In this document: in pieces, positions 1 to 44,475 of the stretch | Numbering within the stretch: the first letter of the stretch is position 1 | How the letters are laid out: each line of letters begins with the position of its first letter | Assembly: GCF_004421185.1 (NCBI RefSeq) | Contig: NZ_LXQB01000034.1 | Location: 1 to 44,475 of the forward strand | Source of the DNA: Methylacidiphilum sp. Yel | GTDB taxonomy: Bacteria > Verrucomicrobiota > Verrucomicrobiia > Methylacidiphilales > Methylacidiphilaceae | Length of the DNA: 44,475 bases | Direction of reading: 5' to 3' | Made by a program: the position numbers and the translations under genes | Notes under the pieces: generated by a model | Database searches by the model: none | Told to the model about the DNA's origin: nothing | Seen by the model: only the letters and a program-made list of their open reading frames with translations

Positions 1-69
1 AATATTTTTTTTGGATTTCAATTGTTCTTTTCTGTTCATACATAATTATACTACACATAGCTATAATTT

Positions 70-113
70 ATCGCCTTATATCCCCATGCCTGAAGGCAGG
101 GGCATTACGGCGA
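70..113 (-). mobile_element. IS200/IS605-like terminal hairpin remnant
   Basis: A compact palindrome: CCCC (82-85), bulged A, TGCC (87-90), TGAA loop, GGCA (95-98), GGGG (99-102), enclosed by an outer TCGCC (71-75)/GGCGA (109-113) pairing. The 21-nt core differs by one loop base from the hairpin near the right edge of the window (44364-44384). Subterminal hairpins of this make are common at the ends of IS200/IS605-family elements. Read on the minus strand, a short open frame runs through it to a TAA, as a truncated TnpB tail might, but no transposase gene is left beside it. I read it as a solo end or relic. A plain terminator or a dispersed palindromic repeat are alternatives. Confidence 0.4.
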
Positions 114-185
114 TGGATGGTAATAGACTTTTACTACTAAAAGCGCAATGGGTGTGGTGAGCCATAAAAGAACAAATTGACTGCC

Positions 186-1211
186 TTATTCTTCAACTAG
201 CGCTCGAATGACTATTTCTACTCTGCGATTTTTTGCCTGTTCTTCAATTGATCCCCTTGGATTAACAATAGGATGACTTTTCCCATACCCAGTAGAATGA
301 AAATTATACATTCCTGCTGGCAGATGAGCTTCTAACCATTGCTGGACAGCAAAGGCTCTTTGTTCGCTTAACTGTAAATTATACATATTATCACCGAATG
401 TGTCCGTATGACCGCCGATTTCAACATCGGCCCGATGGTATTTTTTCAAGATTTCTAGCACTTGGAAAAGAAGTGGTTCCGCATCGGCTTTTATGTTAGC
501 CGAATCGAAGTCAAAGAGGATATCGCTTGGCAAACGCAAAACTACTGGTTGAGGAATCCTTGGATCAAAATTAGCAGCCGCTTTGAACTGTGTTTGAATG
601 TCATCCACCCCTGGTATTCCTTCCCCCCCGCTTGTCCCTGTGGGATGGGTCCCCGCTTGACCAGCTGCACTAGCTCCTGGAATTGGATCGTGTCCAAGAC
701 CTGAAGGTAGAATATTATTTGTATTTGGCACACCGAATGAGGAAGGTCCGATTATTAGATGAGAGATCATGGATTGAAGCTGAGATTTAGCATCCTCTTC
801 ATAGGGGCTTACGGCCGTAGGGGGTGTCGGAGATAACACCGCGACTTCAGGAGCTCCCCCAGGAACAACCGATGGCATTGGGATCCTAATCGGATTGGCT
901 TGTGTGATGTCTTGAACTAAAGGATTAATAGCCTTGATCTGTTTCGGAGCTTCCAGAGCAGGAATGGGGGTAACCGATGGGCTTTTGGTTTCGGCTCTGG
1001 CTTGAAAAATGGAAGCTGGCAACTCAGCTCTTTTTAGATCTATCCTCCTAATGAATTTTTTTGCCGTATAAGGCAAAGAGAAATTTTTAATCCGCAAAGG
1101 ACCAACTGTTAAAATTAGACCTAAATGCACGATAAGAGAAAGAAGAATAGCTAAGGTAACCGTTTTCCTATCTAAGATTAGGGAAATGGAATCGAATGGT
1201 TCTGTTTTCAT
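186..1211 (-). CDS. TolA/TonB-like membrane anchor fused to an OmpA (Pal-like) peptidoglycan-binding domain
   Basis: Predicted 341-residue envelope protein. It has a short cytoplasmic N-terminus, one membrane span at about residues 14-38 (SLIVHLGLILTV region), a Pro/Ala/Gly-rich periplasmic linker of roughly 170 residues, and a C-terminal OmpA domain. That domain starts at a DILFDFDSANIK stretch and carries the GGHTDTFGD and NRRVEIVI motifs that contact peptidoglycan in the family. I chose ATG 1211 because the upstream TPR gene ends in TAA overlapping it (TAATG), which implies translational coupling; a start at 1262 would add 17 residues and overlap the TPR gene. It is the last gene of an exbB-exbD-TPR operon. 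The N-terminus resembles TonB/TolA anchors energised by ExbB/TolQ, whereas the C-terminus is Pal-like. The fusion would join motor and cell wall in one chain, much as MotB does. The role is inferred. Confidence 0.85.
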   Translation of the reverse strand: MKTEPFDSISLILDRKTVTLAILLSLIVHLGLILTVGPLRIKNFSLPYTAKKFIRRIDLKRAELPASIFQARAETKSPSVTPIPALEAPKQIKAINPLVQDITQANPIRIPMPSVVPGGAPEVAVLSPTPPTAVSPYEEDAKSQLQSMISHLIIGPSSFGVPNTNNILPSGLGHDPIPGASAAGQAGTHPTGTSGGEGIPGVDDIQTQFKAAANFDPRIPQPVVLRLPSDILFDFDSANIKADAEPLLFQVLEILKKYHRADVEIGGHTDTFGDNMYNLQLSEQRAFAVQQWLEAHLPAGMYNFHSTGYGKSHPIVNPRGSIEEQAKNRRVEIVIRALVEE

Positions 1212-3574
1212 TAGGCGTCCGGTTTGTACTTCGGGTATTTTTCTTTTAGTTTTTTTTCCCAAAAAGCGGCCTGATCATTATCTCCAGCTTTAGAAAAAGA
1301 AAAAGCAGCTTTTTGCATGGCTTTGGGGGTTATAGTATCGTCTTGATAAATCAAACTCAAAGTCGTGTAGGCTTTTGCTGCTTCCCGATAATTTTTTTGG
1401 GCCAAATAGTTATCCCCGATAAGCATCCTGGCTTTGGCATTATTTTCTCCTTCAGGTTCCTTTAACAATACCTCTTCTAAGTTTTTCTGTGCATCAACAA
1501 ACTGCCCTAGAGCAATTTGTGTCTCAGCTAAGCCTAAAAGGACAGGCGAATTGGAAGCGTTTTGAGGATCTGCTTTTTGGAATTCAAGATAATAAGTATT
1601 AGCCTCTTTCCAATTCATTAGCTTGCGTTCTGTTTCAGCCAGCTGCCAAAGGCTTGAAATATAGTACTTATCTTTAGATTGAGCAGTTTGAATGACTTTT
1701 TTAAAATATAAAACGGCTAAATCGAGTTTCCCTTTTTGTAAAAGTCGAGAAGCTATCCAATAATAAAGTTCTGGTGGAATCGATTCAGCGCCTTTTTTAT
1801 AATTATCTTCGTAAGATTGGACATAGGAGCAGACTTTCTCAACATCATCTTGGTGATAGGCAATCCAGGCAAGCATCAATGTAGCTGCCAAGTAGAGTTT
1901 TTCAGGTTCGGCTTCTCTAGCTAAAGAAAAATACTCAATGGCCGCTTCATACTGTTTATTATCATATTTTGATTGTCCGACAATCCACGCCGCAATCCCA
2001 CGATAGGAAGAATGTGGATATTCGCTCAAAACTTTCTGCATAGTCTCCGCTGCCAAGCTATTTTCTTTTAGATCGTATGCTAAAATGCCGATTTGCTCAA
2101 GGCAACTTTGCCTTTCTGGATCATTTCTTTTAACGGCTCCAAGAGCTTCCTGCCAGTATTTCAATGCCTCCTTCTTTTCCCCAACTTTCTCGAGGACACT
2201 CGCCAGATGTATCTTCACATGAACCATTTCTCTCGATTTGGGGTATTCGGTTAAGAACTTTTTAAAAAGCTCGGCTGCCTCACTCCACTTTTCAAGACCA
2301 TACAAAGAATTAGCGCGCCCAAGCAGAATAGCCTCTTTGGAGACTAAGCCCGAATGAGCTGATTCCAATTTTTCCCATATCGGAAGAGCCAAAGCAAATT
2401 TTCCGGTTCTGTTATAGTCTTCTGCTTCCAGATAAAGGAGAGGATAGATATAGGGAGAGGAGGGATATTGTGAGAAAAATTGCTGGGCATTTTTTTCCAA
2501 CGAACCTTGCTCTAGATAATAATTAGCAACTATTTTTCTATATATAGCCAGATCAACCAACGAGGATTTGGGATAATTGGTAAGAAATACATCAATAATC
2601 GAAAGAGCTTTCGAATAGTCTTTAGTCTCTATATAGGCAGTTGATAAATCTAAGAGAATTTTTTCTTTCTGGTTTTCTATAAACCCTTCCTTATGTTTTT
2701 CATAAAATTGAATAGCTTCCTTATATCGGTTTTGAGATAAGTAAAATTCAAAAAGACCGCTGTTGGCTATTCTATTCCATTCCGTATAGGGAGGCCCTCC
2801 TGAAGCTTGGGTTAAATAATGCTCGGCTTCTTTTGCCTGTCCAGATTTCCAAGCGGCCCAACCACAGCGTGTCAAAGCTTTTGATTTTGTGTGAGGATCT
2901 TTACTTTCCTGTAAAACAATGGACCAAAATTCGAAAGCATTTCTCCAATCGAAAATAGATTCATAATAGGTTGCCAATACCGCAGCAGCCTCAACCCTTA
3001 GATCTGCGGATTTCTCAACCAATTCCCTGAGTCTACACACTCCTTTTTCTTCTTCACCTATTCGAAGTTGACACAATGCAAGAAGAAAACTAGCAGCATT
3101 AGCCGTCTGAGGATCGGCTTTTTCCACAGCTATTTTGAGCGCTCCAGCCGCCTGGGCAAATTGACCTAATTCTGATAATAACTTGCCTTCCCAAAAATAG
3201 GCTGTGGGTGCAAAAGCACTTGATGGATCGCTTTGAATAAGCAGTTGATAAATTTTAATTGCATCCTCTTTTCTTCCGATCAGCCGATAGCAATCAGCCA
3301 TTGAATAAAGTGCTTCAGTTTTTTTCCCTGGAGATAATAACGGCAGTATTCTATAAAATATTTTTATTGCCTCTTCATACTCACCTTGCCTATAAAGAGC
3401 TATCGCTCTATCTAAATCAACATCTGCCGTAGGAATGATTTCCACACGCTGAGCCCCCCCTTTCTCAGTACGAGCCAAAAGCATTGCATTCGATATCCAA
3501 AAAAGAAAGAGGCTAACAAAGAGAGACAAGCTGATAAGAAGGGGTTTGTTCCAAGATCTTTTACTACATTTCAT
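1211..3574 (-). CDS. large periplasmic TPR-repeat protein (CpoB/YbgF- or BamD-like scaffold)
   Basis: 787 residues. A basic start followed by a hydrophobic segment (about 12-33) looks like an uncleaved anchor or Sec signal. The rest is a long array of tetratricopeptide repeats from about residue 50 to the end, with many recognisable pairs such as ALYSMADCYRLIGRKEDAIK, AILLGRANSLYGLEKWSEAA and AKARMLIGDNYLAQKNYREAA. TPR proteins are protein-protein scaffolds and no catalytic motif is seen. It sits between exbD (46-nt gap) and the OmpA-fusion gene (TAATG overlap). In Tol-Pal operons the corresponding slot is held by the TPR protein CpoB/YbgF, but this one is about three times longer. Its proposed role, coordinating the energised complex with envelope growth or outer-membrane constriction, is inference from context. 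Confidence 0.85.
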   Translation of the reverse strand: MKCSKRSWNKPLLISLSLFVSLFLFWISNAMLLARTEKGGAQRVEIIPTADVDLDRAIALYRQGEYEEAIKIFYRILPLLSPGKKTEALYSMADCYRLIGRKEDAIKIYQLLIQSDPSSAFAPTAYFWEGKLLSELGQFAQAAGALKIAVEKADPQTANAASFLLALCQLRIGEEEKGVCRLRELVEKSADLRVEAAAVLATYYESIFDWRNAFEFWSIVLQESKDPHTKSKALTRCGWAAWKSGQAKEAEHYLTQASGGPPYTEWNRIANSGLFEFYLSQNRYKEAIQFYEKHKEGFIENQKEKILLDLSTAYIETKDYSKALSIIDVFLTNYPKSSLVDLAIYRKIVANYYLEQGSLEKNAQQFFSQYPSSPYIYPLLYLEAEDYNRTGKFALALPIWEKLESAHSGLVSKEAILLGRANSLYGLEKWSEAAELFKKFLTEYPKSREMVHVKIHLASVLEKVGEKKEALKYWQEALGAVKRNDPERQSCLEQIGILAYDLKENSLAAETMQKVLSEYPHSSYRGIAAWIVGQSKYDNKQYEAAIEYFSLAREAEPEKLYLAATLMLAWIAYHQDDVEKVCSYVQSYEDNYKKGAESIPPELYYWIASRLLQKGKLDLAVLYFKKVIQTAQSKDKYYISSLWQLAETERKLMNWKEANTYYLEFQKADPQNASNSPVLLGLAETQIALGQFVDAQKNLEEVLLKEPEGENNAKARMLIGDNYLAQKNYREAAKAYTTLSLIYQDDTITPKAMQKAAFSFSKAGDNDQAAFWEKKLKEKYPKYKPDA

Positions 3575-3620
3575 TCCTTTACATCTTCGGAACTTTTATA
3601 AAATTTTAACCATCTTTCTT

Positions 3621-4049
3621 TTATTGTGAAGAAGTCATATCGGGTCGGTTTGTCGCAAAGGCAATATTCCAGGCATTAACCGCTCGACAAACATCCAACA
3701 CTTTGATTACTTCTTTGTAACTTGTTTCTTCATCAGCACGAATAATTATTGCTTGATCAGGATATTGCTGAATCACTCCTTTGATAATTTCTTCTAGTTC
3801 TTTAGCTGAGACAACCCTATGATTTAAATTGACTTGCCCATCTTTGGTAATATTAATGATTACTTCACCAGGTAACCTCTTGGGTAACTCTCCATTTTTA
3901 GCTTTGGGTATTTTCACTTCTAGATCAGCTTCATAGCGGGCTAAATTCCAAGTCAAAAGGAAGAAGGAAAGCAAAAACAAAATTACATCAATCATGGGTG
4001 CAAGCTGTAAGCCGATCTGTTCAACTCCTACTCTTTTTCTGAAATTCAT
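3621..4049 (-). CDS. exbD: ExbD/TolR family biopolymer transport protein
   Basis: 142 residues, the usual ExbD/TolR size. A single N-terminal membrane span at about 15-35 (LAPMIDVILFLLSFFLLTW) contains the family's essential intramembrane Asp (D21) in an APMIDV motif. A periplasmic domain follows with the typical VIINITKDGQV and AIIIRADEETSYKEVIKVLD stretches. With the upstream ExbB/TolQ homologue it should form the proton-driven stator that pulls on a TonB/TolA-type partner. Here the obvious partner is the anchor-OmpA fusion encoded two genes downstream. The gap to exbB is 25 nt and the genes look co-transcribed. Whether it belongs functionally to the Tol or the Ton branch cannot be decided from sequence alone. 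Confidence 0.92.
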   Translation of the reverse strand: MNFRKRVGVEQIGLQLAPMIDVILFLLSFFLLTWNLARYEADLEVKIPKAKNGELPKRLPGEVIINITKDGQVNLNHRVVSAKELEEIIKGVIQQYPDQAIIIRADEETSYKEVIKVLDVCRAVNAWNIAFATNRPDMTSSQ

Positions 4050-4074
4050 ACGTTAAGCTTCTCCTCTACCTTCC

Positions 4075-4869
4075 TTATGCTTCCTTATTTTCTTCACTCG
4101 ATTCATCCACCTCATAAGATCCAGAAGCAAAAGCTTTGACTTCTGGTACCAGCTTGTTCTGGATTTTCTTGTTCAAAAGGTAAATTTCTTGAACCCATAT
4201 GACTGACCGCTCTTCAAACACAGAGATTAGATATTGAACCCTTCCCCTAAAAAAAGAATAGAAAAACATGGCCGAAATGCCAACAATCAGTCCAATAGCA
4301 GTAGAGACAAGAGCTTGAGATACACCTCCAGCAAGCAGCAGTGTCCGCATTGGCGAAGGCTCGGCAGCAATCGAGCCAAAAGATCTTAATATCCCAATGA
4401 CCGTTCCAAAAAGACCTAACATTGGAGCGATCACTCCTGCATCCAGTAAATAAAGTATTCTTTGGTTGAGTAATGAGGAAAATCCGCTTCCAAAAGCTTC
4501 AGCCACAGAAGTCACCGATTCAAGATCTGCATCTTTATGCTTTGATAAAAAATTCAATACTTCTTTTAAAAGACGGGCACAGCCTTCGGATCGGTTTTTT
4601 ATTACTTCTGCAACTAAAAGCAGATCCTGTTTCTTAAGGGCATTTTCTATCCGCCTGTCAAGATCCTTTGTCCAAACAGCTGATAGGCGTATAGAAGCAA
4701 AATAGTAGAAAATTAAGGCAACAACCAAAAAAGAAATAAAAAAAAGAGGCAGTATAACCCAACCACCCGATTTTAGCAGATCCATAACAGTAACGGGTTT
4801 CGACGCTCCCTCTTCTGATAATACAGCTAAAAAAGGAAAAACAAAATCCAACAGATAGGTAATTTTCAT
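4075..4869 (-). CDS. exbB: MotA/TolQ/ExbB proton-channel family protein
   Basis: 264 residues from ATG 4869; an in-frame TTG three codons upstream is less likely. Three membrane segments are visible: about 34-58 (LPLFFISFLVVALIFYYFAS), about 143-163 (APMLGLFGTVIGILRSF) and about 180-207 (AGGVSQALVSTAIGLIVGISAMFF). The GLFGTVIG and ALVSTAIGLIVGI motifs are hallmarks of MotA/TolQ/ExbB. A short stretch before the first span (SEEGASKPV) is probably periplasmic. It is first in a four-gene operon with exbD, the TPR protein and the OmpA fusion, and would supply proton-motive force to that complex. No substrate receptor gene (TonB-dependent transporter) is nearby, which favours a Tol-Pal-like structural role over nutrient uptake. 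Confidence 0.92.
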   Translation of the reverse strand: MKITYLLDFVFPFLAVLSEEGASKPVTVMDLLKSGGWVILPLFFISFLVVALIFYYFASIRLSAVWTKDLDRRIENALKKQDLLLVAEVIKNRSEGCARLLKEVLNFLSKHKDADLESVTSVAEAFGSGFSSLLNQRILYLLDAGVIAPMLGLFGTVIGILRSFGSIAAEPSPMRTLLLAGGVSQALVSTAIGLIVGISAMFFYSFFRGRVQYLISVFEERSVIWVQEIYLLNKKIQNKLVPEVKAFASGSYEVDESSEENKEA

Positions 4870-5033
4870 AGATAACAACTATTTATACTCGCATAGGCTT
4901 TTAGATAATTAAAAAGAAATTCCAAGGAAAAGTCATGAATTCTTTCTTTTTTAGTTTATCAAATAAGATTCCTTTGGCAATCTTGATTGAATATTGAAAA
5001 AAGCTAGTTTTTTTTTATTGGCTTTTAAATAAA

Positions 5034-5618
5034 TTGAAAATCAACGTGAAGTACAAATCTCTCTTACTTATTGGAGCCCCAGGTTCTGGAAAAGGAACCC
5101 AAGGAAAAATTTTAGGAACGATTCCTGGGTTCTTTCATTTTTCATCTGGAGAGCTTTTTCGGTCCGTGGACACAAATAGTGCTATCGGCAAAACGTTTTT
5201 GGAATATTCTTCAAAAGGACTCCTTGTCCCCGATGATATTACTATCCAGCTTTTTAACTCTTATATTGATCAAATGATAGCGGAAGGCAGATTTCGACCG
5301 AAAGTGGACTATTTGGTATTAGATGGCCTGCCAAGAAATGTTCGTCAATGGTATATTCTGTCGGAAAAAGTAGAAATTCTTTTTGTCTATCATCTCTACT
5401 GCTCAGACCGTAGTATCCTTGTTTCCAGACTGAAAGGTCGAGCTGTTCAGGATCACCGCGTAGACGATACAGAAGAAGTCATCAGAAAGCGTTTCGAGAT
5501 CTATGAAAGGGAAACAAAACCCCTCCTGCATCTTTTTTCTCCGGCTCAACTTAAAGAAATCGACTGTTCTGCTCTACCCTACCAGGTTTTACGTCGGATC
5601 CTAGAACCCTTACCCTGA
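5034..5618 (+). CDS. adk: adenylate kinase
   Basis: 194 residues; interconverts ATP + AMP and 2 ADP in the cytoplasm. The P-loop GAPGSGKGTQ is at about residues 14-23, followed by FHFSSGELFR (AMP site), LDGLPRN with the conserved D-G-x-P-R, a short LID with RLKGRAVQDHRVDDT, and RFEIYERETKPLL. The LID has no Cys4 zinc site, so this is the short non-zinc form. The start is not certain: TTG 5034 and GTG 5046 are both in frame and there is no ATG before the P-loop. The gene runs convergently into the glycosyltransferase gene with a 1-nt gap. Adk usually sits in the secY/r-protein operon, so this isolated copy could be a second paralogue. Confidence 0.88.
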   Translation: MKINVKYKSLLLIGAPGSGKGTQGKILGTIPGFFHFSSGELFRSVDTNSAIGKTFLEYSSKGLLVPDDITIQLFNSYIDQMIAEGRFRPKVDYLVLDGLPRNVRQWYILSEKVEILFVYHLYCSDRSILVSRLKGRAVQDHRVDDTEEVIRKRFEIYERETKPLLHLFSPAQLKEIDCSALPYQVLRRILEPLP

Positions 5619-5619
5619 C

Positions 5620-6387
5620 TTAATTGGGTATCTTTTTAGCTGGATTGATGGCTGGATGGGAGGTAAGCCGGCCTTTAAATTGTCTTTTACAAAACCAGAC
5701 CATCCCTATCAAATCGATGGTAGCATGAATGGCCCTTTTCCATGAAATTACTTTGCTTTTGCCTGCTCTTCTTGGACGATGGTTTACGGGACATTCACCT
5801 ACCCTATATCCCATTGCTTGGGCAAGAGCTGGGATAAACCTATGCATGCCATTCCATCCGGGAAGTCTTTTGGCTAATTCAGACCTCATCACTTTCAGCG
5901 AACAGCCTGTATCACGCGTGTTATCGCCTAAAAGGGAGGACCGAATTTTGTTGGCTATTTTCGAAGAGATTTTTCTAAACCAACTATCTTTTCTGTCGAT
6001 CCTTAAACCGGTTATTAAATCTAATCCCTCCTCATTCAGCTTATAATATAATTTTTCCAGATCCTTTGGATCGTTTTGAAGGTCCGCATCCATAAAAGCT
6101 ACATATCGACCGGAAGCTTGACTGATTCCAAAATACATAGCAGCACTCTGACCACTTCTTTCGGTTAAATCTAGCCAAATTATAGGAAATCTGGGTGTTG
6201 CCGCTGGACGCTCATAGCAATCCGTACTAGCATCGTTCACCATGATAATTTCGACATGAAGACCCAAAGCTGGAAGGCATTGGTCAAGCTCGGTCAGCAA
6301 AGCTGGAAGATTTTCCGCTTCATTATGAAATGGAATAATTACCGATAGATCTACCGGTTCCGCTCTCTCATTGGATGTCGTCATCAT
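5620..6387 (-). CDS. family 2 glycosyltransferase (dolichol/polyprenyl-phosphate mannose synthase-like)
   Basis: 255 residues with a GT-A fold N-terminus: LSVIIPFHNEAENLPALL (start of the nucleotide-sugar domain), IIMVNDASTD, then the DADLQNDP metal-binding DxD region and a RDTGCSLKVMRSEL motif typical of DPM1/GtrB-like polyprenyl-phosphate glycosyltransferases. Such enzymes move a sugar from UDP- or GDP-sugar to a lipid-phosphate carrier at the inner face of the membrane for later use in envelope glycans. The C-terminal membrane helices found in many GtrB proteins are absent; the last 60 residues are short and basic with one weakly hydrophobic stretch (HATIDLIGMVWF). The sugar and acceptor cannot be told from sequence. 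No glycan cluster lies next to it. Confidence 0.85.
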   Translation of the reverse strand: MMTTSNERAEPVDLSVIIPFHNEAENLPALLTELDQCLPALGLHVEIIMVNDASTDCYERPAATPRFPIIWLDLTERSGQSAAMYFGISQASGRYVAFMDADLQNDPKDLEKLYYKLNEEGLDLITGLRIDRKDSWFRKISSKIANKIRSSLLGDNTRDTGCSLKVMRSELAKRLPGWNGMHRFIPALAQAMGYRVGECPVNHRPRRAGKSKVISWKRAIHATIDLIGMVWFCKRQFKGRLTSHPAINPAKKIPN

Positions 6388-6467
6388 TTTCTATGGCCGC
6401 TCGTAGATCTTACCCATGATATCCATGGCTACAATTTTGCTTTCAAATATTAAAGGTAAAAACTGTT

Positions 6468-7598
6468 TTAAACGGAGTCTTTAGACTTTTCTATTACTTT
6501 TTCATAATATATTTTCAGTTTAATAAGTAGCCTTTCAAGTATTCTACCCCTAAGGTCTGGAGAAATATTTCCAGAAATGAGTATTTTATTTGTTTCATAG
6601 GTGTGCCGAAGAGCCCATAACCAAAAATCTAAGTCTATGTTTTGGGCTAGTTGCAAATTCTGCCCAAAAGCCCATTGATTCACCAGCTCCCCAGATTTTT
6701 TTTGGGGATATAAAAAATAGCCCTCTTCTTTCAAAATAAGCTTCAAATATTTTCCTTTACTTTGAACATCAAGCCAACCGATCTTCAATAAAACCAAACC
6801 AAGACAAGCCCAGAAAATCCTTTGGGCTAAAGCAAGGAGGATTCCCATTTCTGAACCTCCCTCTTGCATCAAAATTTGCAATTCCACCAGAGCCAAATCG
6901 AATTTTGCGGAAATTACAAGATCACAAAGTCTCCAGATAACTGTTTCTCTTTTCCCACAAAGCAAATTGGAGATCTCTTCAGGTTGAATCTTTCCCTTTT
7001 CTCCGAGGAAAAGAGATAACTTTTCAATTTCCATGTCAAGTAACGAACGCTGAGCTCTGGACTCCATTAATAGTTGTTGACCCAAACTTTGATCCGCCTC
7101 GATTCCTCTTTGTTCCAACTTCTCCATCACTTCCAATAAAGAGGAGGGATCCAAAGGATCCAGTTTATCAGTTAGTTCCACATGAAAATGAGCCTTTAGC
7201 TCTTGAAAAAGCTTCTTTCTTTTGTCGATCGACTCAGCAAGAATGACAACAATGAGCTCATCAAGGGGGGGGTCTTGTAATAAGTTAAAAAATTGACGAA
7301 TATCCTCCTCTATTCTTTTATCTGCCAACCCATTGGCAGCTAAAAAACTAGCCCCTTTCCAAAAAATAAGTTTCGTTGTTGCAAACAAAGAAGGAGTTAG
7401 TATTTCCTCACGCAATCGCTCAAGCAGGGATAATATTTCACTCTGGCTCTCTCCTTCTTCTGCAATGTGAATAATCTCTAGATGAGGATCTTTATCTCTA
7501 AAGGATTCAATGAGAGCCCTTGCCTTTTTTTGGGCTTCATAGAAATCCTCGCCACCAAAAATAAAAACTCGACTTTTCGCCACTGCTTTGCTTTTCAT
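6468..7598 (-). CDS. holA: DNA polymerase III subunit delta
   Basis: 376 residues, somewhat above the usual 320-350. The delta subunit is the wrench of the clamp loader that opens the sliding clamp ring. The N-terminus RVFIFGGEDFYEAQKKARALI matches the HolA start (a nucleotide-binding-like fold with no Walker A), followed by SLFATTKLIFWKGASFL, the LIVVILAESIDKRKKLFQELK strand-helix and the collar helix region (GKRETVIWRLCDLVISAKFDLALVELQ). The lid/collar sequence pattern is diagnostic of the family even though identity is low. It is transcribed divergently from the HIT gene with 24 nt between start codons, so the two probably share a promoter region. Confidence 0.85.
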   Translation of the reverse strand: MKSKAVAKSRVFIFGGEDFYEAQKKARALIESFRDKDPHLEIIHIAEEGESQSEILSLLERLREEILTPSLFATTKLIFWKGASFLAANGLADKRIEEDIRQFFNLLQDPPLDELIVVILAESIDKRKKLFQELKAHFHVELTDKLDPLDPSSLLEVMEKLEQRGIEADQSLGQQLLMESRAQRSLLDMEIEKLSLFLGEKGKIQPEEISNLLCGKRETVIWRLCDLVISAKFDLALVELQILMQEGGSEMGILLALAQRIFWACLGLVLLKIGWLDVQSKGKYLKLILKEEGYFLYPQKKSGELVNQWAFGQNLQLAQNIDLDFWLWALRHTYETNKILISGNISPDLRGRILERLLIKLKIYYEKVIEKSKDSV

Positions 7599-7622
7599 AA
7601 ATCAATAGATACATTTTAAAAA

Positions 7623-8132
7623 ATGGAACATCTTTGGGCTCCTTGGAGAAAAGCTTATTTCGAACGAGACTCTTCGGCTATTGATCATCTTTTTGAAATC
7701 ATCGCTCAGAGTAGCGATGACGAAAAGAATTTTGTTTTAACAAGAGGAAAAACCACTTTTTCACTGCTCAATCGTTATCCCTACAATACCGCCCATTGTA
7801 TGGTCGTTCCTTATAGAATAATTAAAAATATCACGGAATTAACTGACACAGAAATGCTAGAATGCTTTCATACTTTAAATAGACTTTGTAAAAGTATTCA
7901 GAAGCTTTTTTCTCCTCATGGATTTAATGTGGGCTTAAATGTGGGTGCAGCTGCTGGGGCAGGTATTGAAAGTCATCTTCATTGGCATCTTGTCCCTCGC
8001 TGGAAAAATGACACGAATTTCATTACCACCATTGGTAATACCCGTGTCCATCCAGACGATCTTCCAACCGTATACAGACTCCTCAAGGAAGATCTTTCCA
8101 AAGATTCCATCGCTCAAGAAGAAATGAAATAG
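7623..8132 (+). CDS. HIT-family hydrolase/AP4A phosphorylase-like protein
   Basis: 169 residues. The histidine triad HxHxHxx is seen as HLHWHLV at residues 118-124 (His118, His120, His122), preceded by GLNVGAAAGAGIESHLHWH, the long glycine-rich lead typical of the AP4A-phosphorylase/galactose-1-P uridylyltransferase-like branch. The N-terminal MEHLWAPWRKAYF is the classic opening of bacterial HIT proteins of about 165 residues. These enzymes hydrolyse or phosphorolyse nucleoside phosphates (for example diadenosine tetraphosphate or adenylyl conjugates) through a covalent nucleotidyl-His intermediate. The natural substrate is not resolved by sequence. hisG follows on the same strand 114 nt downstream. 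Confidence 0.9.
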   Translation: MEHLWAPWRKAYFERDSSAIDHLFEIIAQSSDDEKNFVLTRGKTTFSLLNRYPYNTAHCMVVPYRIIKNITELTDTEMLECFHTLNRLCKSIQKLFSPHGFNVGLNVGAAAGAGIESHLHWHLVPRWKNDTNFITTIGNTRVHPDDLPTVYRLLKEDLSKDSIAQEEMK

Positions 8133-8246
8133 CCCTATGAGTCTTTATTCTCTTTTGTTTCCTTCTTCATTTTGGCCTTACTTATCAAAAAGGCACAAAA
8201 AGATCTTTACAAAATCAAAAGATTGGATAGAGTCGAAGCTTTTCCC

Positions 8247-9125
8247 ATGAGTGTTTTGAAATTAAGATTTGGACTACCAAAAGGAAGCTTGGAAGAGGCG
8301 ACAATCGATCTGTTCGCAAAAGCTGGTTATGTTATCGCTCGGAACAGTCGTGATTATCGGCCTGCTATAGATGATGAGGAGCTAGAAGTAAGACTGGTGA
8401 GACCTCAAGAAATTGCTCGATATGTAGAACAGGGTTTTTTGGATTGCGGCATTACAGGCAAAGATTGGATATTAGAGAACCATGCGGATGTCCACATTAT
8501 TTGTGAACTCAGATATAACAAAACAACATCTGCACCGGTAAAGTGGGTTCTTGCTGTTCACGAAAACTCTCCTATTCAAAAGCCTGCAGATCTCCAAGGT
8601 AAGTGGATAGCTACGGAAGCTGTTAATATGGTCAAACAATACTTAAAGAGAATTGGAGTTGAAGCTCATGTGGAATTTTCATGGGGAGCCACAGAAGTAA
8701 AAGTACCAGAGTTGGTCGATGCCATTGTCGATATAACAGAAACAGGCTCTTCTCTTAGAGCAAACCATCTACGGATAGTGGATACGATATTAGAAAGCTA
8801 TCCTCAATTCATCTGTTCCCATGCTGTATGGGAAAACAAGGAAAAAAGAAAAAAACTTACTTCAATGGCTCTTCTCTTACAATCTGCTCTAAATGCGCGG
8901 AATAAAGTTGGTTTAAAGATGAATGTACCCAAAGAAAATTTAAATGCGATATTAAAAATTTTACCAGCTCTCCGAAATCCCACTGTATCTCCCTTGGCCG
9001 ATTGTCAATGGGTAGCAGTGGAAACGATTCTGGATGAAAGCTCAGTAAGGGAACTTGCCCCACGACTAAAAGAACTGGGAGCAGAGGGAATTATAGAATA
9101 TTCGTTAAACAAAATCATTTACTAA
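8247..9125 (+). CDS. hisG: ATP phosphoribosyltransferase (long form), first step of histidine synthesis
   Basis: 292 residues from ATG 8247; an upstream in-frame TTG would add a 25-residue basic extension that does not look like HisG. It condenses ATP and PRPP to N1-(5-phosphoribosyl)-ATP. The catalytic domain opens with [18 protein letters not shown] and contains DCGITGKDW, and the [23 protein letters not shown]-binding loop. The C-terminal ~75 residues ([30 protein letters not shown]) form the PII-like allosteric domain, so this is the hexameric long form that is feedback-inhibited by histidine and does not need HisZ. No other his genes are adjacent. Confidence 0.95.
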
Positions 9126-9138
9126 CAATTTATTGGAC

Positions 9139-9243
9139 ATGGGATCACTTAAAAAACGCCGCAAGGCAAAAATGAACAAACATAAGCGCCGGAAACGAAG
9201 GCGTGCAAATAGGCATAAAAAGAGGCTTCGATACAAAGCTTAA
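9139..9243 (+). CDS. AURKAIP1/COX24-domain small basic ribosomal protein (bS22-like)
   Basis: A 34-residue ORF, 20 of whose residues are Lys or Arg: it begins MGSLKKRRKAKMNKHKRRKR and ends RLRYKA. The MGS-x-KKRRKxKMxKHKxRK pattern matches the AURKAIP1/COX24 domain seen in very small bacterial proteins, including the mycobacterial 30S protein bS22, and in mitoribosomal mS38. It probably binds 16S rRNA in the small subunit, close to the decoding region as in the known structures. It starts 13 nt after the hisG stop and may be co-transcribed. No convincing Shine-Dalgarno is seen. The gene is short enough to be missed by automatic callers. Confidence 0.8.
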   Translation: MGSLKKRRKAKMNKHKRRKRRRANRHKKRLRYKA

Positions 9244-9392
9244 ATTGGCTTTTCCATTCCAAAGAGAATGATGTCCAGTATTTGCTAGCAAATAGTCGGA
9301 CTCAAGTGGCAATGAGCAGTGGATTGATTCCAACACGTTGGGATCGAAAGCCACAAAAGGAGTGGAGCTATTCTGGCTAGCCTTCTTAAGAG

Positions 9393-9533
9393 ATGCCTTT
9401 TAGAAAAAAAGGTACAAAAACTGATCTGGCCTATCTTGAGTCTCTTTATGCAGGCCGACTCATAAAAGGGTGTCGACCTCTTGCCAGGCTAAAAAATTCT
9501 GGACAGCAGCCGATTGTTGTTCTTATAATTTAA
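9393..9533 (+). CDS. possible 46-residue hypothetical protein
   Basis: An ATG-initiated frame beginning MPFRKKGTKTDLAYLESLYA and ending QQPIVVLII, closing 4 nt before the carboxypeptidase start. It is moderately basic and matches no family I know. The only ribosome-binding-like stretch (AAGAG) abuts the ATG and is too close. It fills part of the 294-nt space between the bS22-like gene and dacA. The rest of that space (9244-9392) shows no gene, repeat or clear hairpin. It could be chance; the tight spacing to dacA is the only argument in favour. Confidence 0.2.
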   Translation: MPFRKKGTKTDLAYLESLYAGRLIKGCRPLARLKNSGQQPIVVLII

Positions 9534-9537
9534 CATC

Positions 9538-10503
9538 ATGAATTGTTTTTATGTATCTTACAGAAGACCATTACAAAAAATATCCGCTTGCTATTACCTT
9601 TCTTTTCCCCAGTTATCCATTTTTTCTTTTTTATCCTTTGTCTTTTTAATTATTGCAATTATTGCCCCTCCTAACCAACTTTTGGCAAGGAGTAGATCGC
9701 ATCATTCCTATAAAGGAGGGATTAAAGATCTTAGTTACGAGCAAGTCAACTCTCTTGTCCAGGCCAGTGGAGTCCTCCTCTACGATGCTACCTCTCACAA
9801 AGTACTTTTTGCAAGAAATGAAGATGTTCCCTATGCCCCTGCTAGTACCACTAAGCTTATGACTGCTTTGGTCGCTTACGATAAAACAGCATTCAAAGGT
9901 AGCGTACGGATCAAAAGAGAAGACACACTGGTGCAACCCTCTCATGTTCCTCTTATTGCAGGAGAAATTGTTCCTGTCAGTCAACTAGTAGAAGAACTTC
10001 TAATCGGTTCTTGTAATGATGCCGCTTTGGCCCTAGCTAGATATTCTAGTGGCTCCGTTGAGAAATTTGTTGAAGAGATGAATCAAAAAGCGGCTTCTTT
10101 AGGCTGTCGGAATACCCATTTTGTTAATCCTCATGGGCTATTTGAACCTGGACAGTACACAACAGCTCAAGATCTTATGCGAATCTTTCAAGCGGCCATA
10201 AAGAATCCGATTATTAACCAAATCTGCCAAACCAAAAAAATTCATTTTCAAAATGGAGGGATATCCCGAGTTATGTATAACCATAACCGATTACTGGGCA
10301 GTTATATGGGGATGGGACCAGCAAAGACAGGATGGACAAGAATTTCCTTACATACTTATGCAGCTTCCTGTGAAAGAAACGGCCATACTCTTTATCTGAC
10401 CTTACTGCATAGCCCCGACAAATGGTATGACGCTCGAATCCTATTCGATTATGGATTTTCTCAAACTAAGCCACAATATACCACCATCGAGGAGAAATTC
10501 TAA
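9538..10503 (+). CDS. dacA: D-alanyl-D-alanine carboxypeptidase (peptidase S11, PBP5/6-like)
   Basis: 321 residues. An N-terminal hydrophobic segment (about 24-45, LSIFSFLSFVFLIIAIIAPP) acts as signal or anchor. All three serine-PBP motifs are present: STTK at 103-106 with the nucleophile Ser103, SCN at 158-160, and KTG at 263-265. It should remove the terminal D-Ala from peptidoglycan stem peptides in the periplasm, limiting cross-linking. The catalytic domain ends near the C-terminus, so the PBP5 C-terminal beta domain and amphipathic anchor are missing; this is the short, DacF-like type. uppP follows 45 nt downstream on the same strand, making a small cell-wall unit. Confidence 0.92.
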   Translation: MNCFYVSYRRPLQKISACYYLSFPQLSIFSFLSFVFLIIAIIAPPNQLLARSRSHHSYKGGIKDLSYEQVNSLVQASGVLLYDATSHKVLFARNEDVPYAPASTTKLMTALVAYDKTAFKGSVRIKREDTLVQPSHVPLIAGEIVPVSQLVEELLIGSCNDAALALARYSSGSVEKFVEEMNQKAASLGCRNTHFVNPHGLFEPGQYTTAQDLMRIFQAAIKNPIINQICQTKKIHFQNGGISRVMYNHNRLLGSYMGMGPAKTGWTRISLHTYAASCERNGHTLYLTLLHSPDKWYDARILFDYGFSQTKPQYTTIEEKF

Positions 10504-10548
10504 GTCTTTTAAAGAAGCAAAGCCCATGATTTTTAGTTGTCTTTCATT

Positions 10549-11355
10549 ATGAATGACATATGGCAAACTATCCTTTTAGGGATTATCGAGGGGATCAGTG
10601 AATTTCTTCCCATATCAAGTACCGGCCATCTCCTTATTGCAGAGCATTGGATGGGAGAAAAATCTGAAACTTTCAACATTTTTATCCAACTTGGAGCTGT
10701 CTTGGCCGTTTGTCTTATTTATAAAGAACGGATTTCTAGTTTTTTTTTCTTGTGGAAGAACAAAGATAAAATTCCCTACTTTTTGAAACTCGCTTTAGCT
10801 TTCTTCATTACTGCCTTACTTGGATTATGGGTAAAAAAAATGGGATGGGAGCTTCCTAAAGATCTGGGACCAGTAGTCATTGCCATTTTTGGTGGGGCAT
10901 TTTGGATCTACTTTGTCGAAAAAGTCTCTGGCCGCAATCAATCTTCTGTGGAAGATATAAGCTGGTTAACTGCTATAGCTGTTGGGGCAAGTCAGGTTAT
11001 GGCAGGGGTTCTACCAGGCTTTTCAAGATCGGCTGCCACCATTCTTATGGCTGTACTCTTCGGAGTGTCACGCCCTGCCGCTACTGAATTTGCTTTTCTG
11101 CTAGGAATTCCAACTATGTTTGCCGCAAGCCTCTTTTCTTGGATAGAACAGACTAAATTTTTAAAAGTACCTCCTCCTGACCCTCCTCTCACCCTTTTTC
11201 TGGGATTTTTCGTTTCAGCCGTCGTTGCTTTCATTGCTGTCAAGTGGCTACTTTCTTTCATTCAAACACACACATTTATTCCCTTTGTCTGGTATCGAGT
11301 TGGACTTGGGCTTGTCCTCTTGGGGAACTTTGCAATGGAATGGAAATCCCATTAA
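10549..11355 (+). CDS. uppP: undecaprenyl-diphosphatase
   Basis: 268 residues from ATG 10549 (a TTG four codons upstream is also in frame). Polytopic membrane enzyme that dephosphorylates undecaprenyl diphosphate to recycle the lipid carrier for peptidoglycan and glycan synthesis; overproduction gives bacitracin resistance in other bacteria. Two family motifs are clear: GIIEGISEFLPISSTGHLL near the N-terminus (Glu-rich motif and SSTGH) and GFSRSAATILMAVLFGVSR (the PGxSRSxxTI motif) at about 155-175. About eight hydrophobic spans are visible. The neighbouring D,D-carboxypeptidase fits a peptidoglycan role. Confidence 0.95.
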   Translation: MNDIWQTILLGIIEGISEFLPISSTGHLLIAEHWMGEKSETFNIFIQLGAVLAVCLIYKERISSFFFLWKNKDKIPYFLKLALAFFITALLGLWVKKMGWELPKDLGPVVIAIFGGAFWIYFVEKVSGRNQSSVEDISWLTAIAVGASQVMAGVLPGFSRSAATILMAVLFGVSRPAATEFAFLLGIPTMFAASLFSWIEQTKFLKVPPPDPPLTLFLGFFVSAVVAFIAVKWLLSFIQTHTFIPFVWYRVGLGLVLLGNFAMEWKSH

Positions 11356-11776
11356 GCATTCTTTAACTCAAAAGAGATTCCAGCCAACAGCGCTCAGGCT
11401 CTTACTCTATCTGTAGTAGTTTAGACAGAAATAACTGTGCGCTCTTTAAACGACCCATTGACCGCAAAGAGTAGAGCTAACTCCGTTGCATTGGCTTCTT
11501 CTTAAGGAGCCAGGCATGGTGTTTTGGATTTCTACGGACTTATACCCCACACAAACTGCATCTGGCATGCAAACACAGTGGGATAGGGCTCATTTGGGCC
11601 TAATAGGGTTCATTCAGTCCATTGAGCAAAGCAAGAGCCTAAGATGTTCTCCATATGAGGAAACTATCAGTAACTTCATATTCCAAGGTATTGCAATTGT
11701 GTTTTCAAAAAGGGGTTCTTAAAGAAAAAAAACCCTTTATTTTAGTGCCCTCATCTTATCGACCCACTCCTTTTTT
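11356..11776. other. 421-bp intergenic region, no supported gene
   Basis: The region lies between uppP and the toxin-like gene. A 78-codon open frame (11486-11722, plus) exists, but it has no recognisable domain and no good ribosome binding site, so I do not call it. Base composition is a little more GC-rich than the neighbouring toxin-like gene. The only structure noted is the hairpin at 11709-11744. It may be a decayed segment where the accessory pair was inserted. Confidence 0.4.
11709..11744 (+). terminator. possible weak Rho-independent terminator
   Basis: AAAGGG-G-TT (11709-11717) can pair with AACCCTTT (11731-11738) around an A-rich loop, followed by ATTTTAG. The opposite strand gives the same stem followed by TTTTT. 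The stem is A/T-rich with only three G-C pairs, so termination would be weak. It separates the uppP unit from the toxin-like gene. Confidence 0.3.
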
Positions 11777-12886
11777 ATGAAAAAGAAAAGGAGTCTTTTA
11801 AGAGATTCTAATGGGAACATTATTCCCTCAAAAGAGATGGTCTTAAAAGTGGATCGAATGCTTAAAAACCTTGATGGTCTTGCTAGCCCTGCTTCTATAC
11901 TTCAGGGTTGTCCAGAAGCTCCCGGAATAGTTCTAGAAAAATCGATCGTCACACCACTGGACAGAGAAAGTAAAAATTACAAAAAAATTGTTAAAGAATA
12001 TGAAAAAATAAGGCCTCAATTCTTAGCAGCCCTTGCGTCTCATCCAGTAGGTAAATCGCTTAGTCTCCTTGCCGTTGGTAAGGAGGGCCTAGAACTTATG
12101 AAAAAAGGGAAAGTTCCCAAAAAAAACTTAGGAACCATCCTTGATGAAGATGGTATTCGGCGTAATGCCATAGCTTTTTATAACGTTAAGAGGCTGCGTC
12201 AAAGCAGATTGGAAACTATCCAGGATAGTTATAATTGTCATCATATCATTCAGAAAAGTGTCCTGTCCAAAAATCATCCTTCTCCAAATGATCCGTCTAA
12301 TCTTGTACTTGTTCAAACTTTTAAAAGCAACAATAACCAAATGAATCCCCACCATTTCTGGCATGCCATTTTTCTTCATCCACAAATAAATGGGAACACC
12401 CAAACACCACAACCATTTTATGCAGTAAGACCTCTTTTTCCTATTTATCCTCCCATTCAAAAACCGATCCATTCAGTCGAACAGTTGCGTAAAGAATTAA
12501 AAATTCTTGATCCACAAGCAACTCTTCCTCTTTCTTGGGAAAATAAAATTGTCGCCTTCTCTCGTCTTATCGGAGAACAGCCATACCAGATTGATCAAAA
12601 ATATAGAAAAGCTATAAAGCTTTTCCAAAAGATACATTCCAAAGAAAACAAAGAACCTTCAAAAAATCTTCATATAAGAAATCTGGCTGCAAAAGAAGCA
12701 AGTTGTTTTGCAAAAGACTGGCTACCTGCAGGCGCCATTATCAATGGGATCAAGCTTCCTTCGAACCATAAACCAAAATTTATATTGCCAATTATTAAAA
12801 GTGAAAATAAAATGAAATGGGAAGTGGCATCGTCTAGATTTTATACAAAGGACAATGAACTAAAGAACCAAGCGTTATATCGCTAA
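11777..12886 (+). CDS. putative HNH/Endo VII-like nuclease toxin
   Basis: 369 residues, not a well-known family. The middle holds a histidine/asparagine arrangement typical of treble-clef HNH nucleases: a His pair (H155-H156 in NCHHIIQKSVL), an Asn in PSNLVLV (N175), and a second cluster with H192, H193 and H196 (NPHHFWHAIF). This resembles the LHH/WHH-type nuclease domains of polymorphic toxins. The N-terminal 150 residues are helical and basic; the C-terminal 165 are unassigned. No signal peptide, membrane span, RHS, VgrG or PAAR delivery module is present. The SUKH-fold gene 14 nt downstream, a typical nuclease-toxin immunity family, is the best support for a toxin role. It could also be a domesticated or resident nuclease. 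Catalysis is inferred. Confidence 0.55.
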   Translation: MKKKRSLLRDSNGNIIPSKEMVLKVDRMLKNLDGLASPASILQGCPEAPGIVLEKSIVTPLDRESKNYKKIVKEYEKIRPQFLAALASHPVGKSLSLLAVGKEGLELMKKGKVPKKNLGTILDEDGIRRNAIAFYNVKRLRQSRLETIQDSYNCHHIIQKSVLSKNHPSPNDPSNLVLVQTFKSNNNQMNPHHFWHAIFLHPQINGNTQTPQPFYAVRPLFPIYPPIQKPIHSVEQLRKELKILDPQATLPLSWENKIVAFSRLIGEQPYQIDQKYRKAIKLFQKIHSKENKEPSKNLHIRNLAAKEASCFAKDWLPAGAIINGIKLPSNHKPKFILPIIKSENKMKWEVASSRFYTKDNELKNQALYR

Positions 12887-12900
12887 TCAAAGGCAATGTT

Positions 12901-13563
12901 ATGAAATACCTCGAATATTTAGAAATGGTCAATAAAGAAGAAACCGATGCAGGCTTCGAGCCCTTTAGAGGGAGACCAGAAGAAAAAGTTTTGGCTTATA
13001 GAGATCAGGTTAAAGAAAAATACGGTATAGAAATCCCAGAAGATTATCTTGATTTTTTAAAAGTTGCAGATGGTTTTGCCCATAACGGGGTTGTCTTTTT
13101 TTCCTCGGACCACGAAAGAGATGAATTTCAAGTGATTCCAGGATTAATATCTGAAAATCTAGCCATTGGGACCTTCGAACAAAACAAGGATTATCTCATA
13201 TTAGGCTACTCCAATCTTTTCTGGTATGCCTATCATTTCCCCACAAACAAATATCTGGCTTTGGATGAGGAGGATCTCCAGGAAGTAGTCGAATTTAAGG
13301 ATTTCGATGATATGATGACAAGCGTTTTAAAATATGAAGCTTTAGAAATGACTGACGAAGAAGACGAAGAAGACGAATCCGAAGAAAGTCTCTACACTGA
13401 AGAAATTCTCATTGAAGAGTGGGAAGAAGAGGAAGAGGAAGAAGAAATAGATGAGAAAGCAGAAGCGGGCAAAGAAAAATTAAAAGAAGAAGATTCCTCA
13501 AAAGAACAAGAAAAGCAAAACAAACAAGAAAAGAAAAATGGCAATGGGAAAGAGCATGGATAA
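12901..13563 (+). CDS. SMI1/KNR4 (SUKH) family protein, YrhA-like, probable immunity protein with acidic tail
   Basis: 220 residues. Residues 1-150 fit the SUKH fold: EKYGIEIPEDYLDFLKVADG is the diagnostic segment, followed by VVFFSS, IGTFEQNKDYLILGYS, FWYAYHFPTNKYLALDEEDL and a closing helix DFDDMMTSVLKYEALE. The pattern is closest to the YrhA-type branch. SUKH proteins are widespread immunity factors that bind and neutralise nuclease toxins; the upstream HNH-like gene with a 14-nt gap gives exactly that context. Odd feature: from about residue 153 the protein becomes a low-complexity tail, first Glu/Asp-rich (runs of up to eight acidic residues), then Lys/Glu/Gln/Asn-rich. It could mimic nucleic acid or be a disordered linker. 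The DNA here is GAA/GAG-rich repeat-like. Confidence 0.75.
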   Translation: MKYLEYLEMVNKEETDAGFEPFRGRPEEKVLAYRDQVKEKYGIEIPEDYLDFLKVADGFAHNGVVFFSSDHERDEFQVIPGLISENLAIGTFEQNKDYLILGYSNLFWYAYHFPTNKYLALDEEDLQEVVEFKDFDDMMTSVLKYEALEMTDEEDEEDESEESLYTEEILIEEWEEEEEEEEIDEKAEAGKEKLKEEDSSKEQEKQNKQEKKNGNGKEHG

Positions 13564-13727
13564 GTTCAAAAAAATCCGCTAAGCCTTTAAGTTAAGAATA
13601 CAGCTTGAATTAAAACTTGCCTTTCAATAGAAACAATGGCTATTCTACCCATCAAGACAGTAGAGTAAGAAGCCAACGCGTATATTTTTTTGTTTTGCTA
13701 GTATAATGCTTTTATTTCACTAGTCAT

Positions 13728-14990
13728 TCAGTTTCGAACCTGACCATTTCCATAAATAATATACTTATAAGAAGTAAGCTCTTTCAGCCCCATGGGACCT
13801 CGAGCGTGGATTTTGTCTGTGCTGATACCTATTTCGGCGCCAAATCCAAATTCAAATCCATCGGTAAAACGGGTAGAAGCGTTCCAGTAAACTGCAGCCG
13901 AATCGATTTTGTGTAAAAAAGCCTCTGCTGCAGCAGGGTCTTCGGTTACAATCGCATCGGAATGATTAGACCCATATTTATGAATGTGATTGATGGCTTC
14001 ATCAAGATTGCTAACAATCTTTATCGATAAAATAAGATCCAGATACTCTGTGGACCAGTCCTCTTCCCTAGCAGTACTTATTCGATCTCCCATTATGTGA
14101 AGGCATTTTTCATCACCACGAATTTCCACTCCTCTATTTTGCAGTTCCCGGACAATCAAGGGAAGAAAATCCGAAGCAATTTTTTCATCCACCAAAAGCG
14201 TCTCCATAGCATTACAGACAGCCGGCCTTTGACATTTAGCGTTCAAGACAATGTCCAAGGCTTTTTTAAAGGAAGCTTCGCTATGAACATAAACATGACA
14301 GATCCCCTGATAATGCTTAATGACCGGTACCTTTGCATTGTTCATCACCGTTTCAATCAATCCTTTTCCTCCTCTGGGTATCAGCAGATCGATGAAATCT
14401 CTTTGTGCGCAGAGAATGGGGATAGATCGCCGATCGGTTGTGGGAATGAGAATGACAGCCTCTTCTACAATATTCGTTTTCCTAAGTCCTTCGCGTATAG
14501 CAGTAACAAGTTCCTTATTTGTGTTAAAAGCTTCCGTACCTCCTCTAAGAATAGCTACATTGCCTGATTTCAAACATAAGGCTGCAGAATCAACAGTGAC
14601 ATTAGGTCTTGATTCATAAATGATTCCAATGACTCCAATTGGAACTCTCACTTTTTTAATCAACATTCCATTAGGCCTTTTCCATTGCTCGATAATTTCT
14701 CCAATTGGGCAAGGAAGCAACACTATGTCTTCCAAGGATTTTATAAGGGCTGAAAACCTTTTTTCCCCAAGAAAAAGTCTGTCTATGATCGCCTCGGAAA
14801 GACCCATAATTTTTGCCTTTTCAATATCCCTATCGTTAGCAGCAAGAATGGCTGTCTTTCTTGTCTGAAGTTCTTCTCCTATAGCAATTAAAGCTTGATT
14901 AATCTTTTTAGAAGAAAGCTCAGACATTAAGCGACTTGCCTCTTTGGCCTTACGGCAAAGACCTTGAATTTGTTCTGAGAGTTCTTTCAT
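13728..14990 (-). CDS. proA: gamma-glutamyl phosphate reductase
   Basis: 420 residues from ATG 14990; a further in-frame ATG at 15029 would add 13 residues inside proB. It reduces gamma-glutamyl phosphate to glutamate semialdehyde with NADPH, the second step of proline synthesis. The aldehyde-dehydrogenase-like signature is clear: VPIGVIGIIYESRPNVTVDSAALCLKSGN (NADPH-binding region), LIPRGGKGLI, and the catalytic cysteine in CQRPAVCNAMETLLVDE. The C-terminus TRFTDGFEFGFGAEIGISTDK is a ProA hallmark. It overlaps the 3' end of proB by 41 nt in another frame, implying translational coupling and stoichiometric production of the two enzymes, which channel an unstable intermediate. Confidence 0.97.
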   Translation of the reverse strand: MKELSEQIQGLCRKAKEASRLMSELSSKKINQALIAIGEELQTRKTAILAANDRDIEKAKIMGLSEAIIDRLFLGEKRFSALIKSLEDIVLLPCPIGEIIEQWKRPNGMLIKKVRVPIGVIGIIYESRPNVTVDSAALCLKSGNVAILRGGTEAFNTNKELVTAIREGLRKTNIVEEAVILIPTTDRRSIPILCAQRDFIDLLIPRGGKGLIETVMNNAKVPVIKHYQGICHVYVHSEASFKKALDIVLNAKCQRPAVCNAMETLLVDEKIASDFLPLIVRELQNRGVEIRGDEKCLHIMGDRISTAREEDWSTEYLDLILSIKIVSNLDEAINHIHKYGSNHSDAIVTEDPAAAEAFLHKIDSAAVYWNASTRFTDGFEFGFGAEIGISTDKIHARGPMGLKELTSYKYIIYGNGQVRN

Positions 14991-15759
14991 TTTTTTTCGT
15001 TTCAAAAATTGTGCCCAATGGCTCTCCATTATAAATGCGCACTAAAACATTTTTTTCCCTTCCATCAGCAATCTGTGTTAGAATGCCACTTGCTTGAGCT
15101 ATTTTAGCAGCTTCAATTTTTGTTATCATCCCTCCCACCGATCTCTCACTTCTGGTTCCTTCTGCTAGCTTTTCAATCGTGCTGTCGATTTCTTCCACAT
15201 AGGAAATCATTTTGTTTTTTCCATTTCTGCAATCCATCAGTCCTGCAACGTTGGACAGAATAATCAGCCTTTGGGCTTCTGCTAAAACTGCAATATGAGA
15301 AGAAAGCCGATCGTTGTCCCCAAACCGAATTTCTTCGTAAGAAACACAATCGTTTTCATTAATGATAGGGATAATGGTTTTCTTGAGCAATAAATTCTCT
15401 AAAAGTTTCTGAATATTCTTACGTAAAGAAAGACTATCTAGATCAAAGTATGTCACAAGGAGTTGGGCCACATGAAACCCATGAGCTGAAAACAGTTGTT
15501 TATAATAATGCATGAGATAAGGTTGACCTAAAGTGGAACATGTCTGAAGTTCCTCAATACTCTCCGGTCTTTTGGAATAACCTAGAATATCCATTCCACA
15601 GCTTATAGCCCCAGAGCTGACAATAATCACATCAATATTTTTCTTTTTAATTTCTATGAGCTGCTGTGTAAGATTCTCCATTTGAGGCAAATCAAGAGAA
15701 CCTTCCCTAGTGCTCAACACTCCTGTTCCTAACTTGATCACCCATCTTTCTGGTTTCAT
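14950..15759 (-). CDS. proB: glutamate 5-kinase, short form without PUA domain
   Basis: 269 residues. It phosphorylates glutamate to gamma-glutamyl phosphate, the committed and usually proline-inhibited step. Amino-acid-kinase motifs seen are VIKLGTGVLS (nucleotide site), VSSGAISCGMDIL, INENDCVSYEEIRFGDNDRLS and GGMITKIEAAKIA. The protein stops after the kinase domain, so the C-terminal PUA domain of the E. coli-type enzyme (367 residues) is absent; PUA-less forms are known. It is first of the proB-proA pair. The upstream region (15760-15866) is shared with the divergent epimerase gene. Confidence 0.95.
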   Translation of the reverse strand: MKPERWVIKLGTGVLSTREGSLDLPQMENLTQQLIEIKKKNIDVIIVSSGAISCGMDILGYSKRPESIEELQTCSTLGQPYLMHYYKQLFSAHGFHVAQLLVTYFDLDSLSLRKNIQKLLENLLLKKTIIPIINENDCVSYEEIRFGDNDRLSSHIAVLAEAQRLIILSNVAGLMDCRNGKNKMISYVEEIDSTIEKLAEGTRSERSVGGMITKIEAAKIAQASGILTQIADGREKNVLVRIYNGEPLGTIFETKKNERTLRTNSRSLP

Positions 15760-15866
15760 GTCTTAAACTATGAAATAATTTAGGATAGCAGAAAAAAGGC
15801 AATAGAAAATAATAAAACGGACATTTTCTCTCTCTATTTTCTTATTAAACTATACTAAAAAAACAA

Positions 15867-16703
15867 ATGGATCATCCAGTATTAATCATTGGCTGTGGTT
15901 ATATAGGAACATTAGTAGCTAGAAGCTTACAACAGAAGAATCAAGAGGTTATCGGCTTGGTAAAAAGCCAGGAGAGTAAAAACCGTTTGCAACAGCTTGG
16001 AATTCCCGCAGTGGCTTTAGACATTACCAATCATGATTCTCTAAATTCTCTGTCCAAAATCTCAGCCGTCATTTTTTCTGCTTCTTCAAATAGAGCTGAG
16101 CCTTTAGCATTTGAAAAAATCTTTTCGATTGGACTCGACAATGCCTTGAGCATAGCCAAAAATTGCCCTTTCCTATTAGTCTCTTCTACCTCAGTCTATA
16201 CGCATACAGAAGGCCAGTGGGTAGATGAAGAGTCTCCGGCAACTCCTGCAACTTCCTCTGGAAAAATTTTAAAAAAAGCTGAAGAAAAAGTTTTAGACAG
16301 AGGCGGTACCGTTTTAAGAGCATCCGGAATTTATGGGCCTCAAAGAGTTTACCGGATCACTGGATTGCTACAAAATACCGTTCGGATCGATCCCCGAAAA
16401 AAATGGATCAATCAGATCCATGGACAGGATTTAGCAACTGCAATTGTGCATTTTTTAACTATTCCTGGCCTATTTAATATCACTGATGACCTTCCCACCC
16501 TCGAGGAAGATTTTTTTCACTGGCTATGTCAAAGGTTTGAGCTTCCCCTCCCCCCTATTGAACCCAAAGCGCCTCATCCCAAGAGAGGATATTCCAATAA
16601 AAGGGTCTCCAATAAAAAAGCTAAAACTTTTGGTTTTATGCTTGATTTCCCGACCTTTCAGGAAGGATATTCTGAACTCATTAAATTTTTTAAAACCCAT
16701 TGA
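15867..16703 (+). CDS. NAD(P)-dependent epimerase/SDR-family protein (YeeZ-like)
   Basis: 278 residues. An extended-SDR Rossmann fold begins at once with VLIIGCGYIGTLVARSL (GxGxxG), followed by VIFSASSN, an SSTSVYTHTEGQWVDEESP stretch (Ser of the catalytic triad plus a YTH segment where YxxxK would be expected) and a VLRASGIYGPQRV motif near the substrate loop. Proteins of this size and pattern resemble E. coli YeeZ, whose physiological substrate is unclear. The canonical YxxxK is not obvious, so it may be a degenerate or atypical SDR. Its stop touches the folD upstream region, and folD begins 18 nt later, so the two are probably co-transcribed. Confidence 0.75.
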   Translation: MDHPVLIIGCGYIGTLVARSLQQKNQEVIGLVKSQESKNRLQQLGIPAVALDITNHDSLNSLSKISAVIFSASSNRAEPLAFEKIFSIGLDNALSIAKNCPFLLVSSTSVYTHTEGQWVDEESPATPATSSGKILKKAEEKVLDRGGTVLRASGIYGPQRVYRITGLLQNTVRIDPRKKWINQIHGQDLATAIVHFLTIPGLFNITDDLPTLEEDFFHWLCQRFELPLPPIEPKAPHPKRGYSNKRVSNKKAKTFGFMLDFPTFQEGYSELIKFFKTH

Positions 16704-16721
16704 TTGATTAGGATAGCTGCA

Positions 16722-17612
16722 ATGAAAGAAGCCAATTTGCTGGACGGTAGACTAGTGGCACAACAGATTCATAGAGAAACAATGGAAGTTGTTAAGAAGT
16801 TGCTACAACGTGGAGTTCAACCTTCTGTCGTTTTTATAAGAGCTGGCCAGTTCCCACCATCTGAACTTTATGTCAGAATGAAACAGAAGAAAGCTCAAGA
16901 ACTTGGGATCAAATCCGAAGTCATTTCTTTTGCTGAGGATGTATCACAAAACGAAGTCTTAGAGAAACTCTATCAATTAAATCAAGATCCTTCCATCCAC
17001 GGCATACTTGTTCAACTTCCACTTCCCAGACATCTTTCTGAGAAAGAAATAGCTCTTGCTATCGATCCCAAAAAGGACATTGATGGATTTCATCCTATGA
17101 ACCTTGGGAAAATGCTCCTTGGAGAAAAAGACTGCTTTTATCCCTGCACTCCATTGGGTATTCAAGAACTGTTGAAGCGCTACCACATTGAGATCGAAGG
17201 AAAAGAAGTGGTTATCCTTGGAAGAAGCAATATTGTTGGAAAACCGATGGCAGCTCTACTCCTCCAAAAATCGAAGTATGCGAATGCAACGGTGACTATT
17301 GTCCATTCCTTCAGTCAAAACATCAAAGAACATTGTCAAAGAGCTGATATCCTGATAGCCGCAATGGGAAAAGCGCGGTTTGTGACAAAAGATTTTGTTA
17401 AAGCTGGCGCAGTGGTTGTTGATGTTGGAGTTAGCAGGGTGGCTGATGCTTCCTCACATAAGGGATTTAAGATTGTTGGAGATGTTGATTTTGATGAAAT
17501 AAAAAAAATAGCCTCCTGGATTACGCCAAATCCAGGAGGAGTTGGTCCCATGACCATAGCAATGCTTTTATCCAATACCGTTAAAGCCGCTGAACTTTCT
17601 CTCTTTTCATAA
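16722..17612 (+). CDS. folD: bifunctional methylenetetrahydrofolate dehydrogenase/cyclohydrolase
   Basis: 296 residues from ATG 16722 (a TTG at 16704 is also open). It interconverts 5,10-methylene-THF and 10-formyl-THF, supplying C1 units for purines and fMet. Motifs: the YVRMKQKKAQELGI active-site helix with the conserved Tyr-x3-Lys, GILVQLPLP, the DVDGFHP-type signature (KDIDGFHPMNLGK), PCTPLGI, the NADP site VVILGRSNIVGKPMAALL, and the C-terminal TPNPGGVGPMTIAML. All are standard for FolD. If the host is a methanotroph this enzyme would also sit in formaldehyde/formate C1 flow, but that is inference. It converges with rpoC (63-nt gap, no strong terminator seen). Confidence 0.97.
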   Translation: MKEANLLDGRLVAQQIHRETMEVVKKLLQRGVQPSVVFIRAGQFPPSELYVRMKQKKAQELGIKSEVISFAEDVSQNEVLEKLYQLNQDPSIHGILVQLPLPRHLSEKEIALAIDPKKDIDGFHPMNLGKMLLGEKDCFYPCTPLGIQELLKRYHIEIEGKEVVILGRSNIVGKPMAALLLQKSKYANATVTIVHSFSQNIKEHCQRADILIAAMGKARFVTKDFVKAGAVVVDVGVSRVADASSHKGFKIVGDVDFDEIKKIASWITPNPGGVGPMTIAMLLSNTVKAAELSLFS

Positions 17613-17675
17613 TTTCCCAATTTTTGTTTCTGCAATATCTTGCATTTTATTCCTGAGCTCTCAATTCGAGACCCC

Positions 17676-20600
17676 TTATGTTCCAGCCTGAGGAATCCAT
17701 TTTTCTTCTAGAGTATTACCTTCTTCTCCATTTTCAGAAGACTTCTGCTCCTTTTGTTCTTCTTTGCTTTCAGCAGGTCTGAGCTCCACCAACCGAATAT
17801 TCCTATACGCTCTGAATCCAGTACCTGAAGGAATTAAATTCCCCATAATGATGTTTTCCTTAAAGCCTTTGAGAGGATCAACTTTTCCAAGGGTAGCCGC
17901 ATCCGTTAAAACCCTTGTCGTATCCTGAAAGCTGGCAGCCGCTATGAAGCTATCCGTGTCCAAGGAAGATTTGGTAATTCCAAGAAGGACTGGTACCCCA
18001 ACAGCGGGCTTGCCTCCCTTAGCTTCAACGATTCTATTTTCTTCTTCAAATTTTAATCGGTCGACCTGTTCTTCCCACAAGAAAGAAGTATCCCCGGAAT
18101 CAAGAATTTTTACCTTTTTAAGCATCTGTTTGATGATAATCTCAATATGCTTGTCATTGATCTCGACTCCTTGTAGTCTATACACCTCTTGCACTTCATG
18201 TAGTAGGTATTCCTGTAATTCCTGAATGCCGCATACTTCGAGAAGTTCTTGGAGCACAATTGGCCCTTCTGTTAATTGCTGACCCTTTTTAACAACATCT
18301 CCCTTATAAACAATCAAATGTTTAGAAAGGGGAATCAGATGCTCTTCTTCTATCCCCGTTTCTACATCCCTAATCAATATTCTTCTTTTGCCACGGATAA
18401 TTCCTCCATCTTCCACAATCCCATCTATTTTGGCAATCTCGGCAGAATCTTTGGGTTTTCTTGCTTCAAAAAGCTCTGCAACTCGAGGTAACCCTCCAGT
18501 TATATCCTTTGTTTGAACCATCTTTCTAGGAGTTCTAGCTATTCTTTGTCCAGCTACGACCTTATCTCCTGGCTTCACTTCGATTCTTGCTCCCGCGGGA
18601 ATACCATAAAAAGCAATAACTTCTCGTGTGTTTTCGTCCAAGATGAGTAACTGAGGATGAAGATCATGTTTGTGCTCAATGACAATCGTGCTAATTTGTT
18701 TGGTCGTTTCATCCAACTCCTTTTTCACAGTTACCCCTTCAATGATATCCCTAAATTCAACAATGCCCCCTTTCTCCGTCAAAATTGGAACATTATAAGG
18801 ATCCCATTGAACAAAAACCTGTCCTTTTTTCACCGTTTCTCCATCTGGAATCAAAATAATCGATCCAACAATGACCGTATGTCTTTCCAATTCTCTCCCT
18901 GAGGGATCCAGAACAGCAAGATAACCGCTTTTACTTAACACTATGAAATGGTTTTCAGCTGTTTTAACTGTCCGAAGATCAATGTACTGGACGATGCCAT
19001 CGTTTCGAGCTCGAATCTGAGGTTGTTTGAAAACCTGAGAGGCAGTTCCTCCAATATGAAAGGTCCGCATGGTCAGCTGTGTACCTGGTTCTCCAATAGA
19101 TTGAGCAGCAATCACTCCCACTGACTCACCAAGCTTTGTCATTTTATTTGTAGCCAGATTCAACCCATAACACATAGCACAAACGCCCCACTTGTTTTCG
19201 CAGGTCAAGACCGAACGAATTTTGACTTTTTCTACTCCAGCCTCTTCTATCTCTTTAGCTTTCCTTTCATCGATGAGTTCTCCAGGTTGGATGATTTTCT
19301 TGCCGGTCATTGGATCGAAGATTTCATCACAACACACCCTTCCATAAATCCTTTCGGATAATTTCACAATTTCTTCATCCCCCTCATAAATCGCTTTGAC
19401 GATTATTCCCTTATTTGTCCCACAATCTTCAGCAGTAATCACCACGTCTTGGGCAACATCATGCAATTTTCTTGTCAAATAGCCCGCATCAGCCGTTTTT
19501 AAAGCAGTGTCAGCAAGTCCTTTCCTTGCCCCATGAGTACTGATAAAATATTCCAAGACAGAAAGTCCTTCTCTGAAATTTGAAATGATGGGTCTTTCTA
19601 TAATTTCCCCGGAGGGCTTGGCCATGAGGCCTCTCATTCCAGCAAGTTGTCTGACCTGTTGCCTATTCCCTCTGGCTCCCGAATCCACCATAAGATAAAG
19701 AGGATTGTACTCCGGCCTTCCTAGATTATTCTCCAATGTCTTGTAGATCACACTAGAAATTTCTTCAGTAGCTTGTGTCCAGATATCTACAATTTTATTA
19801 TATCTTTCTCCATCAGTTATAGCCCCAGATCTGTATTGCCGTTCCACAACATTGACCATCTCATAAGCTTTTGCAATGATCCTGGATTTCTCAGTGGGGA
19901 CAATCATATCATCCATTCCAATGGAAATGCCAGCTTTTGTCGCTTCAGAAAAGCCTAGTTGCTTGAGCTGATCAAGGCATTGAACCGTTTTCTCTCTGCC
20001 AACCTTTTGATAGCACTTTAGGATGATTTCTCCAAGCTGCTTTTTACCAGCAGGCTTATTGTAAAAGCCCAGTTCTTCAGGCCATATTTGATTAAAAATG
20101 ACTCTTCCAGGAGTGGTCTCAATAACCTTTTTGTTTTTATCCCCAAAAATCGTCTCTTTTCCATAATCTGGATTTTTAAGAAAAATGAGATCATGTAGCT
20201 GCAAATTTCCTTCATTGTAAGCAAAGATGACTTCCAAAGGATCGGAAAATAGCGGCTTTCTTTTTTGTTCCTGAGCTTTGATCTTCAAGGGAGCTTGCGT
20301 TATGTAGTAACAACCAAGCGTTATATCTTGGGTTGGCGTAGTGATCGGCTTGCCGCAGGAAGGCGAAAAGATGTTCAATGGAGCAAGCATTAAAAGTCGA
20401 GCCTCCAACTGAGCTTCTATGGAAAGTGGAACATGGACTGCCATCTGATCCCCATCAAAATCGGCATTGTAGGCGGTACAAACCAAAGGATGAATACGAA
20501 TTGCATCGCCTTCGATAAGGATCGGTTCAAATGCTTGAATAGAAAGCCTATGCAATGTAGGAGCCCTGTTTAAAAGAACTAAGTGTCCGGCAGTTACTTG

Positions 20601-21851
20601 TTCAAGTACGTCCCATACCAGTGGATCTTGTTTTTCAATCATCTTCTTGGCCGTTCGCACCGTATGGACATGCCCCAGCTCTCTGAGTCTTCTAATCATA
20701 AAAGGCTCAAAAAGAACAAGAGCCATTTTTTTTGGAAGGCCGCACTGGTGGAGCTTTAACTCTGGGCCGATAACAATGACCGATCGACCGCTGTAATCCA
20801 CTCGCTTGCCTAACAGATTCATCCGGAACCGTCCCGTTTTTCCCTGAAGCATATCCGATAAGGATTTTAGTGGCCGATTCCCCGCCCCAGTTACAGCCCT
20901 TCCATGCCTACCATTATCCAAGAGGGCATCTACAGCCTCCTGCAACATCCGTTTCTCATTTCTGATAATCACATCAGGGGTTTTCAACTGCAGAAGGGTT
21001 CGCAACCTGTTATTTCGATTGATGACCCTGCGGTAAAGATCGTTCAAATCTGAAGTGGCAAATCTTCCTCCTTCAAGAGGAACTAAAGGCCTTAAATCTG
21101 GAGGGATCACAGGCAGCACCTCCAATATCATCCATTCAGGCCTCGTTTCCGAGCTTATAAGTCCTTGAACTAGTTTCAGCCTTTTCGAAAGCTTTTTTTT
21201 AAGTTGTTTGCTCCTCGTTCCTTCAATCGCTCTGGAAAGATCATTCGCAAGGGATTCTAAATTGATTTGCTTTAAAACATCTCTTACAGCTTCAGCTCCC
21301 ATTTTCGCCACAAAGGAACCCTCCCCGTATTGCGCCAATGCGTCTCGATACTCCTGTTCGGAAAGCAGCTGTTTGAACTTCAAAGGCGTTTTTCCTGGAT
21401 CTACCACAAGATAATCTTCATAATAAATCACCCGCTCAAGATCCTTTGCGGTCATATCCATCATTAAACCTAGTCGACTAGGCATGCATTTTAAAAACCA
21501 TATATGAGAAACAGGCACAGCAAGACGAATATGCCCCATCCGCTCTCTTCTTACCCTTGATAAAGTCACTTCTACGCCACATCTATCACAAATAACCCCC
21601 TTATATTTGATTCTTTTGTACTTCCCACACGCACATTCCCAATCTTTTGTTGGTCCAAAAATCCTTTCGCAAAACAATCCCCCTTTTTCGGGTTTAAAGG
21701 TCCGATAATTAATAGTTTCCGGGTTGCGTACTTCTCCCTTACTCCATGATTCGATCGTTTCAGGGGAAGCAATTGAAATTCTTACCTCATCAAATCCTAT
21801 TGTTTTTTGAAAACCAAGCACCTGGCGAGCTGTTAAATTATTTGCTTCCAT
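17676..21851 (-). CDS. rpoC: DNA-directed RNA polymerase subunit beta'
   Basis: 1391 residues, within the normal range. The catalytic [12 protein letters not shown] with three Mg-binding aspartates is at about 462-473. The N-terminal zinc finger is at about 67-90 ([20 protein letters not shown]), and the second zinc-binding group includes CEDCGTNKG... (written in sequence as AEDCGTNKG) with [16 protein letters not shown]. The [10 protein letters not shown] trigger-loop flank and a C-terminal [10 protein letters not shown] motif are present. A good Shine-Dalgarno (AAGGAG) precedes the ATG. It is the last gene of the tuf-secE-nusG-rpl-rpoBC cluster. The C-terminal 30 residues are a charged tail. 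No intein or large lineage insertion is obvious. Confidence 0.98.
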
Positions 21852-21873
21852 ATCGTCTTACTCCTTCTTTATT

Positions 21874-24800
21874 TTAAGCTGCTTCACCCCCATTCAAGGC
21901 TTTCGAAGAGGTTGGCTTCATAGGTAAGCCAAAGGAATCCGATCGCTGGCCGATGGTGACTTCAAGACACAACCCTTGCATTTCTTTGACAAGCACATTA
22001 AAAGATTCTGGTGTTGTGGTCTCTAAGTAATTTTCCCCTTTAACAATGCTCTCATAAATTCTTGTTCGACCTTGCACGTCGTCTGATTTAACCGTTAACA
22101 ACTCCTGCAAGACATAAGCCGCGCCATAGGCTTCCATTGCCCAAACTTCCATTTCCCCAAACCGTTGGCCACCATACTGCGCTTTGCCTCCCAAAGGCTG
22201 TTGCGTTACTAGCGAATAAGGTCCAACAGCACGGGCATGGATTTTATCAGCAACCATATGATTGAGTTTCATCATGTAGATCACTCCCACAACCACTCTC
22301 TGATTAAACCGTTCTCCCGTTCGACCGTCATAAAGGATGCTTTTCCCATCTTCATCCATACCCGCCTTCACCAAAAATTCCCGTATTTTCTCTTCTTTAA
22401 CCCCATCAAAGACAGGAGTGGCCACATTGAACCCCAATTTCTTTGCAGCTATCCCAAGATGGGTTTCAAGCACTTGCCCTACATTCATTCGAGAAGGAAC
22501 TCCCAGCGGATTAAGAACAATATCCACAGGGGTACCATCGGGCAGATAGGGCATATCTTCTACGGGAACAATTTTTGAAACAACTCCCTTATTCCCATGC
22601 CTTCCAGCCATTTTGTCTCCCACCGAAAGCTTTCTTTTGTTAGCAATAAATACTTTTACCTGCTTGATGATCCCTGGTTCTGTATCTTCCCCACTTTCTA
22701 TTTGATCAAGTTCTAACTCTCTATCGTTTCTTAGTTGTTCAAATTTGGCTTCAAAATTGCCAATAATATCAAAGATCTTGGAACGGATGGGGCTTGGATC
22801 AATCTCAATCTTATCGTAGGCTTGAGCCATTTTCCTTAAAAGCACCTTCGTGATTTTCCGGTTAGCAGGGATAATAATTTCTCCCGTCTCCACATTCACC
22901 ACATCCAGTGGAATTTTCTCATTCAGTAAAATATTGGAAAGAGCCTGCGTCAGTTCTTCTCGAAGCTCTTCTTCTTTTTTATCATATCTTTCTTCGATCT
23001 CTTTGATTTTCTGTTTGGCTTCCGAAGCACTTATCTTTTCTTTTCTCACCCGAGCGGTCCCTGAACTGACTCGTACATCCATTACAATGCCATAAGTGCC
23101 CGAAGGGACCCTCAAAGAAGAATCTTTGACATCAGCAGCTTTTTCCCCAAAAATGGCTCTTAAAAGCCTTTCTTCCGGTGCCAGTTCGGTTTCGCTTTTA
23201 GGTGTTATTTTCCCTACGAGGATATCCCCAGGTTTAACTTCCGCACCAACTCGAATGATTCCATCAGGCCCAAGGTTTTTTAGTGCCTCATCTCCTACGT
23301 TAGGAATATCTCTAGTGATTTCTTCTGGTCCCAATTTCGTATCCCGAGCCACAATTTCAAATTCATCGATATAAATACTTGTAAAAAGGTCTTCTTTAAC
23401 AATCCTTTCTGAAACAATGATAGCATCCTCAAAATTATACCCATTCCAAGGCATAAAGGCCACAAGCAGATTTCTTCCCAGAGCAAGTTCTCCATTCTGC
23501 GTACTTGGACCATCGGCTAGAATATCTCCTTTTTTAACCACCTGTCCTTTTTTGACAATGGGCTTTTGATTGATACAAGTCCCAGCATTGGATCGCATGA
23601 ACTTATTGAGCTTATATATGCCAACTTCCTTTTCAGAACCTTGTTTGATTTTCTTTTTCTTAAGATCGGCAAGAGATCCAGTCGGCGTCACAATGATTTC
23701 ATTTCCCGTAACTGATGCTACCACGCCATCTGTTTCACTAACCACTACAGCTTGAATGTCCCTAGCGACTCTTTCCTCAATACCTGTACCCACAATCGGT
23801 GCTTCAGGTTGGATGAGCGGAACAGCCTGCCGTTGCATATTAGAACCCATGAGTGCCCGATTCGCATCATCATGTTCAAGAAATGGAATGAGCCCTGCAG
23901 CTATGGAAACTATCTGCTTGGGCGAGACATCCATGTATTCTACTTTTTCTCGTTCCACTTCCATAAACTCTCTGCGAAAGCGGACAGCAACCCGCTGATC
24001 TAATATCATTCCATCATCAGAAACCGCCGTATTGGCCATGGCTATCACGTAATTTTCTTCCTGATCCGCTGTAAGATAAACGATTTCATTGGTTACCTTG
24101 CCATTAACAACCTTACGATAAGGCGTTTCCAAAATGCCGTATTCATTAAAGCGGCTGTAAGAAGCCATTGTGGCAATAAGCCCAATATTGGGTCCTTCTG
24201 GAGTTTCGATAGGACAAATCCTTCCATAATGGGAAGGGTGCACATCTCTGACCTCGAAACCGGCTCGTTCTCTTGACAAGCCCCCTGGACCTAAAGCCGA
24301 AAGCCTTCTCTTATGAGTCAGCTCTGAAAGAGGATTAATTTGATCCATCAACTGAGAAAGCTGGCTGCGAGCAAAAAAATCTCTTATTGTAGCCGATAAC
24401 GCCTTAGGATTAATCAATTTTTGAGGAGTCATTCCTTCCGTATTGACATCAAAAAGCGTCATCCGTTCCTTGACGAGTCTTTCGGTTCGAGCTAGTCCCA
24501 TTCGACACTGATTGGCTACAAGCTCACCAACCGCACGAACGCGCCTGCTCCCTAAATGATCAATATCATCCGTAATCCCTTCCCCTTTTTTAAGTTTTAT
24601 TAAATAGCGGGTAGCAGCCACAAGATCTTCCCAAGTCAATATGCGAATCTCTGGGTCTACTTGGATGTTCAATTTTTGATTGAGTTTATACCTCCCAACC
24701 CTTCCTAAATCATATCTTTTTGGATCCAATAGAAGCCTTTTCAAAAGGAGCTTTGCATTCGATTCAGTTGGCGGGTCTCCAGGCCGCAGCCTTCTATATA

Positions 24801-25743
24801 TTTCTTTTAAAGCCTCAATTGGATCTTTCGTTGGATCTTTCTTTATACACTTAATCAGCGTATCATCATATTGTACATCGACAACCTGAATCGTCTTAAT
24901 GCCCAAATCTAACAGCTGCCGAACCACACTTCTTGTTACTGGCTCATAAGCCCTAGCCAAAACCACCTCTGGGTTATTGGGATCTCGCACTTCGTTAACG
25001 AGCACTTTGGTGGCAACTTTTTCTTCTTCAATACCCTCAGAAAGATTGATTTCCTCAACTGTGTAAAAAAGTCTGATAATTTCTTCATCTCCACCTGTCC
25101 CCAAGGGAGATGAGCTCCCAGACAATGCAGCGGCAAGGGCTCGTAACAAGGTCGTAATAAGAAATTTTCTTCTCTTTTTCCTTCTGTCCAAGTAGACATA
25201 AAGCAGATCGTTGGAATCAAAGGCAACTTCAAGCCAACTGCCTCTGTCAGGAATGATCCGAAAGGAATAAAGCGTCTTTCCGTTACTGTGAAAAGAAGAT
25301 TCAAAACAGATCCCAGGAGATCTATGCAATTGGTTGACTATTACCCTTTCAGCCCCATTAATGATGAAACTTCCCTGAGGAGTCATCATCGGTAACTCAC
25401 CCATATAAACCTTCTCTTCCTTTACCCCTTCCTCATCTTTAAGTCGAAACGTAACATGCAAAGGGGCTGCATAAGTTTTTCCATCCCGCAGACAATCAAT
25501 GGGACTAAATTTAGGGTCGCCAATTTCGTAATTGACATACTCCAGCCTGACTTTCCCATCGTAACTTTCTATCGGAAAAACTTCCTGAAAAACTCCATGC
25601 AACCCCTCAGGTTTCCTATCCTGTGGAGCTACCGAGAGTTGGAGAAAATCGGCATAAGATTTTGTTTGATGTTCAATAAGATTAGGCAAACTCAATCCTT
25701 CCCGAATTTTTCCAAAATTGATTCTCTGCATTTTCTGATTCAT
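21874..25743 (-). CDS. rpoB: DNA-directed RNA polymerase subunit beta
   Basis: 1289 residues. The rifampicin-binding region at about 457-520 reads [21 protein letters not shown] and then [20 protein letters not shown], the sensitive-type consensus except Leu in place of the usual Phe in SQFMD. Downstream are [58 protein letters not shown] and the C-terminal [21 protein letters not shown], all beta-subunit hallmarks. It is separated from rpoC by 22 nt and from rplL by 27 nt, so the three are co-transcribed. The short first residues [13 protein letters not shown] leave two possible ATGs, four codons apart. Confidence 0.98.
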
Positions 25744-25770
25744 ATCCTAAGCCCCACAATAACGCAGTTA

Positions 25771-26160
25771 TTATTTAATTTCGACTTTAGCTCCAGCAGC
25801 CTCTATTTTTTTCTTTATCTCTTCAGCTTCCTCCTTTGATACTCCATCTTTTAGAAGTTTGGGAGCCCCTTCGACAAGCGCTTTAGCTTCCGCCAGCCCA
25901 AGCCCCGCAATCGCCGCCCTTACCTCTTTAATCACGGCAATTTTATTTGGCCCAATCTCTTTCAGATAGACCGCAAAGGTTGTTTTCTCTTCTGCAGGAG
26001 TTTCTGCAGCTTGCTGAGCTCCAGTCGGGGCTGCTGCTGCCACTGCAACAGGAGCTGCAGCACTAACCCCCCACTTGGCTTCCAACTTTTTTACTAGCTC
26101 AGAAGCTTCCAATATCGTCAGTTTACTTAATTGATCGACAAGCATATCCAGATCAGCCAT
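25771..26160 (-). CDS. rplL: 50S ribosomal protein L7/L12
   Basis: 129 residues. An N-terminal dimerisation helix pair (residues 1-33), an Ala/Pro-rich hinge (about 34-55, [18 protein letters not shown]) and the C-terminal globular domain with [28 protein letters not shown] that contacts translation factors. It forms the mobile stalk on L10. A strong Shine-Dalgarno (GGAGG at 26166-26170) and, unusually, a structured leader of its own precede it: the gap to rplJ is 280 bp rather than the few tens of bases common elsewhere. Independent tuning of L12, needed in several copies per L10, is the likely reason. Confidence 0.98.
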
Positions 26161-26177
26161 TGTATCCTCCTTTCATT

Positions 26178-26237
26178 CCACCTAGAGACAGGCACCCGCT
26201 CTGTCAATTCTCCTTGGAGGGCTCCAAGGCTAGGTGG
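26178..26237 (-). promoter_or_regulatory. three-way-junction RNA element upstream of rplL
   Basis: On the rplL mRNA strand three perfect helices nest into one junction. The outer helix P1 has 8 bp (26230-26237 with 26178-26185; CCACCTAG/CTAGGTGG). Hairpin P2 is CCTTGGAG/CTCCAAGG (26222-26229 with 26212-26219; 7-8 bp, tight loop). Hairpin P3 is GACAG/CTGTC (26201-26205 with 26187-26191) with a 9-nt loop. Single-stranded joints are only 0-6 nt. P1 ends 7 nt before the rplL Shine-Dalgarno, and no U-run follows, so it is not a terminator. A protein- or ribosome-binding leader controlling L12 synthesis is the simplest reading. I do not recognise it as a named family. Confidence 0.65.
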
Positions 26238-26361
26238 ACATTTCGCCCTCTTCTTTTCATGTTCCTTTGTCCCTATTTTTCTTGAATATTTTCAAAAAAA
26301 ATACTTTACAAAGGATAAACTTTTCTGACATATAAAAGCCAAAACTTTACTCCGTTTTTCT

Positions 26362-26394
26362 CTTACTTGGAAGAGGTGGCTTTCCCCAGGTAAG
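26362..26394 (-). promoter_or_regulatory. stem-loop downstream of rplJ
   Basis: In the rplJ-rplL gap a second fold is visible: CTTAC (26390-26394 read on the minus strand) pairs with GTAAG (26362-26366), and a GGAA/TTCC inner helix extends it with small internal loops. It begins about 47 nt after the rplJ stop. No U-tract follows, so it is more likely an RNA processing, stability or attenuation structure than an intrinsic terminator. The DNA between it and the three-way junction is A/T-rich and could hold an internal promoter, but I found no convincing -35/-10 pair. Confidence 0.35.
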
Positions 26395-26440
26395 CAAATT
26401 ACTTTCCATTCTCTCAATCAAATAAGACAATGCACGGTTT

Positions 26441-26977
26441 TTAATTTTCCTTCTTTGAATAGATCTCTACTAAGCGTGCAAGGGCAGTAGCTGGCTCATT
26501 AATTAATCTCACCAATCTTACCGCAGGTAATTGAAGAGTCCCAAGAATTTGTCCCCTTAAAACTTCCAAACTAGGCAACTCCGCTAATTTCAGAAAATCC
26601 TCTTCGCTAAGAAGGGCATTGTCCATGAAAGCGCCCTTAACCTTTGGAAGTTGAAACTCAGCAATAAAATTTTTCAACACTTTGGCCACTCCAGCCACAT
26701 CTTTAGCTTCCGAAAACAAAATCGCCGTTGGACCTTTCAATAAGTTCGCTTCAATAAAATCCTTCTGCTGAGGCATAACCATTTTGGTTTCTTCTAAGGC
26801 AAGCCTTAGCAATGTATTTTTCAAAACAAGGCAGCGACAATTGACCGCTCTTAGCCTTTTTCTTAATTCAGAAAAAACGGCAACCTTTAACCCCGTAAAA
26901 TCGATTAAAACGATCAATGAAGAAGCTTTGACAATTTCTAAAATTTGTTCTTTTAAAGCTATTTTTTCTGTTCTCAT
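26441..26977 (-). CDS. rplJ: 50S ribosomal protein L10
   Basis: 178 residues. Typical L10: an N-terminal rRNA-binding domain (KEQILEIVKASSLIVLIDFTGLKVAVFSELRKRLR, then VLKNTLLRLALEE) and GPTAILFSEAKDVAGVAKVLKNF, ending in the helical tail (about 140-178) that binds L12 dimers (LPAVRLVRLINEPATALARLVEIYSKKE). It starts only 13 nt after rplA, leaving no room for the L10 leader that precedes rplJ in many bacteria. L10 with L12 is the usual autoregulator of this operon; see the structured gap after this gene. Confidence 0.97.
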   Translation of the reverse strand: MRTEKIALKEQILEIVKASSLIVLIDFTGLKVAVFSELRKRLRAVNCRCLVLKNTLLRLALEETKMVMPQQKDFIEANLLKGPTAILFSEAKDVAGVAKVLKNFIAEFQLPKVKGAFMDNALLSEEDFLKLAELPSLEVLRGQILGTLQLPAVRLVRLINEPATALARLVEIYSKKEN

Positions 26978-26990
26978 AGCACCTTATTCC

Positions 26991-27689
26991 TTATTTGACA
27001 ACCAAGTAAGGATCAACACGAATACTTGGCGATTGGCTTAAAGATATAGCCATAGACTGAAAGTATTTGCCTTTAGAGGAATGTGGTTTGGCTTTTGCCA
27101 CCGCTTCCACAATAGCTTTTATATTGTCTTCCAAAGCCTCTTTGGGGAAAGAAGCTTTGCCAGCTACGACATGGAGATTAGCCGTCTTGTCCACCTTATA
27201 TTCAACTCTTCCCTTCCTAAATTCCTTTATAGCTCCAACAACATCTTCTGTAACCGTTCCTGTTCTAGGATTAGGCATGAGCCCTCTTGGTCCAAGAATT
27301 TTCCCAAGTTTTCTAACCTCCTGCATCGCATCGGGTGTCGCGATAGCCACATCAAAATCAGTAAACCCCTCCTGCACTTTTTTTATTAGATCCTCATATC
27401 CAACATAATCCGCCCCTGCCTCTTTCGCACTTTCAGCCGCACTCCCCTTGGCAAAAACAGCTATCTTCATTGATTTTCCTGAGCCATGTGGGAGACTCAC
27501 CGTCCCACGAACCATCTGATCACTTTGCTTAGGATCCACTCCTAAATGAAAAGCCACATCTACTGATTCGTCGAATCCTGCTTTAGGCATGTTCTTTAAT
27601 AGCTCTAATGCCTCAGGCAAAGAATAGGTCCTATTCTTTTCAACCTTTTCAGCTGCCAACCGGTATCTTTTGCTTCTTTTCTTCGCCAT
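26991..27689 (-). CDS. rplA: 50S ribosomal protein L1
   Basis: 232 residues from ATG 27689, chosen because a strong GGAGGAG Shine-Dalgarno lies just before it; an ATG seven codons upstream would place the ribosome binding site inside the gene. Motifs: the N-terminal MAKKRSKRYRLA, DESVDVAFHLGVDPKQSDQMVRGTVSLPHG and the highly conserved GKILGPRGLMPNPRTGTV. It forms the flexible L1 stalk that guides exit tRNA. L1 is the classical repressor of the rplK-rplA mRNA, but no clear L1-binding hairpin was identified in the rplK leader by eye. It is 45 nt from rplK. Confidence 0.97.
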   Translation of the reverse strand: MAKKRSKRYRLAAEKVEKNRTYSLPEALELLKNMPKAGFDESVDVAFHLGVDPKQSDQMVRGTVSLPHGSGKSMKIAVFAKGSAAESAKEAGADYVGYEDLIKKVQEGFTDFDVAIATPDAMQEVRKLGKILGPRGLMPNPRTGTVTEDVVGAIKEFRKGRVEYKVDKTANLHVVAGKASFPKEALEDNIKAIVEAVAKAKPHSSKGKYFQSMAISLSQSPSIRVDPYLVVK

Positions 27690-27734
27690 GAGTTTCTCCT
27701 CCCCATCCATTTTTGATTCTCCATTACTTATCCA

Positions 27735-28160
27735 TTAATCGATAACCTCTATTCCCATATTCCTTGCAGTCCCCTCGATCATTCTCATTGCTGCTTCTTC
27801 GGTCGAAGCGTTTAGATCTTTCCATTTGATTTTTACAATATCCTTAATCTGAGCCCGAGTTACTTTTCCCACTTTCGTTCGGTTTGGCTCTTTAGAACCA
27901 CTTGCGATGTTGGCGGCCTTCTTCAATAATACAGAGGCGGGTGGGGACTTCGTTATGAAAGTAAATGTCTTATCTTTATAGATAGTAATTACCACGGGCA
28001 ATATGTTTCCCGCTTCCTTCTGAGTTGCCGCATTAAACTCCTTACAAAATGCCATAATATTGACCCCATGCTGTCCTAGCGCCGGACCAACTGGAGGAGC
28101 AGGATTTGCCTGGCCAGCAGGTATCTGCAACCGAACAATAGCACTCACTTCTTTAGCCAT
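27735..28160 (-). CDS. rplK: 50S ribosomal protein L11
   Basis: 141 residues from ATG 28160 ([21 protein letters not shown]); a four-codon upstream ATG is less likely, since 141 is the standard length. [23 protein letters not shown] is the proline-rich N-terminal hallmark that interacts with release factors and thiostrepton. The C-terminal domain with [20 protein letters not shown] binds the GTPase-centre rRNA, and ARNMGIEV closes the protein. Upstream is nusG with a 63-nt gap, downstream rplA; the order is the conserved nusG-rplK-rplA. Confidence 0.97.
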
Positions 28161-28223
28161 AGTTTTTCCCAATTTTTAAAATGATTCCTTCTAATAGAAT
28201 GAGCTTTGGATCAAAGATAAATT

Positions 28224-28826
28224 TTAAGTCGCCTTTTCTACTTGCCAATACTCAAGTTCTACTGGGGTAGAACGCCCAAAAATATTAACAGAAACCCTCA
28301 GTTTGCCTCTTTCCAAATCCACCTCCTCAATTACCCCCTCAGAATTCAAAAAAGGCCCATCTCCCACTTTGACTCGATCCCCAACGGAGAAAACAGTTTT
28401 GGGTAAGATACTTTCTGTCCTTTCCTGAATTTGCCTCAACATCCCCTCGACTTGTTCCTTGGGCATAGGTAAAGGATTTTCTCCATCCGCAAATCCTATC
28501 ACACCAGGAGTATCTCGAATAAAATACCAACAGCGCTCAATTAACTTACCAGAACTATCCCTTAATTGAATCTGGATAAATACATAGCCTGGATAGAGTT
28601 TTCTATTAACCTCAATTCTTTTCCCCTTTCGGACTTCTGATACTCTTTCTACAGGAATAATCACTTCGCCAACAAGATCCTGCATTTCTTCGGTCTTGAT
28701 CCTCTTTTCTAAATTTTTTTTAACTTTTTCTTCCTGTCCAGAAAGAACGTGTAAGGCATACCATTGCATCTTTTGAGATTTTGCAGCAATCTCATCTATT
28801 GGCTCATTAGAATATTCCACTTTCAT
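28224..28826 (-). CDS. nusG: transcription termination/antitermination factor NusG
   Basis: 200 residues. The NGN domain begins QKMQWYALHVLSGQEEKVKKNLEKR and includes KLYPGYVFIQIQL and the DTPGVIGFADG loop. The KOW domain is at about 140-170 (FSVGDRVKVGDGPFLNSEGVIEEVDLERGKLRVSVNIFGRSTPVELE). NusG binds RNA polymerase and couples it to the ribosome or Rho. The N-terminal 15 residues before the NGN are an ordinary short extension. It is 60 nt from secE, in the conserved secE-nusG order. Confidence 0.97.
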   Translation of the reverse strand: MKVEYSNEPIDEIAAKSQKMQWYALHVLSGQEEKVKKNLEKRIKTEEMQDLVGEVIIPVERVSEVRKGKRIEVNRKLYPGYVFIQIQLRDSSGKLIERCWYFIRDTPGVIGFADGENPLPMPKEQVEGMLRQIQERTESILPKTVFSVGDRVKVGDGPFLNSEGVIEEVDLERGKLRVSVNIFGRSTPVELEYWQVEKAT

Positions 28827-28886
28827 CCTTACTGTACTTTTTTCTCTAATTAGATAGAAGAGACCAAAGACTGCCCCCTATTGCAA

Positions 28887-29189
28887 CTAAAAATGTAGTG
28901 TTATTATAAAATGTACTACTCTTACTAATATAAAATCAGCAGAAGTCACTATTGCCGCTAATATAATGGAATATATAGACACAGCCAACGTCGAATCAAT
29001 CAATTCTTTATACTTTCTTATCCCCTTTTCCTTTGGATCCCATGGCCATGTACACTTTTTAAGCTCAACGATAACCTCTCCAATAAAAGCTCGAATCAAT
29101 GTCCCCTTTTTTTTCCAGAGCCAGACTAAGAGAGCCGCACTCAAAAAAAGGACAACAATGTTAACAACCTCGATCCAAGAAATAGCCAT
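28887..29189 (-). CDS. secE: preprotein translocase subunit SecE
   Basis: 100 residues. A first hydrophobic segment (about 9-25, VNIVVLFLSAALLVWLW) precedes the amphipathic helix with the family core FIGEVIVELKKCTWPWDPKE (conserved W-P after K-K-x-T/S), then the essential membrane helix (about 67-95, TLAVSIYSIILAAIVTSADFILV). SecE clamps SecY in the translocon. The N-terminal extra segment is longer than in minimal single-span SecE. It starts 10 nt after the tRNA-Trp gene on the same strand, so it is expressed from the same transcript. Confidence 0.95.
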   Translation of the reverse strand: MAISWIEVVNIVVLFLSAALLVWLWKKKGTLIRAFIGEVIVELKKCTWPWDPKEKGIRKYKELIDSTLAVSIYSIILAAIVTSADFILVRVVHFIITLHF

Positions 29190-29199
29190 TTTTATATTA

Positions 29200-29272
29200 C
29201 AGGGCAGGAGGGACTCGAACCCCCAACCGACGGTTTTGGAGACCGCTACTCTACCAATTGAGCTACTGCCCT
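29200..29272 (-). tRNA. trnW: tRNA-Trp (anticodon CCA)
   Basis: A 73-nt cloverleaf on the minus strand. Acceptor AGGGCAG/CTGCCCT, D-arm GCTC...GAGT (one G-U pair), anticodon stem GCGGT/ACCGT with loop CTCCAAA (anticodon CCA), T-arm GGGGG/CCCTC with loop TTCGAGT, discriminator G73 as expected for bacterial tRNA-Trp. The 3' CCA is not encoded. It lies between tuf and secE, the classical position. Confidence 0.96.
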
Positions 29273-29308
29273 AATTTACTGTTTTTTGATCAGTTTTTCA
29301 AGCCTCTT

Positions 29309-30493
29309 TTATTCAAGAATTTCAGTCACAACTCCAGCTCCAACCGTCTTTCCTCCTTCGCGAATGGCAAAGCGCATTGACTTTTCCATGGCGATAGGAG
29401 AAATCAGCTCCACGGTAAATTCAACATTATCCCCTGGCATGACCATCTCCACGCCTTCTTTCAATGAAACCGTTCCAGTCACATCGGTTGTCCTGAAGAA
29501 AAATTGCGGTCTATACCCATTGAAAAAGGCGGTATGTCTGCCTCCTTCTTCTTTCTTTAAAACATAGACCTGAGCCTTAAATTTGTTATGAGGAGTTATC
29601 GTACCAGGCTTGGCAACGACCTGCCCCCTTTCCACATCATCCTTTTTAATACCTCGAAGCAAGAGGCCAACATTATCCCCTGCTTCCGCTGTATCCAACG
29701 TCTTCCTAAACATCTCTATGTCTGTCACTACGGTCTTGATCGTTGGCCTAAGCCCCACAATCTCTACTTCTTCCATCCGCTTTAATGTCCCTCTCTCGAC
29801 TCTACCGGTGACCACAGTACCACGACCCTCAATGTTGAAGACATCTTCGATCGGCATCAAAAAGGGTTGATCTTTCGGTCTTTCTGGAATTGGAATATAA
29901 TTATCCATCGCTTCGACAAGCTCAAGAATGCTCTTTTCGTATTCAGGATCTCCTTCAAGAGCCTTCAAGGCACTCCCTTTGATAATCGGAATTTTATCTC
30001 CAGGAAACCCATATTGAGTCAACAACTCTCTTACTTCGAGCTCGACTAGTTCCAGCAATTCCTTATCATCGACCATATCCACTTTATTTAGAAAAACAAC
30101 GATATAGGGAACCCCAACTTGCCGGGCTAAAAGGATATGCTCTCTTGTTTGAGGCATCGGACCATCAGCCGCACTTACCACCAAGATCGCTCCATCCATT
30201 TGGGCTGCCCCAGTAATCATGTTTTTGATATAATCTGCATGTCCAGGACAATCCACATGGGCATAGTGTCTTTTCTCCGACTCATATTCCACATGGGCCG
30301 TGTTGATGGTAATGCCACGTTCTTTTTCCTCTGGAGCTTTGTCGATCTGCTCATATGCCATTTTTTGTGCAAGCCCTTTTTTGGCGAGCACAAATGTTAT
30401 AGCCGAAGTTAAAGTTGTTTTACCATGATCGACATGACCAATTGTTCCCACATTAATATGGGGTTTTTTTCGTAAAAATGCCTCCTTTGCCAT
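29309..30493 (-). CDS. tuf: translation elongation factor Tu
   Basis: 394 residues, standard length. GTPase motifs: G1 GHVDHGKT (19-26), G2 [13 protein letters not shown]3 DCPGHADY, G4 NKVDM, G5 SALKALEG. Domains 2 and 3 follow with [12 protein letters not shown] and the C-terminal [13 protein letters not shown]. It delivers aminoacyl-tRNA to the ribosomal A site. The gene is flanked by tRNA-Thr upstream (53 nt) and tRNA-Trp downstream (36 nt), and should be read from the promoter before tRNA-Thr. Many bacteria carry a second tuf in the str operon; that cannot be judged here. Confidence 0.98.
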
Positions 30494-30546
30494 TGACCTT
30501 CCCTCTTTTTAGTTCAGTTATTCCTAAGTTATTATTTTTTTTTACG

Positions 30547-30619
30547 AGCCCATGACCGGGATTGAACCGGTGACCCCGTCCTTACCAAGGACGTGCTCTA
30601 CCAACTGAGCTACATGGGC
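30547..30619 (-). tRNA. trnT: tRNA-Thr (anticodon GGT)
   Basis: A 73-nt cloverleaf on the minus strand. Acceptor GCCCATG/CATGGGC, D-arm GCTC...GAGC, anticodon stem CGTCC/GGACG with loop TTGGTAA (anticodon GGT), T-arm ACCGG/CCGGT with loop TTCAATC. The discriminator base is T, unusual next to the A73 of the best-known tRNA-Thr species. CCA is not encoded. It is the first unit of the tuf transcript. Confidence 0.95.
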
Positions 30620-30727
30620 AAAAAGCAATATGCTTCTTATTATAAATCAATCCAATGCTTATTAAAATATATATATACTATATTCCTGATATACTCTTTT
30701 GTTTCAATGAATATGAAAAGAGTTAGC

Positions 30728-30757
30728 AATATAATACAAAAATTTTCTTTTCGTCAA
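30728..30757 (-). promoter_or_regulatory. sigma-70-type promoter of the tRNA-Thr/tuf/rpl/rpo cluster
   Basis: Minus strand: -35 TTGACG (30757-30752), 18-bp spacer, -10 TATATT (30733-30728). This is the strongest consensus match in the 169-nt space between xseA and tRNA-Thr. The A/T-rich leader down to the tRNA contains further TATAAT-like boxes (around 30640), so a second start is possible. It would drive tRNA-Thr, tuf, tRNA-Trp and the genes beyond. Confidence 0.6.
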
Positions 30758-30788
30758 GAACTCCTAGCAAACAAAAAACCTTTCTTCT

Positions 30789-32144
30789 TCAAAGAGGAAA
30801 ATCTTCCTCTTTGCTTCGAACTGTTTTCTCCACTACTCCTAACAGCTTTCCTTTCGAAAGAACGACAATGACTTTTTCTCCCCTGACAACACTCCCAGCA
30901 TCTTTTAATAGTTGGCCCTGTTGATCAAAGGCCATTGCGTAGCCTCTGTCGAGAACAACCTGAGGGCTAACCGATTCGAGCCTAGCTCCCCAAAGTTTTA
31001 ATGCCTCTCTAAGACAACGAATATGCTGCATAGGATCGAAGGACTTTAGCCGTAAACGCAGTTGAGCCTGTTTTGTCCGTATCCGTTCGACAGCCACCAT
31101 GGCCGCTTTTTCAAGGGATTGTTCAAGCATATCCACATTTTGCCGAAGCAATCCTACGTAGCGGGAGGGTTCAGCAAGACTAGAACTGCTTCTGATTTTT
31201 TCTAACCTTTCTTTCCATATTTCAATAAACTGGAGAGAAAACCGATAAATTCTCTGCCGCAAATGCTCAAGCTCTTGCCTCCATTCCTCCCAATCCCTGG
31301 ATACAATCTCCGCCGCCGCCGAAGGCGTTGGAGCCCTCACATCAGCAACAAAATCGGCGATTGTAAAATCCGTTTCATGCCCGACAGCAGAAACTGTTGG
31401 AATCATACAGCGAAAAAGCGCTCTTGCCACTTGCTCCTCATTAAAAGCCCACAAGTCTTCCAAGCTACCACCTCCTCGAGCTAGAACCAAGATGTCCACC
31501 TCATGAGCTAAACTAAATTCCTCTATAGCCCTCGCTATTTCGACAGCCGCTCCATTTCCTTGCACTCTTACATCTCGAACATAAATTCTTATGCCAGGAG
31601 CCCTTCGTTGCAAAATTCTGGAAAAATCTTGAATCACTGCTCCTTTTAAAGAGGTTATAATTCCTATTTTTTCTGGAAAAAGAGGGAGCTTTTTTTTCCT
31701 CGATAAATCAAAAAGGCCTTCTTGAGAAAGTTTTCGTTTCAATTCCTCGAACTTTTCTAACAGTGATCCAGCCCCTTTTTTCTTAGCTTCTAGCACCCTG
31801 AGTTGATACTGTCCTTTTGTCTCGTAAACCGTTAACAACCCCCTGACCACAACAGAAAGCCCATCTCTTAACTCGAATGTGAGCTTCTGGGCCTCACTCC
31901 TAAAAAATACAGCGTTGATCACAGCTGTTTCATCTTTCAATGTAAAATAACAATGTCCAGAACTAGGAATTCTTAAGTTGGAAATTTCCCCAATTACCCA
32001 GACTTCTCCAATTTGCCCTTCCAAAAGAAATCGAATTTTTTTTGTCAACTCGCTAACCGTCCAAGGGGCACTGAAGCCATCAAAAAGAGCATTTTGCCGT
32101 GCAACATCGCTCTGCCAAAGATCCAATTCCGTTTCTTTCATCAC
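30789..32144 (-). CDS. xseA: exodeoxyribonuclease VII large subunit
   Basis: 451 residues. An N-terminal OB-fold (WTVSELTKKIRFLLEGQIGEVWVIGEISNLR, then GHCYFTLKDE) for single-stranded DNA binding is followed by the catalytic region with KIGIITSLKGAVIQDF, ARGGGSLEDLWAFNEE and the PTVSAVGHETDFTIADFVAD signature, then a long coiled coil (about 290-370) and a C-terminal DRGYAMAF motif. With XseB it degrades single-stranded DNA to oligonucleotides, serving mismatch repair and recombination. The small subunit gene xseB is not in this window. It is last in the glgP-to-xseA operon, 21 nt after purN. Confidence 0.95.
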   Translation of the reverse strand: MMKETELDLWQSDVARQNALFDGFSAPWTVSELTKKIRFLLEGQIGEVWVIGEISNLRIPSSGHCYFTLKDETAVINAVFFRSEAQKLTFELRDGLSVVVRGLLTVYETKGQYQLRVLEAKKKGAGSLLEKFEELKRKLSQEGLFDLSRKKKLPLFPEKIGIITSLKGAVIQDFSRILQRRAPGIRIYVRDVRVQGNGAAVEIARAIEEFSLAHEVDILVLARGGGSLEDLWAFNEEQVARALFRCMIPTVSAVGHETDFTIADFVADVRAPTPSAAAEIVSRDWEEWRQELEHLRQRIYRFSLQFIEIWKERLEKIRSSSSLAEPSRYVGLLRQNVDMLEQSLEKAAMVAVERIRTKQAQLRLRLKSFDPMQHIRCLREALKLWGARLESVSPQVVLDRGYAMAFDQQGQLLKDAGSVVRGEKVIVVLSKGKLLGVVEKTVRSKEEDFPL

Positions 32145-32165
32145 TGATTTTAGTGGATAAAGAGA

Positions 32166-32795
32166 TTATTTGGCATATTTTTTGATCCAATCCAAGCAGA
32201 GATCTTTCAGCACCTTAGGATACAATTCATGCTCTGCTTGTTGTATTCTAGCATGTAAACTTTCCGGAGTATCCCCTGGCAGAACAGGAACCTTAGATTG
32301 GGCAATGATTTTACCCCCATCCACCTCTTTGCTTACCCAATGAATGGTGCAGCCAGTTTCCGCAACGCAAGCCTCTAACGCTGCTTTCCACGCTTCCTTT
32401 CCTTTGAAAGCAGGCAACAAAGAAGGATGAATATTCACTGTCCTGCCTTCAAAGGCCTTAAGAAAAGTCTCTTTTAAAACACGCATAAAGCCAGCTAGGA
32501 CAACTAACTCAGAATGATACTGTTTTAAAACACGAACAAGTTCTTCTTCAATCCATGGCTCCAGCCAAGTTTTGTATTTTCCACAAGGCAACACTGCTGT
32601 GGGAATACCCAGCTCGGTAGCTCTTTTTATAATCAAAGCCTCAGGATTGTCCGAAACCACCACACAAATCCTAGCAGGGAGTTGGCCCATAGAGACCGCT
32701 TTAGCAATGGATAAAAAATTGCTGCCTTTCCCAGAACCAAGCACAGCAATGTTGACTAGCTTAGAATTTGACATGAGAATGCTCAGCTTTGACAT
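32166..32795 (-). CDS. purN: phosphoribosylglycinamide formyltransferase
   Basis: 209 residues. It transfers a formyl group from 10-formyl-THF to GAR in purine synthesis. Motifs: VNIAVLGSGKGSNFLSI (phosphate-binding loop; Lys replaces the more usual Arg/Ser), VVLAGFMRVL, the catalytic NIHPSLLPAFKGKEAW (Asn and His), and CTIHWVSKEVDGGKIIAQSKVPV with the catalytic Asp. The N-terminal eight residues before VNIAV are weakly conserved and MSNSKL may be the real start. It lies 6 nt after the nucleotidyltransferase gene in the operon. FolD, which makes its cofactor, is encoded elsewhere in the window. Confidence 0.95.
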   Translation of the reverse strand: MSKLSILMSNSKLVNIAVLGSGKGSNFLSIAKAVSMGQLPARICVVVSDNPEALIIKRATELGIPTAVLPCGKYKTWLEPWIEEELVRVLKQYHSELVVLAGFMRVLKETFLKAFEGRTVNIHPSLLPAFKGKEAWKAALEACVAETGCTIHWVSKEVDGGKIIAQSKVPVLPGDTPESLHARIQQAEHELYPKVLKDLCLDWIKKYAK

Positions 32796-32801
32796 TCCTC
32801 A

Positions 32802-33323
32802 TTAATCTGCAGAGGGGACTCCTTTTCGTATTCTTTCCACTATTCCCGAAGTCGATCGACCAGGATATAAGGGAACAAATTTGATGAGTGCCTGGCATCT
32901 GTCTAGAACTTCTTTTTCCTCCTGGTGGATCGTTTGGGAAGAATAGTCTGCACCCTTAACATAAATCACAGGCCTAACCAAAGAAAGAAATGTCGTGGCT
33001 CGTGCTTCTGGAAAAATAGTCACAGCATCCACATACTTAAAAGATCCAACGATAGTGGCTCTTTCCCACTCAGAAAAGTAAGGTCTTTGAGCCCCTTTTA
33101 ATTCTTTTACCGACTGATCCCCATTGATGCCTACCCAAAGAAAATCTCCCAATTTTTTTGCCTCTCTGAGAAGGGTCAAATGTCCAAAATGGAATAGATC
33201 AAAACAACCATTGGTCACGACAATGCTTCTAGTTTCTAGGAACTGACGAAAAGCAACCACTTTATCCATGGGTATAAACCAAAAGCTTGTTTCCATTCCC
33301 AATAAAGCACTTCGAGTATTCAT
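32802..33323 (-). CDS. hldE: RfaE/HldE C-domain-like nucleotidyltransferase (ADP-heptose synthesis)
   Basis: 173 residues. Cytidylyltransferase-fold motifs VVTNGCFDLFHFGHLTLLREAKKLGD (HxGH-type nucleotide site, here HFGH), VGINGDQSVKELKG, RPYFSEWERATIVGSFKYVDAVTIF and IYVKGADYS match the C-terminal domain of HldE, which adenylylates D-glycero-beta-D-manno-heptose 1-phosphate for LPS inner core. Only this domain is present; the kinase half (HldA-like) is not beside it and must be elsewhere if the pathway is complete. The start is uncertain: ATG 33323, or internal ATGs 9 or 18 codons later, the last being closest to family starts. It lies 14 nt after fumC. Confidence 0.85.
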   Translation of the reverse strand: MNTRSALLGMETSFWFIPMDKVVAFRQFLETRSIVVTNGCFDLFHFGHLTLLREAKKLGDFLWVGINGDQSVKELKGAQRPYFSEWERATIVGSFKYVDAVTIFPEARATTFLSLVRPVIYVKGADYSSQTIHQEEKEVLDRCQALIKFVPLYPGRSTSGIVERIRKGVPSAD

Positions 33324-33337
33324 GATTGTGCTTTGAA

Positions 33338-34729
33338 TTATTCAATACCGATCATTTTTTCAGGCTGCACATACCGGTCATATTCCTCTGCGGTCAATAT
33401 TCCCAATGCTATAGCTGCTGTTTTCAAAGAGCAGTTTTCCTGGTAGGCTTTTTTGACAATTTTTGCAGCCAAATCATATCCAATTTTAGGTGTCAACACG
33501 GTGATGAGCATCAATGAATTATCAACATATTCTTTCAATTTCTTAATATTGACTTGCAACCCCTCGATACAAAAGCGTCTAAAGTTCTTACATGCATCAG
33601 CTAAAAGACGGATGGACCGAAGGACATTCCATATAATAAGAGGCTTAAAAACATTCAATTCAAAATTCCCCTGGCTTCCCGCTATGGCTACGGCTGTATC
33701 ATTACCCATGACCTCAATGCAGACCATGGAGAGCGCCTCCGCTTGCGTAGGATTCACCTTGCCAGGCATAATAGAAGAGCCGGGTTCGTTTTCAGGAAGT
33801 ATTAATTCCGCAAGCCCACATCGTGGACCAGATCCCATTAAACGAATATCAGAAGCAATTTTAAACAGAGAGGCAGCTAGTCCTTTAAGAGCCGAACTTA
33901 ATGCTAGAAGTGGTTCGTGACCAGCCAGATAGGCAAACTTATTTTGAACCGAAAAAAAGGGAAGATTCGTCCATTGGGCTATTTTTTTTGCTACCTCTTC
34001 TCCAAAAAGCGGATGCGCATTGATCCCTGTGCCTACGGCGGTGCCGCCAATAGCCAATCCATAGACTTTCTCTAAGCTAGATTTTATATGAGAAATACCA
34101 ATATCAATCTGAAAAACATAACCACTGAATTCTTGTCCAACGGAAATCGGAGTCGCATCCATCAGATGGGTACGACCTATTTTTATAATGTGAAAAAATT
34201 CCTTTGATTTCAATTCTATAGCATCCCTTAGCTTAGAAACTTCAGGCAAAAGAAGATTGTGAGTTGATAAGGCTGCAGCAATATGCATAGCCGATGGGAA
34301 AACATCATTAGAAGACTGGCAGCGGTTCACATCGTCATTAGGATGTACAGGACTTTTAGATCCAAGAGGAAACCCAGCCAATTCGTTTGCTCGATTGGCA
34401 ATGACTTCATTGCAATTCATATTTGTTTGAGTGCCACTGCCAGTTTGCCACACATGGAGTGGAAAATGATCATCCAACTGGCCTTGATAAATTTCATCAC
34501 AAGCTTTCAGAATCCATTTTTTTTTCTCTTCGGAAAGCAACTTCAATTCGGCATTGGTTAATGCAGCCGCTTTCTTGATCAATGCCAAGGCTCTAATCAG
34601 CTCAATGGGCATTTTTTCTTGACCAATTGAAAAATGAATCAAGGACCGAGCCGTCTGGGCTCCATAATATTTATCTGAAGGAACATCAATAGTTCCAAGA
34701 GAATCTGTTTCTTGTCGGTAAGTTACCAT
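33338..34729 (-). CDS. fumC: class II fumarate hydratase
   Basis: 463 residues from ATG 34729 ([17 protein letters not shown]), the normal FumC length; an ATG 11 codons upstream gives a non-conserved basic extension. It converts fumarate and water to malate in the TCA cycle with no iron-sulfur cluster. Motifs: [29 protein letters not shown], the catalytic-site THLMDATP (His near residue 188) and the superfamily signature [13 protein letters not shown] at 317-329. Third gene of the glgP operon, 37 nt from ppk2. Confidence 0.97.
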
Positions 34730-34766
34730 AAATTTCCTTTTTCTTACTTTTAACAATCGCAAAAGC

Positions 34767-35621
34767 TCAGTTATAAAATAGCGCCTTTAGCTTTTCTTTT
34801 TCCTCTTCATTTAATTTAGGATAATCCAGTTGTAAGGCTTCCATTTTTTCTACGATTATGCTAGCAGCCAGCAGTTGGCTGTACCACTTATGATCTGCTG
34901 GTAAAATGTACCAAGGACATTGTATGGTAGAAGTCTCTGAAAGCAGCTTTTCATAGGCAGCAATATACTCAGGCCATTTTTTTCTTTCCATCAGGTCCGA
35001 AAGAGATAATTTCCACTGCTTATCTTCCCTTTCGATTCTTTCTGCCAATCGCTTATCCTGCTCTTTTTTTGATAAATGAAGAAAAAACTTGATAATCAAA
35101 AGCCCGTTTTCTACAAGAAACCGTTCAAAGTGGTTGATGGCCGAAAATCTTTTTTCCCAGAATTTTTCATCAACAGTCTGTTGAGGAAACCTTTCTTTTT
35201 CAAGAAGTTCTGGATGGACTCTAGTCACCAGAAGTTCTTCATAATAAGATCTATTGAAAATTCCAATGTGACCTTTGGCAGGTAATCTTTTCCAACATCG
35301 CCATAAAAAGTCATGTTCTAATTCCTCAACTGTAGGTTTTTTAAAACTATAAACCTCAACACCCTGCGGATTTAATCCAGACAAAACATGTTTAATCAGA
35401 CTATCCTTCCCCGCACAATCCATTCCTTGTAGAATAATCAGTAAAGAATAGGTATTCCGGGCATAAAATTTATCCTGCAAACTGATCATTTTTTCTATAT
35501 CTGCACTCAGCTTTGTTAAAGCTTCTTCTTTCCTCCTAAAATGGCCTGTATCGGCAGGATCAAAATCCGCTAAAGAGACCTTTTGCCCTTCTTTAATTAG
35601 ATAAGCAGCCGTATTCATCAT
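34767..35621 (-). CDS. ppk2: polyphosphate kinase 2 family protein
   Basis: 284 residues from ATG 35621; a TTG at 35630 overlapping the glgP stop is an alternative. Walker A is at about 66-74 ([14 protein letters not shown]) and the lid/Walker B-like motif at about 118-131 ([17 protein letters not shown]). [17 protein letters not shown] is also typical. PPK2 enzymes transfer phosphate between polyphosphate and nucleotides: class I phosphorylates ADP/GDP and class II AMP. The single-domain size fits class I or III, but the preferred substrate is not decidable here. Coupling to glgP suggests linked control of carbon and phosphate reserves, an inference. Confidence 0.9.
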
Positions 35622-35626
35622 ACTTT

Positions 35627-37345
35627 TCAATAATAGGCTTTTATTACATACTGCATGAGCATCCGTTGCGCATTAAAAAAAGAACCATTAATGGCGATGC
35701 AGGAACGCATAATTAATGAATAAGCATCCTTATTCTTATAAAAGAGGGGCATAACTACTTTTTCCAGTTTGTCATAGAGAGCCTCAGCATCCCGATCGTT
35801 GCTATGGTCATCTTCTCCTCCTTCTTTTCTTTGAAAATGATCCATCCCAATAGACCATCCAGTCATCCCCTCAATGCAGCCCTCTATCCACCATCCATCC
35901 AGAACGCTCAAAGAGGGAACACCATTGATAGCCGCTTTCATCCCACTGGTTCCAGAAGCTTCCAATGGCGGGAGCGGATTGTTTAACCAGAGATCGACTC
36001 CAGCCACAATCCTTTTAGCTAAAGCCAAATCATAATTTTCTAAAAAAACAAGTTTTACTTCAGGACTCAAAGAAGAATGGATAGCATGGATTCTTTGGAT
36101 AATTTTTTTGCCCTCTTCGTCTTTAGGGTGCGCCTTGCCTGCAAAGACTAATTGCAGCGGTCCTATGGCTTTTGCAATAGAGTTTAGCCGATCAAGATTG
36201 GAAAAAATAAGCTCTGGTCTTTTGTATGCGGTCATTCTTCGGGCAAAACCAATTGTAAAATTATCAATCTCCATGCCAATGTTTTTCTGTCTATTCACAA
36301 AGTCCAATAAATGCCTTTTGTTAATCAAATGGGCTTCCCAAATTTGCTTTAAAGGAATAGCAATAGCATAACGAATACTGAAAATATCCTCCCTCCAGTG
36401 AGGGATATGTTTATCAAAAAGTTCCTGAATTGGCTGACTGGCCCAAGAGGGCACATGGACCCCATTAGTGATGGCATCTATTTCATAATGGGAAAAGAGC
36501 ATTCGAGAAACTTCCGAATGTCTTTTGGCAACGCCGTTAATATAATGACTAAGATTTAAAGCTAGATAAGTCATGTTTAGGAAGTCCCCACAACAGAAAA
36601 TATCCCTGAGCTCCCCATAATAGAAAGGAAAGAAAGGTAAAACCTCTTTTACAAGAGAAAGAGGAAACTTATCATGACCAGAAGCCACCGGTGTATGCGT
36701 TGTGAAAACACAAAGGGCCCTGACCGCTTCGATATCCTCCCAAGAAATAGGCTCATGCTTTGTTTCGGATATTTCTCTAAGCAACTCAAGAGTCAAGAGG
36801 CTAGAATGGCCCTCATTCATGTGAAATCTATCTATTTTCTTATAGCCTAAAGCCCGAAGCATCCGTACGCCTCCAATCCCTAAAACAGCCTCTTGACATA
36901 ATCTATAACGGTCATCTCCACCATATAAAAAACCACTAAGACTTCTATCATAAGGATCGTTTTCTGGAAGATCGGTATCTAAAAAATAAACAGGAACTTT
37001 ATGCTCATTCTGCTCAATTTCATAGAGCCAACAGCGAACCGTCACCTCTCTATTTTCCAGTTGAATTTTTATTCGGGGTTGCTGTTCTACAAGAAAATCA
37101 TCAACTACCCATTCTACGGGTTCTTCTCTTTGGACTCCATGCTCATCAATCTTTTGAAAGAAATACCCTTTGCGATAAAGCAGACTAACTCCAACCATCG
37201 AAAAGCCGACCGAAGCAGCGGCACTTAATGTGTCTCCAGCCAAAACACCGAGTCCTCCACTATAAGTAGGAATGCGCTCATCAACAGCGATTTCCATTGA
37301 AAAATAAGCAATAGTGCGATAGATAGAATTTTTAAAATGATTCAT
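35627..37345 (-). CDS. glgP: alpha-glucan (glycogen/maltodextrin) phosphorylase, short GT35 form
   Basis: 572 residues. The opening [34 protein letters not shown] is diagnostic of the short bacterial/archaeal GT35 branch. Further motifs are [45 protein letters not shown] and the C-terminal [28 protein letters not shown] around the PLP/phosphate site. It releases glucose-1-phosphate from glycogen. It heads a six-gene minus-strand operon and is preceded by a good promoter and a 7-bp hairpin (37352-37371) just upstream of the start. No Shine-Dalgarno is seen at its ATG. Its stop overlaps the possible TTG start of ppk2. Confidence 0.95.
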
Positions 37346-37394
37346 TTTAGGGGGTATGGCTTCTCACACCCAGAGGACTATGCTTAGCTTTTTG

Positions 37395-37423
37395 ATTGTA
37401 TACTGAAGAATAGAGAATATCAA
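37395..37423 (-). promoter_or_regulatory. sigma-70-type promoter of the glgP-to-xseA operon
   Basis: Minus strand: -35 TTGATA (37423-37418), 17-bp spacer, -10 TACAAT (37400-37395), a near-consensus pair. The predicted transcript would begin near 37388 and carry a hairpin GGGTGTG/CATACCC (37371-37365 with 37358-37352) about 6 nt upstream of the glgP ATG, which could limit ribosome access. It is the only clear promoter in the 131-bp divergent gap with the NamZ-like gene. Confidence 0.6.
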
Positions 37424-37476
37424 ACTTTATTCCCAACTCCTACAAACAAAAATATTGTCTTGCTTACTTTGCTCGC

Positions 37477-38796
37477 ATGCATAAAAATGATAAAAAAATG
37501 AAAAGATCCCTATTGGGTCTATTGCTTTTCATTTTTTTTGTTTTAATTCACAACTTCTTCTCCTGTCTCAATGCAGCCGTTCTTCTTGGGATTGACGTTT
37601 TACGGGAAGAAAATTTCGCCCCTTTAAGAGGGAAAAGAGTAGGACTTATTACTAATCAAAGTGGTGTAGATTCTCATGGAGTACCTACCAGACTGATACT
37701 CCAAAAGGCACCTGGGGTCAAACTCGTCAGCCTTTTTGCCCCAGAGCATGGCATTGAAGGAAAAATCAAAGCCGGAGATGAAGTTCCCTCTCATCGAGAT
37801 AGACTGACGGGTTTAAAGGTTTTTTCCCTCTATGGAGCAACAAAAAAGCCGACGCAGGCAATGCTAAAGAATCTTGATTGTTTAGTTTTCGACGTTCAGG
37901 ACATTGGCTGCAGAAGCTATACTTTCGTAAGCACTATGGTGGCAGCGATGGAGGCCTGTGGAGAAGCCCAAATTCCTTTTTATGTACTAGATAGACCTAA
38001 TCCTCTTGGTGGACTACGTGTGGAGGGACCAATGGTTAATCCCAGCTGGAAATCCTTCGTCAGTTTTATTCCTGTACCTTATGTGCATGGAATGACAGTG
38101 GGAGAAATAGCCCAGATGGCTAATGACAGGGGGTTCATCTCGCATCCCTGCCAACTTTATGTAATTCCCATGAAAGGATGGAATCGATCCATGGTATGGC
38201 AAGATACTGGCTTGCGATGGATCCCTACCTCTCCCAATATACCAAGAGAAGACACCCCTGTTTACTATGTCGTCACAGGTCTTGTTGGCAGTCTATCAGG
38301 ACTTGAACTTGGAACAGGCACAACAGAAGCCTTTAGGCTGATAGCAGCCAAAGGACTGGATGGCTATCAGTTGGCAAGAGAAATAAACGGATTGAATCTT
38401 CCTGGAGTTCTTGCTGTTCCTAGATCTATTAATGGACTTATTGGATTAGAATTGCAGATCGATCCTAAAACTCCTGCCAATCTCACCGCTCTTGCTGTCT
38501 TTCTTGCGTCTCGAATCAACAACATGGCCCATCCAAGTCCTTTTCAAAGATCTTCTGTTGCCCATAGAAACCTTTTTTTTAAAGTCTATGGCAGTCCTCT
38601 TATTCTGACAGAGCTCAATACCTACAGATCCCTTCAATCCATTGCACGAAAATGGGCTTATGAGCTAAATGCTTTTTTATTAGCCAGAAACCGTTATTTG
38701 CTCTATCCAAGTAAGATAAAAACCATAGAGGAAAAAATTCCCATCAAAAAGGCACAAAAGGTCAACAGGACAGAGGACTCTGATTCTTTTAAGTAA
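37477..38796 (+). CDS. namZ: DUF1343/NamZ-family exo-beta-N-acetylmuramidase-like protein
   Basis: 439 residues. A signal peptide or anchor (about 8-33: KMKRSLLGLLLFIFFVLIHNFFSCLNA) precedes the DUF1343 domain: VLLGIDVLREENFAPLRGKRVGLITNQSG, SLFAPEHGIEG, DCLVFDVQDIGCRSYTF, FYVLDRPNPLGG and VPYVHGMTVGEIA. These are hallmarks of NamZ (B. subtilis YbbC, glycoside hydrolase family 171), which removes terminal MurNAc from peptidoglycan fragments. The role here would be wall turnover or recycling in the periplasm. A MurNAc transporter or recycling operon is not adjacent. It converges with the CHAD gene and overlaps its end by 8 nt. Confidence 0.9.
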   Translation: MHKNDKKMKRSLLGLLLFIFFVLIHNFFSCLNAAVLLGIDVLREENFAPLRGKRVGLITNQSGVDSHGVPTRLILQKAPGVKLVSLFAPEHGIEGKIKAGDEVPSHRDRLTGLKVFSLYGATKKPTQAMLKNLDCLVFDVQDIGCRSYTFVSTMVAAMEACGEAQIPFYVLDRPNPLGGLRVEGPMVNPSWKSFVSFIPVPYVHGMTVGEIAQMANDRGFISHPCQLYVIPMKGWNRSMVWQDTGLRWIPTSPNIPREDTPVYYVVTGLVGSLSGLELGTGTTEAFRLIAAKGLDGYQLAREINGLNLPGVLAVPRSINGLIGLELQIDPKTPANLTALAVFLASRINNMAHPSPFQRSSVAHRNLFFKVYGSPLILTELNTYRSLQSIARKWAYELNAFLLARNRYLLYPSKIKTIEEKIPIKKAQKVNRTEDSDSFK

Positions 38797-39682
38797 CAAT
38801 ACGTTGAATGTTTTTTTCAAAATCAGCCGTTACAACTTTTTTAGCCACAGATAACGCTTTTTTTTCCTTTTCCTTTTCAAGAGTATCCAGTAGCAAGATA
38901 AAGTTTTTGAAAGATTTATTCTGTCCTTCTTTAAGATATTTCCTGTTCATAAGAAAAGAGGCAAGCACATGAAAATCATGTGCTTGACCAAGTAGTTGTT
39001 CGATCTGTTTAAATTTTTTTAGGACTTTGCTTAGCTCTTTAGAAGCGTTTTGCCGCATGCAAAGATCAAGGAGATAGTAAAATCTCTTTGTTTTGAGTCT
39101 CCAACGATGAAACGAATCAGCCGATTCTTCTTTTATAGCTCTTTGCATTGTTTTTTTTACAGCTTGAAATCCTTTTGTTAATCTTTCTAAGATTATTTTT
39201 TTTTCGATTGCTCGTTTAGCTAATTGACTAAGCAGCTTTTCTTTGGCTTCTAAAAGCACTTCCATAGCCGAAGCAAGCTTTTTAGAAGCATCCATCTTCT
39301 CCCCATTAGAAAAGGATTGGTTTTGGTTCCATTCCAACGATTGTTCTTCCAAAAGACGATCAATTTCGTTGGGAATTATCAATTGAGGATCATCTTTCTT
39401 AATTTTTCTAAGAACATCTAGCGACACATGCGAATCTCTTATAGAACCTAAGCTTGACATAGCCATCTTGACACGATGCTTTTCTTTTTCTAAAAGACGG
39501 CAATCAAGTATTGGCTTAAAAAAATAATAAAGGGCACGCAATTTTTTGCCTAATACTCTTAGATCATGGATCTGTTCAGCGAAGCTTTCTGGATTTTTCC
39601 ATTTCAAAAGGTCCTTGGAGGCAGTATCCCATAAATCCAGGCATTCCTGCTGTTTGCTTATTCTCCTAACTAGCTTTTCCAT
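38789..39682 (-). CDS. CHAD-domain protein
   Basis: 297 residues, all helical and very rich in Lys/Glu. Both halves of the CHAD (conserved histidine alpha-helical) domain are visible: IHDLRVLGKKLRALYYFFKPI near residue 45 and SFHRWRLKTKRFYYLLDLCM near 195, with the conserved His-x2-R-x3-K pattern. CHAD domains form a basic channel that binds inorganic polyphosphate. No CYTH (triphosphatase) domain is fused. ppk2 lies about 3 kb away in another transcription unit. A polyphosphate-granule association is inference. It is encoded tail to tail with the NamZ gene. Confidence 0.88.
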   Translation of the reverse strand: MEKLVRRISKQQECLDLWDTASKDLLKWKNPESFAEQIHDLRVLGKKLRALYYFFKPILDCRLLEKEKHRVKMAMSSLGSIRDSHVSLDVLRKIKKDDPQLIIPNEIDRLLEEQSLEWNQNQSFSNGEKMDASKKLASAMEVLLEAKEKLLSQLAKRAIEKKIILERLTKGFQAVKKTMQRAIKEESADSFHRWRLKTKRFYYLLDLCMRQNASKELSKVLKKFKQIEQLLGQAHDFHVLASFLMNRKYLKEGQNKSFKNFILLLDTLEKEKEKKALSVAKKVVTADFEKNIQRIVT

Positions 39683-39799
39683 AATAAGAAAAGATCGGTT
39701 AAAAAATATCTATCAGTTTAAAAAGAAAAAAAAGGGCCAATTTCTTCTCTTTTATTCTTTCCATTGACAATCATTTTTTTAAGAAATAAAGTTTAAAAC

Positions 39800-39967
39800 A
39801 TGCCAAGAGAACAGATCATCCTTGAATGCACGGAAGCGAAGGCCGAAGGCAAACCTGCTTCTCGCTACTATGGAACAAAGAACAAAAAGTTACAACAAGG
39901 CAAGATTGAACTCAGAAAGTATAATCCTTTTCTTAGACGTCACACCCTACATCGAGAAATTAAATAA
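39800..39967 (+). CDS. rpmG: 50S ribosomal protein L33
   Basis: A 55-residue [23 protein letters not shown] leads to [20 protein letters not shown] and ends [15 protein letters not shown]. The Y-x-T-x-KNK core and [14 protein letters not shown] are the L33 signature. There is one Cys but no paired CxxC motifs, so this is the zinc-free (C-minus) version. It stands alone, with rpmB not adjacent. It converges with ispD over a 27-nt gap. Short genes like this are easily missed. Confidence 0.95.
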
Positions 39968-39994
39968 AAAAAGCTATAGAAATAGGCTAATGGG

Positions 39995-40690
39995 TTAGTT
40001 AAATTTCTCCTTTTGCAAAAGGAGATTTGCTATCTCCCAATCTTCTTGCAATGTCATCTTCATGTTATTTCCTTTATAGAAAACGACTTTTACAGTTCCC
40101 CCAATTCGCTCAACAGCGGAGGCATCATCGGTTACTATATCCCCTTGGTTTTGTAATGCCATATAGGCCTTTTCCAATAAAGACCTTTTAAAAATCTGAG
40201 GCGTCTGCACCGTCCATATTTTGCTTCTGTCCAGGGTCTTAAGGATTTTTCCATCCATATCTACTTCTTTTAGAGTATCCGAACAAGGTTTCCCGCAAAC
40301 AGCTGCTCCCATTTCTCTTGCTGCTTGGAAGACTACTGAAATAAGTCCTTCGCTAATAAAAGGTCTAGCCGAGTCATGAACCATTACATATTCCCAAAGA
40401 GAATCCAAAGCCAATAATCCCTGATAGACCGAATCTTGCCTTTCTTTGCCCCCTTCTACAATTTTTATATCTTTACCATGACAAAGGGTTGAAATTTTTT
40501 CCATCGCCCTTTCGAGATTTTCTTTCGATACAACCACGACAATTTGTCCCACTAAAGGAGAGCTCAGAATTCTATGCAAACAGATTTCCAAAGGACATAG
40601 TCCATTAGCAAACGGTTTGAATATCTTGTCAAAACCCATCCGCTTGCTTTGTCCAGCCGCAACAAGAATGGTTCCTATAGAAGCATTCAT
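39995..40690 (-). CDS. ispD: 2-C-methyl-D-erythritol 4-phosphate cytidylyltransferase
   Basis: 231 residues. It couples MEP with CTP in the non-mevalonate isoprenoid pathway. The N-terminal nucleotide loop GTILVAAGQSKRMGFDKIFKPF, VVVVSKENLE, GGKERQDSVYQGLLAL, the VHDSARPFIS metal site and LDRSKIWTVQTPQIFKRSLLEKAY are all conserved. It sits 5 nt after mlaD and ends the mla operon. Its product ultimately feeds undecaprenyl phosphate, linking it loosely to the envelope genes upstream. ispF, often adjacent, is absent here. Confidence 0.96.
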   Translation of the reverse strand: MNASIGTILVAAGQSKRMGFDKIFKPFANGLCPLEICLHRILSSPLVGQIVVVVSKENLERAMEKISTLCHGKDIKIVEGGKERQDSVYQGLLALDSLWEYVMVHDSARPFISEGLISVVFQAAREMGAAVCGKPCSDTLKEVDMDGKILKTLDRSKIWTVQTPQIFKRSLLEKAYMALQNQGDIVTDDASAVERIGGTVKVVFYKGNNMKMTLQEDWEIANLLLQKEKFN

Positions 40691-40695
40691 CGTGT

Positions 40696-41511
40696 CTATT
40701 TGACATTGCTTTTTCCCATTTTTGCCTTTAGAACCGGGCCTTTGGTTTTTGTTCCTTCGCGGGCTTGCACCGATTCTGCTTTAGCTTCTTCTTTGGCAGC
40801 AACATCCGAATAAAAAAGAATGCCTTTTTTTCGGAGATTGAAAACGAAAGCGGACAGATTTTCTGAAATTTCAGGATCGTTAAGAATCTTTGCTAGTGGT
40901 CCTTTACCATACTGAGCGTCTGCCAGTAGCTGATCAGTTCGACTCAAAACCAACCGCAACTCCTTTATAGTAGCTCGAAGATCAGCTGCAGTTTCCTCTG
41001 TCAATACATTCTGATTGATCCTGTTTACAATGGTTCCCGCCCCTTCAAGTAATTGGGTCGCCGAATTTATTAAAGGAGTGATCTGACTTGTCACATCACT
41101 TAAGGTTGAAGCTCTAGTTCCCCGAACCTTATCCCCATTCCGTAAAAAAGGAGCCGTTACTCCTTTAGGAGTAATGGCAATAGCTTTATCCCCTAACATC
41201 CCTACATCTACAATTTGAAACAAAGCATCCTTACGGATTTTAGCATCAGCGTTAATTTTTATATCTACCTCCACTGCCCTCCCCTCCCTTATTTGCCGTG
41301 GGGTACTGATCACTCTACCAACTGGTGCACCCGCAAAATAAACAGGCGCACCCTTAATCAATCCATAAGCATTAGGAAACTCGACAGTAATTTGATATGA
41401 AGGACGAAATTTTTCCCCATACCGGCCGAAATAAATGATCAATGCCCCTAAAATCGCTAGTCCTATCAAAAGAAATAAACCCACCTTCAATTCCAAATTT
41501 TTTGGTTCCAT
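40696..41511 (-). CDS. mlaD: MlaD-like MCE-domain lipid-binding protein
   Basis: 271 residues. An N-terminal membrane anchor (about 9-28, LKVGLFLLIGLAILGALIIYF) precedes the single MCE domain (about 38-115: SYQITVEFPNAYGLIKGAPVYFAGAPVGRV and MLGDKAIAITPKG). A helical tail follows and then a Lys-rich end. MCE proteins form hexameric rings that shuttle phospholipid across the periplasm between inner and outer membranes, attached to an MlaFE ABC transporter. It is encoded 1 nt after mlaF. No MlaC (periplasmic carrier) or MlaB (STAS) gene is adjacent, common outside the proteobacteria. Confidence 0.92.
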   Translation of the reverse strand: MEPKNLELKVGLFLLIGLAILGALIIYFGRYGEKFRPSYQITVEFPNAYGLIKGAPVYFAGAPVGRVISTPRQIREGRAVEVDIKINADAKIRKDALFQIVDVGMLGDKAIAITPKGVTAPFLRNGDKVRGTRASTLSDVTSQITPLINSATQLLEGAGTIVNRINQNVLTEETAADLRATIKELRLVLSRTDQLLADAQYGKGPLAKILNDPEISENLSAFVFNLRKKGILFYSDVAAKEEAKAESVQAREGTKTKGPVLKAKMGKSNVK

Positions 41512-41512
41512 T

Positions 41513-42259
41513 TCAATTACACCTCACTTCGGATTCTATAATCCCATGTACAAAATTCCGAATCACTGGATCCTTAGAAGATTCGAACTCTTGTGGGGTC
41601 CCAATAGAATAAATTTTACCATTATAGAGCATGGCTACAGTGATTCCCAATTGCCGAACCGCCTCCATATCATGGGTAACTATAACAGTAGTTACATTAA
41701 ATTCTTTGTTTAAAGAACAAATAAGAGCGTTAAGTTCCGAAGAGGCTATAGGATCAAGTCCAGCAGTGGGTTCATCGAAAAATATGATCTTCGGTTTGGC
41801 TATAACTGCACGAGCCACGGCTACTCTTTTTCGCATTCCTCCACTAAGCTCAGATGGCATCTTCTTTTCCTGGCCTTTTAACAAAAGCCTTTCTAAAAGT
41901 TCACTCACTTCTTTCTTAATCTCTTTTTCACTCATTCCTCCTTTTTCCCGCAAGGCAAAAGCAACATTTTCTTCAACGGTCATAAAATCAAATAGGGCAC
42001 CATTCTGAAAAACCATTCCCATATCTCTCCGTAAGGGAGCAAGTTTTCTTTCCGAAAGGGTTACAATATTTTGACCCTTATACCAAACTTCTCCAGAATC
42101 TGGCTTTATTAAGCCAAGAATAATGCGTAAAAGGACACTTTTACCCCCTCCGCTCCTTCCTATAATCATGAACCGGTCTCCTTCAAGGATTTCAAAATTG
42201 ACTCCATCTAAAACAACTGTTCCATTGAAAGTTTTTTTGATATTGACTACCTTCAGCAT
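41513..42259 (-). CDS. mlaF: MlaF-like ABC transporter ATPase
   Basis: 248 residues. Walker A GRSGGGKS at 34-41, Q-loop MVFQNGALFDFMTVEENV, ABC signature LSGGMRKRVAVARA at 138-151, Walker B IIFFDEPTAGLDP around 158-170 and the H-loop VTHDM. FDFMTVEENVAF and the RKRVA-type signature are typical of the MlaF/Ttg2A lipid-transport group. It powers the MlaE permease. The gap back to mlaE is 183 bp of purine-rich sequence in which only a 29-codon frame overlapping the mlaF start is open; I did not call it. Confidence 0.95.
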   Translation of the reverse strand: MLKVVNIKKTFNGTVVLDGVNFEILEGDRFMIIGRSGGGKSVLLRIILGLIKPDSGEVWYKGQNIVTLSERKLAPLRRDMGMVFQNGALFDFMTVEENVAFALREKGGMSEKEIKKEVSELLERLLLKGQEKKMPSELSGGMRKRVAVARAVIAKPKIIFFDEPTAGLDPIASSELNALICSLNKEFNVTTVIVTHDMEAVRQLGITVAMLYNGKIYSIGTPQEFESSKDPVIRNFVHGIIESEVRCN

Positions 42260-42442
42260 CTTTCTGCTACCTTTTTGTGCGATTCAAGAACAAATAAGTT
42301 CTTTTCCCTGCTCTCTTTTTTTGTTTCTCTACCCTTCTCCATCATTTATCAGTTATCAGACACAAACAACAGAACACCCACATACTTATATTTTCTTACA
42401 AATACCCACCTTATAAGCATTTGTCATTTATCTATCTCTTCT

Positions 42443-43219
42443 TTATCCTGCAAACAGGATATTCATAAGAAAACTAAAGAAAAAGTTAGAAATAAGAATG
42501 GATATCGAAGAATATACCATTGCCTGCGTCGCAGCAATCCCTACTCCTTCAGCACTCAATTGACAATTAAGTCCCCGATAGCAGCTAATCAATACAATCA
42601 GTCCCCCAAAAAACATCCCTTTTAATTCTCCCATCCATACATCATCAAGCGATGTAAAGCGGATTGTATTTTCCCAATAATAAGCAGGCTCCACTCCCAG
42701 CAATGGCACAGAGACCAAATAGCCACAGAGAATACCTACTCCCGAAGTAATAGCCACAAGCAACGGCATAGAAACAACCAGGCCCAAAAAACGTGGCACA
42801 ACCAGATATTGGGTCACGTATACTCCCAGAGCCCTCAAGGCGTCAATCTGTTCGGTCACTCTCATTGTTGAAATTTCTGCAGCCATTGCAGAACCTACTC
42901 GACCCGACACCATTAGAGCACAGAGTACAGGCCCCAATTCCCTTAACATGGCTAAAGTTACGACTGGGCCCGTAGCTGAACTCATTCCAAGTTTTCCAAA
43001 ATGAAACTGCACTTGGGCTGCAAAAACAGCGCCTGTAAAAGCTCCGGTTATTAAAACTATCATCTGGGATTTTGCCCCAATAGATAAAATCTGCATCAAA
43101 AACAGCTTCCAACGTAATGGAAAACTAAAAAAGGAATAAATGGTATCAAGGAGGAGGAAAAAAATTTCACCCGTGCTTCTTAAAAATTGAATACACTGAT
43201 GCCCAAGACGCTGTATCAA
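42443..43219 (-). CDS. mlaE: MlaE-like ABC transporter permease
   Basis: 258 residues, starting with TTG at 43219. The TTG is supported by an AAAGGAGGA Shine-Dalgarno 6 nt upstream (core 43226-43230) and by the absence of an alternative ATG before the conserved region. Domain features: an amphipathic N-terminus, then TGAFTGAVFAAQVQFHFGKLG, VVTLAMLRELGPVLCALMVSGRVGSAMAAEI and MRVTEQIDALRALGV, the MlaE signature. Five to six membrane spans. Together with MlaF and MlaD it moves phospholipids for outer-membrane maintenance. First gene of mlaE-mlaF-mlaD-ispD. Confidence 0.94.
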   Translation of the reverse strand: MIQRLGHQCIQFLRSTGEIFFLLLDTIYSFFSFPLRWKLFLMQILSIGAKSQMIVLITGAFTGAVFAAQVQFHFGKLGMSSATGPVVTLAMLRELGPVLCALMVSGRVGSAMAAEISTMRVTEQIDALRALGVYVTQYLVVPRFLGLVVSMPLLVAITSGVGILCGYLVSVPLLGVEPAYYWENTIRFTSLDDVWMGELKGMFFGGLIVLISCYRGLNCQLSAEGVGIAATQAMVYSSISILISNFFFSFLMNILFAG

Positions 43220-43366
43220 TTTAATCCTCCTTTTTCTGTAACTGGATAGTGCTTTATTTTTTCGTTTTAATAAAAAAGAAAAAAAAAGAAAAAATTAAAT
43301 TCCTAAAAATAAAAGAAAAAACTTATTCACTCTTTTTTGAAGATAAATAAGATATTTGAACTATCC

Positions 43367-43427
43367 TTTCCAAAAGGAAAACAAATGTAGCAAAGGTTGG
43401 CAATTCCTCTAGGAATGAAGCTATAGT
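43367..43427 (+). promoter_or_regulatory. tRNA-Arg promoter with twin TTCC-N4-GGAA dyads
   Basis: Upstream of tRNA-Arg are -35 TTGGCA (43397-43402), a 19-bp spacer and -10 TATAGT (43422-43427). The spacer contains a near-perfect dyad ATTCC-TCTA-GGAAT (43403-43416). A second dyad TTTCC-AAAA-GGAAA lies at 43367-43380, centred 36 bp away. Two like dyads at a regular distance around a promoter look like operator half-pairs. No regulator is known. Confidence 0.4.
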
Positions 43428-43443
43428 ATTATGATAGCTCTAT

Positions 43444-43519
43444 GCACCCGTAGCTCAGTGGATAGAGCAGCGGATTTCTAATCCGTTGGTCGCGTGTTCG
43501 AATCACGCCGGGTGCGCCA
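43444..43519 (+). tRNA. trnR: tRNA-Arg (anticodon TCT)
   Basis: Cloverleaf on the plus strand: acceptor GCACCCG/CGGGTGC, D-arm GCTC...GAGC, anticodon stem GCGGA/TCCGT with loop TTTCTAA (anticodon TCT, reads AGA/AGG), T-arm GCGTG/CACGC with loop TTCGAAT, discriminator G. Here the terminal CCA is encoded (43517-43519), unlike the other two tRNAs in the window. tRNA-Arg genes are frequent integration sites, but the flank downstream shows no integrase or att repeat. Confidence 0.96.
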
Positions 43520-43727
43520 CGATAAATAGCCAAAAATCAAGAGTAGATCAAGATGGTAAGTTAAACTCAATAAAACTTATAAAAATGGAACAGTACCTCA
43601 GAATACATAAAAAAGCCCAAAAATTTTATCTCTCCTACAAGAATTTTTAGAATTTTTACTCTACCGACTGTCTCATTGGGAAGAAAGAAAGTATTTCGTT
43701 TACGGTTTCGGAGTAAAAGCATAACAA
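43520..43727. other. 208-bp AT-rich spacer after tRNA-Arg
   Basis: No open frame of note, no duplicate of the tRNA 3' end and no T-run hairpin strong enough to call a terminator. Confidence 0.4.
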
Positions 43728-44072
43728 TCAAGAAGATTTTTTAAGTTCTTCTACATCCAGTCGAACGGCTTTAGCCAAAATTTTTTCTATTAACTCTATT
43801 CTTTTCCCCTGCTCGGCGAACCTCGCGTTCACTGCTTCAAACCTGGAATTCATTTCTGAGCGGAGATCATCCAGCCTTTTCTCCATCGCTTCAAACCTAG
43901 AATTCATTTCTAACCGTAGGCTGTTCATTTCCCCTCGAAGACTGTTCATTTCCCCTCGTAGACTATTCATTTCCCCTCGAAGACTGTTCATTTCCCCTCG
44001 TAGACTATTCTGAAACCAGACCACAGCACCTATAACAGTAATGATTACCGTAATTGTTTGAACCCACTCCAT
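43728..44072 (-). CDS. membrane-anchored coiled-coil protein with heptad MNSLRGE repeats
   Basis: 114 residues, no known family. An N-terminal hydrophobic segment (about 4-20, VQTITVIITVIGAVVWF) anchors it, with a cytoplasmic or periplasmic rod of heptads. Four exact copies of NSLRGEM (residues 22-49) are followed by diverging versions (NSLRLEM, NSRFEAM, later SEMNSRFEAV) up to about residue 95, and a short helical end KILAKAVRLDVEEL. Leu and Met at a/d-like positions predict a parallel coiled coil. Proteins of this make occur as small stalk- or fibre-like membrane proteins, but no function can be assigned. The gene stands alone; the 5' flank is the window's right-hand spacer. Confidence 0.65.
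   Translation of the reverse strand: MEWVQTITVIITVIGAVVWFQNSLRGEMNSLRGEMNSLRGEMNSLRGEMNSLRLEMNSRFEAMEKRLDDLRSEMNSRFEAVNARFAEQGKRIELIEKILAKAVRLDVEELKKSS
43926..44009 (-). repeat. tandem 21-bp coding repeat (four units, 42-bp higher order)
   Basis: Four consecutive 21-bp units encode NSLRGEM. Synonymous variants alternate (CTGTTCATTTCCCCTCGAAGA versus a CTATTC... form), so the true period looks like 42 bp repeated twice. This implies recent duplication by slippage or unequal crossing-over and makes the unit number likely to vary between strains. Confidence 0.85.
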
Positions 44073-44353
44073 TACTTAAGATTATCCAGTGCTTTATCTT
44101 TTTTGCAAGAAAACTATCGTTCTATGATAATACTGAGAGAGCATAGCATCTTAGTTTTGTGTCATAGATAGGATTCAGACAAGCCCACTGGCGTTACTTA
44201 CTGTTACTAGAGAAGTAGTTGCCTTTCATAATAGCCTACGATTGGGAATGGAATAACCATTGAGGTTCCAGTTTTTTTACATTAGCTACAGAAGTTGTTC
44301 ATGTTGCTTTATCCATAAAGTACAAACTCTGGTGAACTCAACATGCTTTTGGA
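44073..44353. other. 281-bp spacer, no supported gene
   Basis: No convincing coding frame on either strand. It lies between the coiled-coil gene and the IS-like end, and its last bases (44338-44353) would form the guide sequence if the adjacent structure is an omega-RNA. Confidence 0.4.
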
Positions 44354-44475
44354 TTGACATCCTCCCCATGCCTAAAGGCAGGGGATTCCTGGAGATAACT
44401 GACCAGATTTAGCCAGGGCAAGCTCTCCGATGAGGGTGTTGAGGTTTTGATAGACCCTGACACTCTCATCGGCCT
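44354..44475 (-). mobile_element. IS200/IS605-type right end with omega-RNA-like fold, truncated by the window edge
   Basis: Read on the minus strand, three stem-loops follow one another and stop at TCAA (44357-44354). They are CCGATGAG/CTCATCGG with an extended imperfect inner helix (44472-44427), CCTGG/CCAGG (44417-44388), and CCCCTGCC/GGCA-T-GGGG with TTTA loop (44384-44364), followed by AGGATGTCAA. The last hairpin plus GGATGTCAA is a familiar right-end form of IS200/IS605 (tnpB-carrying) elements, whose 3' transcript is the TnpB guide RNA scaffold. Open frames run through to stops, so a TnpB C-terminus may overlap. The tnpB body would lie beyond the window. Confidence 0.5.

Follow-up and report, generated by a model that had tools for sequence, protein, structure and literature searches.

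L12 alone among the ribosomal proteins occurs in multiple copies, and to our knowledge the control of its ratio to L10 and to rRNA is only partly understood. The locus described here raises the question of whether such control might be exercised by an RNA lying inside the operon, directly ahead of the L12 gene. It was found in a contig of Methylacidiphilum sp. Yel (NZ_LXQB01000034.1; hereafter the window, i.e. the whole 44,475-nucleotide stretch that was analysed), whose minus strand carries the end of the rplK-rplA-rplJ-rplL-rpoB-rpoC cluster. In this cluster rplJ (L10; 26441..26977, supported by tblastn) precedes rplL (L7/L12; 25771..26160, supported by relatives), which is presumed to be the regulated gene and is followed after a 27-nt gap by rpoB (21874..25743), all on the minus strand. 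A preceding sequence-only reading had drawn attention to a 280-bp gap between rplJ and rplL, and we recovered it with exactly this extent (26161-26440). The same reading had held that merely 13 nt precede rplJ and that the usual position of an L10 leader is thus empty; the spacing between rplA and rplJ is indeed 13 nt, and we found no L10 leader of the usual kind before rplJ.

The rplJ-rplL gap as a whole is unusually structured in the window (z -5.4). Within it, the proposed 60-nt segment with three helices (26178-26237, minus strand) was reproduced as a three-way junction with a folding energy in isolation of -29.4 kcal/mol (in a comparison with 200 dinucleotide shuffles, z = -3.8 and one shuffle equally stable). 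Its 3' end lies 17 nt before the rplL ATG and 6 nt from the Shine-Dalgarno sequence AGGAGG (26166..26171, minus strand). Read along the mRNA strand from 26237 to 26178, the element has the sequence CCACCUAG CCUUGGA GCCC UCCAAGG AGAAUU GACAGAGC GGGU GCCUGUC U CUAGGUGG. The outer helix P1 consists of 8 bp formed by its 5' strand CCACCUAG (26230..26237) and its 3' strand CUAGGUGG (26178..26185), and encloses two hairpins: P2 (26212..26229), with 7 bp and the loop GCCC (26219-26222), and P3 (26187..26205), with 5+2 bp around a single bulged A (26200) and the loop GGGU (26194-26197). The joints of the junction measure 0, 6 and 1 nt, the second being J23, AGAAUU (26206..26211), and the third J31 (position 26186), which is also a single nucleotide in the 55-column template described below.

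To investigate the conservation of this structure, we located the same site by means of rplL in 188 genomes of the class and read the upstream DNA of about 120 of them. Nearly all the genomes read have a three-way junction between rplJ and rplL, and its geometry is near-constant: P2 and P3 are each 18-nt hairpins (7 bp and a 4-nt loop), J23 measures 6 nt, J31 1 nt and P1 about 6 bp. The element comes in three flavours: 1) type A, in the order to which the window belongs and a few other families, with CUAG in P1 and the loops GCCC/GGGU; 2) type B, in most other families, with UCGUCG/CGACGA in P1 and the loops GGCU/AGCU; 3) type C, in families f15, f19, f42 and others, with CUAG in P1, a short P2, in many cases closed by UACG, and UUAAAC/U as J23. 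In type C, 93% of the P1 cells and 100% of the P2 cells are paired, and the register of P3 is less certain. In two members of a further family (L132 and L162, family f45) the element is apparently reduced to two helices, with P3 gone and P1, P2 and the UUAAA kept.

Covariation was assessed on an ungapped alignment of 55 columns and 59 distinct elements, using a phylogeny-aware null which, like that of R-scape, places the observed substitutions anew on the rplJ tree. Thirteen of the 20 base pairs covary at E<=0.05, and no column pair outside the structure does so; all 20 pairs show changes on both sides. The alignment holds 78 G.U cells and 15 A.C cells, an excess which indicates that the strand that folds is that of the mRNA. 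Since the offset of the template alignment was picked by pairing, it is pertinent that MAFFT, given the sequences alone, arrived at the same columns, which removes most of this worry; in the MAFFT alignment 94.2% of the cells are paired, as against 59% when shuffled and at most 45% with the register slid. RNAalifold predicted the same structure unprompted, and 50 further distinct copies from outside the model set pair at 92%. The 60-nt element is a real, class-wide structured RNA tied to rplL.

We then used the covariance model built from the element (R1) to establish its distribution. In the window's genome R1 recovers one copy, at 26180-26235 (E 1.9e-14). Across the class, matches were obtained in 123 of the 188 genomes, a lower bound because R1 misses type C, and 117 matches have E<1e-5. 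For 100 of these 117 a listed rplL coordinate was available for comparison: 99 are located on the same strand, 13-76 nt (median 22) upstream of rplL; the one exception, from a genome in which rplL was matched twice, is close to the end of a contig and is presumed to result from an assembly break. No genome searched with R1 has a second strong copy. These observations bear on the possibility that the structure arose by chance, codes for protein or belongs to a mobile repeat. In several genomes short open frames do run across it, but the covariation, the single copy per genome and the fixed place speak against all three, and we assign this explanation a negligible probability. A short reading frame was rejected in particular as the frame is not kept and the helices change by compensated pairs, and a dispersed repeat, which the sequence-only reading had named as an outcome that would count against it, was likewise rejected, the segment being present a single time in the genome. 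The other such outcome, helices that neither covary nor persist in close relatives, is contradicted by the results above.

In a phylum-wide sample all 37 strong R1 matches fall within the window's class, and the element is absent from 20 rplJ-rplL gaps read from other classes of Verrucomicrobiota. When 80 loci were fetched from named genomes by their rplL protein alone, 68 contained the element, including one labelled Akkermansia muciniphila; the loci from Poribacteria, Atribacterota and Sphingomonadales among the 80 are without it. Two contigs placed in Proteobacteria, labelled Blastochloris (L190) and Proteobacteria (L253), carry a verrucomicrobial rplL together with the element (58-65 bits), and are probably mislabelled genome bins. 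Losses were observed in one genome of the window's own family (G012), in one with a gap of 25 nt (G176) and in two small genomes (G027 and G035).

The remainder of the gap shows several features of its own. The second stem-loop that had been reported after rplJ (26362-26394, minus strand) is present in the window sequence but is not conserved in the genus, its stem being weakened in G002 and broken in G004, the two closest genomes, and absent from G003 and G001; it is a local feature outside the element. A switch in which this stem-loop would alternate with P1 or the Shine-Dalgarno sequence was rejected because the pairing partners are not conserved in the genus. An intrinsic terminator was rejected, since the mRNA strand of the gap shows nothing terminator-like, and a search of the gap for a sigma-70 promoter found none. 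An AT-rich block at 26294-26319 (minus strand), UUUAUCCUUUGUAAAG.AUUUUUUU, is near-invariant throughout the genus (all five genomes), against diverging flanks; it has no sigma-70 promoter match, and may be a different type of rplL promoter. In several type B genomes a separate small hairpin lies upstream of the element (at L036, L038, L040, L056, L058, L067, L070, L072, L082 and L090), with the loop NNGAAGCC (e.g. GCGUUAGAAGCCGCGC), which resembles the loop of helix 43 of 23S rRNA (GGCUUAGAAGCAGCC).

Is the element a known RNA? Neither this region of the window nor some 40 related loci matched any Rfam 15 family at gathering or relaxed thresholds, so that a known Rfam family was rejected as an identity for the element. 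The L10 leader (RF00557) has no match there at an E value of 10 or below; none of the 112 class genomes searched gives a score above its cut-off, in a search of limited sensitivity that passes just 3 of 14 control genomes. A survey of 20 ribosomal leaders (PMC7247131) names no leader that is located before rplL or occurs in Verrucomicrobia. The earlier claim that no named element has this layout thus stands with respect to Rfam, but has to be qualified by a microbiome screen (PMC8040213), which lists the candidate RNAs HMP2_2105 from Treponema and HMP2_254 from Collinsella. These are likewise located directly upstream of the L7/L12 gene; they stem from other phyla and from an automated screen. 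The S15 leaders of Bacillus and Thermus resemble it in being three-way-junction leaders of a ribosomal protein near the start codon, but they concern a different gene and protein, and their junction imitates 16S rRNA (PMC10931766). With the L10 leader the element would share the operon, a cis-acting mode of action and the likely protein, whereas the former is a K-turn hairpin before rplJ and the latter a three-way junction before rplL. The element, which has borne no name so far, almost certainly serves the control of L12, and is most likely an L12-specific ribosomal-protein leader that forms a new family in an unusual position within the operon. It shows two attributes of such leaders, a structure backed by covariation and a consistent place upstream of a ribosomal-protein gene.

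The complex L10(L12)4 is a known autoregulator of this operon; the features that it binds, in both 23S rRNA and rplJ leaders, are a K-turn and an unpaired UAA (PMC4538822, PMC10931766). By analogy with this binding, L10-L12 is the most likely candidate for the natural ligand of the element. P1 of the window is an unbroken 8-bp helix, and no K-turn was recognised by eye in other members. The two central adenines of J23 do not vary among 109 copies; the base before them is U, giving UAA, in 66 of the 109, and the window has GAA.

Examination of the two hairpin loops revealed that four positions of the P2 loop can pair in antiparallel fashion with four positions of the P3 loop, in the registers 14-41, 15-40, 16-39 and 17-38, which in the window corresponds to a candidate kissing of 26219-26222 with 26194-26197 (26194..26222, minus strand). 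The pair 16-39 is C-G in 109 of 109 copies, and 15-40 is either G-C or C-G, complementary throughout, and switches state three times on the rplJ tree. In the first set 96% of the loop-loop cells are paired, against at most 65% in other registers. As an exception, L107 and L113 (genus g33) have the P3 loop GAUC, which forms no proper kiss with the P2 loop. Judged from these alignments, a kiss of the P2 and P3 loops that includes a compensatory swap is likely; it falls short of proof because the independent events are few and the pairing is broken in a few members.

This arrangement invites comparison with the GTPase-associated centre of 23S rRNA, the 58-nt site of L10 and L11, with which the element shares its size, three helices, short outer joints, an A-rich J23 and two hairpins meeting at their loops. 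Its topology, a three-way junction with joints of 0, 5-6 and 1 nt and an A-rich J23, agrees with that of the centre. However, the helix and loop sequences differ, and R1 gave no significant match on six 23S loci. The likeness resides in the topology and in the UUAAA found in the joint (L147). As this joint order (0, ~6, 1) and an A-rich, UUAAA-like joint are common to the site of L11, the element could alternatively be a cis-regulatory RNA for another ligand, such as L11 or L1, whose genes both belong to this cluster, or for a small molecule. Its strong copies lie before rplL and none lie elsewhere in the searched genomes, and a match to 23S at the level of the model is lacking; we hence regard a ligand of this kind as improbable.

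Based on the above, we propose, as a reading that we consider somewhat probable, that the element is a cis-acting leader of L12 within the operon, which is bound and stabilised by free L10-L12 and in which the two hairpins kiss. When the stalk protein exceeds 23S rRNA, free L10-L12, with L10 as the RNA-binding partner, would bind and stabilise the junction, the two hairpins lying side by side and held by the loop-loop kiss, and the A-rich joint forming part of the recognition face. In the window P1 is 17 nt from the ATG, within the space covered by the 30S subunit, so that a stabilised junction could block entry of the latter at the nearby Shine-Dalgarno sequence, and less L12 would be made. 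The multi-copy L12 might thereby be matched to the number of ribosomes without an L10 leader. The distance to the ATG grows to 53-76 nt in some members, where it is too great for simple occlusion to be the whole story. Against the proposal we also count the losses noted above, the failure of R1 to match 23S, the K-turn that inspection by eye did not recognise and the UAA that is not universal.

A different function is suggested by the starts of rplL itself: among 126 class starts read, about 55% have no Shine-Dalgarno sequence, and these genes start after an A-rich stretch that follows the element. Since this concerns around half of the rplL genes, a single blocking mechanism may not suit all of them. 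Together with the need for several copies of L12 per ribosome, it would fit a structure that raises L12 output without a protein ligand, as a 5' stabiliser, a processing site or a translation enhancer. Nevertheless, a stabiliser has no need of an invariant AA in the joint, a fixed 18/6/18/1 geometry and conserved loops, all of which point to specific recognition, and we deem a role of this type unlikely. A more far-reaching form of the L10-L12 leader proposal, in which the class controls L12 alone by a kissing-loop junction that mimics 23S rRNA at the base of the stalk, senses free L10-L12 and has replaced the L10 leader, is conceivable, and we advance it tentatively.

The element extends far beyond the window, across one large class of Verrucomicrobiota, a group of organisms for which we found hardly any described ribosomal leaders (one match is labelled Akkermansia muciniphila). 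It adds a compact three-way junction, probably with kissing loops, to the known RNA architectures, and, as a class-wide RNA placed solely before rplL, it offers a directly testable handle on the control of the L12 ratio.
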